Shown here: positions 1 through 64,000 of the stretch, piece after piece
Layout: every line of letters starts with the position of its first letter
Numbering within the stretch: the stretch's first letter is position 1
DNA from: Lysobacteraceae bacterium SCN 69-320
Lineage (GTDB): Bacteria; Pseudomonadota; Gammaproteobacteria; Xanthomonadales; Rhodanobacteraceae
Direction: 5' to 3'
DNA length: 64,000 nt
NCBI GenBank assembly: GCA_001725155.1
Contig: MEFP01000012.1
Span: forward strand, 1 to 64,000
Program-made: the position numbers and the translations under genes
Notes under the pieces: model-generated
Seen by the model: the letters and a program-made list of their open reading frames with translations, nothing else
The model's database searches: none
Told to the model about the DNA's origin: nothing

Positions 1-2082
<2,082 letters not shown>

Positions 2083-2149
2083 GCACACGGCGCTGTGATT
2101 CATCCCGACGGCAAATTACGAGTAAGTGGAATTCGCGCCGATTTACCAC

Positions 2150-2178
2150 TTGCGCGCGGGGGCGTCGCCGCGTACATT
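2150..2178 (+). promoter_or_regulatory. Candidate sigma70 promoter of the PadR operon
   Basis: TTGCGC (2150-2155) and TACATT (2173-2178) are separated by exactly 17 bases. The predicted transcription start, about 2185, falls inside the inverted repeat at 2178-2206. This predicts a short leader of about 23 bases before the PadR ATG. An additional inverted repeat, AAGTGG/CCACTT (2124-2129 and 2146-2151), overlaps the -35 box. Confidence 0.55.
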
Positions 2179-2206
2179 CCAATGCTGTGTGCCGCACAGT
2201 ATTGGA
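2178..2206. promoter_or_regulatory. Inverted-repeat operator, probable PadR autoregulatory site
   Basis: Arms TCCAATGCTGTG (2178-2189) and CACAGTATTGGA (2195-2206) match at 11 of 12 positions around a 5-base spacer. The repeat overlaps the predicted transcription start and ends one base before the PadR start codon. Binding by the PadR dimer would block the promoter. The site occupies the place of a Shine-Dalgarno sequence, and no other one is visible. Confidence 0.6.
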
Positions 2207-2207
2207 C

Positions 2208-2552
2208 ATGGACGAGAGCACGGCAGAGCACTACGACAAGATCCGCCTGGAACTGCGCCGCGGCGCCATCAGCGTCGCTCTGCTCGCGGCGCTGCGCGAG
2301 CCGCAATACGGCTACTCCCTGCGCAAACGCCTGGTCGAGGCCGGGCTCGACGTCGACGAAGGCACGCTGTACCCGCTGTTGCGCCGCCTGGAGGGGCAGG
2401 GCCTGCTGCACAGCGAGTGGCGCGAGATGCAGCCGCGACCACGCCGCTACTACCACCTCAATGCCAACGGCAAGAAGGTCCTGGCCGAGCTCGGCCGCGA
2501 CTGGAAGGCGCTGGACATGACCCTGAATACCTTGCTGGAACCCCAGTCATGA
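2208..2552 (+). CDS. PadR family transcriptional regulator
   Basis: This is a 114-residue winged-helix repressor of the small PadR class. Its typical segments are YGYSLRKRL, DEGTLYPLLRRLEGQGLL and PRRYYHLNANGKK. An in-frame start at 2079 exists, but the 43 extra residues look random and would span the promoter and operator, so ATG 2208 is chosen. The stop overlaps the next gene's start (ATGA), showing translational coupling to the HAAS-type protein, a pairing common for PadR genes. It probably represses its own exporter operon and responds to a small molecule, possibly the product of the adjacent NRPS; that last point is inference. Confidence 0.92.
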   Translation: MDESTAEHYDKIRLELRRGAISVALLAALREPQYGYSLRKRLVEAGLDVDEGTLYPLLRRLEGQGLLHSEWREMQPRPRRYYHLNANGKKVLAELGRDWKALDMTLNTLLEPQS

Positions 2553-3523
2553 ACCTGTTGCAACGCTACGTGGCGGCCGTCAAACGCCATCTGCCGCGCG
2601 AAAAGCGCGAAGACGTCGGCGCGGAAATCCATTCCTCGCTGGCCGATTCGCTGGACGCGCTGGAAGAGTCCAACGGCCGCCCGCTGACCGACGCGGAAAT
2701 TGCCGCCGTGCTCAAGCGCCGCGGCCATCCGCTGCAAGTGGCCGCGGCCTACAACTCGACCCGCGTCATGATCAGTCCGCGCAACTTTCCGCTGTATACG
2801 CGCGTACTTGCGACGGCCTTCGTCGCGGTGGCCGGCGGCATGCTCGCTTCCACGCTGTTCGGCCGGCCCGGCATGCCGGCGCTGTCCAACGTCGGCGACG
2901 CGCTGCACGATCTGTACTGGATCGCGCTGTCCCTGTTCGCCTGGGTCACGCTGTTTTTCTTCTTCTTCGATTCCTGGATGGAGCGCGGCAATTTCTTCCG
3001 GCGCTGGGATCCGTCGCGCCTGCCGCCGGCGCGGCGCGAGGACGTTCCCGCGTCGCCGGCCGCCGGTGTCGCCGACATCGTGCTGGGCATGCTCATGGCC
3101 AGCTTCGCCGAAAGCGGCGCCTGGCTGCCGGGCCGGCTGCTGCATGTCGACGCCCCGCTGGGCTTGCGCATCGCCGAGTCCTGGCAACTGCTGCAATGGC
3201 CGTTGCGCCTGGCGCTGCTCGCGCTGATCGCCGCGGCCGCGCTGAACCTCCTGCAGCGCTTCTGGAGCCGCAGCACCGTGCTGCTGCACCTGGGCGGGCA
3301 TGCGGTTGCGGGCTTGATCCTGCTCGTCGTCGCGCTCGCGCCCGGCAGCCTGCAGACCAGTCTCGCCTCGGCGGCGGCGCCGGCCGGCCAGCTCGAATCG
3401 CTGCTGTATACGGCGCGTTTTCTCGTGCTGCTGTTCGCACTGCGCAGTCTCTATCTCGCCGCCAGCGCTGCGCCGCGACTGGGCCGACTGGCCTTCGCCG
3501 ACGAGCGTCCCGTCGCGCACTGA
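2549..3523 (+). CDS. HAAS-type membrane protein linked to PadR
   Basis: The protein has 324 residues. Residues 1-80 form a helical N-terminal domain (RYVAAVKRHLPREKREDVGA, then LTDAEIAAVLKRRGHPLQVA) typical of HAAS-domain proteins encoded next to PadR regulators. About five hydrophobic segments follow, at roughly 84-104, 122-140, 218-236, 249-265 and 288-305. A cytoplasmic signalling domain on an integral membrane anchor fits a sensor or modulator of the PadR system, but the ligand is unknown. The start codon overlaps the PadR stop. Confidence 0.8.
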   Translation: MNLLQRYVAAVKRHLPREKREDVGAEIHSSLADSLDALEESNGRPLTDAEIAAVLKRRGHPLQVAAAYNSTRVMISPRNFPLYTRVLATAFVAVAGGMLASTLFGRPGMPALSNVGDALHDLYWIALSLFAWVTLFFFFFDSWMERGNFFRRWDPSRLPPARREDVPASPAAGVADIVLGMLMASFAESGAWLPGRLLHVDAPLGLRIAESWQLLQWPLRLALLALIAAAALNLLQRFWSRSTVLLHLGGHAVAGLILLVVALAPGSLQTSLASAAAPAGQLESLLYTARFLVLLFALRSLYLAASAAPRLGRLAFADERPVAH

Positions 3524-3544
3524 GCGCGGCCCCCTGACTTCCGA

Positions 3545-4831
3545 ATGGCAACGAACCCCATGATCCGTGATACCAGTCAAAGCGACATCATCGTCGCGCG
3601 CGAATCCCGCTTCGGCCGCAAGAAACTGCTGCTGGCGGCCGTCGCTGCCGGAACCCTGCTGCTGGGCGTGTCGGCCTATTCGGCGGTCTCGCCGTGGCTC
3701 AGCGCCGAGCGCACGGTCTCGGCCGACCGCCTGCGCATCATGCCGGTCGTGCGCGGCAACTTCGAACGCAGCATCTCGGTGCAGGGCACCGTGGATGCGG
3801 CGATACGTCCGACCGTCTACAGCCTGTCCGAAGGCGTGGTCACCTTGCACGTGAAGGCCGGCGACACGGTCGAGAAGGGCCAGCTGATCGCCGAGATCGA
3901 CAACCCCGAAGCACGCAGCGCGCTCAAGCAGGAAGAGGCGCGGCTGCAGCAGGTCAGCACCGACCTCGCGCGGCTGCGCATCACCAGCGACCAGCAGAAG
4001 CTGGCCAATGCGCAGGAGCTCGCGCTGCAGCGCATCGAGCTCGACGCGGCCGAGCGGCGCGTGCGCCGCACCGGCGAGGCCCTGGCCAAGAATGTGATCT
4101 CGCGCCAGGACCACGAAGAGGCCGAGGACACGCTGGCCACGGCGCAGACGCGCCTGAAACACAACAGCGAGCGCGTGCGGCTGGAGAGCGACCGCCTCAA
4201 CTTCGAGGTCAAGAGCAAGGCGCTGGAGGTCGAACAGCAGGAACTGGCGCTGGCCGAAGTGCGCCGTCGCGTCGAGGAGCTGCGCATCCTGAGTCCGACC
4301 GCCGGCGTGGTCGGCAATATCGCCGTGCAGGAGCGCGACAAGGTCGCCCTGAACCAGGCGCTGATGACGGTGGTGGATCTGAGCGCCTACGAGGTGCTCG
4401 TGACGATTCCGGAAAGCTATTCCGACGATCTCGCGCCGCCGCTGAAGGCTTCGATCAACGTGCAGGGCCGTGTCTTTACCGGCAGCCTGACCTCGATCTC
4501 GCCCGAAGTGCGCGACGGCCACGTCGAAGGCCGCATCGCGCTGGACGACAGCAGCGGCGCCGGTCTCAAGCAGAAGCAGCGCCTGACCGCGAAGATCGTG
4601 CTCGATTCGCGACCCGACGCGCTGACCGTGCCGCGCGGACCGTTCCTCGAGGACGGCGCCGGCCGCGTCGCCTATGTCGTCGACGGCAAGCTCGCCACCC
4701 TGCGCCCGATCAAGACCGGCGCTGTCGGCGTGTCCGACGTGGAGATCCTCGACGGCCTGCGCGAAGGCGAGCAGGTCGTCATTTCCAGCACCAGCGCGTT
4801 CGAGCAGGCCAAGACGGTCCTGATCCGCTGA
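3545..4831 (+). CDS. Periplasmic adaptor (HlyD/MacA-like) of an ABC exporter
   Basis: The protein has 428 residues. One N-terminal membrane anchor (about residues 27-47) is followed by a barrel-sandwich half (VVTLHVKAGDTVEKGQLIAEI). A long charged alpha-helical hairpin rich in Ala, Glu, Gln and Arg spans about 115-240, and beta-barrel domains end the protein. This is the membrane-fusion-protein layout that links an inner-membrane ABC pump to an outer-membrane channel. No TolC-type partner is encoded in this operon, so a channel from elsewhere is expected. A second ATG at 3560 is possible; no clear ribosome-binding site distinguishes the two. Confidence 0.9.
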   Translation: MATNPMIRDTSQSDIIVARESRFGRKKLLLAAVAAGTLLLGVSAYSAVSPWLSAERTVSADRLRIMPVVRGNFERSISVQGTVDAAIRPTVYSLSEGVVTLHVKAGDTVEKGQLIAEIDNPEARSALKQEEARLQQVSTDLARLRITSDQQKLANAQELALQRIELDAAERRVRRTGEALAKNVISRQDHEEAEDTLATAQTRLKHNSERVRLESDRLNFEVKSKALEVEQQELALAEVRRRVEELRILSPTAGVVGNIAVQERDKVALNQALMTVVDLSAYEVLVTIPESYSDDLAPPLKASINVQGRVFTGSLTSISPEVRDGHVEGRIALDDSSGAGLKQKQRLTAKIVLDSRPDALTVPRGPFLEDGAGRVAYVVDGKLATLRPIKTGAVGVSDVEILDGLREGEQVVISSTSAFEQAKTVLIR

Positions 4832-4857
4832 AGCAACCCATTCCCTGGAGAACCGCA

Positions 4858-5565
4858 ATGCTGCATATGCAATCCGTCACCAAGGTCTATCGCGCCGGCG
4901 ACGTCGAGACGCGCGCGCTGCGCAGTATCGACCTGCACCTGGCCAAGGGCGAGTTCGTCGCGATCACCGGGCCTTCGGGTTCGGGCAAGACCACCTTGCT
5001 CAACATCATGGGGCTGCTGGAAAACATCGACGGCGGCACCTACACGCTCGACGGCAAGGACGTCAGCCGTCTCAGCGACGGCGAGTGCTCGCGCGTGCGC
5101 AACGAGAAGATCAGTTTCATCTTCCAGAGCTACAACCTGATTCCGGACCTCTCGGTCGCGGCCAACATCGAGGCGCCGCTGCGCTACCGCGGCTACAGCG
5201 CCGCCGAGCGCCGCCGCCGCGTCGAGGCCGCGCTCGGCAAGGTCGGCCTGTCCACGCGCGCGCGCCACCTGCCGAACCAGCTGTCCGGCGGCCAGCAGCA
5301 GCGCGTCGCCATCGCCCGCGCGATCGCCGGTTCGCCGGCGGTGATCTTCGCCGACGAACCCACCGGCAATCTCGACACGCAGATGTCGCAGCAGATCATG
5401 GATCTCCTGCAGGAGATCAACCGCGAAGGCTGCACCGTCGTCATGGTCACCCACAACGACGCGCATGTGGAGCGCGCCTCGCGCCATATCCATATCCTCG
5501 ACGGCGCGATCGTGACGCCGGCCGCGTCGCCGCAGATCGCGGCGGTGCGCGGAGCCGCCGCATGA
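4858..5565 (+). CDS. MacB-type ABC transporter ATP-binding protein
   Basis: This 235-residue ATPase has Walker A GPSGSGKTT (38-46), Q-loop Gln90, signature LSGGQ (142-146), Walker B VIFADE (162-167) and switch His199. The spacing and ADEPTGNLD are typical of the LolD/MacB branch that works with FtsX-fold permeases rather than of importers. GGAG lies 8 bases before the ATG. The stop overlaps the next permease (ATGA). It should power the two downstream permeases. Confidence 0.95.
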   Translation: MLHMQSVTKVYRAGDVETRALRSIDLHLAKGEFVAITGPSGSGKTTLLNIMGLLENIDGGTYTLDGKDVSRLSDGECSRVRNEKISFIFQSYNLIPDLSVAANIEAPLRYRGYSAAERRRRVEAALGKVGLSTRARHLPNQLSGGQQQRVAIARAIAGSPAVIFADEPTGNLDTQMSQQIMDLLQEINREGCTVVMVTHNDAHVERASRHIHILDGAIVTPAASPQIAAVRGAAA

Positions 5566-6917
5566 TCCTCCACCATCTCGGCAACGCCCTGCGCGGAATA
5601 CGCCGTTCGCCGGTCACTTCGGTGGTCGTCGTCGCGTCGATCGCGCTGGGCATCGCGGTCAGCGTGACCCTGATCGCGTTCTACCACGGCATGCGCGCCG
5701 AACCGGTGCCGCACAAGAGTGCCCAGGTCTTCCGCGTGCTGCTGGACAACTGGCAGGCGGAAAAGCCCTTCGCCGAACCCGATCTCGCGCCGCCGGCGCT
5801 GACCCTGCGCGACGCCACTCATCTGCGCCAGGCCGGGCTCGCGCAGAACGAGGTCGCGCTCTACCACGCACAGACCTTCGTCGCGCTGCCGGGCAGCGCC
5901 GGCGAGCGGCGCATCAAGGCGTCCACGCGAGCGACCACACGCGGCTTCTTCGGCCTGTTCGAGCCGCCGTTCCGCTACGGCAGCGGCTGGGACCAGGGCG
6001 CCGAGGGCAACCTCGAGCGCGTGGCGGTGATCGGCAAGACCTTGAACGACCGCCTGTTCGGCGGCGCCGACAGTGTCGGTCGCGAGATCGAGGTCAACAG
6101 CGCGACGTTCCGCATCGTCGGCGTGCTCGACCAGTGGGATCTGTATCCGCTGTTTTACGACATGACGCGCGAGGACCTGGTCAGCGACGAGCTGTTCGTA
6201 CCGTTCCCGGTCGCGGTCGACAGCCTCAAGCTCTGGCCGAGCTTCTCGGCCCAGCCCGGCGAGCCGGCCGGCGACGACTTCGACACGCGCTTCGCCGGCA
6301 GCGAAGCGGTGTTCGTCCAGTACTGGGTGCAGCTGGCCACGCCGCAGGCGCGCGAGGCCTATCAGTCGCATCTGAACGGCTATATCGCCGAGCAGAAGCG
6401 CCTGGGCCGCTTCCCGCGCGCAGCCAAGGCCGAACTGCTGGCTATTCCGCAGTGGATAGAACGCCAGCAGGAGAACGGCAACCAGCGCGTGTTCGTGCAG
6501 ACCCTCGTCGTCGTCGGCCTGCTGTTCTTCGGCATCTGTCTGCTGAACATCGTGACCCTGCTGATCTCCCGCTTCATGGGCAACGCCGGCGCGGTCTCGG
6601 TGTTGCGAGCGCTCGGCGTGCCGCGCTGGGCGATCTTCGTCGACCACATCACCGAAGCCGGCCTGCTCGGCCTGGCCGGCGGTCTCATCGGCCTGGCGCT
6701 GGCCCGCGTCGGCGTGGCCCTGATCGGTCCGCTGTTCCTGGGCGCCAGCGACGACGGCATCGGCGGCAGCGCCGCCGGCGACTTCGGCGGCCTGCTCGAC
6801 GCCAGCATGATCGCCACGGCCATCGGCCTGTCGCTGCTCGGCGCCTTCCTCGTCGCGTTGTATCCGACCTGGAAGATCTGCCGCATCGCGCCGACCCAGT
6901 ACCTGAAATCTCTCTAG
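5562..6917 (+). CDS. FtsX/MacB-type ABC permease, first copy
   Basis: The protein has 451 residues. There is one N-terminal membrane helix (VTSVVVVASIALGIAVSVTL, about 18-37), a large periplasmic MacB-like domain and three C-terminal helices from about residue 308. This is the MacB topology with the ATPase on a separate chain. It pairs with the next gene as a probable heterodimeric permease. It overlaps the ATPase gene by four bases. Confidence 0.9.
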   Translation: MILHHLGNALRGIRRSPVTSVVVVASIALGIAVSVTLIAFYHGMRAEPVPHKSAQVFRVLLDNWQAEKPFAEPDLAPPALTLRDATHLRQAGLAQNEVALYHAQTFVALPGSAGERRIKASTRATTRGFFGLFEPPFRYGSGWDQGAEGNLERVAVIGKTLNDRLFGGADSVGREIEVNSATFRIVGVLDQWDLYPLFYDMTREDLVSDELFVPFPVAVDSLKLWPSFSAQPGEPAGDDFDTRFAGSEAVFVQYWVQLATPQAREAYQSHLNGYIAEQKRLGRFPRAAKAELLAIPQWIERQQENGNQRVFVQTLVVVGLLFFGICLLNIVTLLISRFMGNAGAVSVLRALGVPRWAIFVDHITEAGLLGLAGGLIGLALARVGVALIGPLFLGASDDGIGGSAAGDFGGLLDASMIATAIGLSLLGAFLVALYPTWKICRIAPTQYLKSL

Positions 6918-6926
6918 GAAGGCGCC

Positions 6927-8144
6927 ATGGAAATCGTGCCGATTCTGCAAACGTTCCGTTTCAACAAGAGTTCCCTGGCTCTGGTCATCGTGCAACTCGC
7001 CTTCACGCTGGCGGTGCTCGTCAACGCGCTCGTCATCATCGACGCGTATCGCACGCGCCTGGACATGGACAGCGGCATCAACGACCGCGCGCTGGCCGTG
7101 GTCGAGGTCGAGCCCATCGACCATGCGTATTTCAGCGACGAAGGCCGCGTGCGCAACGACGTGCAGCAGGACCTCGAAGCGCTGGCCCGCCTCGACGGGG
7201 TCGCCGGCGTGACCCAGCTCAGTTCGTTCCCGCTCAGCGGCGAGGGTGCGATGCGCTCGTCCTGGCCGCAGGGCGGCGTCAAGGAAAAAGCCGCGCGCCA
7301 CACCCTCTACGCGGGCGATGCGCAGGCGCTGTCGACCCTGGGCCTGAACCTCGTCGCCGGCCGCGCGTTCACGGCCGAGGAAACCGACTGGAGCCGCAAC
7401 CCCACGGCCGGTTCCAGCGCCGGCGTGGTCATCGTCTCGCGCGCACTGGCCGAGGCGCTGTTTCCGGGCGCCGAGGCGGTCGGCAAGCAGCTGGAGTCCG
7501 GCGACGGCAAGGTCGAGACCATCATCGGGGTCGTCGACCGCCTGCCGGGCCGCCACGTGCTCATGAACACCGTGCGCCTGGCCGCCATCGTGCCGGCGCG
7601 GCCGCTGAATTCGCTGCACTACGCGGTCGCGACGCGCGGCGAGGTCACGCCGCAGCTGCTGCAGCGCATCGACGCGGTGCTGCTGCAGCGCAGTGCCGAG
7701 CGCGACGTCAAGGTGGATTCGCTGTACCAGCGCAAGATCGGCTCGATGCATTACCTGTTCCTGTTCGGCTCCATCCTCGGCTTCATCAGCCTGCTGCTGG
7801 TACTGGTCACGGCGATCGGTGCCTACAGCCAGGCCTCGTACTCGGTCGCCAAGCGCATCCGTCAGATCGGCACGCGACGCGCGTTCGGTGCGAGCAAGCT
7901 GCACATCCTGCGTTACTTCCTGCTGGAGAACTGGCTCGCCACGAGCATGGGCCTGCTGCTCGGCCTGCTCGTCGCCAACGGCCTGAGCTTCGTGCTGACC
8001 GAAACCATGCAGCTGCCGCGGATGGGCATGAGCCAGCTCGTGCTGGGCATGCTGTTCATCTGGATCGTCGGCCTGCTGTCCACCCTGCTGCCGGCCCTGC
8101 GCGCGGCCAGCGTGCCGCCGGCCATCGCTACCCGCGCTGCCTGA
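6927..8144 (+). CDS. FtsX/MacB-type ABC permease, second copy
   Basis: This 405-residue permease has the same layout as its neighbour: an N-terminal helix near residues 15-40, a periplasmic domain and three C-terminal helices (about 275-395). The conserved segment IRQIGTRRAFGASK lies in the cytoplasmic loop typical of this fold. AGGAAGG lies 5 bases before the ATG. The copies are diverged, which suits a heterodimer rather than a recent duplication. Confidence 0.9.
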   Translation: MEIVPILQTFRFNKSSLALVIVQLAFTLAVLVNALVIIDAYRTRLDMDSGINDRALAVVEVEPIDHAYFSDEGRVRNDVQQDLEALARLDGVAGVTQLSSFPLSGEGAMRSSWPQGGVKEKAARHTLYAGDAQALSTLGLNLVAGRAFTAEETDWSRNPTAGSSAGVVIVSRALAEALFPGAEAVGKQLESGDGKVETIIGVVDRLPGRHVLMNTVRLAAIVPARPLNSLHYAVATRGEVTPQLLQRIDAVLLQRSAERDVKVDSLYQRKIGSMHYLFLFGSILGFISLLLVLVTAIGAYSQASYSVAKRIRQIGTRRAFGASKLHILRYFLLENWLATSMGLLLGLLVANGLSFVLTETMQLPRMGMSQLVLGMLFIWIVGLLSTLLPALRAASVPPAIATRAA

Positions 8145-8200
8145 GACCCACGCCCGGCGCGCGGCGCCGGGCCACTGCCATCGAATCGAGGAAAATCTCC

Positions 8201-9031
8201 ATGACCGCCAAGACCATGCAGCTCAGCAACGGCCTCAAAGTCTTCTATTCCAGCAAGGAAGACGTGAAGTCGCTCGATCAGGAAATCTTCACCCACGACA
8301 CGCCGGGCCAGCACGGCGTGGCCATCCGCGACGGCGACGTCATCTTCGACCTCGGCGCCAACATCGGCCTGTTCGCGCTGTGGGCGCACCAGAAGTGCCG
8401 CAACATCACGATCCATGCCTTCGAGCCCATCGTCGAGACCTTCGATGTGCTCCGGCGCAACGTCGACCTGCACGCGCTGAACGTCAAGCTGCACAACGTC
8501 GGCATCGGCGCCACGGCGGGCACGGTCGAATTCACCAACTACGTGAACATGTCGATGATCTCGACCATGTGTCCGGACGAGGAGAAACTGCGCAAGGTGC
8601 TGCGCGACGGCATGGTCGACTCCTACTTCAAGGTGCTGCCGCTGCCGCTGGCGGTGGTGTTCTTCCTGCTGCCGCTGCGCCGCTGGCGCGTGGGCCTGGC
8701 CAACGTGCTGCTCAATCCGCTGATGGCCAAGCGCAAGGTCAAGTGCCAGGTCGACACGCTCAGCGACGTGATACGCCGCGAAGGCGTCAGCGCGGTCGAC
8801 CTGCTCAAGATCGACACCGAAGGCAACGAACTGGAGATCCTGAACTCGCTGAGCGACGAGGACTGGGGCAAGATCCGCCAGTTCATCATCGAGATCCACA
8901 AGCCCGACACCGAGCTCGACACGATCCGCAGGATCATCGAGGCGCGCGGCTTCGAAGTGCGCATCGACAACAGCGTGGTCGCCAACGAAGGCGAGCTGTA
9001 CATGCTCTACGCGCGCCGCGCGGCGGCCTGA
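8201..9031 (+). CDS. FkbM family methyltransferase
   Basis: The protein has 276 residues with SAM-binding motif VIFDLGANIGLFAL (about residues 47-60), HAFEPI, and LLKIDTEGNELEIL, the FkbM signature with its acidic catalytic region. A hydrophobic insertion with LPLPLAVVFFLLPLRRW (about 147-163) is unusual and may bring the enzyme to the membrane. GAGGAAA precedes the ATG. FkbM enzymes O-methylate sugars or natural products. As last gene of the exporter operon beside an NRPS, a tailoring or self-protection role is plausible but unproven. Confidence 0.88.
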   Translation: MTAKTMQLSNGLKVFYSSKEDVKSLDQEIFTHDTPGQHGVAIRDGDVIFDLGANIGLFALWAHQKCRNITIHAFEPIVETFDVLRRNVDLHALNVKLHNVGIGATAGTVEFTNYVNMSMISTMCPDEEKLRKVLRDGMVDSYFKVLPLPLAVVFFLLPLRRWRVGLANVLLNPLMAKRKVKCQVDTLSDVIRREGVSAVDLLKIDTEGNELEILNSLSDEDWGKIRQFIIEIHKPDTELDTIRRIIEARGFEVRIDNSVVANEGELYMLYARRAAA

Positions 9032-9083
9032 GTCGCCGCAGGCCTTTCAAGAGAGGATCTGACAGAAGCGCACCGTGGAAAAT

Positions 9084-9104
9084 CCCTCCCCTTCAAGGGG
9101 AGGG
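9084..9104. terminator. Palindromic hairpin between convergent operons (REP-like/terminator)
   Basis: Ten-base arms CCCTCCCCTT and AAGGGGAGGG flank a single base, giving a perfect palindrome. It lies 53 bases after fkbM and about 100 bases after the acetate kinase stop on the other strand, followed by GGGTGGGGATGGG. There is no T-run, so it may be a REP-type element acting as a bidirectional 3' end. Only one copy was noticed in this window. Confidence 0.5.
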
Positions 9105-9205
9105 CATGGGTGGGGATGGGTTTCGCCTCAGATCCCAGCGAATCCGGATTTCCCAGGTTGCGCGCTTCGCCCGCACTCGCAACGCATCGACGACGACGCG
9201 ACGCT

Positions 9206-10447
9206 TCAGGCGGAATCCGATGCCTGCAATACCGCCAGAGCCTGCGTCGCCGCCACCCATTCCTCGTTCGTCGGCTCCACGAGCACGCGCACGCGGCTTG
9301 CCTCGCTGGAGATGACCGGCGCGTTCGCCGCGTTGGCGGCCGCATCGAGCTCCAGACCGAGGAAGGCGAGATCGCGGCCGACCCGCGCGCGGATCTCGGC
9401 ACTGTGCTCGCCGATACCTGCCGTGAACACGAGCAGGTCGAGGCCGCCGAGTACCGCGGCCAGCGCGCCGATCTCGCGCACGATGCGGCGCACGTACAGG
9501 GCGAGCGCGCTGCGCACGTTGTCGCCGGTCTCGCCGGCGGCATCCTCGAGCGCGAACAGCGCCGGCGGATCGGCCGACACGCCGGATACGCCGAGCAGGC
9601 CGGACTCGTGGTACAGCAGGTGACCGACCTGGGCGAGCGACAGTTGCTCGATCTCCATGAGGTACAGCAGCGCGCCCGGATCCAGCGCGCCGCAGCGCGT
9701 ACCCATCATGAGCCCGTCCAGCGCCGAGAAGCCCATGGTCGTGGCCACGCTTCTGAGATCCTGCAGCGCGCACAGGCTCGCGCCGCTGCCCAGATGCGCG
9801 ACGACGACGCGGCCGCAGGCCGCTGCGCCGTAGCGTTCGCCGAGCACGCCGGCGATGTAGTCGTAGGACAGACCGTGAAAACCATAGCGGCGCAGACCGC
9901 GCTGCCAGGCGGCCTGCGGCAGCGGCAGCATCTGCTCCACGCGCGGCAAGGTGTGATGGAACGCCGTGTCGAAGCAGGCCACCTGCGGCAGATCCGGCCG
10001 GCTGTCGAGCAGGGCCGCGACGGCTTCCAGCGCGAACGGCTGATGCAGCGGCGCCAGCGGCACATAGCTGCGCAGGTCGGCGAGCACCTGCGCGTCGAGC
10101 CGGACCGGCTGGCTGTACTTGCTGCCGCCGTGCACGACGCGATGCGCGACCGCGGCAAGCCGGCGCGTTCCGAGCCGCGCGACGACGCGTTCGCGGATCA
10201 GCGCGAGCGCAGCGTGATGCGGCTGCTGTGCGTCCAGCGTCGCGGGTCGAGGCGCGACGCCGGTTTCGCCGAACGTCGTCGCCTCGCGGCCTATGCCCTG
10301 CACCTTGCCGTTCCAGACCGGCTGCCGCGGCAGCGGCCGGCAGCCCGCATCGAACAGCGCGAACTTGATGCTGGACGAGCCGCAGTTCAGCACGAGCACG
10401 AGATCGCCCTGCGTCGCGTAACGGTCATCGGGATGGTGCGCGCTCAC
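9206..10447 (-). CDS. ackA: Acetate kinase
   Basis: This 413-residue enzyme interconverts acetyl-phosphate + ADP and acetate + ATP. Family motifs are LVLNCGSSSIKF (about 18-29), VVHGGSKY, FDTAFHHTLP, YGFHGLSYDYI, HLGSGASL, MGFSALDGLMMGTRCG and FTAGIGEHSAEIRARV. The start chosen is GTG 10447, which overlaps the stop of the upstream MaoC-Pta gene as GTGA; no better in-frame ATG is present. As last gene of the long minus-strand run, it would harvest ATP from acetyl-phosphate made by phosphoketolase or the Pta domain. Confidence 0.95.
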   Translation of the reverse strand: MSAHHPDDRYATQGDLVLVLNCGSSSIKFALFDAGCRPLPRQPVWNGKVQGIGREATTFGETGVAPRPATLDAQQPHHAALALIRERVVARLGTRRLAAVAHRVVHGGSKYSQPVRLDAQVLADLRSYVPLAPLHQPFALEAVAALLDSRPDLPQVACFDTAFHHTLPRVEQMLPLPQAAWQRGLRRYGFHGLSYDYIAGVLGERYGAAACGRVVVAHLGSGASLCALQDLRSVATTMGFSALDGLMMGTRCGALDPGALLYLMEIEQLSLAQVGHLLYHESGLLGVSGVSADPPALFALEDAAGETGDNVRSALALYVRRIVREIGALAAVLGGLDLLVFTAGIGEHSAEIRARVGRDLAFLGLELDAAANAANAPVISSEASRVRVLVEPTNEEWVAATQALAVLQASDSA

Positions 10448-11862
10448 GGCGGGGCGGACCGGTAGCGATGCGCCAGCAGCACGGCCACGGCGCAGGAAGC
10501 GATGCGCGCGTCCTGGCCGTCGGCCCGGCTCGTCAGCACCACCGGCACGCGCGCGCCGAGCACGATGCCGGCGCTGGCCGCCTGGCCCATGAATTCGAGC
10601 TGCTTGGCCAGCAGGTTGCCGCTCTCCAGATCGGGCACGACGAGAATGTCGGCCTGGCCGGCCACCGGCGAGACGATGTTCTTGATCTGCGCGGCAGCCG
10701 GAGAGACCGCGTTGTCGAAGGCCAGCGGGCCGTCGAGCACGCCGCCGCTGATCTGGCCGCGGTCGGCCATCTTGCACAGCGCGGCTGCGTCCAAGGTCGC
10801 CGGCATGGCCGGGTTGACCGTCTCCACTGCGGCGAGTATCGCCACGCGCGGGCATTCGACGCCGATCGCATGGGCCAGGTCGATCGCATTGCGGATGATG
10901 TCGGCCTTGTGTTCCAGGGTCGGCGCGATGTTGATCGCCGCGTCGGTGATGATGAACGGGCGAGGGTAGGACGCGACCTGCATCAGGAAACAGTGGCTGA
11001 CCCGGCGCTTCGTGCGCAGGCCGGCGTCGGCGGCGATCACGGCGGTCATGAGTTCGTCCGTGTGCAGGCTGCCTTTCATCAGCGCCTCGACCTCGCCACA
11101 GCGGGCCAGCTCGGCCGCGCGCGCCGCGGCCGCGTGGCTGTGCGGCACGTCCTCGATGCGCAGGCCGGCAAGATCCAGTCCGGCCTCGGCGGCGACGGTA
11201 TCGAGCTTCGCGCGTGGCGCCACGAGTACCGGCTCGATCAGGCCCGCATCGCGTGCCGCGAAGGCCGCGGTCAGGCTCAGCGCGTTGCACGGATGCACCA
11301 CGGCCATGCGGATTGCGCCGAGCTTGCGCACGTGGTCGAGCAGGCGGCGCGCGCCGTCGCTGCCGGGTGTTTCCAGACGCAGCTCGGGCAGGCAGGTGCG
11401 CGGGCGTTCGACGCGCTCGTCCGGCGCGATCACGCGTGCGCGGCCCTCGATCACGCAGTCGCCGTGCTGGTTGATGCAGCGGCAGTCGAGCAGCACCTGC
11501 CGCGTGGCCGGCTCCAGCACGGCGACCGTGACACTGACCCGCACGGTGTCGCCGACATGCACCGGCCTGCGGAAATGCAGTTCCTGTTCCAGATAGATCG
11601 TGCCCGGCCCCGGCAGGCGCGTGCCGAGCACGCCGGAGATCAGCGCGCCGCCCCACATGCCGTGGGCGATCACGCCGTGGAAGCGCGTGGATGCGGCATA
11701 GGCCGGATCGACGTGCTGCGGGTTGACGTCGCCGGACTGCAGCGCGAACAGCTGGATGTCCTGCATCGTCAGGGTGCGCTCGATCGTCGCGGTGTCGCCG
11801 ACGGCCAGCTCGTCGAAGGTGCGGTTGCGCAGCACGGTCAGGTCGTCGGCCGGCGTGTTCAT
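10444..11862 (-). CDS. MaoC-like hydratase fused to phosphate acetyl/butyryltransferase
   Basis: The protein has 472 residues. Residues about 12-145 form a MaoC/hotdog domain (FALQSGDVNPQHVD, FHGVIAHGMWGGALISG carry the hydratase Asp and His). Residues about 170-470 form a PTA/PTB domain (KADIIRNAIDLAHAIG, LDGPLAFDNAVS, ESGNLLAKQLEFM). The fusion could link (R)-enoyl-CoA hydration to acyl-CoA/acyl-phosphate exchange, feeding the acetate kinase whose start it overlaps. Similar fusions are known as bifunctional enoyl-CoA hydratase/phosphate acetyltransferase. Substrate chain length is not readable from sequence. Confidence 0.93.
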   Translation of the reverse strand: MNTPADDLTVLRNRTFDELAVGDTATIERTLTMQDIQLFALQSGDVNPQHVDPAYAASTRFHGVIAHGMWGGALISGVLGTRLPGPGTIYLEQELHFRRPVHVGDTVRVSVTVAVLEPATRQVLLDCRCINQHGDCVIEGRARVIAPDERVERPRTCLPELRLETPGSDGARRLLDHVRKLGAIRMAVVHPCNALSLTAAFAARDAGLIEPVLVAPRAKLDTVAAEAGLDLAGLRIEDVPHSHAAAARAAELARCGEVEALMKGSLHTDELMTAVIAADAGLRTKRRVSHCFLMQVASYPRPFIITDAAINIAPTLEHKADIIRNAIDLAHAIGVECPRVAILAAVETVNPAMPATLDAAALCKMADRGQISGGVLDGPLAFDNAVSPAAAQIKNIVSPVAGQADILVVPDLESGNLLAKQLEFMGQAASAGIVLGARVPVVLTSRADGQDARIASCAVAVLLAHRYRSAPP

Positions 11863-11921
11863 GCGGGCTCCGGCGTGACGGCGGCGCGCGGCGCGCGGGG
11901 CAGTGCGGTGGTTGGGTTCAT
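11859..11921 (-). CDS. Candidate 20-residue bridging ORF upstream of the MaoC-Pta gene
   Basis: ATG at 11921 opens a 20-residue frame beginning MNPTTALPRAPR whose TGA overlaps the MaoC-Pta ATG as ATGA. It fills the only large gap (91 bases) in the minus-strand run. TCCGGA lies about 9 bases before its ATG. It may be translated only to couple ribosomes into the next gene, or may be chance. No function is recognised. Confidence 0.3.
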   Translation of the reverse strand: MNPTTALPRAPRAAVTPEPA

Positions 11922-11953
11922 GCGGCGGGTTCCGGAGGGCGCAGGGGAGCAGG

Positions 11954-13480
11954 CTAGTCGATGCGGATCAGGTCCGGCGAGCGGCGCAGGTAGTCGAACG
12001 CGTAGTCGAGCTCGCCCGGGCTCTCCGCATGCACGGTCAGCAGCGGCTGGCCGGCCGTGACGACGTCGCCGAGCCGCACCTGCAGCAGCACGCCGGCGGC
12101 GGCGACTTCCGGTGCGCCCGACAGCTTGGCCAGGCGCGACAGCCGGCGGTTGTCGATTGCGCCGACGCGGCCGTCGCGGGACGCCTTCAGCGGCCGCCGG
12201 TAGGCGGCGACGGGCGGCTCGCGCAGGCCGCCCTGGGCCGCACAGATGCGCTGGAACTTGGCCCAGGCGCGGCCGTCGGCGAGCACCTCGCCAGCCAGAC
12301 GTGCGCCCTGGCCGGGCGCCGCCTTGCCGCCGATCTCCAGCGCGGCGCCGGCCAGGGTCACGGCGCGTTCGCGCAGGTCCGCCGGCGCCGCCGGCAGATT
12401 GCGCAGCACGGCCAGCACGTCGCGCGCCTCCAGCGCCGGGCCTATGCCGCGGCCGACCGGCTGGCTGCCATCGCTGACGATGCTGTACACGGCCAGGCCG
12501 AAGCGCGCGCCGATGGCGTGGAGGCGCTGCGCCAGCGCGTCGCCGGCCTCGCGCGTGCGTACCTTGGCGGTGTCGCCGACCGGAATGTCGATCACGACGT
12601 GAGTGGAGCCTGCGGCAATCTTCTTCGACAGCACCGAGGCGATCAGCTGGCCTTCAGTGTCGATGTCCAGTTCGCGCTCGATGCGCACGAAGACCTCGTC
12701 GGCGGGACTCAGCTGCATCGCGCCGCCCCAGGCCAGGCAACCGCCCTCGGCCGCGACGACGCGGCGCAGGGTCGCGCTGTCGAGCTCCACCGGCGCGAGG
12801 GTCTCCATCGTGTCGGCGGTGCCGGCCGGCGAGGTGATCGCGCGCGAGGAGGTCTTGGGCATGATCAGCCCGCAGGCCGCGACGATGGCCACGACCAGCG
12901 GCGAGGTGCGGTTGCCGGGCAGGCCGCCGATGCAGTGCTTGTCGAGGACGATCGGCGCGTCCCAGTGCAGGCGCTCGCCGACGTCGACCATGGCGCGGGT
13001 CAGCAGATAGGTTTCTTCCTCGTCCAGAGGCAGCGCCGCGGTCGCGGTCAGGAACGCGGCGAGGTGGACGTCGCTGTAGCGTCCGGCGGCGACGTCGCCG
13101 ACGATCGCGGTCATTGCCGCCGCCTCGAGGCGGCGGCCGTAGAGCCGGCCGCGCACGCCGGCCAGCGATTCGAGCACCGGCGGATGGCGCACGCGCACGG
13201 TGTCGCCTTCGCGCAGGTCCAGCTGCTGCCACGCGGTTTCCGACAGTGCGATCATGCCGGGCTGCAGCAGGTCGCCGTCGAGCTGATAGAGCAGGGCCTG
13301 GATGCGGCGGCCGCCGGCGCCGATCTCGACCTGGCTGCGCGAGGCCAGGCCCTCGGCGCGGCAGACGCGCTCGTCGCGGCGCATGACCGCAATGAGCTGG
13401 TGCTGCGCGTACAGGCGCAGGCGCATCGCGCGGAGCTCCGGCACGCCATTGCCGTTACCGTTGCTGTCGCCGGCCGCCAT
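11954..13480 (-). CDS. AMP phosphorylase-type thymidine phosphorylase family protein
   Basis: The protein has 508 residues, about 70 longer than E. coli DeoA, with the extra N-terminal domain found in archaeal AMP phosphorylases. DKHCIGGLPGNRTS and KTSSRAITSPAGTADTME match the AMP-phosphorylase style rather than the DeoA style. Expected reaction: a nucleoside or NMP plus phosphate gives base plus ribose-1-(bis)phosphate. Its ATG shares one base with the stop of the RNase gene (TGATG). Beside PRPP synthetase and phosphoketolase it probably feeds nucleotide ribose into central metabolism. Whether it uses NMPs or nucleosides cannot be decided by eye. Confidence 0.88.
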   Translation of the reverse strand: MAAGDSNGNGNGVPELRAMRLRLYAQHQLIAVMRRDERVCRAEGLASRSQVEIGAGGRRIQALLYQLDGDLLQPGMIALSETAWQQLDLREGDTVRVRHPPVLESLAGVRGRLYGRRLEAAAMTAIVGDVAAGRYSDVHLAAFLTATAALPLDEEETYLLTRAMVDVGERLHWDAPIVLDKHCIGGLPGNRTSPLVVAIVAACGLIMPKTSSRAITSPAGTADTMETLAPVELDSATLRRVVAAEGGCLAWGGAMQLSPADEVFVRIERELDIDTEGQLIASVLSKKIAAGSTHVVIDIPVGDTAKVRTREAGDALAQRLHAIGARFGLAVYSIVSDGSQPVGRGIGPALEARDVLAVLRNLPAAPADLRERAVTLAGAALEIGGKAAPGQGARLAGEVLADGRAWAKFQRICAAQGGLREPPVAAYRRPLKASRDGRVGAIDNRRLSRLAKLSGAPEVAAAGVLLQVRLGDVVTAGQPLLTVHAESPGELDYAFDYLRRSPDLIRID

Positions 13481-14838
13481 CACAGGGTGAATTCCTCGTC
13501 CTGACGCGGCACGCAGGCGTCCCAGCCGAGCTCGCGTGCGATGCGTACGCGCAGCGTGTCGGACGCCTCGGGTTCGCCGTGCACGACGAACACGCGCCGC
13601 GGCGGCCGGCGGAAACCGGACAGCCAGCGCAGGATCTCGTCGGCGTCCGCATGCGCCGAGAGCATCGGCAGATCGACCACCTCGGCCTGCACCGGCACCC
13701 ATTGGCCGAAGATCTTGATCTCGCGCTCGCCCTGCAGCAGGCGGCGGCCGCGCGTGCCGGCGGCCTGGAAGCCCGACAGCAGCACGGTGTTGCGATGGTC
13801 CGGCGCGAACGCGATCAGGTGATGCAGCACGCGTCCGCCGGTGGCCATGCCGCTGGCCGAGATGATGACCTTGGGAAAGCGGTCGGCCGACAGCGCCTTG
13901 GACTCGGCCACGTCGCGCACGTGCGTGGCGATGCTGCAGACCTCCGCGCAGGTTGCCGCATCGAGGCGGTGCTCGCCGGCGAAACGCTGCAGCAGGTCGC
14001 TGGCGCTGCTGGCCATCGGACTGTCGACGTAGACCGGCACGTTGTCGAGGCGGCCTGCCTGCCGGAGCTTCCAGAGGTAGTACTGCAAGGACTGCGCGCG
14101 GCCGACGGCGAAGGCCGGAATGACGACCGTGCCGCCGCGCCGCACGGTGCGTTCGATGACCGCGCCGAGCGCCTCGAGCGGATCCTGCGGCGGGTGCACG
14201 CGATTGCCGTAGGTCGATTCGACGACGATGTAGTCGGCTTCCGGCACCGCTTCGGGCGCTCCCATGACCGGATCCGCATAGCGGCCTAGATCGCCGGAGA
14301 ACACGACCGTGCGCCCGTCCCAGTCGATCTGCACCGTCGCCGCGCCGAGAATATGCCCGGCCGGGCGCAGCTGTGCCTGCGCGCCGCAGCGCAGCGGCGT
14401 GCTTCGCCGCCAGGGCAGGGTGTCGAAATGCTCCAGCGCGCGCTCGGCGTCGACGACGCGATACAGCGGCAGCGCCGGATGGTGCCTGGAGAAACCCTTG
14501 CGGTTGGCGTAGTCGGCATCCTTTTCCTGCAGATGGCCGGCATCCTTGAGGATCAGGTCGGCCACGGCGCGGGTCGCCGCGCTGGCATGGATGCGGCCGC
14601 GGAAGCCTTCCAGCAGCAGCCGCGGCAGGTAGCCGCAATGGTCCAGATGCGCGTGGCTGAGCACGACCTCGTCGATGCTCGACGCGTCGACGGGCAGGCG
14701 CTTCCAGTTGAGCTCGCGCAGGTTCTTCAGGCCCTGGAACAGGCCGCAGTCCAGCAGCAGGCGCCGGTCGCCGAGGCTGAGCAGGTGCTTGGAACCGGTC
14801 ACGGTGCCGGCGCCGCCCAATGATCGCAAAGTCAGCAT
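13480..14838 (-). CDS. Metallo-beta-lactamase-fold beta-CASP ribonuclease
   Basis: The protein has 452 residues. LSHAHLDHCGYLP (about 60-72) is the HxHxDH zinc motif; GHILGAA, VFSGDLGRYADP, VVIPAFAVGRAQ and ISASGMATGGRVLHH are beta-CASP/CPSF motifs; LSAHADADEI and VHGEPEASD complete the metal site and C-terminal RMMBL segment. It is an RNA endo- or exonuclease of the YsgA/CPSF73-like group. Its position within a nucleotide and pentose operon suggests it supplies nucleotides from RNA. Confidence 0.9.
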   Translation of the reverse strand: MLTLRSLGGAGTVTGSKHLLSLGDRRLLLDCGLFQGLKNLRELNWKRLPVDASSIDEVVLSHAHLDHCGYLPRLLLEGFRGRIHASAATRAVADLILKDAGHLQEKDADYANRKGFSRHHPALPLYRVVDAERALEHFDTLPWRRSTPLRCGAQAQLRPAGHILGAATVQIDWDGRTVVFSGDLGRYADPVMGAPEAVPEADYIVVESTYGNRVHPPQDPLEALGAVIERTVRRGGTVVIPAFAVGRAQSLQYYLWKLRQAGRLDNVPVYVDSPMASSASDLLQRFAGEHRLDAATCAEVCSIATHVRDVAESKALSADRFPKVIISASGMATGGRVLHHLIAFAPDHRNTVLLSGFQAAGTRGRRLLQGEREIKIFGQWVPVQAEVVDLPMLSAHADADEILRWLSGFRRPPRRVFVVHGEPEASDTLRVRIARELGWDACVPRQDEEFTL

Positions 14839-14841
14839 TCG

Positions 14842-17241
14842 TCAGTCCTTGTCGGGATGGAGCAGGGCTTGCGGTCCGCTGCGGCCGGCCACGGCGTCGG
14901 CCTCGGTCGCGTTCAGCAGGGTCTGCAGCGGCCAGTCGGCGACGCGGGCCGCAGCGGCCACGGCATGCGCCCAGGTACAGCGGTTCGCGAACAGCATGCC
15001 GGCCACGTCGAAGGTGCCGCCGCGGCTCAGATAGCCCAGCGCCGCCGTGCGGTGCGGACCGCCGTCGAGGCGGCGCAGCAGGCCGAGCAGGGGTTCGGGC
15101 CGGGTATGGCTCAGGATCACGCGCGGCAGCTGCGCTGGAAACCACTGGGCGAGCGCGGCGTCGCTCAGGGTCGCGCCGGCTTCCAGCGCATCGCGTGGCG
15201 CGCGCAGCCGCGCCGGTTCGAGCACCACGCTGACGCAGGCGCGGCGACCTCGGCGTTGCAGCCGGCGCTGCGCCTTCAGTGCCTCGTCGAGCTGGTAGGC
15301 GCCCAGCGCGACGAACTGCAGCTCGGCGGTGGCCGGATCGCCGGCGACATGGGCGACGCCATGCTCGACCAGCGCCTGCGCGCCGGCCGCATCGAAAAGC
15401 CGCGGCAGCTCGCGCTTGGACACGACCAGGCAGGCGATGCGGCCGCGCTGCGCATAGACCGAGCGCAGCGCGGCGACCGCGCTGTTGCCGTCCACCGGCA
15501 GCAGCACGCGCGTGCTGTCGGACATCTCGCCGAGCAGCGCCTCGACGATGCCGGGGTCCTGGTGCGACTGCTCGTTCTTGGCGTTTTCCCAGGTGTGCGA
15601 GCTGACCACCAGCGGCACCGACAGCCAGCCCGGCTCCTGGCCCCGCTCGCGCTGGTGGCGTGCGAACAGGATTTCCTGGCGCAGTCCGCCGAGCATCTTC
15701 ATCGCGAACGCTTCATAGCTGACGATCAGATTCAGTCCGGCCTTGTTGCCGAGCGCGGCCGCGGCGACGGCTTCCTCGTTCAGCGCGGTAATGATGGCGC
15801 CGTCGACCGCCTCGGCGACGCCGGGCTCGGGCACGTTCACGCGGTGGCGCAGGCGTGCGAGCGTGTTTTCCATGTGGTTGCTGGCCAGTTCGTCGGGATT
15901 GCCCACGCGCGGACGCAGCTCCGGATTGGCCTGGACCAGGCGCACGAACCAGTGGTCCAGCAACCGCATCGCGCTTTCGCGCGCGCCGTCGGCCGGTGCC
16001 CAGTCCGGCTCCGGCAGCACCGGTGCCGCGGGCCGGCGGCGCGCCAGCGCATGCGCGCTCTCGCGCGGACGGCGCTGATGTTCATGAGTGGACAATGCGG
16101 TCAATGCCGCGTCCAGTGCCGGCGGCGACACGAACAACGCGGCGGCCGCGTCGTTGAACGCCTCGCGGCGTGCGGCGTCGCCGCGCAGATCGCCGCCGAG
16201 CGGCAGGTTGTGCGCCGCGTTGCTGCCGGCGCCCGGAAAGCCGTAGCCCTTGATCGTGTCGGCGATGACGTAGGGCAGCGGCGCCGGATAGCGCCGCTGC
16301 GGTGCGGCCGCGAACGCGCGCAGCCGCGCTTCGGCGTCGAGGATGCTCCAGGCGATCGCCGCCGGGTCGCGGCCGTCGACGGTCAGCGGATCGAAGCCGC
16401 TGTGACGCATCAGGCCGTCGAGCCACGGCGCGCCGCCCTGCTGCAGGATCTGGCTGCGCTCCTCGATGCGCCGGCCGTTGAGGATCATCAGCGGCACGAC
16501 CGGACCCGAGTCCTCGGCGCGCCACCAGCGTGGCGCCCAGTCGGCGCCGCGCTGCTCCTCGAAGGCGCCGTCGCTGAGGAACGCGACCAGGCTCTCGCCC
16601 GGCAGCGGCATGTGCACGTACTGCGGGCCGGCGAAGCCGAGATAGCCGCCTTCCATGATCGCGCCGGCAGTCTGCGGACCGGCGTGGCTGCCCAGCGGCA
16701 CGCCCGGGCGGCCGTCGGCGTCGATCGCGTAGGAATAGAAATCCGCGACCAGGCGCGACAGTCCGGCTGCGCTGCGGTCGTAACGTCCGGCCTGCGCCGC
16801 GGACACGTCGCCGGTCAGCGTGTTGACCGCCTCGATCGCCGCGACGCAATGGCCCTGTTCCATGAGCCAGCTGCGCGTCGTGCCCGACAGCGCATTGGCC
16901 AGCAGGTAGCCGACGAAGGCCGGCACCATGTTCAGCGAGCCGCCGGTATGACCTTCGGGCGAGGTCTTGAAGTCGTCGGCGGCGAGCGCCGCGCCGTCGG
17001 GATCGACGCGGCGCGCATAGGTCATGTGCACGACCAGCCAGGCGGCGGCGCTGGCAAGGCGGTCGGCCGCGGCGAAGCGGCGCCAGAGCTCGGCCGGCGT
17101 CGCCGCAGCGCCGTCGGCCAGCAAGGCCGCCACGAGCGCGGAGACGCGCTCGCAGGTCGCCGCGGTATGACGGAACGGACCGTAGCCGCGGCTCCAGCCG
17201 GCGAAGTCCTCGGGCAGGTCCGGATCGGTGGCGGCCGTCAT
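14842..17241 (-). CDS. xfp: Xylulose-5-phosphate/fructose-6-phosphate phosphoketolase
   Basis: This 799-residue thiamine-diphosphate enzyme cleaves xylulose-5-P (and often fructose-6-P) with phosphate to acetyl-phosphate plus an aldose phosphate. SPEGHTGGSLNMVPAFVGYL (about 94-113), SDGAFEEQRGADWAP and ENAKNEQSHQDPG are phosphoketolase signatures, and the length is typical. The start overlaps the prs stop (ATGA). It is the key step linking the upstream pentose-phosphate genes with the downstream acetate kinase. Confidence 0.96.
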   Translation of the reverse strand: MTAATDPDLPEDFAGWSRGYGPFRHTAATCERVSALVAALLADGAAATPAELWRRFAAADRLASAAAWLVVHMTYARRVDPDGAALAADDFKTSPEGHTGGSLNMVPAFVGYLLANALSGTTRSWLMEQGHCVAAIEAVNTLTGDVSAAQAGRYDRSAAGLSRLVADFYSYAIDADGRPGVPLGSHAGPQTAGAIMEGGYLGFAGPQYVHMPLPGESLVAFLSDGAFEEQRGADWAPRWWRAEDSGPVVPLMILNGRRIEERSQILQQGGAPWLDGLMRHSGFDPLTVDGRDPAAIAWSILDAEARLRAFAAAPQRRYPAPLPYVIADTIKGYGFPGAGSNAAHNLPLGGDLRGDAARREAFNDAAAALFVSPPALDAALTALSTHEHQRRPRESAHALARRRPAAPVLPEPDWAPADGARESAMRLLDHWFVRLVQANPELRPRVGNPDELASNHMENTLARLRHRVNVPEPGVAEAVDGAIITALNEEAVAAAALGNKAGLNLIVSYEAFAMKMLGGLRQEILFARHQRERGQEPGWLSVPLVVSSHTWENAKNEQSHQDPGIVEALLGEMSDSTRVLLPVDGNSAVAALRSVYAQRGRIACLVVSKRELPRLFDAAGAQALVEHGVAHVAGDPATAELQFVALGAYQLDEALKAQRRLQRRGRRACVSVVLEPARLRAPRDALEAGATLSDAALAQWFPAQLPRVILSHTRPEPLLGLLRRLDGGPHRTAALGYLSRGGTFDVAGMLFANRCTWAHAVAAAARVADWPLQTLLNATEADAVAGRSGPQALLHPDKD

Positions 17242-18152
17242 GCGTCATCTCCGCCGGCGGTTTCGGCCGGATCGCGCAGCGCGCGCGCGAGCGCGTCGGC
17301 GAACAGCGGCGCCAGGCCGATGCCGTTGCTCGGATGCGCGACCGAGTCGGTCGACACGATCCGGCCCACCTGCGGTTGCAGCGCCGCGTAGGCGTCTTCG
17401 GCGAACAGCCCGTGTACGACGACGCAGTCGGGCCGCGCCAGCCCCTGGCGCCGCAGTTGCTGCGCGACGGCGATCAGGGTGCGGCCCGAGGACGCGATGT
17501 CGTCGACGAGCACGGGCTGGCGCCCGCGCCACGGCGACAGGTCGGGCAGGGCCACCTCGACCTCGCGGTCGCCGTGGCGCTGCTTGCGCGCGACCACGCA
17601 GGGGGCGCCGGCGGCTGCGGCGATCGCGCCGGCCCACTGCGCGCTTTCCTCGTCCGGGCCGATGACCAGCGGCGCATCGACCTGCTCGGCGATCCAGCGC
17701 GCGAGCAGCGGCGCCGCATGCAGGGTCGTGGTCGCTGCGTTGTAGACCCGCGCCAGCGCCGGATAGCGGTGCAGGTGCGGATCGGCCGTCAGTACGCGGT
17801 CGACGCAGCTCGACAGCAGCCGCGCGAAGGTGCGTGAACTCACCGCCTCGCCGGGCCGGAAACGCGTGTCCTGGCGCAGGTAGGCCAGGTACGGCGCGAC
17901 CAGGGTGACCTCGCTCGCGCCGAGCTCGCGCGCCGCATCGGCGGCGAAGGCCAGCGGCAGGAACTGCGGGTCGGGCCGGGCCAGGCTGCAGACCAGGTCC
18001 ACCGGCTGGCCGCGGACTTCCCCGGGCAGGCGCAGATAGCTCTCGCCGTCGGGAAAGCGGCGCGTTTCCGGCACGATCAGCGTCCAGCCGCCGGCCTGGG
18101 CCAGGCGGGTGGCGAAGGCTTCGTTGCCCGGCAGCGGAAGGATCAGGCGCAC
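17238..18152 (-). CDS. prs: Ribose-phosphate pyrophosphokinase (PRPP synthetase)
   Basis: The protein has 304 residues. RRFPDGESYLRL is the N-terminal nucleotide-binding signature, DPHLHRYP the metal loop, RKQRHGDREVEV the flexible lysine loop, and VLVDDIASSGRTLI the PRPP-binding loop. GTG 18152 with GGAG upstream is the chosen start. It differs from housekeeping Prs and is likely a second, operon-specific enzyme. Here it may work reversibly with the AMP-phosphorylase-type enzyme to handle ribose phosphates. Confidence 0.92.
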   Translation of the reverse strand: MRLILPLPGNEAFATRLAQAGGWTLIVPETRRFPDGESYLRLPGEVRGQPVDLVCSLARPDPQFLPLAFAADAARELGASEVTLVAPYLAYLRQDTRFRPGEAVSSRTFARLLSSCVDRVLTADPHLHRYPALARVYNAATTTLHAAPLLARWIAEQVDAPLVIGPDEESAQWAGAIAAAAGAPCVVARKQRHGDREVEVALPDLSPWRGRQPVLVDDIASSGRTLIAVAQQLRRQGLARPDCVVVHGLFAEDAYAALQPQVGRIVSTDSVAHPSNGIGLAPLFADALARALRDPAETAGGDDA

Positions 18153-18223
18153 GCGGGTCTCCGGCGGTGCGCGGCGGCGAAATACGCGGCGAGGGAAGCA
18201 ACGGCTGGATCGGTCGGCGGCAT
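18143..18223 (-). CDS. Candidate 26-residue bridging ORF between ABC permease and prs
   Basis: ATG 18223 lies two bases after the permease stop and opens a 26-residue frame (MPPTDPAVASLAAYFAAAHR...). It ends inside the first codons of prs. It bridges the 73-base gap between the exporter half and the metabolic half of the run. Its SD is weak. It may serve translational coupling or be fortuitous. Confidence 0.3.
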   Translation of the reverse strand: MPPTDPAVASLAAYFAAAHRRRPACA

Positions 18224-18225
18224 GC

Positions 18226-19350
18226 TCAGGCCATCAGGCTCAGGGTCTTGCGGAAACGGTGCAGCGACAGCGCGAACAGCGCCGAGCCTATCGCGATCAG
18301 GGCGAGGAACGGACGCCAGACCACATCCAGCCCGGCGCCGCGGTAGAGGATGGCCTGGCCGAGTTCGACGAAATGGGTGGTCGGCGCGAGCAGCATGAGG
18401 TCCTGCACCAGCTGCGGCATGCTCTCGCGCGGCGTCATGCCGCCGGACAGCAGCTCCAGCGGAATCAGCACGAGGATCAGCAGCAGGCCGAACTGCGGCA
18501 TGCTGCGCGCGAGCGTGGCGAGGTAGATGCCCATCGACGTGGTCGCGAACAGGTGCAGCGCCGCGCCGGCGAGGAACAGCGCGACCGAGCCTTCGACCGG
18601 GACCTGCAGCAGGCCGCGCACGACCAGGGTCAGCGACAGCGCCGCCGCGACCAGCACGACCAGGCCCATGGCCCAGACCTTGGCCAGCATGATTTCCGCC
18701 GGCGTCACCGGCATCACGAGCAGGTGCTCGACGGTACCGTGCTCGCGCTCGCGGATCAGCGCAGCGCCGGTCAGGATGATCGACAGCATGGTCACGCTGT
18801 TGATGATCTCCATGAGGCTGCCGAACCAGGTCTTGTCGAGCTGCGGATTGAAGCGCGCGCGCAGGGCGAGTTCCACCGGCATCGCCGCCGCGCCGCGCTC
18901 GCGGCGCACGAATTCGCCGATCTCGCCCTGCACGATCTGCTGCACGTAGAGGTTGCCGGTGAAGGCCTGGCTCATGCGGGTGGCGTCGATGTTGAGCTGC
19001 AGCTCGGCGGCGCGGCCGGCCAGCACGTCGCGCTGGAAATCCGGCGGGATGTCCAGCACGAAGGTATAGCGGCCCGCGTCCATGCCGGCGTCCATCTCCG
19101 GCAGCGAGATCAGCGCCGGGGCGGTGAACTGCGGCGGATAGAACGCCGCGGCGATGCGCTGCGACAGCGGCGAACCGTCCTCGTCGACGATCGCGATCGG
19201 CGCGTTGTGCAGCGATTCGGGCATGGCCGTCGCCGCGGTATAGACCGACACGGTGAACACGTAGACGATCAGCGCCAGCATCATCGGGTCGCGCCACAGG
19301 CTCCACAGTTCCTTGACGCCGAGGCGATAGGTGTTGGCGAGATGGCGCAT
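18226..19350 (-). CDS. ABC-2 type transporter permease (YhhJ-like)
   Basis: The protein has 374 residues with one N-terminal helix (about 24-43), a large extracytoplasmic domain (APIAIVDEDGSPLSQRIAAA) and a C-terminal bundle of about five helices starting near residue 175. This is the ABC2_membrane_3 layout. REREHGTVEHLLVMPVTPAEI is the conserved cytoplasmic loop. It lies one base after the RbbA-like gene and should pair with its membrane half. Confidence 0.92.
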   Translation of the reverse strand: MRHLANTYRLGVKELWSLWRDPMMLALIVYVFTVSVYTAATAMPESLHNAPIAIVDEDGSPLSQRIAAAFYPPQFTAPALISLPEMDAGMDAGRYTFVLDIPPDFQRDVLAGRAAELQLNIDATRMSQAFTGNLYVQQIVQGEIGEFVRRERGAAAMPVELALRARFNPQLDKTWFGSLMEIINSVTMLSIILTGAALIREREHGTVEHLLVMPVTPAEIMLAKVWAMGLVVLVAAALSLTLVVRGLLQVPVEGSVALFLAGAALHLFATTSMGIYLATLARSMPQFGLLLILVLIPLELLSGGMTPRESMPQLVQDLMLLAPTTHFVELGQAILYRGAGLDVVWRPFLALIAIGSALFALSLHRFRKTLSLMA

Positions 19351-19351
19351 C

Positions 19352-22081
19352 TCAGCGTTCCTGCTTCTTCAGCAGCGCCAGCGCCGTACCGAGCACGACC
19401 GGGATGGCCAGCAGCAGCGGCCACAGCGCGCCGTGCAGATCGGTCAGGCCCAGTCCCTTGCTGAACACGCCGCGGCTGATCACGAACATGTGGCTGGCCG
19501 GATAGACCGTGCCGATCAGGCGGCCGGCGCCTTCGAGCGAGGACACCGGGTCGATCAGGCCGGAGAACTGCACTGCGGGAATCAGGGTGCCGATCAGGGT
19601 GAAGAACATGGCCGCGATCTGGCTGCGGGTCAGCGCCGAGGCGACCAGCCCCATGCCGGTGGCGACCACGCTGAACAGCGCCGCGGCGAGCAGCAGTGCG
19701 GCGAAGCTGCCGCGGATCGGCACGCCGAACACGGTTACGGCGAACAGGCACATGAGCAGGAAGTTGATCAGCGCCAGGCCGACATACGGCAGCTGCTTGC
19801 CGAGCAGGAATTCGGCCCGCGTGACCGGTGTGACGTAGAGGTTGATGATCGAGCCCATTTCCTTTTCGCGCACCACGCCCAGCGCGGTCAGCATGGCCGG
19901 CAGCATCAGCAGCAGCAGCGGCACGACGGCCGGCACCATCGCCGGCAGGCTGCGCACGTCGGGGTTGTAGCGGTAGCGGTGCTGCAGGCTCACGCCGGCC
20001 GTGAGGTCCACGCCGAGGCGCTGGCGCGCCTGATCGACGAGCCACTGCTGATGCACGCCCTGCACGTAGCCCTGCACGGTCTCTGCCCGCGTCGGCATGG
20101 CGCCGTCGATCCAGGCGCCGATCTGCACCGCATGGCCGCGCATCAAGTCGCGGCCGAAGCCCGGCGGAATCTCCACGGCCAGCGACAGCTCGCCGCTGCG
20201 CAGGCGCCGGTCGAGCTCGGCGTAGTCGGCGATCGGCGCCTGTTCGACGAAATAGCGCGAGCCGGCCAGGTTCAGCGCATAGTCCTGACTCAGGCTGCTG
20301 GCGTCGCGATCGAGCACCGCGTAGCGCAGGTTCTCCACATCCAGGCTGATGCCGAAACCGATCACGAACATCAGCAGCAGCGAGCCGGCCAGGGCCAGGG
20401 TCGCGCGCACCGGATCGCGGCGCAGCTCCAGCACTTCGCGCCACAGATAGCTGTACATTCGGCGCGGACTGAAGCCGGCGCGGGCCGGCGCCGCCGCCGC
20501 GCCGGCAGGCGGCGCCGTCGCGGCCGGCGTCGCCTCGGCGCTGCCGCCGCCGGCCTCGACGAGACAGTCGATGAAGGCCCGCTCCAGGGTCGCCGCGCCG
20601 CGCTTGCGCCGCAGCGCCTCGGGCGTGTCGCTGTCGAGTACCTTGCCCGCATGCATCAGCGAGATGCGGTCGCAGCGCTCGGCCTCGTTCATGAAATGCG
20701 TGGACAGGAAAATCGTGACGCGGTCGCGCCGCGACAGCTCCACGAGCAGGCGCCAGAAGTTGTCGCGCGCGACCGGATCGACGCCGGAGGTGGGCTCGTC
20801 GAGGATCAGCAGCTCCGGCCGGTGCACCATGGCCACGGCCAGCGACAGGCGCTGGCGCATGCCCAGCGGCAGCCGCTCGGGCAGATTGTCGAGCTCCTCG
20901 ACGAGGCCGAAGCGCGCGGCCATGTCCTGCACGCGACCGGCCACTTCCGCTTCCGGCACATGGAACAGCCGCGCATGCAGCACGAGGTTCTGGCGCACCG
21001 TAAGTTCGCCGTAGAGCGAGAACGCCTGTGACATGTAGCCGACGCGGCGGCGCGTGGCGACGTCGTCGGCCCGCACCGGCTGACCGAACAGCCAGGCCTT
21101 GCCCTCGCTGGCCGGCAGCAGGCCGGTCAGCAGCTTCATCGTCGTGGTCTTGCCGCAGCCGTTGGAGCCGAGAAAGCCGAAGATCTCGCCGCGGCGGATG
21201 CGGAAGCTGACGTGGTCGACCGCGGTGAACGCGCCGAAGCGCATGGTCAGATCCTGCGCCTCGATCGCCGGTTCGCCGTCGTGCGTCTGCAGCGGCGGAA
21301 TCGTCAGCGGCGCATGGTCGCGGCGCTCGTCCTCCGGCAACAGGGCGATGAACGCCGCCTCCAGGCTGGCGCTGCCGCTGCGTTCGAGCAGCTGCGCCGG
21401 CGTGCCGGTCGCGAGCACGCGGCCCGCGTCCATGGCGACGAGCCAGTCGAAGCGCTGGGCCTCGTCCATGTAGGCCGTCGCGACGATCACGCTCATGCCG
21501 CGGCGTTCGCCGCGGATACGCGCGATCAGTTCCCAGAACTGCGCGCGGGCCAGCGGGTCGACGCCGGTCGTCGGTTCGTCGAGGATCAGCAGGTCCGGAT
21601 CGTGGATCAGCGCGCAGCACAGGCCGAGCTTCTGCTTCATGCCGCCGGACAGCTTGCCGGCCGGGCGCGACAGGAACGGCTGCAGGCCGGTGCTGCGGGT
21701 CAGTGCGTCGATGCGCCGGCGCCGCTCGGCCGCGGCATGGCCGAACAGACGCGCGAAGAACTGCAGGTTTTCCTCGACCGACAGGGTCGGGTAGAGATTG
21801 CGGCCGAGGCCCTGCGGCATGTACGCAATGCGCGGACAGACCTGCTCGCGGTGGCGGCGTACGGCCATGTCGCCGCCGAGCACCTGCACGCGCCCCTGCT
21901 GCACCGCGCGTGCGCCGGCCAGCAGCGCGAGCAGGCTGGATTTGCCGACGCCGTCGGGTCCGATCAGGCCGACCATGCGGCCGGCCGGGATCTCCAGGTC
22001 GATGCCGTCCAGCGCGGCGATCCTGGCATAGTCCAGGCGCACGGCGGCGAGCGTGGCGACCGGCGGTGCGGCGACGGCCAT
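19352..22081 (-). CDS. rbbA: RbbA-like fusion: two ABC ATPases plus ABC-2 permease
   Basis: The protein has 909 residues. The first ATPase (about 8-235) has GPDGVGKSS and [11 protein letters not shown]; the second (about 270-500) has GSNGCGKTT and [10 protein letters not shown]; an ABC-2 permease domain follows (about 535-905). The order and variant signatures match RbbA/YhiH proteins. E. coli RbbA is ribosome-associated, but homologues beside HlyD and YhhJ genes are exporters. Start ATG 22081 is three bases after the HlyD stop. Confidence 0.93.
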
Positions 22082-22084
22082 GGA

Positions 22085-23176
22085 TCAGCGCCCGGCGGCC
22101 GGGGCGGGCAGGCGCACGGCCAGCGTGTCGGGCCAGGGCCGGGTGGCGTCCAGGCGTATCCAGGCCATGCCGGGCACGCCGGTCTTGACTTGCGCGAGAT
22201 GCTCGCGCAGCAGCTCCGGCGCGATCTGCGCGCGCACGCGGAACATCAGCTTCTGCCGCTCGCTCGCGGTTTCGACGCTCTTGGGCGTGAACTGCGCCGT
22301 GCTTGCGACGAACGACACCTTGGCCGGGATCACGTACTGCGGCGCCGCATCGAGCACGATGCGCACCTCGCTGCCCAGCGCGACCTTGCCGGCCGTGGCC
22401 TCGGGCAGGAAGAAAGTCATGTAGACGTCGGACAGGTCGACCAGGTTGAGCACGCGGCCGCCGCCGCCGAGCACTTCGCCGGGCTGGGCCACGCGGAACT
22501 GCACCCGGCCGTCGCGCGGAGCGCGCAGGCTCGCGTCGCTGATGTCGGCGTCGATGCGCGCCACCGTGGCGGCGGCGGCTTCGATGCTGGAGCGCGCACC
22601 GATCAGCTGTGCCTTGGCCGCGTCGACGGCCGCCCGCGCGGCGGCCGTCTGCGCCGTGGCGGCGGCCAGCGCGGCCTCGGCGCCGTGTACGCGGGCACGA
22701 TCGTCGTCGAGCTCCTGCTGCGAGGCGGCGCCTTCGTGCGCAAGGCTTTCCGAACGGGCGAAGCGGCGCCGCGCGGCATCGAGTTCGGCGCGGCGCAGCT
22801 GCACCTGGGCCTCGGCGGCCAGCGCCTCGGCCTGGCGCAGAGCGACCTGGGCTTCGGCAGCGCCGGCGGCGTTCTGCGCCTGGCGCTGGCCGGCGCGGGC
22901 CTCGGTACTCTGTGCCTGGAGCACGTCGATCTGCATCCGTGCGAGCACCTGACCGGCCGTCACGAAGTCGCCTTCGGCAGCGAGAATTTCGGCGACGCGG
23001 CCCGGGTATTTGGTCGCCACGTCGATATCGGTCGCCTCGATGCGGCCGTTGCTGCCGACGAAGCCGGGGCCGGGGCCGGTTTCGCCGTAGCGCAGCCAGG
23101 CATAGCCGGCCGCGCCGGCCAGGAGCACGCCGGCGGCAAGCAGCAGCGGCTTGTTGCGAAGTAGGGTCGGGTTCAT
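22085..23176 (-). CDS. HlyD family periplasmic adaptor
   Basis: The 363-residue protein has an N-terminal membrane anchor (about 8-28), a lipoyl-like half (GRIEATDIDVATKYPGRVAE), a long Ala/Gln/Arg-rich coiled coil (about 78-200) and a beta-barrel part. It resembles YhiI, the usual partner of RbbA/YhhJ. Its start overlaps the stop of the outer-membrane gene (ATGA). It should bridge the RbbA-YhhJ pump to that channel. Confidence 0.93.
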   Translation of the reverse strand: MNPTLLRNKPLLLAAGVLLAGAAGYAWLRYGETGPGPGFVGSNGRIEATDIDVATKYPGRVAEILAAEGDFVTAGQVLARMQIDVLQAQSTEARAGQRQAQNAAGAAEAQVALRQAEALAAEAQVQLRRAELDAARRRFARSESLAHEGAASQQELDDDRARVHGAEAALAAATAQTAAARAAVDAAKAQLIGARSSIEAAAATVARIDADISDASLRAPRDGRVQFRVAQPGEVLGGGGRVLNLVDLSDVYMTFFLPEATAGKVALGSEVRIVLDAAPQYVIPAKVSFVASTAQFTPKSVETASERQKLMFRVRAQIAPELLREHLAQVKTGVPGMAWIRLDATRPWPDTLAVRLPAPAAGR

Positions 23177-24642
23177 CGCGACTGCCGTGGGGAAGTGTCG
23201 GAAACGTCGGAGCCGCCGCCGAGGGCGGCGTACAGCGCGACCTGGCTCGCGGCCAGCGCGCGGCGCGCGCTGACGAGCTGCTGCTGCGCGCCGAGCAGGT
23301 CGCGCTGCGCGTCGAGGACCTCGAGATAGGCCGCCGCGCCCGCGTCGTAGCGCAGCGTGGCCAGCCGCGCACGTTCTTCCAGCACGGCCACGCCGCGCTC
23401 GGCGATCGCGAGCTGGCGCGTCAGCCAGTCGCGCGCCGACAGCGCGTCGGCGACTTCGCGGAACGCGTTCTGCACGGTCTTCTCGTAGGCGGCGACGGCT
23501 TCGACCTCGCGCGCGGCGTTCAGGTCCAGATTGGCGCGGCGGCGGCCCGCGTCGAAGATAGGCAGGCTCAGCGAGGGACGGAACAGCCAGACGCCGGTGC
23601 CGCTGTCGAACAGGCCGCCGAGCTCCTCGCTGCCGCTGCCGAGCAGGCCGGTCAGGGTGACGCGCGGGAAGAACGCGGCGCGTGCGGCCGCGACGTCCGC
23701 CTGTGCCGCGCGCAGCTGATGCTCGGCAGCCATGATGTCCGGGCGAGCCGACAGCAGGGACGAGGGCAGTTCCGGCTGCAGCGGCGCGAGCGTCGCCGCG
23801 GCGGCCGGTAGCGGCGTGGGCGGCGGGTCGTTCGTACCCAGCAACTGCTGCAGTGCATGGGCCTGGGCCGCGCGAGTCTGCTGCAGCTGCGCGCCCAGCG
23901 CCTGGGCCTGGATCAGCAGGGTTTCGACCTGGGTCAGTTGCAGACGCGAGGCCGAACCGACCTCGACGCGGCGTGCGACGATGCGCAGCGAGGCTTCGCG
24001 GCTGGCGATGGTCTGCGCGGTCAATGCGATGCGCTCGTCGCTTTCGCGCAGCGCGAGGCAGGCCGCGGCGACCTGCGCCACGAGTGCGACGCGGACCGCG
24101 TGCCGGGCGGCGTCGCCGGCGAGATAGTTCTCCAGCGCGGCCTGCTTCAGGTCGCGCACGCGGCCCCACAGATCGAGCTCCCAGCTGCTCGCGCCGAGGG
24201 TCACGCTGTAGTTCTGCAGCACCCGGCCGCCGGCCAGCGGCTGCAGCGCCTCAGGCAGCCCCAGGCGGGTGGCGTCGAGGCCGCCGGCGAGCAGCGGCGT
24301 CTGTTCCGCGCGCCGGATCTGCGCGGCTGCCTGGGCCTGCTGCACGCGTGCGGCGGCGATGCGCAGGTCGGCGTTGTGTGCCAGCGCGGTGCGGATCAGC
24401 GCCTGCATCGTCGGGTCGGTGAAATAGTCGGGCCAGGCGGGTAGCGGCCGGCTTGCTTCGCTCCGCACGGTCGTGTCGGCAGGCCAGGCGGCCGGCGGCG
24501 GCGCCGGCGGATCGGTGCGCGGCAGGGCCGGTACGCAGCCGGCCAGCACGGCCGTCAGCACGGCGGCGAGCACGGCGGTGCGCCGGATGGGCTGCGGCGG
24601 AAGGGAGCCTGCGGCAATGGTCCTGGCCTGCGGCTGCGTCAT
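23173..24642 (-). CDS. NodT/OprM-type outer-membrane efflux lipoprotein
   Basis: The protein has 489 residues. The signal peptide ends in a lipobox (VLAGC), so the Cys near residue 36 would be acylated. Two OEP repeats follow, with PLPAWPDYFTDPTMQALI, SWELDLWGRVRD and the second-repeat GVWLFRPSLSLPIFDAGRRR. ATG 24642 is preferred to the track-extended ATG 24660. It is first in the minus-strand run and is directly downstream of the TetR operator region. Confidence 0.93.
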   Translation of the reverse strand: MTQPQARTIAAGSLPPQPIRRTAVLAAVLTAVLAGCVPALPRTDPPAPPPAAWPADTTVRSEASRPLPAWPDYFTDPTMQALIRTALAHNADLRIAAARVQQAQAAAQIRRAEQTPLLAGGLDATRLGLPEALQPLAGGRVLQNYSVTLGASSWELDLWGRVRDLKQAALENYLAGDAARHAVRVALVAQVAAACLALRESDERIALTAQTIASREASLRIVARRVEVGSASRLQLTQVETLLIQAQALGAQLQQTRAAQAHALQQLLGTNDPPPTPLPAAAATLAPLQPELPSSLLSARPDIMAAEHQLRAAQADVAAARAAFFPRVTLTGLLGSGSEELGGLFDSGTGVWLFRPSLSLPIFDAGRRRANLDLNAAREVEAVAAYEKTVQNAFREVADALSARDWLTRQLAIAERGVAVLEERARLATLRYDAGAAAYLEVLDAQRDLLGAQQQLVSARRALAASQVALYAALGGGSDVSDTSPRQSR

Positions 24643-24717
24643 CGTCCCGTAACCCCGCAATCCTGTTGCGGCGCAGTATGGGCGGCTCGGTCGGGGCGGC
24701 TTCTTGATTCAGATCAA

Positions 24718-24739
24718 CTAACGACCGGTGGGTCGTTAG
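24718..24739. promoter_or_regulatory. Perfect inverted repeat, probable TetR operator
   Basis: CTAACGACC (24718-24726) and GGTCGTTAG (24731-24739) are perfect 9-base arms around GGTG. The site lies midway between the divergent tetR gene (45 bases away) and the exporter run (76 bases away). The TAACGACC-type arm is common among TetR operators of efflux genes. One dimer or dimer pair could control both directions. Confidence 0.75.
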
Positions 24740-24783
24740 CAGACTGTGGACCGCGCGCCAGGTCGCGTCGCCGCGGGGAAGGC

Positions 24784-25398
24784 ATGAACGATACGGTGGT
24801 CCGCAAGCGGGTCAGGCTCGCGCCCGCGCAGCGCTGCGAGCTGATCCTCGATGCGGCGCTGACGGAGTTTTCCGCGCACGGCTATGCGGCCGCGCGCATC
24901 GAAGACATCGCGCGCCGCGCCGGCCTGTCCAAGGCCGGCGTCTATGCGCACTATGCGAGCAAGGACGCGATCTTCGAAGCGCTGTTCAACAGGCTGCTGA
25001 GCTCCCCGGCGGCCGAGCCGTCCGGCGAACTGCGCGATCAGGCCGATCTGGAGGCTGCGGTCGAGCGTTTCCTCGACCGCGTCTACGCGCGCCTGGGCGA
25101 CCCGGCGCTCGCCGCCATCTTCCGCCTGCTGATCAGCGAGGGCAGCCGCATGCCCGAATTCATGCGCGCCTGGCGCAGCGGCGTGCTCTGGCCCCACCTG
25201 CACGCGCACGAACCGCTGCTGGCGCGGCTGCAGGCCGGCCGCATCGGCGAGTCCATCGAACTGGCCTACTCGCCGATGCTGCACGCGCTGATGCGGCACC
25301 TCGTGTTCGGCGACGGCCTGGACGAGATCGCGACGGCGCCGATCCGCCGCGCCCACCGCCGTCTGCTGCTCGCGCTGCTCGGCGATGCCGTGCGCTAA
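24784..25398 (+). CDS. TetR/AcrR family transcriptional regulator
   Basis: The protein has 204 residues. The helix-turn-helix is ARIEDIARRAGLSKAGVYAHYASK (about 37-60; only part quoted by family pattern) with the typical following helix DAIFEALFNRL. The ligand domain is Leu/Ala rich, with a C-terminal TetR_C-like segment. It is divergent from the exporter/phosphoketolase run and separated by the perfect operator, so it likely represses that run and itself. Its stop overlaps the stop of the convergent dienelactone hydrolase gene. Confidence 0.92.
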   Translation: MNDTVVRKRVRLAPAQRCELILDAALTEFSAHGYAAARIEDIARRAGLSKAGVYAHYASKDAIFEALFNRLLSSPAAEPSGELRDQADLEAAVERFLDRVYARLGDPALAAIFRLLISEGSRMPEFMRAWRSGVLWPHLHAHEPLLARLQAGRIGESIELAYSPMLHALMRHLVFGDGLDEIATAPIRRAHRRLLLALLGDAVR

Positions 25399-26282
25399 GC
25401 CAGTTGCTCGCGCAGGAACGTGATGCTGCGGCTCCAGGCCAGCTTCGCCGCAGCTTCGTCGTAGCGCGGCGTCGTGTCGTTGTTGAAGCCGTGCTGGGTG
25501 CCCGGATAGGTATGGGCCACATAGCGCTTGCCGCCGGCCTTCAGGGCGGCCTCGTACGGCGGCCAGGTGGCATTGACGCGCTCGTCCTTGTCGGCGAAAT
25601 GCAGCAGCAGCGGCGCGTGGATCGCCGGCACGTCGTCGAGGTTCGGCGCCGGGCCGTAGAACGGCACGGCGGCGGCGAGCTCGGGCAGCTTCGTCGCGAG
25701 CACGTTGCTCATGCCGCCGCCGTAGCAGAAGCCGATCACGCCGAGCTTGCCGTTGCCCTGCGGCAGCACCTTCAGCGCGCCCGCCGCGGCGATGAAATCC
25801 GCACGCGTCCTGGTCTGGTCGAGCCTGCCGAACAGCTCGCGCGCCTTGTCCTCGTCGCCGGGATAGCCACCGAGCGGCGCGAGCGCATCCGGCGCGAACG
25901 CGACGAAACCCTCGAGCGCGAGGCGCCGCGCGATGTCCTGGATATGCGGATTGAGTCCGCGATTCTCGTGTACGACGAGCACGAGCGGCGACTTGCCCTT
26001 GGCCTTGACCGGCTCGACCAGATAGCCCGTGACCGTGCCGTTGCCTTCGGGCGAGGGAAAGGTCGGGCGCGAGGTCTTCAGGCGCGCATCGTCGGCGGCG
26101 ATCTGCTGCGCGGCGGCGAATCGCGGATTCAGCTGCTGCAGGATCAGTTCGGCGGCGAGCGCGCCGCCGGCGTACCGGGCGACCTTCGCCAGGAAGCCGC
26201 GCCGGCTCAGTGCGCCATGCACGTAGGCATCGAAATCCACGAGAACTTGCGGGTCGAAATCGGCGCTGGTCTTGCGGGTCAT
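25395..26282 (-). CDS. Tat-exported dienelactone hydrolase family protein
   Basis: The protein has 295 residues. SRRGFLAKVARYAGG (about 26-40) is a twin-arginine signal set after 25 residues, as in YghX-type proteins. The alpha/beta-hydrolase triad is Cys in VIGFCYGGG, Asp in FADKDERVNA and His in PGTQHGFNND. It is predicted to act in the periplasm; the substrate is unknown, possibly an enol lactone or ester. It converges on tetR with overlapping stop codons. Confidence 0.9.
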   Translation of the reverse strand: MTRKTSADFDPQVLVDFDAYVHGALSRRGFLAKVARYAGGALAAELILQQLNPRFAAAQQIAADDARLKTSRPTFPSPEGNGTVTGYLVEPVKAKGKSPLVLVVHENRGLNPHIQDIARRLALEGFVAFAPDALAPLGGYPGDEDKARELFGRLDQTRTRADFIAAAGALKVLPQGNGKLGVIGFCYGGGMSNVLATKLPELAAAVPFYGPAPNLDDVPAIHAPLLLHFADKDERVNATWPPYEAALKAGGKRYVAHTYPGTQHGFNNDTTPRYDEAAAKLAWSRSITFLREQLA

Positions 26283-26419
26283 GGGGCGCTCCGGCAGCGG
26301 ACAGGGATGCCGAGCATGCGATCTGCGCCGGAGCCATGCAATGTGCTGCGGGCCGCCGCGGGCGCGGCAGCGGCGGACACCGGGCAGGGCGTGCTGCCGC
26401 GTCTCGTCGCGAGCGCGGC

Positions 26420-26455
26420 TTTATTTTGAAATTTTCTTGAAATATTCAAATTAGG
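26420..26455. promoter_or_regulatory. AT-rich island upstream of the dienelactone hydrolase gene
   Basis: A 36-base stretch of mostly A and T stands out from the roughly 70% GC surroundings, about 140 bases upstream of the minus-strand hydrolase. It has two GAAAT elements and the palindrome TTGAAATATTCAA. It may be the promoter/UP region or a nucleoid-protein site. No convincing -35/-10 pair was fixed. Confidence 0.4.
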
Positions 26456-26490
26456 CGGTGCCGCGGCGGCGGTCGGCGGTTGCCGAAGCG

Positions 26491-26520
26491 GCTCCCTCTG
26501 CCGCGGCGGGAAGAGGGAGC
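26491..26520 (-). terminator. Hairpin after acyl-CoA dehydrogenase
   Basis: Arms GCTCCCTCT (26491-26499) and AGAGGGAGC (26512-26520) are perfect over 9 bases with a 12-base loop, 7 bases after the dehydrogenase stop on the minus strand. No T-run follows directly. Its place suggests a transcript 3' end. Confidence 0.55.
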
Positions 26521-26526
26521 GTTGGA

Positions 26527-28326
<1,800 letters not shown>

Positions 28327-28530
28327 GGGCGCTCCATGACGTAAAGGAAGCCCTACTGTAGCGAGTCGGATCGCCGGCTGCCTTGTTCCATCTGGTGAAA
28401 CGCGATCCGTGGGGTGTGGCGAGCGGTCAGGCGAACCGCAACGTCGAGGCCCATGGCACAGGCGCACCGTCCGCGACCGATGCTTTTACGACACTGCCTG
28501 GAAATAATTCTTCCGCATGAAAAATTTCCA

Positions 28531-28549
28531 CGAATACCGCGCCGGTATT
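28531..28549 (-). terminator. Hairpin terminator after ankyrin gene
   Basis: AATACCG (28533-28539), a 3-base loop and CGGTATT (28543-28549) form a perfect hairpin. On the minus strand it is followed by an A/T stretch with a run of five T. It lies about 60 bases after the ankyrin gene stop. A neighbouring inverted repeat TGGAAAT/ATTTCCA (28499-28505, 28524-28530) may belong to the dehydrogenase promoter. Confidence 0.5.
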
Positions 28550-28607
28550 TCGAGCGTTCGCTTTGCGGGAATTACTCGACGTTGCGGTTCGCTGCGTTCA
28601 CCACAAC

Positions 28608-30257
28608 CTACGTGATTACCCCGAGCAGGACCTCGGCGACATCGGCGGCGAAGACGTGAACGTCGCCGTCGACGGCGAGAGTCACGCGGTCTTCGTCGTC
28701 GCCGGCGGCGTCGGCCGTTCGCGTCGCATGCGGCAGGCCGCGGGCGATCAGCGCCCGGGCGCAGCCGGCCCAGTCGCCCTCTTCCGGCGGCTCGTTGCAC
28801 GAGGCCCAGGACAAGGTGCCGATCACGTCGCTGCCGTAGCCGTGACGCTCGCGCCAGTGCGCGCCGTGGGCGAGCAGGAATGCCGTCATCGGGGCGTTGC
28901 CGCGGAACACGCTCCAGTTCAGCGCCGAGCCGGCGAACGGTTCGTCGCCGCCGCGCACGGCGACGGGCCAGCCGAGCCTGACCATCAGGCGCACGCCGGC
29001 TTCCGCCCCGTTCATTGCGAGCTCGGGCAGCTGGCGCTGTTGCGCCGGGCTCAAGGTCGCGACGAGATCCGGCTGCGCGGCGAGCCGCCGCGATGCTTCG
29101 GCCTCGTCGCCGCGCGCGCAGGCGGCGACGAAGGCGTCGGCGGCGCTCAGCGTCTCCGCCGCGCCGGCGGCTTCGAGCAGTGCGGCAACCTCGTCGAGTC
29201 CTGCGGCGCAGGCGGCCGCATACGCGCTGCGGCCGTCGGCGTCGCGCGCATGCGCATCGGCACCGGCCGCGAGCAGCATCTGCGCGAAGATCGGTGCACG
29301 GCGCAGGCGTATGGCCGTGAACAGCGGAGAGATGCCCTGGGCCGTCGTTTCGTTCGGATCGGCGCCGGCGGCGAGCAGCAGCGCCAGGCTGGCGAGATGA
29401 TCCTGGGCGATCGCATTGGCCGGCGCATTGGTGGCAGCCGTATGCGCGCCGGCGTCGAGCAGCGCGCGCAGGATGTCGACCTGACCGATCGCGTGGTACA
29501 GCGACTCGCCGTCGTCGGGATTCGCGCCGGCGTCCAGCAGCAGGCGGGTCAGCACGAGGTCGTGGGCCAGCCCGGCTGCGCCGTACAGCGCGCTGAGGCG
29601 TTCCTCGCCGGGCTGTTGCAGCGAATGCGGCGGCCAGCGATTGCCGATGGACTGGTCCGGATCGGCGCCGGCCTGCAGCAGCAGACGCGCGCTGTCGCGC
29701 AGTGCCGGCGCATGAGCCGGTTCGCGCAGCAGCGCCGAATGCGTCACCGCGACGAGCGGCGGCAGTTGCAATGGACCGGCGGGCCGGTGGACCCAGGACG
29801 GGTCGGCGGCGATCGCCGCGCGGATGGCGGCGACATCGCCGATCGCACAGGCGGCCAGCGCATCCCCGCCGGCCAGTGACGGTTGTTCGGCGAGCAGCCG
29901 TGCGGCCAGCCGCGGCCGCGCGGCGAAGGTCGTGCCGGTCACGTCGCCCGGATAGACCAGATACAGCCAGTTCAGGCGGCGCGCCTGCAGATCCTGTGCG
30001 GCGCGGCGCTGCCAGCCGACGTAATCGCGCAGTTCCTGCCAGCTCGCAAAGCCGTAGCTGCGCGCGATGCAGGACTGTGCGTCGTGCAGACGCAGGTCCA
30101 GCGCGCGCAGTTGCGCGTCGCTGCAGCCGCGCGCCGCCGGCAGGTCGGCACGGAGCCGCGCGAACGCGGCCGCATCATTGCGGCGATAGTCCTGCAACAG
30201 GGATTTGGCCTGCTTGCGCAGGTGCTCGGGATCGGCCCGGTCGGGCAGGGAATTCAT
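28608..30257 (-). CDS. Ankyrin-repeat protein
   Basis: The protein has 549 residues without signal peptide or membrane helix. The N-terminus (DPEHLRKQAKSLLQDYRRND, about 10-29) is shared by a class of bacterial ankyrin proteins. About seven repeats follow, visible as LLLQAGADPD, RLLLDAGANPDD, LLLAAGADPNETTAQGISPL and MLLAAGADAHARDADGRSAY. It is probably a cytoplasmic protein-binding scaffold; the partner is unknown. GGAGGTGA lies 4 bases before the ATG, a very strong ribosome-binding site. Confidence 0.9.
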   Translation of the reverse strand: MNSLPDRADPEHLRKQAKSLLQDYRRNDAAAFARLRADLPAARGCSDAQLRALDLRLHDAQSCIARSYGFASWQELRDYVGWQRRAAQDLQARRLNWLYLVYPGDVTGTTFAARPRLAARLLAEQPSLAGGDALAACAIGDVAAIRAAIAADPSWVHRPAGPLQLPPLVAVTHSALLREPAHAPALRDSARLLLQAGADPDQSIGNRWPPHSLQQPGEERLSALYGAAGLAHDLVLTRLLLDAGANPDDGESLYHAIGQVDILRALLDAGAHTAATNAPANAIAQDHLASLALLLAAGADPNETTAQGISPLFTAIRLRRAPIFAQMLLAAGADAHARDADGRSAYAAACAAGLDEVAALLEAAGAAETLSAADAFVAACARGDEAEASRRLAAQPDLVATLSPAQQRQLPELAMNGAEAGVRLMVRLGWPVAVRGGDEPFAGSALNWSVFRGNAPMTAFLLAHGAHWRERHGYGSDVIGTLSWASCNEPPEEGDWAGCARALIARGLPHATRTADAAGDDEDRVTLAVDGDVHVFAADVAEVLLGVIT

Positions 30258-30428
30258 GCGTCACCTCCGTGCATCAAGGCCGACGGTCCGCAACACCGGC
30301 TGCACAAAGGCGGGTGGACAGCGCATGCGTACAAGTGGGTTGCACCCTTCCCGCGGACCGGAGGCGACTTGCTTCGCCGGCGCCGATGGTAGCCGACATC
30401 CGCGCGGGGTGTATGCGGGCGGCGCGGC

Positions 30429-31133
30429 TCAGTGCGTCGCGCGCAGGGTCGTGCGCCGTTCGCTCCAGCCGCCGCCGCGCGCCGGCAGGCGTTCGGCGAT
30501 CTCCACGGCGCGTTCCCCGATATGTGCGACCTGGCCCCAGTTCAGTGCGACGTAGTCGCCTTCGACGACGCGCCGCTGTTCGCCGTTGCCGCTGCGCAGT
30601 ACTGCATAGCGCTGTCCGGCGCTGGAGCCGGTGCGCAGCAGCGTCAGCGTCGCGGCGTCGCCGAGCAGGCGCAGGGCCGAGGCGATGCGGCACGCGTCGC
30701 TGCGGCGCGCCGCGTCGGCGAACGCGATGGTCACGCTGGCCTCGCTCTGGGTGTGGCCCAGGCCGGTCCAGGTGATCGCGATGCGGCCGGCGCCATCGGC
30801 GCGCGCCTCGTTGACGATGAAGGCCGGCGCGCCGCCGAGCAGGCGACTGACCATGCCGGTTTCGGGTTCGGCCGGCGCGCGCGTCAGGCCATAGTCGACG
30901 AGCACATCCAGGCCTTCGGCGCGGTAGCGGTAGCCGCCGGCGTCGGCACGGCTGTCTTCCGTGCGATAGGCGTCGCGCGGCAGGGCCAGCCGGACCACGG
31001 CCGTGTCCACGCGCTGCCAGTTCGACGGCGCCGTCTGCGTGAAACTGCATTGCTGCGCGGCGACACCGAGCGGCGCAAGGCCGGACAGAGCGAACAGGAA
31101 ACGGACTGCACTGGCTGCCGATAAGCGGATCAC
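30429..31133 (-). CDS. Secreted protein of unknown function
   Basis: The 234-residue protein starts at GTG 31133 with GGAG 5 bases upstream. Residues 1-26 are a clear Sec signal peptide ending GVAAQ. The mature part has mixed beta-type sequence, two Cys (in QQCSFTQT and DACRIASALRLLG) and no recognised motif. It follows the ankyrin gene's promoter region and is not obviously in an operon. No function is assigned. Confidence 0.75.
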   Translation of the reverse strand: MIRLSAASAVRFLFALSGLAPLGVAAQQCSFTQTAPSNWQRVDTAVVRLALPRDAYRTEDSRADAGGYRYRAEGLDVLVDYGLTRAPAEPETGMVSRLLGGAPAFIVNEARADGAGRIAITWTGLGHTQSEASVTIAFADAARRSDACRIASALRLLGDAATLTLLRTGSSAGQRYAVLRSGNGEQRRVVEGDYVALNWGQVAHIGERAVEIAERLPARGGGWSERRTTLRATH

Positions 31134-31304
31134 CGCAACTCCCCAGGAGACAGGACTGCCCGGCGGCGCCGGGCGGCTTCGTGCCGCGCCTATGCTATGC
31201 GATGGCCGCGACGGTTTCGCGCGCGGTTCGCGGCTGTCGCGCGGTTGCCGTTCAGCTCGCCGCTGCCGGCGCCGATCCGGCACTGGCCGATGGCGGCGCC
31301 GTTT

Positions 31305-31744
31305 CGCCGCGAACGACGTGTGCGTGACGCCGACCTCGAACGGCGGCCGCATCCTCGATTTCCTCGACGTCGACGATCATGCGAACGATGCCTATATCGC
31401 CTGCATCGGCCCGGGCCCGCGCCTGACCTGTGACTGGCGCATCGAGCGCGCGCAGGACTGTGCCGGAACCGATCGCGGCGCGGCCTGCGCATTCCCGCGC
31501 GGTCGCGGCCGTGCGGCCGATGCGGCAGCGCGTCGGCGTGGCGATCATGCCGGCACCGACGAGGGCTTCTTGAATTCGTTCAGCTATCCGGGCCAGGGGG
31601 CTGCATGACGAACTCGCGCTGTTCGTGCAGGAAGGACTGACGCCGGCGCCGGCACTGGTCGCGGCGACGCGCGGCGCTGCCAGCGGCGAACCCGCCGCGG
31701 CGCGGCATCGCGCCTGCGGCGCGCTGGCGCATTTTTTCGAATGA
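31305..31744 (+). pseudogene. Decayed amidohydrolase, C-terminal half
   Basis: Pieces of one amidohydrolase lie in alternating frames: VCVTPTSNGGRILDFLDVDD and DAYIACIGPGPRLTCDWRIE (frame 1), RQRVGVAIM (frame 2), AGTDEGFLNSFSYPGQG (frame 1), then LHDELALFVQEGLTPAPALV (frame 2). The junctions fit single-base indels near 31550 and in the run of five G at 31596-31600. The gene has no recognisable N-terminal half and lacks the usual final segment. It is a truncated, frameshifted remnant, or in part a base-calling problem. Confidence 0.75.
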
Positions 31745-31791
31745 AAAACTTTTCCGGAAAATCCTGCAGACGCCGATACGGCGGTCACTGC

Positions 31792-32610
31792 CTAGAACCG
31801 CCCGCGCGTGCGTTCGAACACGGTGTTGCGCAGCGCGACGAGGCGCGGGCCGATGTCCTGCAGCAGCCGCTCGCGCGTCATCGTCGCGATCCGGCCGCTG
31901 CAGTTGAACACGAGCACGCGGCTGCGGTCGGCGCAGATCAGCGGCACGCCGACGGCGAACACCTCGGGATTCCAGTCGCCGAGCGAAAAGCAGAAGCCGT
32001 AGTGCGCGTAGTCCTCGCGTGCCTGCAGGATGCCGGCGCGGATGCGTGGCCAGGCATCGGCTTCGCAGTCGCGCTGCAGTTCGGCCAGGCGCGCCTCGAA
32101 TACCTCGGCCGGGCGTGCGGCCAGGTCGGCGCGGCCCAGCGCGGTGGAACCGTGCGGCACGCGTGCGCCGGGTTCGAGCTTGAGCTGGAACGTCGGATCG
32201 CCCTGACAGATGTCGAGCAGCACCATGCGCAGGCCGTCGGCCGCGCCGAGCATGACCGCGGCCTGCGCCGCGTCGGCCAGCTCGCGCATCAGCGGCCGCG
32301 CGATGCTCAGCACGTCGTTGTTCTTCATGAACGCGTGGCCGAGACCGAGCACGGCCGTGCCGAGACAGTATTTTTCCCGCTCGGGCGAGTAGCTCAGATA
32401 GCCCAGCGCCGACAGGGTGAAGGTGAAGCGCGACACGGTCGGCTTGGGCAGGCCCGTGCGCCGGGCGATGTCCTGGTTGCCGAGGTAATGCACGCCGTGC
32501 TCGAAACAGCGCAGCACCGAGAACGCGCGCGCGACGGCGCTGACGAACTGCGGATGCTCGGCACTGACGCCGCGGCTGAACAGGTCGGCTTCGCGTCTCG
32601 GGTTGCCCAT
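31792..32610 (-). CDS. IclR family transcriptional regulator
   Basis: The protein has 272 residues. The N-terminal winged helix (FSVLRCFEHG, NQDIARRTGLPKPTVSRFTF, about 30-70) precedes the GAF-like effector domain (about 95-265) with GADGLRMVLLDICQG. ATG 32610 lies two bases after the acyl-CoA dehydrogenase stop, so the two are co-transcribed. Two palindromes of the form TTTCG-N5-CGAAA in the divergent promoter region are the likely binding sites. Confidence 0.93.
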   Translation of the reverse strand: MGNPRREADLFSRGVSAEHPQFVSAVARAFSVLRCFEHGVHYLGNQDIARRTGLPKPTVSRFTFTLSALGYLSYSPEREKYCLGTAVLGLGHAFMKNNDVLSIARPLMRELADAAQAAVMLGAADGLRMVLLDICQGDPTFQLKLEPGARVPHGSTALGRADLAARPAEVFEARLAELQRDCEADAWPRIRAGILQAREDYAHYGFCFSLGDWNPEVFAVGVPLICADRSRVLVFNCSGRIATMTRERLLQDIGPRLVALRNTVFERTRGRF

Positions 32611-32612
32611 GC

Positions 32613-33845
<1,233 letters not shown>

Positions 33846-33882
33846 GAGGTCGGGCCTTGCGGTCGCGGGAATGGCGCCAAAG

Positions 33883-33897
33883 TTTCGTGATGCGAAA
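33883..33897. promoter_or_regulatory. Palindromic operator next to acyl-CoA dehydrogenase, probable IclR site
   Basis: TTTCG-TGATG-CGAAA is a perfect 15-base palindrome 38 bases upstream of the dehydrogenase ATG. The extended element AAAGTTTCGT (33879-33888) occurs in inverted orientation at the second site near the SDR. Confidence 0.6.
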
Positions 33898-34035
33898 ATC
33901 GAAACCGGGGCCGGCATACATCCTAGGCGGTGGCGAAGCCGGCTCGCAAGCCGGCGATACTCATGAATTCCATCGTGCTGCAGCACGATACAGCGGATTG
34001 CCGCGATGCCCGGTGCTGGGTATCGTCGCTGCAGA

Positions 34036-34067
34036 TTTCGGAAATAAATTTCATTAAACGAAACTTT
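34036..34067. promoter_or_regulatory. Palindromic operator next to SDR gene, probable second IclR site
   Basis: TTTCA-TTAAA-CGAAA (34049-34063) is the same 15-base pattern with one mismatch, and ACGAAACTTT (34058-34067) is the exact reverse complement of the element at 33879-33888. TTTCGGAAA (34036-34044) lies just upstream. The block is 42 bases before the SDR start. Confidence 0.58.
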
Positions 34068-34108
34068 GAGTCGCGGCAACGATGCGTTCGCGCCGCCGGA
34101 GAATCCGT

Positions 34109-35026
34109 ATGAACGATGTCGTCGGGAAGGGCAGTGTGGCCGTGATCACCGGTGCGGGTTCGGGCTTCGGCCGCGAGTTCGCATTGCTCGGCGCGCGTCG
34201 CGGCCTGCGCCTCGTGCTGGCCGACGTGCAGGCCGACGCGTTGCAGTCGACACTGGCCGAAGTCACCGCGCTCGGCGCCGAGGCGATCGCCCGGGCCGTC
34301 GACGTGGCCGACGCGGCCCAGGTCGATGCCCTGGCCGCGGCGACCCGGCTGCGCTTCGGCCGTGTGCATGCGCTGTTCAACAACGCCGGCGTCGGCAGCG
34401 CCGGCCTGGTCTGGGAAAACAGCCTGCGCGACTGGCAGTGGACCCTGGGCGTCAACCTCATGGGTGTGATCCACGGTCTGCGCGCGTTCGTGCCGGCCAT
34501 GCTCGACGCCGCCGCGGCCGATCCGCACTACCGCGCGCATATCGTCAACACCGCGTCGATGGCCGGCATCGTCAATCCGCCGCTGAGCGGCGTCTACAAC
34601 GTGTCCAAGCATGCCGTCGTGGCGCTCAGCGAAACCCTGCACCACGATCTCGCGCTGGTTACCGCGCAGGTGCATTGCTCGGTGCTGTGTCCGCACTACG
34701 TGTCGACCGGCATCCACGTGTCGCAGCGCAATCGCCCGGCCAGCCTGGCGAACGACGCGCCGGCCACGCGCGCGCAACGCGTCGCCCAGGCGCTGGTGGA
34801 GAAGGCCGTGACCTCGGGCAAGGTCAGCGCGGCGGAGGTGGCCGGGATGACCTTCGATGCGATCGAGCAGCAACGCTTCTATATCGCCTCGCATCCGCAG
34901 GCGCTGGTCGGCGCGCGCGCCCGCGCCGAGCGCATCGTCGCGCAGCAGGGACCCTACGATCCGTTCGCCGAGCGCGAAGGCCTGCGCGATTCGCTGCGCG
35001 CGGCGCTGGCCGGGCAGGGCGACTGA
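34109..35026 (+). CDS. Short-chain dehydrogenase/reductase
   Basis: The 305-residue NAD(P)-dependent oxidoreductase has cofactor loop TGAGSGFG (about 12-19), NNAGVGS, catalytic Ser in VNTASMAG and YNVSKHA as the YxxxK pair. It is slightly long for a classical SDR. GGAG precedes ATG 34109; the upstream ATG at 34082 is rejected. It is divergent from the acyl-CoA dehydrogenase/IclR pair and probably acts on the same substrate class. Confidence 0.93.
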
Positions 35027-35216
35027 CGCGACGCCGCACGCCGACAGCGGTGAGGCGTCGATGCTCGCGTCGGGCGCAACCGCGACGCGGGTGCGTTCTG
35101 CCTGCCCGGCCGCGTACAGCGGCGCATCGGCACGCACATGGACCGCTCGCCGTCGGGCCGAGGCGGCGGCATCATGGCATCGCCGGCCCTCGGGGAGGCG
35201 CGGATTCTGTCATCCG

Positions 35217-36461
35217 TCAGCGCGGCAGCCACCAGACCGCGAGCACGAGGCACAGATTGATCGCGAGCACGCCGGCCGCGACCGGCCGCGCATAGCCCAG
35301 GCCGCCGACGCTGGCACCGGCGCATTTGACGAGCGAATTGGTCGTGAAGGCGGCGGCTAGCGCCCAGGCCGCCTGCGCATGCGGCAGGTCGCCGCTGCCG
35401 GCGAGCTGACCCAGCGAGATCGCCGCGGCGTGGACGTCGGCGAAACCGGCGGCAGCGGCGGCGGCGAGCACGCCGCCTTCCCCGAAATAGCGCCGCAGCA
35501 GGGTCGACAGCAGCAGCGCGGCGGCGACGATCGCGACGAACAGCAGTGCCTGGCGCAGCGCGAACGGGCGACCCAGTGCGGTCGGTTCGTTGTCGACGAA
35601 CTGGCCGCGGTCGCGCCGGACATAGATCGCGGCGATCGCGACGGCGGCCAGTCCGGCCGCGAGCAGCGGCAGCACGAGGTCGCGCGCGAGCGCCGGCGCG
35701 ATCGCGAACAGGATGGCTGCGAGCTGCACCACCGTGGCCACGCAGGACAGCAGCGCCGCGGCGATGCAGCTGCGCAGCACCGCCGGATTCGCCTTCGCCC
35801 GCTGGCCCATGCCGGCGATCGTCGCGGCGCTGGAGACGAAGCCGCCGAGCAGGCCGGCCAGGGCCAGGCCGCGGCCGCTGCCGAACACGCGCAGCGCGAC
35901 GTAGCCGGTCGCATTGATGCCCATGACCAGCACGACGAACAGCCACAGCTTGCGCGGATTCAGCACCTGCCAGGGATCGACGGCGCGATCGGGCAGCAGC
36001 GGCAGCACGATCAGCGCGGCGGCGGCCAGCAGCAGGATGTCGCCGAGTTCCTGCTCGCTGAGGATCTGGCGCGTGAAGCGGTGCAGGCTGGCCTTGCTCT
36101 GCAGCACCACGGCCAGGGCGACGAACAGGCCCGCGGCCAGGCCGGCCTGGTTCTGCGCGAGAGCGCCGAGCAGGAAGGTCACGAGCAGGGCGAGCTCGGC
36201 GACCAGGCCCGGGTCGTGCTCTACGCTGTGCCAGTACGACGCGACGGCCATTGCGGCCACGGCCGCACCCGCGACGGCCAGGGCGACCGGCCCCAACAGC
36301 ATCGCAATCGCGCCGGCCAGCGCGACGACCGTGAAGCTGCGCACGCCGGCGGCTTCGCGGCCCTGTACGGCCTTTTCACGTTCGCGGCCGATGCCGACCA
36401 GCAGGCCGCCGCCGAGCGCGGCGATCAGACCGTAGAGCTGCTCCATCGCGATGGCCGGCAT
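35217..36461 (-). CDS. MgtC/SapB-DUF4010 family membrane protein
   Basis: The protein has 414 residues and about 11-12 hydrophobic helices. The N-terminal half has the MgtC-like GLLVGIGREREK motif and VRSFTVVALAGAIAML; the C-terminal half is the DUF4010 part (GFVSSAATIAGMG, FTTNSLVKC). AGGAG lies 5 bases before ATG 36461. The family is linked to magnesium or stress adaptation but has no fixed biochemical role. It appears to be a single-gene unit. Confidence 0.88.
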   Translation of the reverse strand: MPAIAMEQLYGLIAALGGGLLVGIGREREKAVQGREAAGVRSFTVVALAGAIAMLLGPVALAVAGAAVAAMAVASYWHSVEHDPGLVAELALLVTFLLGALAQNQAGLAAGLFVALAVVLQSKASLHRFTRQILSEQELGDILLLAAAALIVLPLLPDRAVDPWQVLNPRKLWLFVVLVMGINATGYVALRVFGSGRGLALAGLLGGFVSSAATIAGMGQRAKANPAVLRSCIAAALLSCVATVVQLAAILFAIAPALARDLVLPLLAAGLAAVAIAAIYVRRDRGQFVDNEPTALGRPFALRQALLFVAIVAAALLLSTLLRRYFGEGGVLAAAAAAGFADVHAAAISLGQLAGSGDLPHAQAAWALAAAFTTNSLVKCAGASVGGLGYARPVAAGVLAINLCLVLAVWWLPR

Positions 36462-36807
36462 ACGCACTCCTGTGGCGACGGTTCGCAGGATAGCAGCGCG
36501 TTCGCGGCGGTGGACCGGGCCGCGGTGTGTGCGGCGCCGGCCGGCTCCCCTGCGCGGAAAGGCGTTCGCGCGCTCAGGTGGGATTCTTCAACCGGCGTTC
36601 GCGCCTGGCGATTCGCGCACGCCGCGATGGTCGCGTCGCCGGCGTTCGTGTCCGGAATGCCCGGCGCCGCGCCGCTCGGCGCGGGGCCCGTCTTGTGCGC
36701 GCTGCGAGGTTGCCGGCATGGCGGGCGTGGCCGAGCCGTATCCCGTCGATGGCGTGCTGCGGGGCGGCGCGGGTAGAGTCCGGCGCTGATCCCGCGGGAG
36801 CGTCGCG
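36462..36807. other. Intergenic region between divergent MgtC-like and M19 genes
   Basis: The 346 bases hold the promoters for both flanking genes, but no clear -35/-10 pair. Reading frames here are short, arginine-rich and without family features, so no gene is called. GGGAG lies 9 bases before the M19 ATG. Confidence 0.6.
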
Positions 36808-37905
36808 ATGAATCGTCCGCAGTTCCTGACGCCGTCTCGCCCGGCTGCTGCCGGCGCCGCGGCAGCGAAGGCGCGCCGGCGCGGCGCCTTCGTCATCGAC
36901 GGCGCCGCCGGTGTCGATCTGCTGTTCCAGCCGCCGGATTCGCCCGACTACGCCGCGGCGCTGCAGGCGGTGCGCGATTGCGGCCTGACCGCGGCCGTCA
37001 TGACGATCACGCCGAACGGCCGGCGCCATGCGGATGCCACCTGGAAGTCGATGCGGCAGCGGCTGATCGACTACGACGCGGTCGTCGTACGCCATGCCGA
37101 CCGGATGCTGACCGTGCGCAATCGTGCCGACCTGGAGCGCGCCCGGCGCGAGCGCAAGCTCGGCGTCGTGTTCACCTTCCAGGGGGCCGAGCCGATCGGC
37201 GAGGATCTGGAGCGCGTGACCGTCTTCCGCGACGCCGGTCTGCGCGTGCTGCAGCTGACCCACAACGTGCGCAATCTCATCGGCGACGGCAGTCTGGAAC
37301 CCGGCGATGCGGGGCTCAGCCGGCATGGTCATGCGCTGATCGAGCGGCTGGAGGCCGAGCGCATCGTCGTCGACCTGGCCCACGGCGGGGCGCGCATGAC
37401 GCGCGAGGCGATCGCCGCGGCGACGCGGCCGCCGCTCGTCAGCCACAGCGGCTGCCGCGCGCTCGTCGATTCGCCGCGACTGCTCGGTGATGCGCAGCTG
37501 CGGCGGCTGGCCGAACGCGGCGGTGTGGTCGGCATCATCTTCTGGCCGTATCTGCGCCGGCAGGGTCAGCAGACCGCCGCCGACGTGATCCGGCACATCG
37601 AGCATGCGATCACGGTCTGCGGCGAGGACCACGTCGGCCTCGGCACCGACCTGTCCATCGTGCCGACGGCGATCACGCCGGCTTTCCGCGAGGAGAACGC
37701 GCGCAACATCCGCGACGCGATCGCGATGGGCGCCTTCGCCGCCGATCGCGATCCGGAGCTGTTGCTGTTTCCGCCGGATCTGAACACCGCCGATCGCTTC
37801 GGGCGGCTGGCCGATCTGCTGTCCGCGCGCGGCCATGCGGACGCGCGCATCGAGAAGATTCTCGGCGGCAATTTCGCGCGCGTGCTCGGCGACGTCTGGG
37901 GCTGA
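36808..37905 (+). CDS. Membrane dipeptidase (peptidase M19) family, degenerate metal site
   Basis: The 365-residue TIM-barrel protein resembles renal dipeptidase: LRVLQLTHNVRNLIGDG, IVVDLAHGGARMT and PLVSHSGCRAL supply two zinc His ligands, and HVGLGTDLS follows. The first HxD metal motif is replaced by IDGAAGVD, and the bridging Glu is Gln in FTFQGAEP. No signal peptide is seen. Activity on dipeptides is therefore doubtful; a one-metal variant or non-peptidase role is possible. Confidence 0.85.
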   Translation: MNRPQFLTPSRPAAAGAAAAKARRRGAFVIDGAAGVDLLFQPPDSPDYAAALQAVRDCGLTAAVMTITPNGRRHADATWKSMRQRLIDYDAVVVRHADRMLTVRNRADLERARRERKLGVVFTFQGAEPIGEDLERVTVFRDAGLRVLQLTHNVRNLIGDGSLEPGDAGLSRHGHALIERLEAERIVVDLAHGGARMTREAIAAATRPPLVSHSGCRALVDSPRLLGDAQLRRLAERGGVVGIIFWPYLRRQGQQTAADVIRHIEHAITVCGEDHVGLGTDLSIVPTAITPAFREENARNIRDAIAMGAFAADRDPELLLFPPDLNTADRFGRLADLLSARGHADARIEKILGGNFARVLGDVWG

Positions 37906-37918
37906 GACGCCGTGCCGC

Positions 37919-38893
37919 TCAGGTCGCGAGCAGCGGCTGCGGCAGGGCCAGATCGACCGCGGCGCGGTCGCCATGCAGCCAGGCTTCGGCCGCCGTGCGG
38001 CCGTGCCCGCGCAATTCCTGCAGATGGCCCAGCCGCGTGTCGCTCGCGGCATTGCCGTCGCTGGCGGTGAATTCCTCGGCCGGATGGATCCGCTGCAGGC
38101 GAAAGCGCGACTGCGGGCGCAAGGCGCCGTGCAGGCGTGCCCAGACCGACGGGCGGTCGGCACAGGACAGACTGCGCAGTTCGCGCAGGAACACGCTGCC
38201 GAACGACAGCTGGTTGATGCGTTCGGCGATGTCGCGCGCCGACTGCGGCACCGAGCGCTGTTCGGGCTGCAGCAGCACGGCGAGGATGTCGCGCGGCCCG
38301 TCCGGCTGCAGCAGCGGCTCCAGCGCGGGATTGCCCGCATAGCCGCCGTCCCAGTAGGCCTCGCCGTCGATTTCCACGGTCGGGAACCATTGCGGCAGAC
38401 AGGCCGAGGCGAGCAGGGCGTCATGGCTCAGCGCGGCGTTGTCGAATACGGTCAGCGCGCCGTCGCGCACGCGCGTCGCGGCGATGTGCAGGCGCAGCGG
38501 GCTGCGTCGCAGCAGGTTCATGTCGAAGGCGCTTTCGACGAGTCCGCGCAGCGGGTTGATCTGCAGCGGCGAGGCATTGAGCAGGAACGCGTCCAGGCGC
38601 CAGTTGCGCGCGGCGGCCAGCCAGAAATCGGCCACGGCGTTGTGGCAGGACACCGCCTCCCAGAACGCGGCGAGTGCTTCGCGCGCGCCGGCCGCGCCGC
38701 CGCGGGCCCAGCCCTGGGCGAACGCACAGGCGTTCATAGCGCCGCTGCTCGTCGCGCTGATCGCGGCGACCCGGAAGCCGGGTTCTTCGCTGAGCCGTTC
38801 GAGTACACCCCAGGTGAACGCGCCGTGCGCGCCGCCGCCCTGCAGGGCCAGGCTCACGGGTTGCGTGCTGGAAAACGTGCGGGTTCCGGGCAT
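37919..38893 (-). CDS. Patatin-like phospholipase
   Basis: The 324-residue lipid acyl hydrolase has the oxyanion segment LALQGGGAHGAFTWGVLE (about 15-32), nucleophile motif ATSSGAMNA (first Gly of GxSxG replaced by Ala) and Asp in YWDGGYAGNPAL of the Ser-Asp dyad. No signal peptide is visible. It is convergent with the M19 gene, 13 bases away. Confidence 0.9.
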   Translation of the reverse strand: MPGTRTFSSTQPVSLALQGGGAHGAFTWGVLERLSEEPGFRVAAISATSSGAMNACAFAQGWARGGAAGAREALAAFWEAVSCHNAVADFWLAAARNWRLDAFLLNASPLQINPLRGLVESAFDMNLLRRSPLRLHIAATRVRDGALTVFDNAALSHDALLASACLPQWFPTVEIDGEAYWDGGYAGNPALEPLLQPDGPRDILAVLLQPEQRSVPQSARDIAERINQLSFGSVFLRELRSLSCADRPSVWARLHGALRPQSRFRLQRIHPAEEFTASDGNAASDTRLGHLQELRGHGRTAAEAWLHGDRAAVDLALPQPLLAT

Positions 38894-39118
38894 GGTCGTC
38901 TCCTGAGCCGGCGATGCTAGCGCCGGCGCGCGTCCGCTGCAGCGGCGGACCGGCCCTCCGCGCCGTCAGCGCAGCGGCGGTAGCGGCAAGACGGCGGCGA
39001 TCGAACCCATGGGCCCTGGTCCGAGGGGCGACGATCGCGCCCTTCCGGCACGATCCGCGGCGTGATCCCTGCCCAGGCGGTCCTGCGTACGTGCCGCCAG
39101 GTCCCAGGGAGAAGCCTC

Positions 39119-40384
39119 ATGCGTCGCATCCTCGTGCTCGTGTCGTTGTCCGGTATGGCTGCCGGGGTGTCTGCCGGACGACCGGCGGACCTTTCGCCGC
39201 ATCAGATGGACGATCCTGCCTCGCCGCCGGCACTGACGGCTGCGGCGACGCGGCTGATGGATCCGCAGCGGCCGGCCGACGCCGCCCTGGCCGCGGCCGC
39301 GCCGATCTGCGGTGTGAACAAGGCGCTCGCGACGACGACGCGGTTCTGCAACACGGCCGCACTGCAGTTTCCGGGCGCGGGGGCTGCGTCGCAGTATCCG
39401 AGCGACATCGTCGTTTCCAACCTCGCCGGCGTCGTCACCGACGTGGATCTGGTGCTGGCGGATGTCACCCATACCGACACCTCGCGGCTCGCGGCGTACC
39501 TGCAGCATCCGGGCGGCCAGCTGGTCGGCATCACCGGCAGCGGCTTCGACGTGAACGCGGCGCCTTTTCCGCTGGTGATCAATGCGCAGTGGACGTTCAG
39601 CGATTCGGCGCAGATCTATGCCTTGCTGACCGGAAGCAACGGCAGTCCTTCCTACACGGTGCCCACGACGAACAACCGCTATCTGCCGCGGGTCTTCGCG
39701 CCCCCGGCGCTGCCCGCGCCCGCGCCGGCGGCGGTCGCGCGGCAGATGCTGTCGAGCCTCGAAGGTCTGAACCCCAACGGCACCTGGCGTCTCTGGGCCG
39801 CGCAGAACTCCGGCACCGACCCGCAGCCGTTCGGCACGATCGCCGACGGCTGGTGCCTCGACATCACCACCGCGCCGGCCGCCGGAAGCTGCTATTTCAC
39901 GACGACGCGCACCGGCTCGCTGAATGCCGGCGACGTCCAGCAGACCGGGCGCATCACCCGCGACGGGCGTCCGTCCCTGTGCGGCGGTCCCACGAAGACG
40001 CCGACCCTGGAAAACACGACTGCGGTGCGGCGCGACCGGTACGACTTCCCGGCCATTTCCGCACAGCCGGTATGCCTGACCGTCACGGCCGACTTCTCCC
40101 AGTGCGGCGGCAACCAGACGCAGATCGTCGCCTACCGCAACTACAATCCGGCGACGCCGAATACCGGGCATCTGGCCGACAGCGGCTACAGCACCAGCGC
40201 GAACATCGCGTTCTCGACCCGGCTCGCGGGCAGCCAGGCGTTCTCGATCGTCGTCAACGAAGTCGATGCGGGCCAGGGGTGCGGCAGCTATGCGTTTCGC
40301 CTCGAAGCCGACACCTGCCAGCCGCCGCCGGCTGGCGACCAGATCTTCTACAGCGGTTTCCAGCTCGTGATTCCGGTCGGCTGA
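39119..40384 (+). CDS. Secreted protein with proprotein-convertase P-like beta domain
   Basis: The 421-residue protein starts at ATG 39119 after AGGGAGA, with a Sec signal peptide (about 1-20). The middle has VTDVDLVLADVTHTDTSRLA and LNPNGTWRLWAAQNSGTDPQ, resembling P/Homo-B beta-sandwich domains. A Cys-bearing C-terminal beta domain follows (about 265-405). It ends DQIFYSGFQ..., the same terminal pattern as two other secreted proteins in this window. It is an extracellular or surface protein with no catalytic motif seen. Confidence 0.82.
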   Translation: MRRILVLVSLSGMAAGVSAGRPADLSPHQMDDPASPPALTAAATRLMDPQRPADAALAAAAPICGVNKALATTTRFCNTAALQFPGAGAASQYPSDIVVSNLAGVVTDVDLVLADVTHTDTSRLAAYLQHPGGQLVGITGSGFDVNAAPFPLVINAQWTFSDSAQIYALLTGSNGSPSYTVPTTNNRYLPRVFAPPALPAPAPAAVARQMLSSLEGLNPNGTWRLWAAQNSGTDPQPFGTIADGWCLDITTAPAAGSCYFTTTRTGSLNAGDVQQTGRITRDGRPSLCGGPTKTPTLENTTAVRRDRYDFPAISAQPVCLTVTADFSQCGGNQTQIVAYRNYNPATPNTGHLADSGYSTSANIAFSTRLAGSQAFSIVVNEVDAGQGCGSYAFRLEADTCQPPPAGDQIFYSGFQLVIPVG

Positions 40385-40407
40385 AGCCGTGGCCGGCCGC
40401 GCCGGGT

Positions 40408-41595
40408 TCAGCCGGATTCGCCGGCATAGCGCGCGCGGGGCCGGATCAGCCGGCCCTGCTCCTGCTGCTCCAGCGCATGTGCGAGCCAGCCGGCCAGGCG
40501 CGCGCTCGCGAACAGCACGAGCGCGATCTCGGCCGGCAGGTCGTAGAGATGGCAGATCGCGGCGAGGCTCAGGTCCAGGCTCGGCCGCAGCCCGCTGACC
40601 TCCTCGGCGCGGGCGATCAGTGCGGCGAGCCGTTGCCAGCCCGGCGTGCCGGCGCGTTCACGCTGCAGCAATGCGAGCAGTTCGGCCGCGCGCGGATCGC
40701 CCTGCGGATACAGCGCATGGCCGAAGCCCGGGAGGTCGTCGCCGCGCCGCCAGCGTGCGGCGAGTTCGTCGCTGCCGGCGGCGATCAGCGCATGGGCGCG
40801 GGCCGTCGCGCCGCCGTGCCGCGGACCGCAGAGTGCAGCCAGGCCGCCGCAGGCTGTCGCATGCAGATGTGCGCCGGTGGACGCGATCACGCGCGCGGCG
40901 AAGGCCGAGACGTTGAGCTCGTGCTCGGCGCTGAGCACGAGTGCGGCGCGCACGATGCCGGCGAAACCGGCCTCGTCGGGACGCAGGGCCGTGGCGATCT
41001 GCGCGTGCAGAGGGGCCGCGGCCGGACGGGAGCCGAGCAGCAGCGCGGCGTTCTGGCGCAGCAACAGCGCAGCGATCTCCCGGCGCACGGCCGCGGCCTG
41101 ACTGAAGGAATGGCGCAGCGCCAGGCCGAGCAGCGGGATCGCCGCCATGGCGCGTTCCAGCGGCGGCAGCCCCGGCGTCGCGACGAGGCCGGCGACGCCG
41201 GCCGGCCAGTCCGCCGGCGGCGGCGCGGCGAACGGATCCTGAGAGGCGCAGTCCCACAGCCGCCGCGCGACATCTTCCAGCGTGGAGCCGGCGCGCACGG
41301 CGGCGATCGCCGACAGGCCGCGGTAGTAGGGCGCGTCGGCCTGGATCAGCGAGATCTGCGTTTCGAGCACGGGCAGGCCCCGATCCAGGCTCTGCGCCGC
41401 GCCGCGCGCTGCACCGCGGCCGGCGCGGCGGTTCTGCGCCAGGCGCTCCACGTCGGCGCGCCGGTAGCCGCGGCTGCGGTGGTCCGGCCCCGGCCGCGAC
41501 TCGATCAGGCCGCGGCTGACGTAGGCATACAGGGTGGCCGCGCTGATGCCGAGCAGCCGGCAGGCCTCGCGAGCGGACAGCAGATCGGGATCCAT
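40408..41595 (-). CDS. Citrate synthase family protein with N-terminal DNA-binding domain
   Basis: The protein has 395 residues. Residues 1-55 are a MerR/excisionase-like helix-turn-helix (AREACRLLGISAATLYAYVS, RGYRRADVERL). The rest is a citrate synthase: EHELNVSAFAARVIASTGA, CGPRHGGA, GFGHALYPQGDPRA and the C-terminal GWLAHALEQQ, with catalytic His, His and Asp positions kept. It may be an active (methyl)citrate synthase that also binds DNA. It is divergent from acnD-prpF, and TTGATC boxes lie in front of it. Confidence 0.9.
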   Translation of the reverse strand: MDPDLLSAREACRLLGISAATLYAYVSRGLIESRPGPDHRSRGYRRADVERLAQNRRAGRGAARGAAQSLDRGLPVLETQISLIQADAPYYRGLSAIAAVRAGSTLEDVARRLWDCASQDPFAAPPPADWPAGVAGLVATPGLPPLERAMAAIPLLGLALRHSFSQAAAVRREIAALLLRQNAALLLGSRPAAAPLHAQIATALRPDEAGFAGIVRAALVLSAEHELNVSAFAARVIASTGAHLHATACGGLAALCGPRHGGATARAHALIAAGSDELAARWRRGDDLPGFGHALYPQGDPRAAELLALLQRERAGTPGWQRLAALIARAEEVSGLRPSLDLSLAAICHLYDLPAEIALVLFASARLAGWLAHALEQQEQGRLIRPRARYAGESG

Positions 41596-41604
41596 GCGAA
41601 CAGG

Positions 41605-41656
41605 TTGATTGTTGGGATCAAGATTGATCAATGCTTTCGAGGATGCCAGATTGATC
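41605..41656. promoter_or_regulatory. Cluster of TTGATC/T boxes between HTH-citrate synthase and acnD
   Basis: Four related hexamers occur within 52 bases: TTGATT (41605), GATCAA (41616), TTGATCAA (41624-41631, palindromic) and TTGATC (41651). The first two form TTGAT-N7-ATCAA. They begin 10 bases before the citrate synthase start and are good candidate binding sites for its HTH domain. No SD is visible before the acnD ATG. Confidence 0.5.
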
Positions 41657-41805
41657 GCCGATCTGCGCAGGACCGCACGGCATCGCTGTCGCACGGCCGC
41701 GACCGCGCCGGCAGCCGGGCAGGGGACTACCATCCTCGGTCCCGGGACCGCCGCGCGCGACACCCCCTGCGCTTCCCTTCCCGCTATCGCCAGCCCACGC
41801 CCGCC

Positions 41806-44415
41806 ATGAATAGCGCCAATCGCAAATCGCTGCCCGGAACCTCCCTGGATTACTTCGACGCGCGCGCCGCCGTCGACGCGCTCGCGCCGGGCGCCTACGA
41901 CGGCCTGCCGTATACCTCGCGCGTGCTCGCCGAGAACCTCGTGCGCCGCTGCGAGCCGGCGCAGCTGGAACTGTCGCTGCGCCAGCTCGTCGAGCGCCGC
42001 CGCGACCACGACTTCCCGTGGTTTCCCGCGCGCGTGGTCTGCCACGACATCCTCGGCCAGACCGCGCTCGTCGACCTGGCCGGTCTGCGCGACGCGATCG
42101 CCGAGAAGGGCGGTGACCCGGCCAAGGTGAACCCGGTCGTGCCGGTGCAGCTCATCGTCGACCACTCGCTCGCTGTCGAATGCGGCGGCTACGACCCGGA
42201 CGCGTTCGCGAAGAACCGCGCGATCGAGGACCGGCGCAACGAGGACCGCTTCCATTTCATCGACTGGACCAAGCAGGCTTTCCGCAACGTCGATGTGATT
42301 CCTCCGGGCAACGGCATCATGCACCAGATCAATCTGGAGAAAATGTCGCCGGTCATCCATGCGGATCACGGCGTGGCCTATCCGGACACCTGCATCGGCA
42401 CCGACAGCCACACGCCGCACGTCGACGCGCTGGGCGTCATCGCGATCGGCGTCGGCGGCCTCGAAGCCGAGAACGTCATGCTCGGCCGCGCCTCGTGGAT
42501 GCGCCTGCCCGACATCATCGGCGTGGAGCTCACGGGACGTCCGCAGCCGGGCATCACCGCGACCGACATCGTGCTCGCGCTGACCGAGTTCCTGCGCCAG
42601 TCCAAGGTCGTCGGCGCGTATCTCGAATTCCGCGGCGAAGGCGCGGCGACCCTGACCGTCGGCGACCGCGCGACGATCTCCAACATGGCGCCCGAATACG
42701 GCGCGACCGCGGCGATGTTCTTCATCGACGACAAGACCCTGAACTACCTGCGCCTGACCGGCCGCAGCGAGGAGCAGGTACGGCTGGTCGAGATCTACGC
42801 GAAGACCGCCGGCCTCTGGGCCGATGCGCTGGCTACGGCGCAGTACGAGCGCAGCCTGCAGTTCGATCTGTCCAGCGTCGTGCGCAACATGGCCGGCCCG
42901 TCCAATCCGCACAAGCGCCTGCCGACGTCCGAACTCGCCGCGCGCGGCATCGCGGTCGGCCTGGAACAGGCGCGCGCGCAGGAAGCGCAGGGGCTGATGC
43001 CCGACGGCGCCGTCATCATCGCCGCGATCACGAGCTGCACGAATACCTCCAATCCGCGCAATGTCATTGCCGCGGGCCTGCTCGCGCGCAACGCGAACGC
43101 GAAGGGTCTGCTGCGCAAGCCCTGGGTCAAGACCTCGCTCGCGCCGGGCTCCAAGGCGGTGCAGCTGTATCTGGAGGAAGCGGGTCTGCTGCCCGAGCTG
43201 GAAAAACTCGGCTTCGGCATCGTCGCGTTCGCCTGCACGACCTGCAACGGCATGAGCGGCGCGCTCGATCCGAAGATCCAGCAGGAAATCATCGAGCGCG
43301 ATCTGTATGCGACCGCCGTGCTGTCGGGCAACCGCAACTTCGACGGCCGCATCCACCCCTACGCCAAGCAGGCATTTCTCGCCTCGCCGCCGCTGGTCAT
43401 CGCCTACGCGATCGCCGGCACCGTGCGCTTTGACATCGAGAAGGACGTGCTAGGCCATGACCTCGACGGCAAGCCCGTGCGGCTGGCGGACATCTGGCCC
43501 GACGACGCGGAGATCGACGCGATCGTCGCGAGCAGCGTCAAGCCCGAACAGTTCCGCAAGGTCTACGAGCCGATGTTCCGCCTGCACGTCGCGCACGGCG
43601 GTGCGATCAGCCCGCTGTACGACTGGCGGCCGCAGAGCACCTACATCCGCCGCCCGCCGTACTGGGAAGGCGCGCTGGCCGGCGAGCGCACTCTGCACGG
43701 CCTGCGTCCGCTGGCCGTGCTCGGCGACAACATCACGACCGACCACCTGTCGCCGTCCAACGCGATCCTGCCCGACAGCGCCGCCGGCGAATACCTCGCG
43801 CGCATGGGCCTGCCCGAAGAGGACTTCAATTCCTACGCGACGCATCGCGGCGATCATCTGACCGCGCAGCGCGCGACCTTCGCCAATCCGACCCTCGTCA
43901 ATGAAATGGCCGTCGTCGACGGCCAGATCCGCAAGGGCTCGCTCGCGCGCATCGAACCCGACGGCCAGGTCGTGCGCATGTGGGAAGCGATAGAAACCTA
44001 CATGGAGCGCAAGCAGCCGCTGATCATCGTCGCCGGCGCCGACTACGGCCAGGGCTCCTCGCGCGACTGGGCGGCGAAGGGCGTGCGTCTGGCCGGCGTG
44101 GAGGTCATCGTCGCCGAAGGCTTCGAGCGCATCCATCGCACGAACCTGATCGGCATGGGCGTGTTGCCGCTGGAGTTCAAGCCAGGCACGAATCGCAAGA
44201 CCCTCGGCATCGACGGCACCGAAACCTTCGACGTGACCGGCGCGCGCGAACCGCGCGCGGATCTGACCCTCGTGATCCACCGCCGCAGCGGCGAGCGCAT
44301 CGAGGTGCCGGTCACCTGCCGACTGGACACCGCCGAGGAAGTCTCCATCTACGAGGCCGGCGGCGTGCTGCAGCGGTTTGCGCAGGATTTTCTGGAGTCG
44401 TCGAAGGCAGCGTGA
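41806..44415 (+). CDS. acnD: Fe/S-dependent 2-methylisocitrate dehydratase
   Basis: This 869-residue aconitase-superfamily enzyme has cluster ligands Cys411 (ITSCTNTSNP), Cys477 and Cys480 (ACTTCNG). GTDSHTPHVDALGVI, LGDNITTDHLSPS and DYGQGSSRDWAAKG are the substrate and swivel-domain motifs. Linkage to prpF identifies the AcnD branch, which dehydrates 2-methylcitrate in propionate catabolism. ATG 41806 is chosen; no clear ribosome-binding site precedes it. prpB and prpC are not in the window. Confidence 0.95.
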   Translation: MNSANRKSLPGTSLDYFDARAAVDALAPGAYDGLPYTSRVLAENLVRRCEPAQLELSLRQLVERRRDHDFPWFPARVVCHDILGQTALVDLAGLRDAIAEKGGDPAKVNPVVPVQLIVDHSLAVECGGYDPDAFAKNRAIEDRRNEDRFHFIDWTKQAFRNVDVIPPGNGIMHQINLEKMSPVIHADHGVAYPDTCIGTDSHTPHVDALGVIAIGVGGLEAENVMLGRASWMRLPDIIGVELTGRPQPGITATDIVLALTEFLRQSKVVGAYLEFRGEGAATLTVGDRATISNMAPEYGATAAMFFIDDKTLNYLRLTGRSEEQVRLVEIYAKTAGLWADALATAQYERSLQFDLSSVVRNMAGPSNPHKRLPTSELAARGIAVGLEQARAQEAQGLMPDGAVIIAAITSCTNTSNPRNVIAAGLLARNANAKGLLRKPWVKTSLAPGSKAVQLYLEEAGLLPELEKLGFGIVAFACTTCNGMSGALDPKIQQEIIERDLYATAVLSGNRNFDGRIHPYAKQAFLASPPLVIAYAIAGTVRFDIEKDVLGHDLDGKPVRLADIWPDDAEIDAIVASSVKPEQFRKVYEPMFRLHVAHGGAISPLYDWRPQSTYIRRPPYWEGALAGERTLHGLRPLAVLGDNITTDHLSPSNAILPDSAAGEYLARMGLPEEDFNSYATHRGDHLTAQRATFANPTLVNEMAVVDGQIRKGSLARIEPDGQVVRMWEAIETYMERKQPLIIVAGADYGQGSSRDWAAKGVRLAGVEVIVAEGFERIHRTNLIGMGVLPLEFKPGTNRKTLGIDGTETFDVTGAREPRADLTLVIHRRSGERIEVPVTCRLDTAEEVSIYEAGGVLQRFAQDFLESSKAA

Positions 44416-44614
44416 ACGGGCGGAGCGGGCGATATCTGTTTTCCGGGAACTTCGCGGGGCAATTCCCGCCTGGACGATGCAGGGCGTCGATGTGGAGTGA
44501 CCGGGGCATCAGGCAGCCCCCTCCGCTCCGGCCCCTCTCCCACGGGTAGCGATTCCCGGAATCCCGTCATTGGGTGAACAGGTGAACAATTTTCCATCGA
44601 AGGTGAGTTTTGCC
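44416..44614. other. acnD-prpF intergenic spacer
   Basis: About 200 bases with no gene. Pyrimidine-rich and repeat-like sequence (CCCCTCTCCCACGGG, ATTCCCGGAAT) sits in the middle. AAGGTGAG lies about 8 bases before the prpF ATG. A spacer this long inside an acnD-prpF pair may hold an mRNA processing site or an internal promoter. Confidence 0.5.
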
Positions 44615-45802
44615 ATGTCGCACAAGCCACAGATCAGAATTCCCGCGACCTACATGCGCGGCGGCACCAGCAAGGGGGTGTTCTTCCGGCTGCAGGATCT
44701 GCCGGCCGCGGCGCAGACCCCGGGGACTGCGCGCGATGCGCTGCTGCTGCGTGTGATCGGTTCGCCCGATCCCTACGGCAAACATACCGACGGCATGGGC
44801 GGCGCGACGTCGAGCACGAGCAAGTGCGTGATCATTTCGCCGTCGAGCGTGCCCGGCCACGACGTCGACTATCTGTACGGCCAGATTTCCATCGACACCG
44901 CGTTCGTCGACTGGAGCGGCAACTGCGGCAACCTGTCGTCGGCGGTTGGTCCGTTCGCGATCGCCAACGGCCTGATCGACTCCGCCCGCGTGCCGCACGA
45001 CGGCATCGCCGTCGTGCGCATCTGGCAGGCCAATATCGGCAAGACCATCGTCGCGCAGGTGCCCGTCACCGGCGGCCAGGTCCAGGAGACCGGTGATTTC
45101 GAGCTCGACGGCGTGACTTTTCCGGCTGCGGAGATCGTGCTGGAGTTCCTCGATCCGTCCGACGAAGGCGAGGGCGGCGCGATGTTTCCGACCGGCCATC
45201 TCGTCGACGATCTCGACGTGCCCGGCGTCGGCACGTTCAAGGCGACGCTGATCAATGCCGGCATCCCGACCATATTCCTGAATGCCGCCGACCTCGGCTA
45301 TACGGGCACCGAGCTGCAGGGCGCGATCAACGACGACAAGGCGGCGCTGGCCCGGTTCGAGACCATCCGCGCCTACGGTGCGGTGCGCATGGGCCTGATC
45401 GCGTCGGTCGAACAGGCCGCGGCGCGCCAGCATACGCCGAAGGTGGCCTTCGTCGCGCCGGCGCAGGATTACGTCACGTCCAGCGGCAAGCACGTCGCTG
45501 CCGCCGAGATCGACCTGCACGCGCGCGCGCTGTCGATGGGCAAGCTGCATCACGCGATGATGGGCACGGCCGCGGTGGCGATCGGTACGGCCGCAGCGAT
45601 TCCGGGCACCCTGGTCAATGCGGCTGCCGGCGGCGGCGAGCGCACGGCCGTGCGCTTCGGTCATCCGTCGGGCACCTTGCGCGTCGGCGCCGAGGCGCGT
45701 CAGGTCGACGGCCAATGGACCGTCACGCGCGCGATCATGAGCCGCAGTGCCCGCGTGCTCATGGAAGGCGCCGTGCGCGTGCCCGGCGATGTGCTGGGCT
45801 GA
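44615..45802 (+). CDS. prpF: PrpF, 2-methyl-cis-aconitate isomerase
   Basis: The 395-residue protein has the PrpF signature PATYMRGGTSKGVFF at residues about 9-23, SGNCGNLSSAVG and the repeat-related diaminopimelate-epimerase-like fold segments MGKLHHAMMGTAA and MEGAVRVPGDVL. PrpF isomerises 2-methyl-cis-aconitate (trans to cis) and is required with AcnD in the methylcitrate cycle. It ends at 45802. Confidence 0.95.
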   Translation: MSHKPQIRIPATYMRGGTSKGVFFRLQDLPAAAQTPGTARDALLLRVIGSPDPYGKHTDGMGGATSSTSKCVIISPSSVPGHDVDYLYGQISIDTAFVDWSGNCGNLSSAVGPFAIANGLIDSARVPHDGIAVVRIWQANIGKTIVAQVPVTGGQVQETGDFELDGVTFPAAEIVLEFLDPSDEGEGGAMFPTGHLVDDLDVPGVGTFKATLINAGIPTIFLNAADLGYTGTELQGAINDDKAALARFETIRAYGAVRMGLIASVEQAAARQHTPKVAFVAPAQDYVTSSGKHVAAAEIDLHARALSMGKLHHAMMGTAAVAIGTAAAIPGTLVNAAAGGGERTAVRFGHPSGTLRVGAEARQVDGQWTVTRAIMSRSARVLMEGAVRVPGDVLG

Positions 45803-45851
45803 AGCGTCTGGAAGTGGCGGCGGCTCGTTCTGACGGGGCGAATCGCCGCGC

Positions 45852-46183
45852 CGCTCACATGCCGTCGCGCTGGGCCTCGGCGCGATCGCCTATGCATTGG
45901 CGCGCCGCAAAGCGCAGGACCTGCGCTTTGCGTTCGGCACCTGGAAGATCGAGATACCCGGCGGCTCTGTCCGCGCGCTGCTGAGGTGCGCATCACCGAT
46001 CTGCGCGTCTGTCGCGTCGGCCGTGGCCGCTTCGCCTGCATCGTCCGCCTGGTGACCGACTCCGCGGTCGATGCGGCGTTTTTCCGTCGCGCGATGGCGA
46101 TACACGACGAATTCGTGCATGTGACCGTCGAGGTCGGGCGCCTGTCGCCGCCGCCGTACGCGGATACGACGGTCGTGGCCTGA
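45852..46183 (+). pseudogene. Decayed cation diffusion facilitator (DmeF/CzcD-like) remnant
   Basis: VALGLGAIAYALARRKAQD and LRFAFGTWKIEIPGG, typical of early transmembrane parts of CDF metal exporters, run directly into a different frame carrying RITDLRVCRVGRGRFACIV and HDEFVHVTVEV, the CDF cytoplasmic C-terminus. About 150 central residues, including the metal-site helices, are missing and there is a frameshift near 45980. This cannot encode a working transporter. Confidence 0.75.
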
Positions 46184-46263
46184 CGCGTTTCACTGCGGCG
46201 GCGCGCGCCGCCGAGGATGCGCCGCCGCGCAGCGGTCGCCGGATCGACGGCGGACTGGCGGCG

Positions 46264-47058
46264 TCAGCGCCGGCGTGACGACTTGCCGCCGCGCGCCAGT
46301 TCAGGCGGGACGCGCGCAAGCTTGGCCACGGCGACGTCGAGGATGGCGCGGACCGATTCGCCGCCGCCGAGATGCTCGGCCACGGCGCGTGCGATGACGG
46401 TGGCGGCTTCCAGCGGAAGCGGCGCCGGCGTTTCCTGCAGGCATTGCAGACGCAGGCCGCGCAGGGCATCGCCGTCGTCCAGGCGCAGGCGTGCGCGCTT
46501 GAGTGCCGTTTCGAGGTCCTGTTCGATGTCCGCGTCGCCGTCGGCGATCAGGCGGCGGCATGGCGAACGCCCGGGTACGCGCAGGGATTCGGCGTAGGCC
46601 GCAAGGCAGTCGGCGAGGCTCTGGCGCCGGGCGACGGCCAGCGCCTCGGGCGTGCACGCTTCGGCGATCGGCGCCAGTCCGACGCTGAGCTGTATCGGCG
46701 TGCGCGCGAGCAGCGCGGCCACCGAACTTTCTTCGGCGGCGGTATCGCGGAAGGGCTGGCTCAGTTGCGGCGCGCTGGCGCCGACCCAGGTGCGCACCCC
46801 GGCGTCGCTGTCGCGCCAGACCGATACGCGGCTGGCCTGTACCAGTTGCAGCGCCTGCTGCAGCAGCGTCCAGGCCGTCGGCACGATCGGCCAGCACAGG
46901 ATCTGCACGCAGACCTGGCCTCCCTGCGCGTCGCGTCCGAACACCGTCGCGGCGGCGGCTGTCTGTTCCCAGGCAGGCGGGGGGGCGACGGTGGGAGTCG
47001 CGGCCGGCGCGGCCGGGCGGCGCAGGGGACGGGGAGTGGGGCGGCGGGATGAATGCAT
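46264..47058 (-). CDS. Hypothetical protein
   Basis: The 264-residue protein from ATG 47058 has no signal peptide or clear membrane helix. The N-terminus is Pro/Arg/Ala-rich (about 1-30), followed by a mixed helical region with two Trp-rich segments (CWPIVPTAWTLLQQALQLVQ; VWRDSDAGVRTWVGA) and a basic end GGKSSRRR. No family was recognised. Base composition matches the neighbours. It is a single-gene unit facing away from the XRE gene. Confidence 0.7.
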   Translation of the reverse strand: MHSSRRPTPRPLRRPAAPAATPTVAPPPAWEQTAAAATVFGRDAQGGQVCVQILCWPIVPTAWTLLQQALQLVQASRVSVWRDSDAGVRTWVGASAPQLSQPFRDTAAEESSVAALLARTPIQLSVGLAPIAEACTPEALAVARRQSLADCLAAYAESLRVPGRSPCRRLIADGDADIEQDLETALKRARLRLDDGDALRGLRLQCLQETPAPLPLEAATVIARAVAEHLGGGESVRAILDVAVAKLARVPPELARGGKSSRRR

Positions 47059-47160
47059 GATCGGGTACCGGGCAGGCGGGATGCAGCGGGAACGCGACTG
47101 GCCGCCGCGACAGGGGGGCGGAGCATGCAAGTCTGCAACCGCTGGATGAATGCGAGGAGC

Positions 47161-47319
47161 ATTATATATGATGTTCAGTAAATCTCTATGTATGCTCTAA
47201 ACATCATCGCTGCGATCAAAAGCAAGTGTGGCGCTCGGCTGCGCAATGCGGCGATGATTGCTGGCTCGATGGCGGCATGGCGCTGCCGAGGGAATCTCGA
47301 TCTGATGTCTGAAACATCA
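47161..47319. promoter_or_regulatory. Two inverted-repeat sites in AT-rich DNA upstream of XRE gene
   Basis: TGATGT-CTGAA-ACATCA (47303-47319) is a perfect 6+6 palindrome 50 bases before the XRE start. The same half-site recurs as TGATGTT (47169-47175) and AACATCA (47200-47206), separated by 24 bases. The region from 47161 is unusually AT-rich (ATTATATATG). A weak promoter, TTGAGG (47321) and TTAAAG (47344) with 17-base spacing, lies just after the near site. Autoregulation is likely. Confidence 0.55.
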
Positions 47320-47369
47320 CTTGAGGTGGTGAAAGCTGCCTTGTTAAAGTCAATTCCGGAGTCTTGTCG

Positions 47370-47633
47370 ATGATTACCGCGGCTCAACTGCGTGCGGCGC
47401 GAGCCCTGGCCGGGCTGGACCAGAAGGCGCTGGCGCAGAAGGCGGGGGTCTCGCTGCCGACGATTCAGCGCATGGAAGCGAGCAGCGGCAATGTCCGCGG
47501 CGTGGTGGAAACGCTGACCAAGATCGTCGCGGCGCTGGATGCCGCCGGCGTGGAGCTCATCGGCGAGAACATGCCCAGTCATGGGACTGGCCGCGGCGTC
47601 CGGCTCAAGGCGCCGAAACCCCCCCAGGCCTGA
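47370..47633 (+). CDS. Small XRE/Cro-type helix-turn-helix regulator
   Basis: The 87-residue protein is almost only an HTH_3 domain: LRAARALAGLDQKALAQKAG, VSLPTIQRMEASSGNVRGVV (about 7-50), followed by a short helix and a basic tail. CGGAG lies 8 bases before ATG 47370; a TTG six bases upstream is less likely. Stand-alone proteins of this kind (LDQKALAQKAGVS) are common chromosomal or phage-derived repressors. No toxin partner is seen; the next gene is a transporter 214 bases away. Confidence 0.88.
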   Translation: MITAAQLRAARALAGLDQKALAQKAGVSLPTIQRMEASSGNVRGVVETLTKIVAALDAAGVELIGENMPSHGTGRGVRLKAPKPPQA

Positions 47634-47847
47634 TCGGGGGCGACAGCGGCCAGCAGGTCGCGGCCTTGCGGCCGCCGGTTTTGCGATCCGGAGAGCTGCA
47701 TCGTGCCGCCTGCCGTCGTCCGCCCCCGCTCCGTCTGCTGTCGCAGACCTGTCCGCTCACCTCGCCGTCGTTGTGCGGCAGTACTTTCCGACCGGCCGTC
47801 TCCGGCGAGCGTCCACGGCAGTTCGTGCGTGTTGCCGGTGCCGGCGC

Positions 47848-49566
47848 ATGGCTGAGCCCGGACGGCACGATCTGCGCGCGCTGCTGCAGCGCCTGCGCCC
47901 GATCTACGAACCGCAATTGTGCAGCGTGCTGCGCGGCGGCTATGTACTGGCCGATCTGCGCCGCGACCTCGTTGCCGGCCTGACCGTCGCCGTCGTCGCG
48001 CTGCCGCTGGCCATGGCCCTGGCGATCGCCTCGGGCACGACGCCGGACAAGGGACTGCACACGGCCATCGTCGCGGGGTTCCTGATTTCCCTGTTCGGCG
48101 GCTCGCGCGTGCAGGTCGGCGGGCCGACCGCGGCGTTCATTCCGGTCGTGTTCGCCGTCATCGAGCGGTTCGGCTACGGCGGTCTGATCCTGTGTACCCT
48201 GCTGGCCGGCTTCATGCTGATCGGCGCCGGCCTGCTGCGCCTGGGCGCGCTCATGAAGTACATCCCGCAGCCCGTGGTCACAGGTTTCACCGCAGGTATC
48301 GCCGTCAGCATTTTCTCCAGTCAGATCAAGGATCTGCTAGGCCTGCGCATGGATGCAGTGCCGGCCGAGTTCTTCGCCCGCTGGCAGGCTTACCTGCAGC
48401 ATGCATCGAGCTTCGCGCCGACCACGGCGGCGCTGGCCGCGGGCTGTCTTGTGGCGATCGTCGCGCTGCGCCGCTGGCGGCCGTCCTGGCCGGGCTTCCT
48501 GCTCGTGGTGGCGGCCGCTGCGGCGATCAGCTCGCTGCTGGCGCTGCCGGTGGACACGATTGCGACGCGCTTCGGCGGCATTCCCTCGGCGCTGCCGCAG
48601 TTCGAGGTGCCGCACATCCCGTTCGAGCGCACTGTGGAGCTGTTTCCGAGCGCCTTCACGATCGCGTTCCTGGCCGGTGTGGAATCGCTGCTCTCGGCCG
48701 TGGTCGCCGACGGCATGACCGGCGGGCGCCATCGGTCCAACGGCGAACTCGTCGCGCAGGGTGTCGCGAACATCGGCTCGGCGCTGTTCGGCGGATTGCC
48801 GGCGACCGGCGCGATCGCGCGCACCGCGGTGAACATCCGTTCGGGCGGCCGCTCGCCGGTAGCCGGCATGGCGCATGCGCTGTTCCTGCTGCTGTTCATG
48901 CTCGTCCTCGCACCGCTGATGGGCTATGTGCCGCTGGCCACTCTGGCCGCCGTACTGCTGGTCGTGGCCTGGCAGATGTCGGATCTGGAAAGCTTCCGTC
49001 ATCTGCTCAAGGGACCGGTCGGCGACCGCGCCGTGCTGCTGGTGACCTTCGCGCTGACCGTGATGTTCGATCTGACCGTCGCGATCGAGGTCGGCCTCGT
49101 GCTCGCGGCGTTCCTGTTCATGCACCGCATGAGCGAAGTCGTCGAACTGCAATCGGAGGTCTCGCTGCTCGAAGAGGATCGCGACGGCACCGACGAGCCG
49201 GACCAGCGCGCGCAACTGCCGCCCGGTGTGGAGGCCTTCCAGATTTCCGGGCCGCTGTTCTTCGCCGTGGCCAACCGGCTCGACGAAGTGCTGGATCAGT
49301 TTCCGCAGCCGCCGGCCGTCTTCATCCTGCGCCTGCGTCTGGTGCCGTTGATCGACGCGAGCGGCGTCACTGCGCTGAGCCAGTTCCTGAGCCGCTGCGA
49401 GCGGCGCGGCACGCGCGTGATCCTGTCCGGCCTGCGCGAACAGCCACGGCGGGTGCTCGCGCAGATGCACGTTGCGCCCGACGGGCGGCAGCTGCGTTTC
49501 GCCGACAACTTCGCCGCGGCGATCGCGCTGTGCCGCACGTCGGCGCCGGACGCGGCGACCGGCTAG
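47848..49566 (+). CDS. SulP family anion transporter with STAS domain
   Basis: The 572-residue protein has about 10-12 helices: DLVAGLTVAVVALPLAMALA (about 35-54), VQVGGPTAAFIPVVFA and GVANIGSALFGGLPATGAIA are SulP signatures; a cytoplasmic STAS domain (about 445-560, VPLIDASGVTALSQF) ends the chain. Likely substrates are sulfate, bicarbonate or a dicarboxylate; sequence does not decide. ATG 47848 (MAEPGRHD) is chosen over an upstream open frame without features. Confidence 0.93.
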   Translation: MAEPGRHDLRALLQRLRPIYEPQLCSVLRGGYVLADLRRDLVAGLTVAVVALPLAMALAIASGTTPDKGLHTAIVAGFLISLFGGSRVQVGGPTAAFIPVVFAVIERFGYGGLILCTLLAGFMLIGAGLLRLGALMKYIPQPVVTGFTAGIAVSIFSSQIKDLLGLRMDAVPAEFFARWQAYLQHASSFAPTTAALAAGCLVAIVALRRWRPSWPGFLLVVAAAAAISSLLALPVDTIATRFGGIPSALPQFEVPHIPFERTVELFPSAFTIAFLAGVESLLSAVVADGMTGGRHRSNGELVAQGVANIGSALFGGLPATGAIARTAVNIRSGGRSPVAGMAHALFLLLFMLVLAPLMGYVPLATLAAVLLVVAWQMSDLESFRHLLKGPVGDRAVLLVTFALTVMFDLTVAIEVGLVLAAFLFMHRMSEVVELQSEVSLLEEDRDGTDEPDQRAQLPPGVEAFQISGPLFFAVANRLDEVLDQFPQPPAVFILRLRLVPLIDASGVTALSQFLSRCERRGTRVILSGLREQPRRVLAQMHVAPDGRQLRFADNFAAAIALCRTSAPDAATG

Positions 49567-49621
49567 CCGGCGGCTGCCGCGCGGCGCCCCCACGGCGTGC
49601 CGGCCGCAACCCGCACGGCGT

Positions 49622-51247
49622 TCAAGGCGGCGAGGCCGGCTCCGGACTGTGTACGCGGAAGATCATGCGATCGCGATACGGTTCGCCGAGGACCTCGACT
49701 TCGAAGCCGGAACGGGCGAGTTCCTCGCGCACGCGCGGCCATTTGTTCCGGTGCGTGATCCAGACCGCGCCGACTTCGTTGCTGCGCAGTTCGGAGGCCA
49801 CGCTGTCGTCGTATTCGGAGGTGAAGCCGCGCTCGCCGGATTCCAGCGAGAGTTTTTCGATCTCGGCATCCAGGTAGAGATGCATGCCGTAGCGCGCAAA
49901 GTCCTCCACGAAGACGACTTCGGGAATCGGTCCCGGCGCGCGCGCGCGCACCGTCTCGGCCCAGCTGGACGCGTCGCTGCTGGTCGGCCATTGCGCGACG
50001 AACAGGCGGCCGGCCAGGACCAGCACCACCCAGACCAGGATCCAGCGCAGTCGCGGCATCGGCCGCGCCTCGCTGCGCCATTGGCCGGCGATCAGCAGCG
50101 CCAGCGGCAGGAACAGCGGCAGCAGGTACAGCGGCAGTCGCGAACGCGAGATGCAGAACACGATCAGCGGCACTCCCAGCCATAGCGCGAGCAGCAAGTG
50201 GCGCGCGTCGGCCTGGCGGCCCGCGCGCGTGCGCCATTGCGACAGATGGCCGCGCCAGGCGCGCAGGCCGCGCAGCAGCGGCAGGGTCCAGGGCAGGGTG
50301 CCCAGCAGCAGGGTCGGCAGATAGATCTGCAGCCAGCCGTACCAGTCGCCGTTGCGGCCCATGTCGCCGGCGATGCGCTTGTACACCTCGGTACCGAGGA
50401 AATAGGCCAGCAGGCCGTCGTGGCGCAGCACCACGGCGACGTACCAGGGCGCAGCCATCACGAGGAACGTCGCAAGACCGGCCAGCCAGACGCGCGCGCC
50501 GAGCGGGCGTTCCATCGGTGCCAGCCACTGCAGCGCGACGACCGCAAGCAGCGGCAGCAGCGCCGGCGGCCCCTTGGTCATGAAGGCCAGCGCGAACGCG
50601 GCCCACATCGCGAACAGCCAGGCGGCGGCCTTTTCGCGCGGCCCGAAGCGCGCTTCCAGCCAGGCAATCATGGCCAGGCCCTGGAATGCCGACAGCACGA
50701 AGTCGGTCGTCAGCACCTGCGAGGCGATGACCGGCAGCAACAGCGTGGCATAGCTCAGCGCGGCGATTGTCGCCGCGTCGGCGACGCCGCTGCCGGCGGT
50801 GTCGGAAGCCGGCCACAGGCGCCGCGCGCCGCGCCAGGCCAGCCAGACGCAGGCCAGATAGGCCAGCGCGACCGGCAGGCGCGCGGCCCAGGGATTGGCG
50901 CCGAACGTGCCGATGCTGGCGGCCACGAGCCAGTAGGTCAGCGGCGGCTTGGTCCAGTGGCCGGTTTCGCGATGGCGGGCCAGGTCGATCCAGTTGCCGC
51001 TGTCGAGCATCATCATCGCGACGTTGGAATAGCGCCCTTCGTCGGGGTCCCAGATCGGCCGGCTGCCGAGAAATCCGAACGCGAGCAGCAGCGCGAGCAG
51101 CGCGACCTGCCCGCCGGGACGGCGCCACCAGGCGGCGGCAGCCGGCGCGTTGCCGGTGAAAGCGGATTTCGCGGTTGTCGGGTTCACGGACGAACCTGCG
51201 CGAGCCGCTGCGTGTGGGGTGGAGTCGTCGATCGGCGGTATCGTCAT
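49622..51247 (-). CDS. ArnT-like glycosyltransferase, GT39/GT83 type
   Basis: The 541-residue membrane protein has about 11-12 helices. IWDPDEGRYSNVAMMML (about 65-81) holds the conserved acidic pair of the first periplasmic loop, and GHWTKPPLTYWL is the following motif of undecaprenyl-phosphate sugar users. A C-terminal periplasmic domain follows (about 430-541). It probably transfers a sugar from a polyprenyl carrier to lipid A or another periplasmic acceptor. AGGAAAG precedes the ATG. Confidence 0.9.
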   Translation of the reverse strand: MTIPPIDDSTPHAAARAGSSVNPTTAKSAFTGNAPAAAAWWRRPGGQVALLALLLAFGFLGSRPIWDPDEGRYSNVAMMMLDSGNWIDLARHRETGHWTKPPLTYWLVAASIGTFGANPWAARLPVALAYLACVWLAWRGARRLWPASDTAGSGVADAATIAALSYATLLLPVIASQVLTTDFVLSAFQGLAMIAWLEARFGPREKAAAWLFAMWAAFALAFMTKGPPALLPLLAVVALQWLAPMERPLGARVWLAGLATFLVMAAPWYVAVVLRHDGLLAYFLGTEVYKRIAGDMGRNGDWYGWLQIYLPTLLLGTLPWTLPLLRGLRAWRGHLSQWRTRAGRQADARHLLLALWLGVPLIVFCISRSRLPLYLLPLFLPLALLIAGQWRSEARPMPRLRWILVWVVLVLAGRLFVAQWPTSSDASSWAETVRARAPGPIPEVVFVEDFARYGMHLYLDAEIEKLSLESGERGFTSEYDDSVASELRSNEVGAVWITHRNKWPRVREELARSGFEVEVLGEPYRDRMIFRVHSPEPASPP

Positions 51248-51483
51248 CGTGGCTTTCCTGCCTCGGTGGATTCCGGCACCCCGGGCGCAGCCCTGGAGGT
51301 TTGCGCGGATGGTAACGCCGGTCGTGGCGGCGCCGCAGTGTCCGCGGCGCTGTTCAGCCGCAGATGGCGCTTTGATGACGGTAGCGTGACGCGGCGGCGC
51401 CGCCAAGTGGACGATGCGGCGATTGGAACATCGACGAAAAGTGTCGTGCCGATGCCGGCGTTCCGGCGGGCCGGCTGCCGATT
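51248..51483. other. Intergenic region, nothing recognised
   Basis: The 236 bases between the glycosyltransferase promoter and the end of the LysR gene hold no coding-like frame, repeat or RNA structure that can be supported. GTGACGCGGCGGCGCCGC (51387-51404) is locally palindromic and may be a transcript end for the LysR gene. Confidence 0.4.
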
Positions 51484-52388
51484 TCAGTCCGCCGCCATGC
51501 GGCCGAAGCGCTCGGCGAGAAAATCGACCAGGGCGCGCACCGACGGCAGCAGCCCGCGCCGGGACGGGAATACCGCATGCACGATCTCGCGCCGCGGCCG
51601 CCACTGCGGCAGCACCGTCACGAGTTCGCCGCGCGCGAACGGCTCGCCGACCATCAGGGCCGGCAACTGCACGATACCGACGCCGGCCAGCGCCGCGGCG
51701 CGCAGGGCGGACATGCCGCGCGTGATCAGGCGCGGCCGGTGCGGCAGCGAGACCTCGGCGCCGTCCGGACCGTACAGATGCCAGACGTGCTCGTTCTGCG
51801 GCAGGCCCAGGTCCAGGCTCGGCAGCGCGGCCAGGTCCGCCGGCACCTGCGGCGTGCCGTGCTGCTCCAGCAGACGCGGGCTCGCGACCAGGCACTGACT
51901 GCGCTCGGCCAGCACGCGCAGGACCAGATCGGTGTCCTGCAGCGGCGGCGGACGCACGCGCAGGGCCAGGTCGATGCGTTCGCCGATCAGGTCGACGCGG
52001 CGGTTGGTCGCGTCCAGATGGATCTCCACGCGCGGGCACTGCACCAGAAACTCGGCAAGCATGTCGCCGACCAGCGCATCGAGCAGCGCGACCGGACAGG
52101 CCATGCGCACGACGCCGCGCGGTTCGGCGCGCGTGATCGCGATCGCTTCGTCGGCTGCCTCGGCCTCGACCAGCATGGCCTTGCAGTGGGCGTAATAGGT
52201 CTGTCCCATTTCGGTGACCGAGAAATGCCGCGTCGAGCGCTGGATCAGGCGCACACCGAGGCGCTCCTCGAGCAGGGCGATGCGCCGGCTCAGCTTGGAC
52301 TTGGGCACGCCCAGCGCGCGGCCCGCCGGGGCGAAGCCGCCGTGATCGACGACCTGGGCGAAATAGCAGAGGTCGTCAGGTCCTGCAT
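51484..52388 (-). CDS. LysR family regulator; start out of frame by one base
   Basis: The body encodes a LysR protein: GFAPAGRALGVPKSKLSRRI is the helix-turn-helix, then LIQRSTRHFSVTEMGQ and an effector domain to residue about 300. The natural start, ATG 52388 (MQDL), is one base out of frame with the rest (DDLCYFAQVVDHGG): a single missing base near codon 5 explains it, and restoring it gives about 301 residues, the usual length. The remaining in-frame start, GTG 52308, would remove half the HTH. The gene is either mutated or misread here. It is divergent from pirin. Confidence 0.85.
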
Positions 52389-52397
52389 GGCGGCTCC

Positions 52398-52419
52398 AGC
52401 GTTCACCAGATGGAACGCT
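52398..52419. promoter_or_regulatory. Inverted repeat between lysR and pirin, probable LysR site
   Basis: AGCGTTC (52398-52404) and GAACGCT (52413-52419) are perfect 7-base arms with an 8-base spacer, starting 10 bases upstream of the lysR ATG. A further short palindrome, CTAAGTTAG (52461-52469), lies closer to pirin and may belong to its promoter. Confidence 0.55.
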
Positions 52420-52514
52420 GAGGATAAATCTCGCCGACTACCGCCGCGAATCGCGCTTTTCTAAGTTAGCGACCCAGCGCCGCGGCTAGTTCGCCCCGGT
52501 AAAAGGAGTCCGCC

Positions 52515-53378
52515 ATGAAGACGATCCTCGGCATCTACAGCGCCCCGCGCCCGCATTGGGTCGGCGACGGTTTTCCCGTGCGCTCGCTGTTTTCCTACGA
52601 CAGCCTGGGCAGGCACCTGAGTCCGTTCCTGCTGCTGGACTACGCCGGTCCGGCGCGCTTCGAGCCGGCCGCGCAGCGGCGCGGCGTCGGCGTGCATCCG
52701 CATCGCGGTTTCGAGACGGTCACCATCGTCTACGACGGTGAGGTCGATCACCGCGATTCGACCGGTGCCGGCGGCCATATCGGTCCCGGCGACGTGCAGT
52801 GGATGACGGCCGCCTCCGGCATCCTGCACGAGGAATTCCATTCCGACGCGTTCACCCGGCAAGGCGGCACCCTGGAGATGGCACAGCTGTGGGTCAACCT
52901 GCCGGCCCGCGACAAGATGAGCGAGCCCGGCTACCAGAGCCTGCGCGAGGGCGACATTCCGTCGGTCGCGCTGGCCGACGGCGCCGGCACGGTGCGCGTG
53001 ATCGCCGGCGAGTTCGCCGGCGTATCCGGTCCGGCGCGCACGCACACGCCGATGAACGTCTGGGATCTGCGCCTGAAGCAGGGCGGCGCGACCGCGTTGG
53101 AACTGCCCGAAGGGCATACCCTGGCGCTGGCCGTGCTGCGCGGCACGGTGCTCGTCAACGGCGACAGCGTCGTGCGCGAAGCACAACTCGTGCAGTTCGA
53201 CCGCGCCGGCCGCGGGATCGCGCTCGAAGCCAACAGTGACGCAGTCCTGCTGCTGCTCGGCGGCGAGCCGATCGACGAGCCCGTCGTCGGCTACGGCCCG
53301 TTCGTCATGAACACCGCGCAGGAGATCCGGGACGCCGTCGCCGATTTCAACGGCGGCCGCTTCGGCCGCATTGCCTGA
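52515..53378 (+). CDS. Pirin family protein
   Basis: The 287-residue bicupin has HPHRGFETVTIVYDGEVDH (metal His motif, about 62-80), GDVQWMTAASGILHEEFH and a C-terminal half including LLLLGGEPIDEPVVGYGPFVMN. Some bacterial pirins act as quercetinases or redox-linked regulators. GGAG precedes the ATG. The divergent LysR gene and the following OsmC gene form a conserved stress-related neighbourhood. Confidence 0.94.
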   Translation: MKTILGIYSAPRPHWVGDGFPVRSLFSYDSLGRHLSPFLLLDYAGPARFEPAAQRRGVGVHPHRGFETVTIVYDGEVDHRDSTGAGGHIGPGDVQWMTAASGILHEEFHSDAFTRQGGTLEMAQLWVNLPARDKMSEPGYQSLREGDIPSVALADGAGTVRVIAGEFAGVSGPARTHTPMNVWDLRLKQGGATALELPEGHTLALAVLRGTVLVNGDSVVREAQLVQFDRAGRGIALEANSDAVLLLLGGEPIDEPVVGYGPFVMNTAQEIRDAVADFNGGRFGRIA

Positions 53379-53384
53379 CTACCC

Positions 53385-53406
53385 GACGCCGCCGGCCGGC
53401 GGCGTC
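53385..53406 (+). terminator. GC-rich palindrome after pirin
   Basis: Eleven-base arms GACGCCGCCGG and CCGGCGGCGTC abut with no spacer, 7 bases after the pirin stop. A second hairpin, GGCGGCAG/CTGCCGCC, lies at 53535-53561. The rest of the 284-base gap to OsmC has no supported gene. The palindrome probably ends the pirin transcript. Confidence 0.55.
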
Positions 53407-53662
53407 GCCTTGCGCGCCTTCGCGCCGTTGCTGCGCAGCGCGTCCATGACCATCGAGACCGGCGGCGCGGCCGGCATCCGGGTTTCCTGCGATCGCGGCG
53501 AGTAATCGCGGAGCCGTCGGAGGCCGTGCGGCGCGGCGGCAGCCTGCAAGGGCCTGCCGCCATGCGCTTGAATCCGCGGCCGCGCCTGCGGCAGCGTAGC
53601 GGCCTGCCGCCGCGGAGCCGGCGCACAGGCCCTTTCCGAGTCCCACAGCCGGAGTCCGTCTC

Positions 53663-54064
53663 ATGAAGAAAGCCCGCGTCGCGACCGTCGTCTCCACGCC
53701 AACCGACTATGCGCACCGCATCCAGGCCGGTCGCTACGACCTCGTCGCCGACGAGCCGCCGGCTCTCGGCGGGCAGGGCGCCGGGCCGGCGCCGTTCGAT
53801 CTCTACCTCGCCTCGCTCGCCGCCTGCACCGCGATCACGCTGCGCATGTACGCGCAGCGCAAGGGCTGGGATCTCGGCGAGTTCCGCGCCGAACTGCAGC
53901 TGTCCGTCGACGAGGACGGCAAGGTGCACGTGCATCGCCTGCTGCATGCGGAACGGCCGCTCAGCGACGCGCAGTGGCAGCGGCTGCTGGAGATCGTCGC
54001 GAACACGCCGGTGACCAAGGCCATGCGCGAAGGCGCGACGATCACGAGCGAACGCGGCGCCTGA
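53663..54064 (+). CDS. OsmC-like peroxiredoxin family protein
   Basis: The 133-residue protein has the OsmC core: YDLVADEPPALGGQGAGPAP, FDLYLASLAACTAITLRMYA with the peroxidatic Cys54, and VANTPVTKAMREGATI near the C-terminus. The second, resolving Cys of classical OsmC is absent, as in the TPVTK-type subfamily. It may reduce organic peroxides with another thiol partner. It follows pirin and may share its LysR control. Confidence 0.93.
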   Translation: MKKARVATVVSTPTDYAHRIQAGRYDLVADEPPALGGQGAGPAPFDLYLASLAACTAITLRMYAQRKGWDLGEFRAELQLSVDEDGKVHVHRLLHAERPLSDAQWQRLLEIVANTPVTKAMREGATITSERGA

Positions 54065-54234
54065 CGCGCGCGCCGCCGTCCTGTTCGGTCGGCGCCGGCG
54101 GCGACGTTCCTACCGACCTGACGCGGCGCAGCCCGCTGCGGCTGGCGCGGCGGCAGTCGTGCCGGATACCCTAGCGGAAGGAACGGCTGCCAGCCCGCGT
54201 TCCCCCGCATCCACTCGCCGATTCGACGGACAGT

Positions 54235-56268
54235 ATGAGCGTAGCAGGCGCGCGGCAGACGAGTTCCATCCGCTACAGCTTCGCCGACGTGGTCATCGAA
54301 CCCGAAGGCCGCCGCATCTTCGTCGGCGCGCGCGAACGGGCGGCTTCGCGCCGCGCGTTCGATCTGCTGCTGGCCCTGTGCGAGGCGCCCGGCCGCGTGC
54401 TGTCGCGCGACGAGCTCAGTGACCGGCTCTGGCCCGGCGGTCAGATCGTCTCCGACGAAGCCTTGACCCAGGCCATCTTCCGCGCGCGCGCCGTGCTCGG
54501 CGCGCAGGGCGAGCGCATCGTGACCCTGCGCGGCGTCGGCATCCGCTTCGACGCCGAGGTGCAGCGCGAGGCGCTGGCCGCGGCGTCGCCGGCGATGGCT
54601 GAATCTGCGGCAGCGCCGGTGATGCCGGTCGCGGCCGCTGCCGCTGCCGCGCCGCCGGATGCGGGCGCCGTCGTCGCCTCCGCCGATTTCGCCGCACGCG
54701 CCGCCGAGCCGGATCCGCGCGAAGGCGCCGCCGCCCCGGCCGCCGTCACCGAAATGCCGGTTGCGGCTGCGCCGACGCTCACCGCGGCAGCGGCGATTGC
54801 CGCCTCACCGCCGATCGCCGTTTCACCGGTTGATCGGGCCCCGCCGGTTGTCGAGCCGGCGCCGGTCGCCGCCGCGCCCCGGCGGTCGCCGCTGCCGCTC
54901 GTTGCGCTGGCGGCGCTCGTGCTGGTCGCCGCGGCGTTCGCACTCTGGCGCTGGTCGCTGTCGGGCAGCCAGTGGGTGGACCAGGGCTACGGCATCCGCG
55001 CCGCCGACGTGCACCCGGCGCAGTCCGACAGCCTGCGTCTGCTCGGCGAGGCCATACGCCACGACAACCGCGGCGACCGCGCACGTGCGCGGGCGTTGCT
55101 CGAAGCGCTCAACGACAGCGACGCGCAGACTCCGTGGCCGCCGCTGCTGCTCTCGCTCTGGTCGACCGGCGCCGGCAATGCGGCCGACGCCGAGCGCTGG
55201 CTCGCACGGGCCGCCGAGCGCGCCCAGCCGCTGCGCGATCCCTACGTCAACGCGATGCTGCGCTACGTCCAGGCCGAACGCGACGGCAGCGCGGCCGACA
55301 TCATCCGCTACGCCGGCGCCGTGCTCGATCTGCGCACCGACGCCTGGCGCATGCACCTGGCCCGCGCGCACCTGAAGCACTACCAGGGGCTGCGCGAGGC
55401 GGCGCTCGAGGAGATCCGCCAGATCGGCGCGTTCGAGCTCGGCAACCGCAAGCTCGAGGCCGCGCTGGCCGACCGCGCGTCGTTCGGCGACGTGGCCGGC
55501 GCCCAGGCCGTGCTCGACGGCCTGGCGCGCACCGGCGATGCGGCGGCCTGGGACTACCTGGCCGGCCGCATCAGCTGGAGCCGCGGCGACGCGGCCGCCG
55601 CGCGCGCCGCCTGGGAACGCGCCGCCGACGAGGCGCAGCGCAACGGTCGCAGCGACATCGGCAACCGCGCACGGGCCAATGCCGGCCTGGCCGCGACCCT
55701 GGCCGGCGACCACGCCGGTGCGATCGCGCATTTCGAGCGCGCCCGCGTCGGCATGGCCGACGCCGGCTGGATCACCGACGAGATCGACCTGTCCCTGCTG
55801 CTGGCGCAGCTGCAGATGGCCGAAGGCCACGCCGCGCTGGCCCGGCGCGAATTCGACCGCGCTGTCGCGGTCGCCCGGCACGGCGGCGATGCGACCCTGG
55901 ACAGCCTGATCGGCCTGATCGGCGCGCGCCTGTTTCCGGAGCAGGCGCCGGCTGCGGCGGCCGAAGTGCCGGCGGTGCAGTCGCTGGCCGAGGCACGCGC
56001 CGCCTACAACCGCGGCGACCGCGCCGCGGCCCGGACCGAGCTGGCCGTGGCGCGCCAGCGCGGCGTGCTGGATCTGCCGTTCGCCGACGAGGCGCGCCTG
56101 CTTGCCGCCGAACTGGGCGAGCCGGTCGCTGCGGAAAAAGCGCTGGACCCGCCGTATCCGCCGCTGGCCGTGGCCGGCGCGCGGCTCTCGCTGGCCGCGC
56201 TGCAGGGGCGCCCGGCCGCGCCGCGCACGGCGCCGGCCGGCGCCGCGGCAGATGCTCCGGCACACTGA
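54235..56268 (+). CDS. CadC-like membrane-anchored winged-helix regulator with TPR-like domain
   Basis: The 677-residue protein has an OmpR/CadC-type DNA-binding domain (about 12-108; RAFDLLLALCEAPGRVLSRD, LSDRLWPGG, RAVLGAQGERIVTLRGVG), a long Ala/Pro linker (about 112-215), one membrane helix (219-239) and a periplasmic region of TPR-like helical repeats (about 265-640). It should sense something in the periplasm and control transcription directly. Its place before a globin and a redox cyclase suggests a link to respiration or oxidative stress. Confidence 0.9.
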   Translation: MSVAGARQTSSIRYSFADVVIEPEGRRIFVGARERAASRRAFDLLLALCEAPGRVLSRDELSDRLWPGGQIVSDEALTQAIFRARAVLGAQGERIVTLRGVGIRFDAEVQREALAAASPAMAESAAAPVMPVAAAAAAAPPDAGAVVASADFAARAAEPDPREGAAAPAAVTEMPVAAAPTLTAAAAIAASPPIAVSPVDRAPPVVEPAPVAAAPRRSPLPLVALAALVLVAAAFALWRWSLSGSQWVDQGYGIRAADVHPAQSDSLRLLGEAIRHDNRGDRARARALLEALNDSDAQTPWPPLLLSLWSTGAGNAADAERWLARAAERAQPLRDPYVNAMLRYVQAERDGSAADIIRYAGAVLDLRTDAWRMHLARAHLKHYQGLREAALEEIRQIGAFELGNRKLEAALADRASFGDVAGAQAVLDGLARTGDAAAWDYLAGRISWSRGDAAAARAAWERAADEAQRNGRSDIGNRARANAGLAATLAGDHAGAIAHFERARVGMADAGWITDEIDLSLLLAQLQMAEGHAALARREFDRAVAVARHGGDATLDSLIGLIGARLFPEQAPAAAAEVPAVQSLAEARAAYNRGDRAAARTELAVARQRGVLDLPFADEARLLAAELGEPVAAEKALDPPYPPLAVAGARLSLAALQGRPAAPRTAPAGAAADAPAH

Positions 56269-56419
56269 TCCGAAACGAAATAATGCACGCGTAGCACTGA
56301 CGTCAGGCAGGCGCGCCGCGGCCAACCCAGACTCTGCGCCACCGTCCGCCGGCCTGCTGCCGGCGGAAATGGCGCAGGCAGGCAAGGCTCGCTCGCTGGG
56401 GCCGACAGGAGGCGATGAC

Positions 56420-56836
56420 ATGTACGATCTGGACATACAACGGGTGCGCGAAAGCTATGCGGCGATCGGCGATGGCAGCGGCCTGGGCCAGCGCTTCTAT
56501 GCGCAGTTGTTCCGCCTGCGGCCCGACGCGCGCGCGCTGTTCCCGGTCGACCTGGACCAGCAGGTGCACAAGCTCATCGACATGCTCGCATCCATCGTGC
56601 GCGCCCTCGACGCGCCGGCCCAGCTCGCGCGCGACTTCGCCGAACTCGGCCGCCGCCACCTGGGCTACGGCGTCAGCGAAGAGGACTACGACGACGTCGG
56701 CGCGGCCCTGCTGATGGCCCTGCGCGAACAGCTCGGCACGGCGTTCACGCCGGAGATCGAGCAGGCCTGGGCGACGCTGTACGGCGATCTGGCCGAGGCC
56801 ATGATCGCGGCCGAGAACGCGGCGCAGGACGCGTAG
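56420..56836 (+). CDS. Single-domain globin, first copy
   Basis: The 138-residue protein is a flavohaemoglobin-type globin domain without reductase. AELGRRHLGYGV puts proximal haem His at residue 80, and the E-helix (DQQVHKLIDMLASIV) supplies the distal side. A perfect AGGAGG lies 7 bases before the ATG. It lies upstream of the ferredoxin-cyclase gene with a matching second globin on the other side. Likely roles are O2/NO binding or sensing. Confidence 0.92.
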   Translation: MYDLDIQRVRESYAAIGDGSGLGQRFYAQLFRLRPDARALFPVDLDQQVHKLIDMLASIVRALDAPAQLARDFAELGRRHLGYGVSEEDYDDVGAALLMALREQLGTAFTPEIEQAWATLYGDLAEAMIAAENAAQDA

Positions 56837-56904
56837 CGCCAGTAGCCGGCCGCCGTACCGGTCCGCCCGCGGCGATGCCGGCTTCAGCCGACGCGGCCGC
56901 GCCA

Positions 56905-57350
56905 TCCGGCGGACGCCGCCAGCGCGCCGCGAGCAGCGGCAACAGCCGCAGGTTCAGCAGGGTCGAGGAGATCAGTCCGCCGAGCAGCACGATGGTCATC
57001 GGGCCTTCGATCTCGCGGACGGCTTCGCCGTTGCCCCAGGCCAGCGGCAGTACGCAGTGCGGTCACGAGAGCGGTCATCAGCACCGGCGTCAGGCGTTCG
57101 TGCGCGCCGCGCAGTGCCGTCGTCAGGTTCCAGACGGCACTGCGCGGACGACCAGACAGTCGAAATGCGCGGTCCGCATGATGCCGTTGCGCGCGCTGAC
57201 GCCGAACCGCGCGACGAAACCGGCCAGGGTGCCCATCGGCAGTCCGATGCCGCCGAGCAGCGCGAAGGCAGTTCGCCAGGATCGGCAGCACGCTGCGCGC
57301 GCGGCCGAAGCTGAGCCCGGGCAGCGCGGCGATGCCCAGTGCGGCCAGTG
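56905..57350 (-). pseudogene. Decayed CusA/CzcA-type RND efflux pump, C-terminal remnant
   Basis: Fragments in three frames read in order as one RND pump: LSFGRARSVLPILAN; FALLGGIGLPMGTLAGFVAR then FGVSARNGIM; TTALRGAHERLTPVLMTALV; LPLAWGNGEAVREIEGPMT; IVLLGGLISSTLLNLRLLPL. At least three single-base shifts (near 57265, 57145 and 57050) and loss of the first ~800 residues make it non-functional. It lies antisense between globin and cyclase genes. Confidence 0.75.
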
Positions 57351-57601
57351 TCGAAGGGCTCGGCAGGTCGCGTCGCGGCGTCGCCGGTTCCGCCGAAATC
57401 CCGATACGGACCCGCAGGCGGCGCCAGCCGGGCGGTGAGCAGGGTACGCGCCGCTTCGGTGAATCCGGCCGCGCCGCGTTCGGCCGGATGGGCGGTGATG
57501 ACCTGGCGCCGGAGATCGCGCTGCGGCGGCTGACCGGAGCGACGTCGGCGCCGCGGCCGCGGCGTATGCTGCACGGCATTGCTCGCGCAGCCGTGGCGGT
57601 C

Positions 57602-58522
57602 ATGAGCCGGATCCGCATCCTTCCCGACGACGTGGAGATCGAGGCCCTGCCCGGCGAGACCGTGCTCGCGGCCGCCCTGCGCGCCGGGGTGCCGCATCTG
57701 CATCTGTGCGGCGGCAACGCGCATTGCTCGACCTGCCGCATCGAACTGCGCGAGGGCGCCGACCAGTGCGCGCCGCAGACCGCGGCCGAGCAGCGCATCG
57801 CGCAGCGGCTGCATTTCCAGCCCGGCCTGCGCCTGGCCTGCCAGACCGTCGTGCAGGGACCGATGACGGTACGCCGCCTCGTGCTCGACGCGCACGACGC
57901 GCGGCTCGTCGACCAGCGCGGGCGCGCGGCCGCGGAGGCCAGCGTCGGCGAGGAACGCCGGCTCGCGATCCTGTTCGCCGACATCCGCGGCTTCACCGCG
58001 TTTTCCGAGCGTCTGCCGCCGTATGACGTGATCCACGTGCTCAACCGCTATTTCCATGCGGCCGGCGAAGTCATTGCGCGCTACGGCGGGCGCATCGACA
58101 ACTACATGGGCGACGGCTTCATGGCGCTGTTCGGCCTGGGCGACGAGGACGCGCCGGCGTGTCTGCGCGCGGTCAGCGCCGGGCTCGCGCTGATCGACGC
58201 GGTCGCCGCGCTGCAGCCGTATCTGCTCACCGCGTTCGGCGAAGGCTTCGGCATCGGCGTCGGCATCCACTACGGCTGCGCCGTGGTCGGCAGCGTCGGC
58301 GCGGCCGGCAACGAGCGCGTGACCGCGATCGGCGACGCGGTCAATCTCGCCAGCCGCATCGAGGAAGCCAACAAGCGCTTCGGCACGCAGCTGCTGATTT
58401 CGGCGCAGACCTGGGCGCAGGTCGCCGAACAGGTTCAGATCGGGGCGATTCACGAGACCGCGCTGGCCGGCAAGAGCGGCAGCTACCGCCTGTTCGAAGT
58501 GCGCGGCCTGCGTGCCGGTTGA
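57602..58522 (+). CDS. [2Fe-2S] ferredoxin domain fused to adenylate/guanylate cyclase
   Basis: The 306-residue protein has a plant-type ferredoxin domain (1-95) with Cys36, Cys42, Cys45 and Cys80 (LCGGNAHCSTC, RLACQ), followed by a class III cyclase (about 118-300): LAILFADIRGFTAF with metal Asp127 and NYMGDGFMALFG with Asp171. The iron-sulfur part should make cyclic nucleotide output depend on redox state. ATG 57602 is chosen; ATG 57566 is also possible. The 3' end is convergent with a globin gene, 97 bases away. Confidence 0.94.
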   Translation: MSRIRILPDDVEIEALPGETVLAAALRAGVPHLHLCGGNAHCSTCRIELREGADQCAPQTAAEQRIAQRLHFQPGLRLACQTVVQGPMTVRRLVLDAHDARLVDQRGRAAAEASVGEERRLAILFADIRGFTAFSERLPPYDVIHVLNRYFHAAGEVIARYGGRIDNYMGDGFMALFGLGDEDAPACLRAVSAGLALIDAVAALQPYLLTAFGEGFGIGVGIHYGCAVVGSVGAAGNERVTAIGDAVNLASRIEEANKRFGTQLLISAQTWAQVAEQVQIGAIHETALAGKSGSYRLFEVRGLRAG

Positions 58523-58619
58523 ACGACCGTGCCGCGTCGGCTTCGATGGCTGGCCGGACAGCCGGTCCGCGGGCGCCTGACGCGCCCCGGCCGACAGATC
58601 CGTGAATCCCTGCGGCCGC

Positions 58620-59066
58620 TCAGGCCGCCGCGGCGAAGCAGCGCTGCATCGTCGCGGCGACGCCGCCGTACAGCGTGGCCCAGGCCGTGTGCGCGGCATC
58701 GTCGAATGCCGCGCCGAGACGCGCGGCCAGGGTGTCGAGCAGCGCCGCGCCGACGACGGCGTAGTGATGGCTCTGCACCTGGTAGCCCGCATGGCGCTGG
58801 CCCAGATTCGCCAGCGGTCCGGCCAGTTGTTCGGGGCGGTCCAGTCCGGCGATCAGCATGCTCAGCATGCGCACGAGCTTGGCGCGCTGCTCGGCCAGAT
58901 CGTTGCCGAACATCGGCCGCACCTGCGGCGCAAGCGTGAACAGGCGTGCGTAGAAATCCGCCGCAAAGCCGTCGGCGTCGCCGGCGATCATGGCGAAGTT
59001 GGCGCGGATCAGCGCGATCGAAGCCGGGTCCAGCCAGGCGACCGGCGCGGTGGTGGAAAGAGTCAT
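58620..59066 (-). CDS. Single-domain globin, second copy
   Basis: The 148-residue globin has proximal His92 in NLGQRHAGYQV, matching the first copy in layout (ALLDTLAARLGAAF versus LLMALREQLGTAF) but quite diverged. AAGGA lies 8 bases before ATG 59066. It faces the cyclase gene. The pair of globins around one redox cyclase suggests joint gas and redox sensing rather than simple duplication. Confidence 0.92.
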   Translation of the reverse strand: MTLSTTAPVAWLDPASIALIRANFAMIAGDADGFAADFYARLFTLAPQVRPMFGNDLAEQRAKLVRMLSMLIAGLDRPEQLAGPLANLGQRHAGYQVQSHHYAVVGAALLDTLAARLGAAFDDAAHTAWATLYGGVAATMQRCFAAAA

Positions 59067-59441
59067 CGGAGTTCCTTCAGTCAGCAAGGGAAGGGCGGCA
59101 GCCTCGACCCGCAGCGGCAGAGGCCGCGCAGGGCGCGCATGCGCAGGGCAGGTGCCGGCGCCGCAGCGTCGGGGTAGCTGCGGCGCCGGCGATGTCGGCG
59201 ACGGTCGTTGGGGGTGATCACCGACGGGGAGCAGTGTCCGCAGCGCGTTCCCTGGCTGCCTGACGACAATCCGCCGGCAGCGTTATCGGATCATTTTTAT
59301 TCGTCGCCTCAGTCGCTTGGTGCGCTTGATGCTGTCGTCGACGACGATGGTGCGGGCGCGGAGCAGGCGGCGATGCGCGGCGAATGAGGGGATTGCGCCG
59401 CGGCACTGGCGCATTGGCATCGCCGCCCGCCGTCGCGCCCG
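59067..59441. other. Intergenic region, no gene supported
   Basis: These 375 bases hold the promoter of the second globin gene. Close to the secreted-protein end there is a minus-strand frame LRARTIVVDDSIKRTKRLRR... of about 35 residues that is charged and helical-looking but has no start or context. An AT-rich patch (ATCATTTTTATTCG, 59288-59301) interrupts the GC-rich DNA. Confidence 0.45.
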
Positions 59442-60647
59442 TTACGGCGACGCGTCGAAACCCGCATGGAACAAGGTGTCGGCATCCGACAGGCAATACA
59501 GCGCATAGTGCGTCGCGCAGGCATAGGCGCCGGACGCGCGCAGCCACAGCGGGCCGGCGATGTTCGCCGTGGTCGCGCGACCCTGGGCCGTCGCGTCGGT
59601 CCAGCCGGCGCATTGCTCCGGCGCTGCGCTGCCGTCGGCGGCGATGCCGGTCCAGGCCCCGATGCTGGCCAGGTAGGTGCCGGTTTCGCTGACGTTGATC
59701 GGCGCATAGGTCGCGCCGGTCTGCAGCGCAGCCAGGTTGTCGGCAATGCGCACGCCGTCGCGGCGTACCCAGGGCAGGTCTGCCTGGCTGAAGCGCGCGA
59801 ACGCGGGCGTCGCGCCGTCGGCCAGCAGGGCCTTGAACGTGTCCGGCCGGTGCAGGCCGGCTGCGGCCGCCCGCGTGCGGCAGATGCGGTCGGCCGCGGC
59901 GATGCCGGTCTGGCCCTGGGCTTCCGGCCAGGCGAAGTTGCCCGGGCCGCCGCTGCCGGTGACGAAGGCTTCGCGTTTGCCGAATTCCCGCGGCCTGGCC
60001 GCCTGCGCGTTGCCGCTGCCCGGTTCCAGGCAGTACAGGCGCGCCGGGACCGTGCAGCTCATGACACCGTTGCCGGACCAGTCGTCGGTCGTGGAATCGG
60101 CACCGCCGATCAACATCGTCGCGCCGGTGCCGGTGGTCCAGCCGGCGCAGTCGTAGCCCGGAAGGTGTGCGCCGTTTGCGCCGGTGCCGGTCGCGACGCT
60201 CTGCAGATAGCCGGTGAACGGCAACGGACGGCCGAACTCGTCGCGGTTGATCGGATGGAACAGGCGGCCAGCCAGCTGGTCGGCCAGGCTCGCCGCGACC
60301 GGGCGATCGTCACTGCGCTGCCAGGGCCCGGCGTCGGTCGGCGGCTGCGCGAGACCGCAGTTCGCGTTGCGCTTGCCGTGCAGCCCGTGCACGCGGCAGT
60401 AGGCGTCGTCAGTGCTGTCGGACAGCCAGGCGACGAAGGCGTCGGCGTTGGCCAATCCGGCGGCGCGGGCGCGGGACCGGCATACCGCATCGGCGCCGGC
60501 GACGCCGGACTGGCCGCCCGCCTCGCTCCAGGTCGCGAGATTGCCGCTGCCCTGTACCGAGGTGACGAAGGCGCGGCGCGGCGGGTTCTGCGCCGCCAGC
60601 GGCGGTGCGGCCAGCAGCAGCGCCATGCAGATCCAGCGAATCGACAT
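59442..60647 (-). CDS. Secreted protein with two tandem DUF1554-like domains
   Basis: The 401-residue protein has a signal peptide (1-20) and two copies of a roughly 170-residue domain, about 26-207 and 226-391. Matching points are AFVTSVQGSGN / AFVTGSGGPGN, GADAVCRSRARAAGL / AADRICRTRAAAAGL and RLYCLEPG / ALYCLSDA. The fold is probably lectin- or endostatin-like, Cys-bonded and extracellular. The chain ends DTLFHAGFD..., the terminal pattern shared with two other proteins here. Function is unknown. Confidence 0.85.
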   Translation of the reverse strand: MSIRWICMALLLAAPPLAAQNPPRRAFVTSVQGSGNLATWSEAGGQSGVAGADAVCRSRARAAGLANADAFVAWLSDSTDDAYCRVHGLHGKRNANCGLAQPPTDAGPWQRSDDRPVAASLADQLAGRLFHPINRDEFGRPLPFTGYLQSVATGTGANGAHLPGYDCAGWTTGTGATMLIGGADSTTDDWSGNGVMSCTVPARLYCLEPGSGNAQAARPREFGKREAFVTGSGGPGNFAWPEAQGQTGIAAADRICRTRAAAAGLHRPDTFKALLADGATPAFARFSQADLPWVRRDGVRIADNLAALQTGATYAPINVSETGTYLASIGAWTGIAADGSAAPEQCAGWTDATAQGRATTANIAGPLWLRASGAYACATHYALYCLSDADTLFHAGFDASP

Positions 60648-60786
60648 GAGACGTCCTTGATCGGGGAGTTCTCCCCGCCGGACGCAAAATCACTCCGGGC
60701 GCCGTCGCTGCGCAGCGCCTGAGCGCAAGCGCTGCAACATGGTGCCGTGAGGCGGCCAGGGCGGCGCGGCCCGTCGCTCGGAGCCT

Positions 60787-60936
60787 CGGCTCGAAATCGC
60801 CGGCGAAGATCGCATCGGCTTCGATCGCGCCGATGCTCACCGCCGCGCCGGACGTGCGCGTATGGCCTTCGGTATCGAAGGTGCCAGAACTGCCGGGCGG
60901 ATCGGCCACGCCGCTGTCGATCAGGATGGACTCGTG
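60787..60936 (-). pseudogene. 3' remnant of a secreted repeat (CSLREA/beta-helix-type) protein gene
   Basis: A minus-strand frame reads SILIDSGVADPPGSSG, then AAVSIGAIEADAIFAGDFEP, matching the last residues of right-handed beta-helix surface proteins whose end is usually GAIE-x-DxIFxxGFE. No start, no upstream repeats and no stop at the usual place remain. It is a short relic between the tandem-domain protein and the CHAT gene. Confidence 0.55.
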
Positions 60937-61149
60937 GCCCGGACCAGGCCGGTCAGGCGCGCAGGAACGTGCCGCGGCGGCGGGATGGACGAGGCGACAT
61001 GGGCAGTGCGAACGGGCGCCGGAGCGGCGCGGACGGAGCGCACTGCCCCGATCCGCCGCCGCGGCTGCCTTGACCGCAACGCAACGGCACCCTCTTTGCT
61101 CCCGTGTCGCCGGACCTGGCATCGGCCCCAGGTCCGGCGCAGGCACCCG

Positions 61150-64000
61150 TCAGCGCTCGGTGGAATCGCCGCGCGGTCCGGACTTCTTGGCTGCCGGGCG
61201 GCGCCGCGCCGGCGCGGCGGATTTGCCGCGTGCCGGCGGCGTACCGGTAGCCGCCTGGCCGCGGCGGGACGCGGCGGCCGTCCTGGGCGCCGCTGCGGCG
61301 GGCGTCGCTGCGGCTGCCCCGGTCGCTGCAGCGTCCGTGTCAGGCGGGGGCGGCGGCATGCCGGGCAGGGCGGCTTCCTCCATGGCTTGCCGCAGCTGCC
61401 GCCAGTGCGCATGACGCTCCGTCGGCGCGCGAGTCAGACAGAATCCGGCGAACTCGTACCAGAAGCGGTTGTAAGTGCCGATCGTCTCGCGCTCGGCCGC
61501 CGTCGCCGTCACCGCCATCGCACTGCGGTATTCGACCGCGATCCTGCGCGCTTCGGCGAGATAGGCCGCAGGGTCTTCCAGTGTCGTCTCGCGCGGACTG
61601 ACCAGCAGCAACAGGCGTTGGTCGGCGGAATCCACGTCGTCCCAGAATTCGTGGGCGGCCTCGCGCGTCTTCAGGCGCTCGCGGCAGATCCCGACGGCCG
61701 CCGCATAGGACCGGTTGAGCGCGTCGTAGAGCCGGAGCAGATCGGCCTGGAGGTCGACCTTGCCGAGCCCATCGCCGACGATCAGCGCGCCGAGAGCTTT
61801 CTGCAGGTGCTCGGTCGACAGCGTCTCCAGGTCGACATTGTCGCCGCGGAGACAGGCGACGCAGGACAGTCCCCGGAACACGCCCTCGATCATGCCGTTC
61901 AGTGCAGCGAGCGCGGACGCCACATCCCCGCCGCATCGCAGCTGGAACAGGCGCCGGTAGTTGGTGCCCAGGGCGAACCACGTGGTCGCGCCACGCTCCA
62001 CGTCGGCGAATGCGCGCAGACGCCGCATGCTTTCTTCGCAGCGGTCGATCGCTTGTTTCCGCAGCGTTTCATTCCCGTCGCGAAGACGGTCCGGCGCCGC
62101 GCGCAGCGCCAGGCGGGCATGGGTGCGCCAGAGTATCGGCGGCAGGGACTTCTGCGCGGCTATGCGTTGCTCGATCAGCGCCAGCGCCGGTTCGTAGTCG
62201 CCGACGTGCTCCAGCGCCTTGACCGCCGCCAGGCAGCAGCCCTCGTCGCCGAGCAGGTCTGCGTGGTTGCGCAGATCGCGCGCGATACGCGCGGCGATCT
62301 GCCGGGTCCGCTGCGGACTCGCGCCCATGGCCGAGACGGCGAGCGCATCGAGGGAACAGGCCAGTTCGTTCGCCGAGATGAACCGTGCCGGGCCGTCAGG
62401 CGCCTCGCCGCGCCGCGCCGCATAGCGCACGTCGCCGTAACACTGATAGGCGCCCCAGGTCGTCGTGCGTTCGCCGTGCAGACGGTAGGTCAGCGCGCGT
62501 GCGGCGCGCACCGCGTCGATGTAGATCATGCCGCGGTCGACCAGCGCCGCGTAGAACTCGCGCGAGAAGCATTGCGCCGCATCGTCGTCGACGGCCCAGC
62601 CGGCCGCGACGACGGCGCGGCAGCCGATGTCCATGAACACGTTGGCGAGATTGCTCGCCAGTCGCGGAGCGTCCAGGGCGATGCCGACCTCGCGGCCCAG
62701 GTGGCAGCAGTTGATGAACACGAGCTCCGGCACGACGTCGACGCATTCGCGCACGTCTTCGGGCGTCAGCAGCAGCAGATGGCGTTCGCCGCCGTCGGCG
62801 GGGTCTTCAGCGGAACCGCTCGGTTCCTTGACCGGCAGGCTGCCGATGACCATGCCGGTGCGAACCGGCGCATCCTTGTCCGCCAGCGGTGAGCGGTAGT
62901 CGACCACGCCGTGGCCGGCGAAATGGATGATGCGGTAGGGCCTCTTGCCGAGTTCGTCGCGTATCTTCAGCGCGTCGAAATTCGGCAGATAGTTCACCTC
63001 GAAGCCGGCCTCCGTCAGCGCCTCGCTGACGGCTTCCGCCTCGTGTCGGGCACCGTCCAGGTACGGCAGGCCCGGTACGTCCCAGCGCCCGACGACCAGC
63101 GCGGTGTTCTGCGCCACGCGTTCGCGCGCCGTGTAGCCGCGCCGGCGCAGCTGACGCATCATGCCGGCCCGCACGGACAGCGGCAGGTCGCCGCCGGCGT
63201 CGGCGAGCTCCCAGGGCAGGCTCGCCGCGCTTTCGTTCAAGGTCAGCAGCAGGTCGTACTGTTCCAGCGCGAAGCGCTTGAGTTCCAGCGGCAGCAGCTG
63301 CTGGAACAGCACGCGGCCCAGCGTCGCGTCGGTGCTCTGCTGACGGTCGATCTTGCGGGCGTAGGTGCGCACTTCGTCGATGTCGATCGTGCGCTTGTAC
63401 AGCGGGACGGCGGCCTGGATGCCCGGCAGCGCGAAGCGCAAGCGGCCGCCGCTGAGCGCGCGGATGTCCAGGCGGCGCACCGACGAAATGCTGCGCGAGC
63501 CGTCGCGCAGCCGTCGCAGCGAATCATTGCGGCTCTCCATCGGCGGCGTCGGCGCGAGGAAGCGGTGCTGGAATTCACTGCCGTCGATCAGAACCGGCAG
63601 TTCGCTGGCCAGCTCCAGCGCCTTGTCCTCGTAGATCTCGATGATTTCCAGCTCGCGTATGCGCGGTCTGACCAGGGCCGGATTCTCCGGCGCGGGCTGC
63701 GCCGCGAGCACCTTCTGTGCGTCCAGCGCGCCGAGCAGGATCGCGCGCAGGCATTCGGTCACCGTCATGCCGCTGACCGACGAGCCGAGCAGGACGACGC
63801 TGAACGCGCTTTCGCGCTGCTCGGGCGTCAGATCGCTCAAGGTCGTGCCGAACCAGCCGAGCAGGCCGCGCCGCACCGTGCGGCGCAGCTCGCCGACCGA
63901 CAGTTCGCCGGGCGGCCCGAGGCCGATGATGACGGCATACGGCGAGCGGCGGTCGACGGTGATCTGCTGGCGCTTGAACACCTGGAACGTTTCCAGCGGT
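61150..64000 (-). CDS. CHAT-domain protease-like protein, 5' end outside window
   Basis: The frame stays open to the right edge (950 residues visible), so the N-terminus may lie beyond it; GTG 63981 is only a possible start. Counting from there, IIHFAGHGVVD holds catalytic His357 and LVFINCCHLG catalytic Cys426, the caspase-like dyad of CHAT domains (about 290-510); VVAAGWAVDDDAA follows. A helical, TPR-like region runs about 540-860. The last 80 residues are Pro/Ala-rich and basic. CHAT proteins often act in defence or regulated proteolysis; the substrate is not in view. Confidence 0.88.
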   Translation of the reverse strand, partial: PLETFQVFKRQQITVDRRSPYAVIIGLGPPGELSVGELRRTVRRGLLGWFGTTLSDLTPEQRESAFSVVLLGSSVSGMTVTECLRAILLGALDAQKVLAAQPAPENPALVRPRIRELEIIEIYEDKALELASELPVLIDGSEFQHRFLAPTPPMESRNDSLRRLRDGSRSISSVRRLDIRALSGGRLRFALPGIQAAVPLYKRTIDIDEVRTYARKIDRQQSTDATLGRVLFQQLLPLELKRFALEQYDLLLTLNESAASLPWELADAGGDLPLSVRAGMMRQLRRRGYTARERVAQNTALVVGRWDVPGLPYLDGARHEAEAVSEALTEAGFEVNYLPNFDALKIRDELGKRPYRIIHFAGHGVVDYRSPLADKDAPVRTGMVIGSLPVKEPSGSAEDPADGGERHLLLLTPEDVRECVDVVPELVFINCCHLGREVGIALDAPRLASNLANVFMDIGCRAVVAAGWAVDDDAAQCFSREFYAALVDRGMIYIDAVRAARALTYRLHGERTTTWGAYQCYGDVRYAARRGEAPDGPARFISANELACSLDALAVSAMGASPQRTRQIAARIARDLRNHADLLGDEGCCLAAVKALEHVGDYEPALALIEQRIAAQKSLPPILWRTHARLALRAAPDRLRDGNETLRKQAIDRCEESMRRLRAFADVERGATTWFALGTNYRRLFQLRCGGDVASALAALNGMIEGVFRGLSCVACLRGDNVDLETLSTEHLQKALGALIVGDGLGKVDLQADLLRLYDALNRSYAAAVGICRERLKTREAAHEFWDDVDSADQRLLLLVSPRETTLEDPAAYLAEARRIAVEYRSAMAVTATAAERETIGTYNRFWYEFAGFCLTRAPTERHAHWRQLRQAMEEAALPGMPPPPPDTDAAATGAAAATPAAAAPRTAAASRRGQAATGTPPARGKSAAPARRRPAAKKSGPRGDSTER

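Follow-up and report, generated by a model that had tools for sequence, protein, structure and literature searches.

One-component regulators of the CadC/ToxR type combine an N-terminal PhoB-type winged helix with one predicted membrane helix and a large C-terminal domain, and to our knowledge few such regulators have had their targets identified. Tandem sites of the PhoB type consist of 11-bp direct repeats. The roles of bacterial single-domain globins are often unclear, and nucleotidyl cyclases discriminate between substrates at a base-selecting position, where lysine goes with ATP and glutamate with GTP. In a Tahibacter genome we found a CadC-like regulator beside two single-domain globins and a cyclase fused to a ferredoxin domain. 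The arrangement is a known kind of circuit, the ToxR-like one-component system, in a variant that differs from described CadC/ToxR-like regulators in that the C-terminal domain is a TPR-like solenoid and the partners are globins and secreted proteins. Within the accessible parts of the openly licensed literature, no description of ferredoxin-type cyclases or of a CadC-globin circuit was recognised, and the accessible text of PMC4284462 and PMC8346489 dealt with other topics.

The window, i.e. the whole stretch of DNA analysed, spans 64,000 nucleotides of Lysobacteraceae bacterium SCN 69-320 (contig MEFP01000012.1). The window genome and seven others constitute the eight Tahibacter genomes used for genus-level counts; the nearest named relative is Tahibacter caeni, with a cyclase 81% identical to that of the window. 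A sequence-only reading had named a CadC-like regulator, a first globin, a [2Fe-2S]-ferredoxin/class III cyclase and a second globin; the list of open reading frames placed all four where that reading had put them, and the Pfam matches bore out each identity (Table 1). Element 1 overlaps the stop codon of the regulator and lies upstream of globin 1. The interval between globin 1 and the cyclase measures 765 bp and holds a decayed RND-type fragment on the opposite strand, which had been overlooked, as had the convergent orientation of the cyclase and globin 2, which makes a single operon for both impossible. In T. caeni the RND fragment is absent and the cyclase starts about 80 bp past globin 1, and there it may be on the globin 1 transcript. 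Scans of positions 54000-59300 returned no sigma-70-type promoter (0.2 expected) and no terminator (1.2 expected), and are uninformative because the expectations are so low; comparison with PHROGs added nothing.

Table 1 Features of the locus, in window coordinates.
Feature	Position	Strand	Basis
CadC-like regulator	54235..56268	+	Pfam Trans_reg_C; AlphaFold2/Foldseek; orthologues beside globin 1 relatives
DNA element 1, short form (N16)	56263..56334	+	Profile match 48.8 bits, E=3.2e-12 in own genome; training site
Single-domain globin 1, 138 aa (Tyr27, Gln48, His80)	56420..56836	+	PF00042; alignments; 3wfw, 3s1i
Decayed RND-type transporter fragment, without counterpart in T. caeni	56861..57590	-	tblastx to own-genome L102, L104, L105
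Ferredoxin/class III nucleotidyl cyclase, 306 aa	57602..58522	+	Pfam Fer2 and Guanylate_cyc; residues; model; Foldseek to Cya2, CyaC, CyaB
Single-domain globin 2, 148 aa	58620..59066	-	PF00042; T. caeni orthologue ~91% identical
DNA element 2, long form (N27), upstream of globin 2	59240..59313	-	Profile match 52.0 bits, E=3.2e-13 in own genome; training site
Remnant of secreted beta-helix gene	60790..61091	-	blastn and tblastn; whole in T. caeni (L003 3936-5189)

The conserved core of the locus is the regulator and globin 1, mostly accompanied by a beta-helix protein. Globin 1 orthologues at E<1e-50 were detected in four of 117 family genomes, together with a fragment in G057; the family search supplied the orthologues of T. 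caeni (G065), G050 and G098, and relatives in G162, G171 and G163 (E 1e-34 to 1e-38) came from 299 sampled genomes of the order. Smaller family searches round G162 (2/3 genomes) and G163 (3/10) gave no additional close copies. A CadC-like gene lies upstream in all seven intact close orthologues found (the window, T. caeni, G050, G098, G162, G171 and G163), which span three families of the order. Five of the regulators were aligned, with 38-67% identity to that of the window; the T. caeni regulator is split across two contigs, its tail lying at the start of the contig that carries the globin. Between regulator and globin stands a beta-helix gene in G050 (two copies), G098, G162 and G171, and a short open reading frame at this position in G163. 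T. caeni carries a beta-helix gene beyond globin 2, a place where the window retains only a remnant. The secreted beta-helix proteins are of the choice-of-anchor Q type in the two that were scanned outside T. caeni and scored over the cut-off. Two further genomes hold altered versions: in G057 regulator and globin survive only as a single joined remnant, and G091 carries a regulator, an element and a beta-helix gene together with a globin-like open reading frame that has Trp in the column of the proximal His. No adjacent CadC-like gene was found beside eight more distant globins; near one of them, L115, a partial relative lies at a distance of about 5 kb. Relatives of the regulator recur among the Tahibacter genomes.

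The regulator matches Trans_reg_C (E=1.4e-13, 51 bits against a cut-off of 26), and its AlphaFold2 model (mean pLDDT 70, a moderate confidence) presents a winged helix, a disordered Ala/Pro-rich linker, a helix at residues 220-243 and a C-terminal helical solenoid. Foldseek matches of the model include PhoB-pho box complexes and ToxR (1gxp, 8b4d), and together with Pfam they identify an N-terminal winged helix of the OmpR/PhoB type, the DNA-binding domain being PhoB-like in the model. The single hydrophobic helix of the model is read as the putative transmembrane helix, and the solenoid following it matches TPR proteins in Foldseek; Pfam reported no TPR in the regulator. The protein was rejected as a CadC orthologue, scoring 31.4 bits on the NCBIfam CadC model against a cut-off of 400.

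Side-by-side comparison of intergenic DNA revealed a repeated pattern that lies upstream of beta-helix genes and of the two globins in the window as well as in T. caeni. Ten aligned sites were built into a sequence-only profile, for which the tool's E-values are rough. Among the 117 family genomes this profile matched 12 sites at E<=1e-3 in five genomes, four of them among the eight of Tahibacter (the window's own G000, G065, G050 and G091) and the fifth being G098, and all 12 lie upstream of globin 1, globin 2, the globin-like open reading frame or homologous beta-helix genes. In the window genome the genes preceded are both globins and beta-helix genes on C10 and C6, the latter without a regulator within the stretch read; in T. 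caeni they are both globins and two beta-helix genes; the remaining sites precede two beta-helix genes in G050, one in G098 and the globin-like reading frame in G091. The training set included nine of the 12. The three held-out sites (own C10, 32.2 bits; own C6, 26.8 bits; T. caeni C349, 31.3 bits), retrieved with no reference to the genes, all precede homologous beta-helix genes, and since these genes are homologous the shared upstream DNA may partly reflect common descent. Outside the family, held-out matches were found in the G171 and G163 loci (L107, 24.4 bits; L108, 19.3 bits).

The element reads YTGA-N10-AT-rich core-N16 or N27-TCAGG, to which 14 of 15 sites conform, the G163 site breaking the exact pattern. 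The gap between YTGA and core is always 10, and the second spacer is 16 in four sites and 27 in ten; the search pattern permitted gaps of 5-14 and 10-32, wide enough for the constant spacings to be observed and not forced. Bases 11 positions apart are identical more often than in composition-preserving shuffles (z=5.5, against z=2.4 for the next lag between 4 and 19), and among the eight Tahibacter genomes the element is confined to the four whose regulator exceeds 250 bits, all of which carry it (Fisher p=0.029), both statistics overstating independence because sites and genomes are related. Two spacers one 11-bp unit apart and an 11-bp period are as expected of direct repeats in a tandem PhoB-type operator. 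No Rfam family reached its gathering threshold, and a known RNA was therefore rejected as the identity of the element.

Both globins match PF00042 (globin 1, E=4.4e-14, 53 bits; globin 2, E=2e-17, 64 bits; cut-off 22) and are single-domain 3/3 globins with His80 invariant in both alignments. Their nearest solved relatives are HGbI (3s1i) and HGbRL (3wfw) of Methylacidiphilum infernorum (E about 1e-19 to 1e-20), with which they have the PF00042 domain and the Tyr, Gln and His residues in common, in columns that we take to be positions B10, E7 and F8. Unlike the M. infernorum globins, those of the window adjoin a membrane regulator and lie behind a common DNA element. A globin-coupled sensor was ruled out, as both are stand-alone genes without an output domain. 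Origin of globin 2 by local duplication is less likely, because BLAST, used here in place of a globin tree, finds a globin of another family (G366) nearer to it than globin 1 (54% against 46% identity).

The simplest account is that the regulator acts on its neighbours and on a few scattered genes through the element. The locus would then be one branch of a small CadC/ToxR-like regulon of globins and secreted proteins, alongside which the cyclase has settled, seemingly as a late and dispensable addition, a reading to which we assign a probability of roughly 0.6. In the proposed mechanism, a signal would be sensed by the C-terminal TPR-like domain, presumably periplasmic, the winged helix would bind the 11-bp direct repeats as its putative operator, activating genes for single-domain globins and for secreted beta-helix proteins. 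In the window version of this scheme regulator and globin 1 have no beta-helix gene between them, globin 2 carries its own copy of the putative operator, and the cyclase, probably gained horizontally, sits between the globins. With the regulator linked to globin 1 and the same element ahead of both globins, co-regulation may extend to three of the four genes. As products of the regulon, the globins would most likely deal with O2 or NO and not feed the cyclase. Of this account, the genes, their linkage, the element with its period and the list of genes behind it come from computation, and binding by this regulator, sensing in the periplasm and the functions of globins and cyclase are inferred. 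A regulator, an explicit element and four candidate targets can be named in one genome, which makes the circuit directly testable; if it holds, single-domain globins would stand under a membrane sensor alongside secreted proteins.

The cyclase combines a Fer2 domain (E=1.8e-11) with a Guanylate_cyc domain (PF00211, E=1.3e-18, 67.7 bits against a cut-off of 21.9), the two lying at about residues 1-95 and 116-303; its structure model is of good quality (pLDDT 89). The four predicted cluster-binding residues Cys36, Cys42, Cys45 and Cys80 are retained wherever the ferredoxin domain is present and complete (C42, C45 and C80 in 53 and C36 in 52 of 55 aligned rows, the remainder being gaps). Residues 5-85 match the ISC-type ferredoxin Fdx of E. 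coli (1i7h) and have CX5CX2C...C in common with it, whereas the score on TIGR02007 is 36 against a cut-off of 132 and the fusion to a cyclase is a further difference. The catalytic fold resembles the class IIIb cyclases Cya2 (2w01), CyaC (1wc1) and CyaB (3r5g), with TM-scores by target length of about 0.82-0.89, and the residues of a class III catalytic domain are present, namely the two metal-binding aspartates (D127, D171) and the Asn/Arg pair (N248, R252). It differs from these enzymes in its N-terminal [2Fe-2S] domain and in Asn167 at the base-selecting position, where the three solved chains have Glu or Lys, so that sequence does not identify the product and the protein lacks the mark of an adenylate or guanylate cyclase proper. 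Among 55 aligned rows this position is Asn in 48, Asp in four, and Thr, Lys and Arg in one each. The T. caeni protein carries D171N at a metal-binding position (one assembly). For the window-T. caeni pair, dN/dS of the cyclase is close to that of pirin (YN00, 0.07 vs 0.075; NG86, 0.34 vs 0.26), with higher values in the ferredoxin part (0.14 and 0.48), which argues for continued constraint and against simple decay.

Among the 117 family genomes the cyclase occurs in two, the window's own and that of T. caeni, which is also the sole other species in which the four-gene set was found; the conserved neighbourhood that the sequence-only reading had proposed to look for is thus confined to two of eight Tahibacter genomes. 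One scan of species genomes yielded at least 54 loci (that of T. caeni, a further 51 that include the ferredoxin domain, and L054 and L056, which lack it), at least 52 of them of the ferredoxin type besides the window, in several phyla. No globin was found by tblastn and HMM searches at the 53 listed loci other than T. caeni, within up to 8 kb on each side and less at contig ends. PF00042 was searched in 33 of the 51 genomes, several of them MAGs, with no match in 24 and a match in nine. Clustering of open reading frames within 4.5 kb of the cyclase, in search of common neighbours, gave clusters mostly within close relatives and a few small mixed ones. In the tree, the two Tahibacter copies stand apart from L047, the only other copy listed from the order, and vertical inheritance was rejected. 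The cyclase was probably acquired by horizontal transfer, a view resting mainly on the sparse distribution because the L047 branch is long and poorly resolved.

Other readings of the element were weighed against the small regulon. The repeats resemble pho boxes as generally known, and PhoB is among the nearest folds to the regulator's winged helix; the element could accordingly be a Pho box at which PhoB, and not the CadC-like protein, acts under phosphate shortage. This reading is kept alive by the best sub-threshold match (G036, 20.7 bits, E=0.0026), which precedes a PhoB-like gene. We consider it improbable, since strong sites track the CadC-like orthologue among the Tahibacter genomes, whereas PhoB is expected in all eight. 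The homology of the beta-helix genes would also suit a promoter recognised by a different sigma factor, or DNA copied along with the beta-helix duplicates, with the CadC-like regulator uninvolved; the promoter scan says little on this point. That the element also precedes two globins only 46% identical, that it matches no Rfam family, and that its spacer changes by exactly 11 bp while the remainder stays fixed, as in tandem winged-helix sites with the same period, makes such an origin rather unlikely.

The sequence-only reading had gone further and joined all four genes in one pathway, in which the globins and the Fe-S cluster sense O2, NO or redox state, the cyclase supplies cAMP or cGMP, and transcription changes through the regulator. 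The adjacency of the genes in two species is consistent with it, as are the pirin-like purifying selection on a cyclase with all four cysteines and the 16 cNMP-binding domain matches in the window genome. Five of the seven genomes, however, have regulator and globin 1 but no cyclase, globin 2 is convergent with the cyclase, and as a conserved unit the route from gas sensing to cAMP was rejected on the two occurrences in 117 genomes, the globin-free loci elsewhere and D171N in T. caeni, leaving the pathway as a whole very improbable. What stood was the link between regulator and globin and the element shared by both globins, and what fell was the route through the cyclase; the link would be transcriptional, of another kind than had been proposed. 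An extension of the small regulon, which we hold to be unlikely, is a module coupling a periplasmic signal to beta-helix proteins and O2/NO handling, into whose transcript two Tahibacter species would have recruited a [2Fe-2S]-gated cyclase; given the Asn at the base-selecting position, its product would possibly be neither cAMP nor cGMP. The ferredoxin-cyclase family of several phyla is a candidate redox-gated cyclase.

In the alignment of the Fer2-cyclases, a widespread family (loci L003-L055 among the matches listed), the base-selecting position is held by Asn, if not in every row; the usual residue at this position of cyclases is Lys or Glu. Comparison of the two loci showed that the RND-transporter fragment that separates the cyclase from globin 1 is missing in T. 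caeni; at the DNA level this fragment shares an identity of only about 67-81% with short stretches elsewhere in the window's own genome. Beyond globin 2, the beta-helix remnant corresponds to a whole beta-helix gene in T. caeni.

Coordinates of the additional features
Feature	Location	Strand	Remarks
Decayed RND-transporter fragment	window 56861-57590	-	between globin 1 and cyclase
Beta-helix gene, remnant only	window 60790-61091	-	
CHAT-domain protein, 943 aa	window 61150-63981	-	adjoins the locus
Diverged globin-like ORF	L154 3152-3556, own genome, contig C10	+	Pfam E=0.028 (under the cut-off); globin HMM 21 bits
Globin-like ORF	L158 2779-3231, G091 (a Tahibacter genome)	+	behind regulator and element

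The diverged globin-like ORF of the own genome is convergent with a beta-helix gene bearing the element, the proposed regulator site. For the globin-like ORF of G091, haem binding is doubtful, because Trp aligns with the proximal His column.

Further Tahibacter CadC-like regulators (L077, L084) adjoin genes resembling large secreted proteins. A weak element match was observed in genome G036 (L128, about 1500-1560, + strand), immediately 5' of a PhoB-like response regulator gene.
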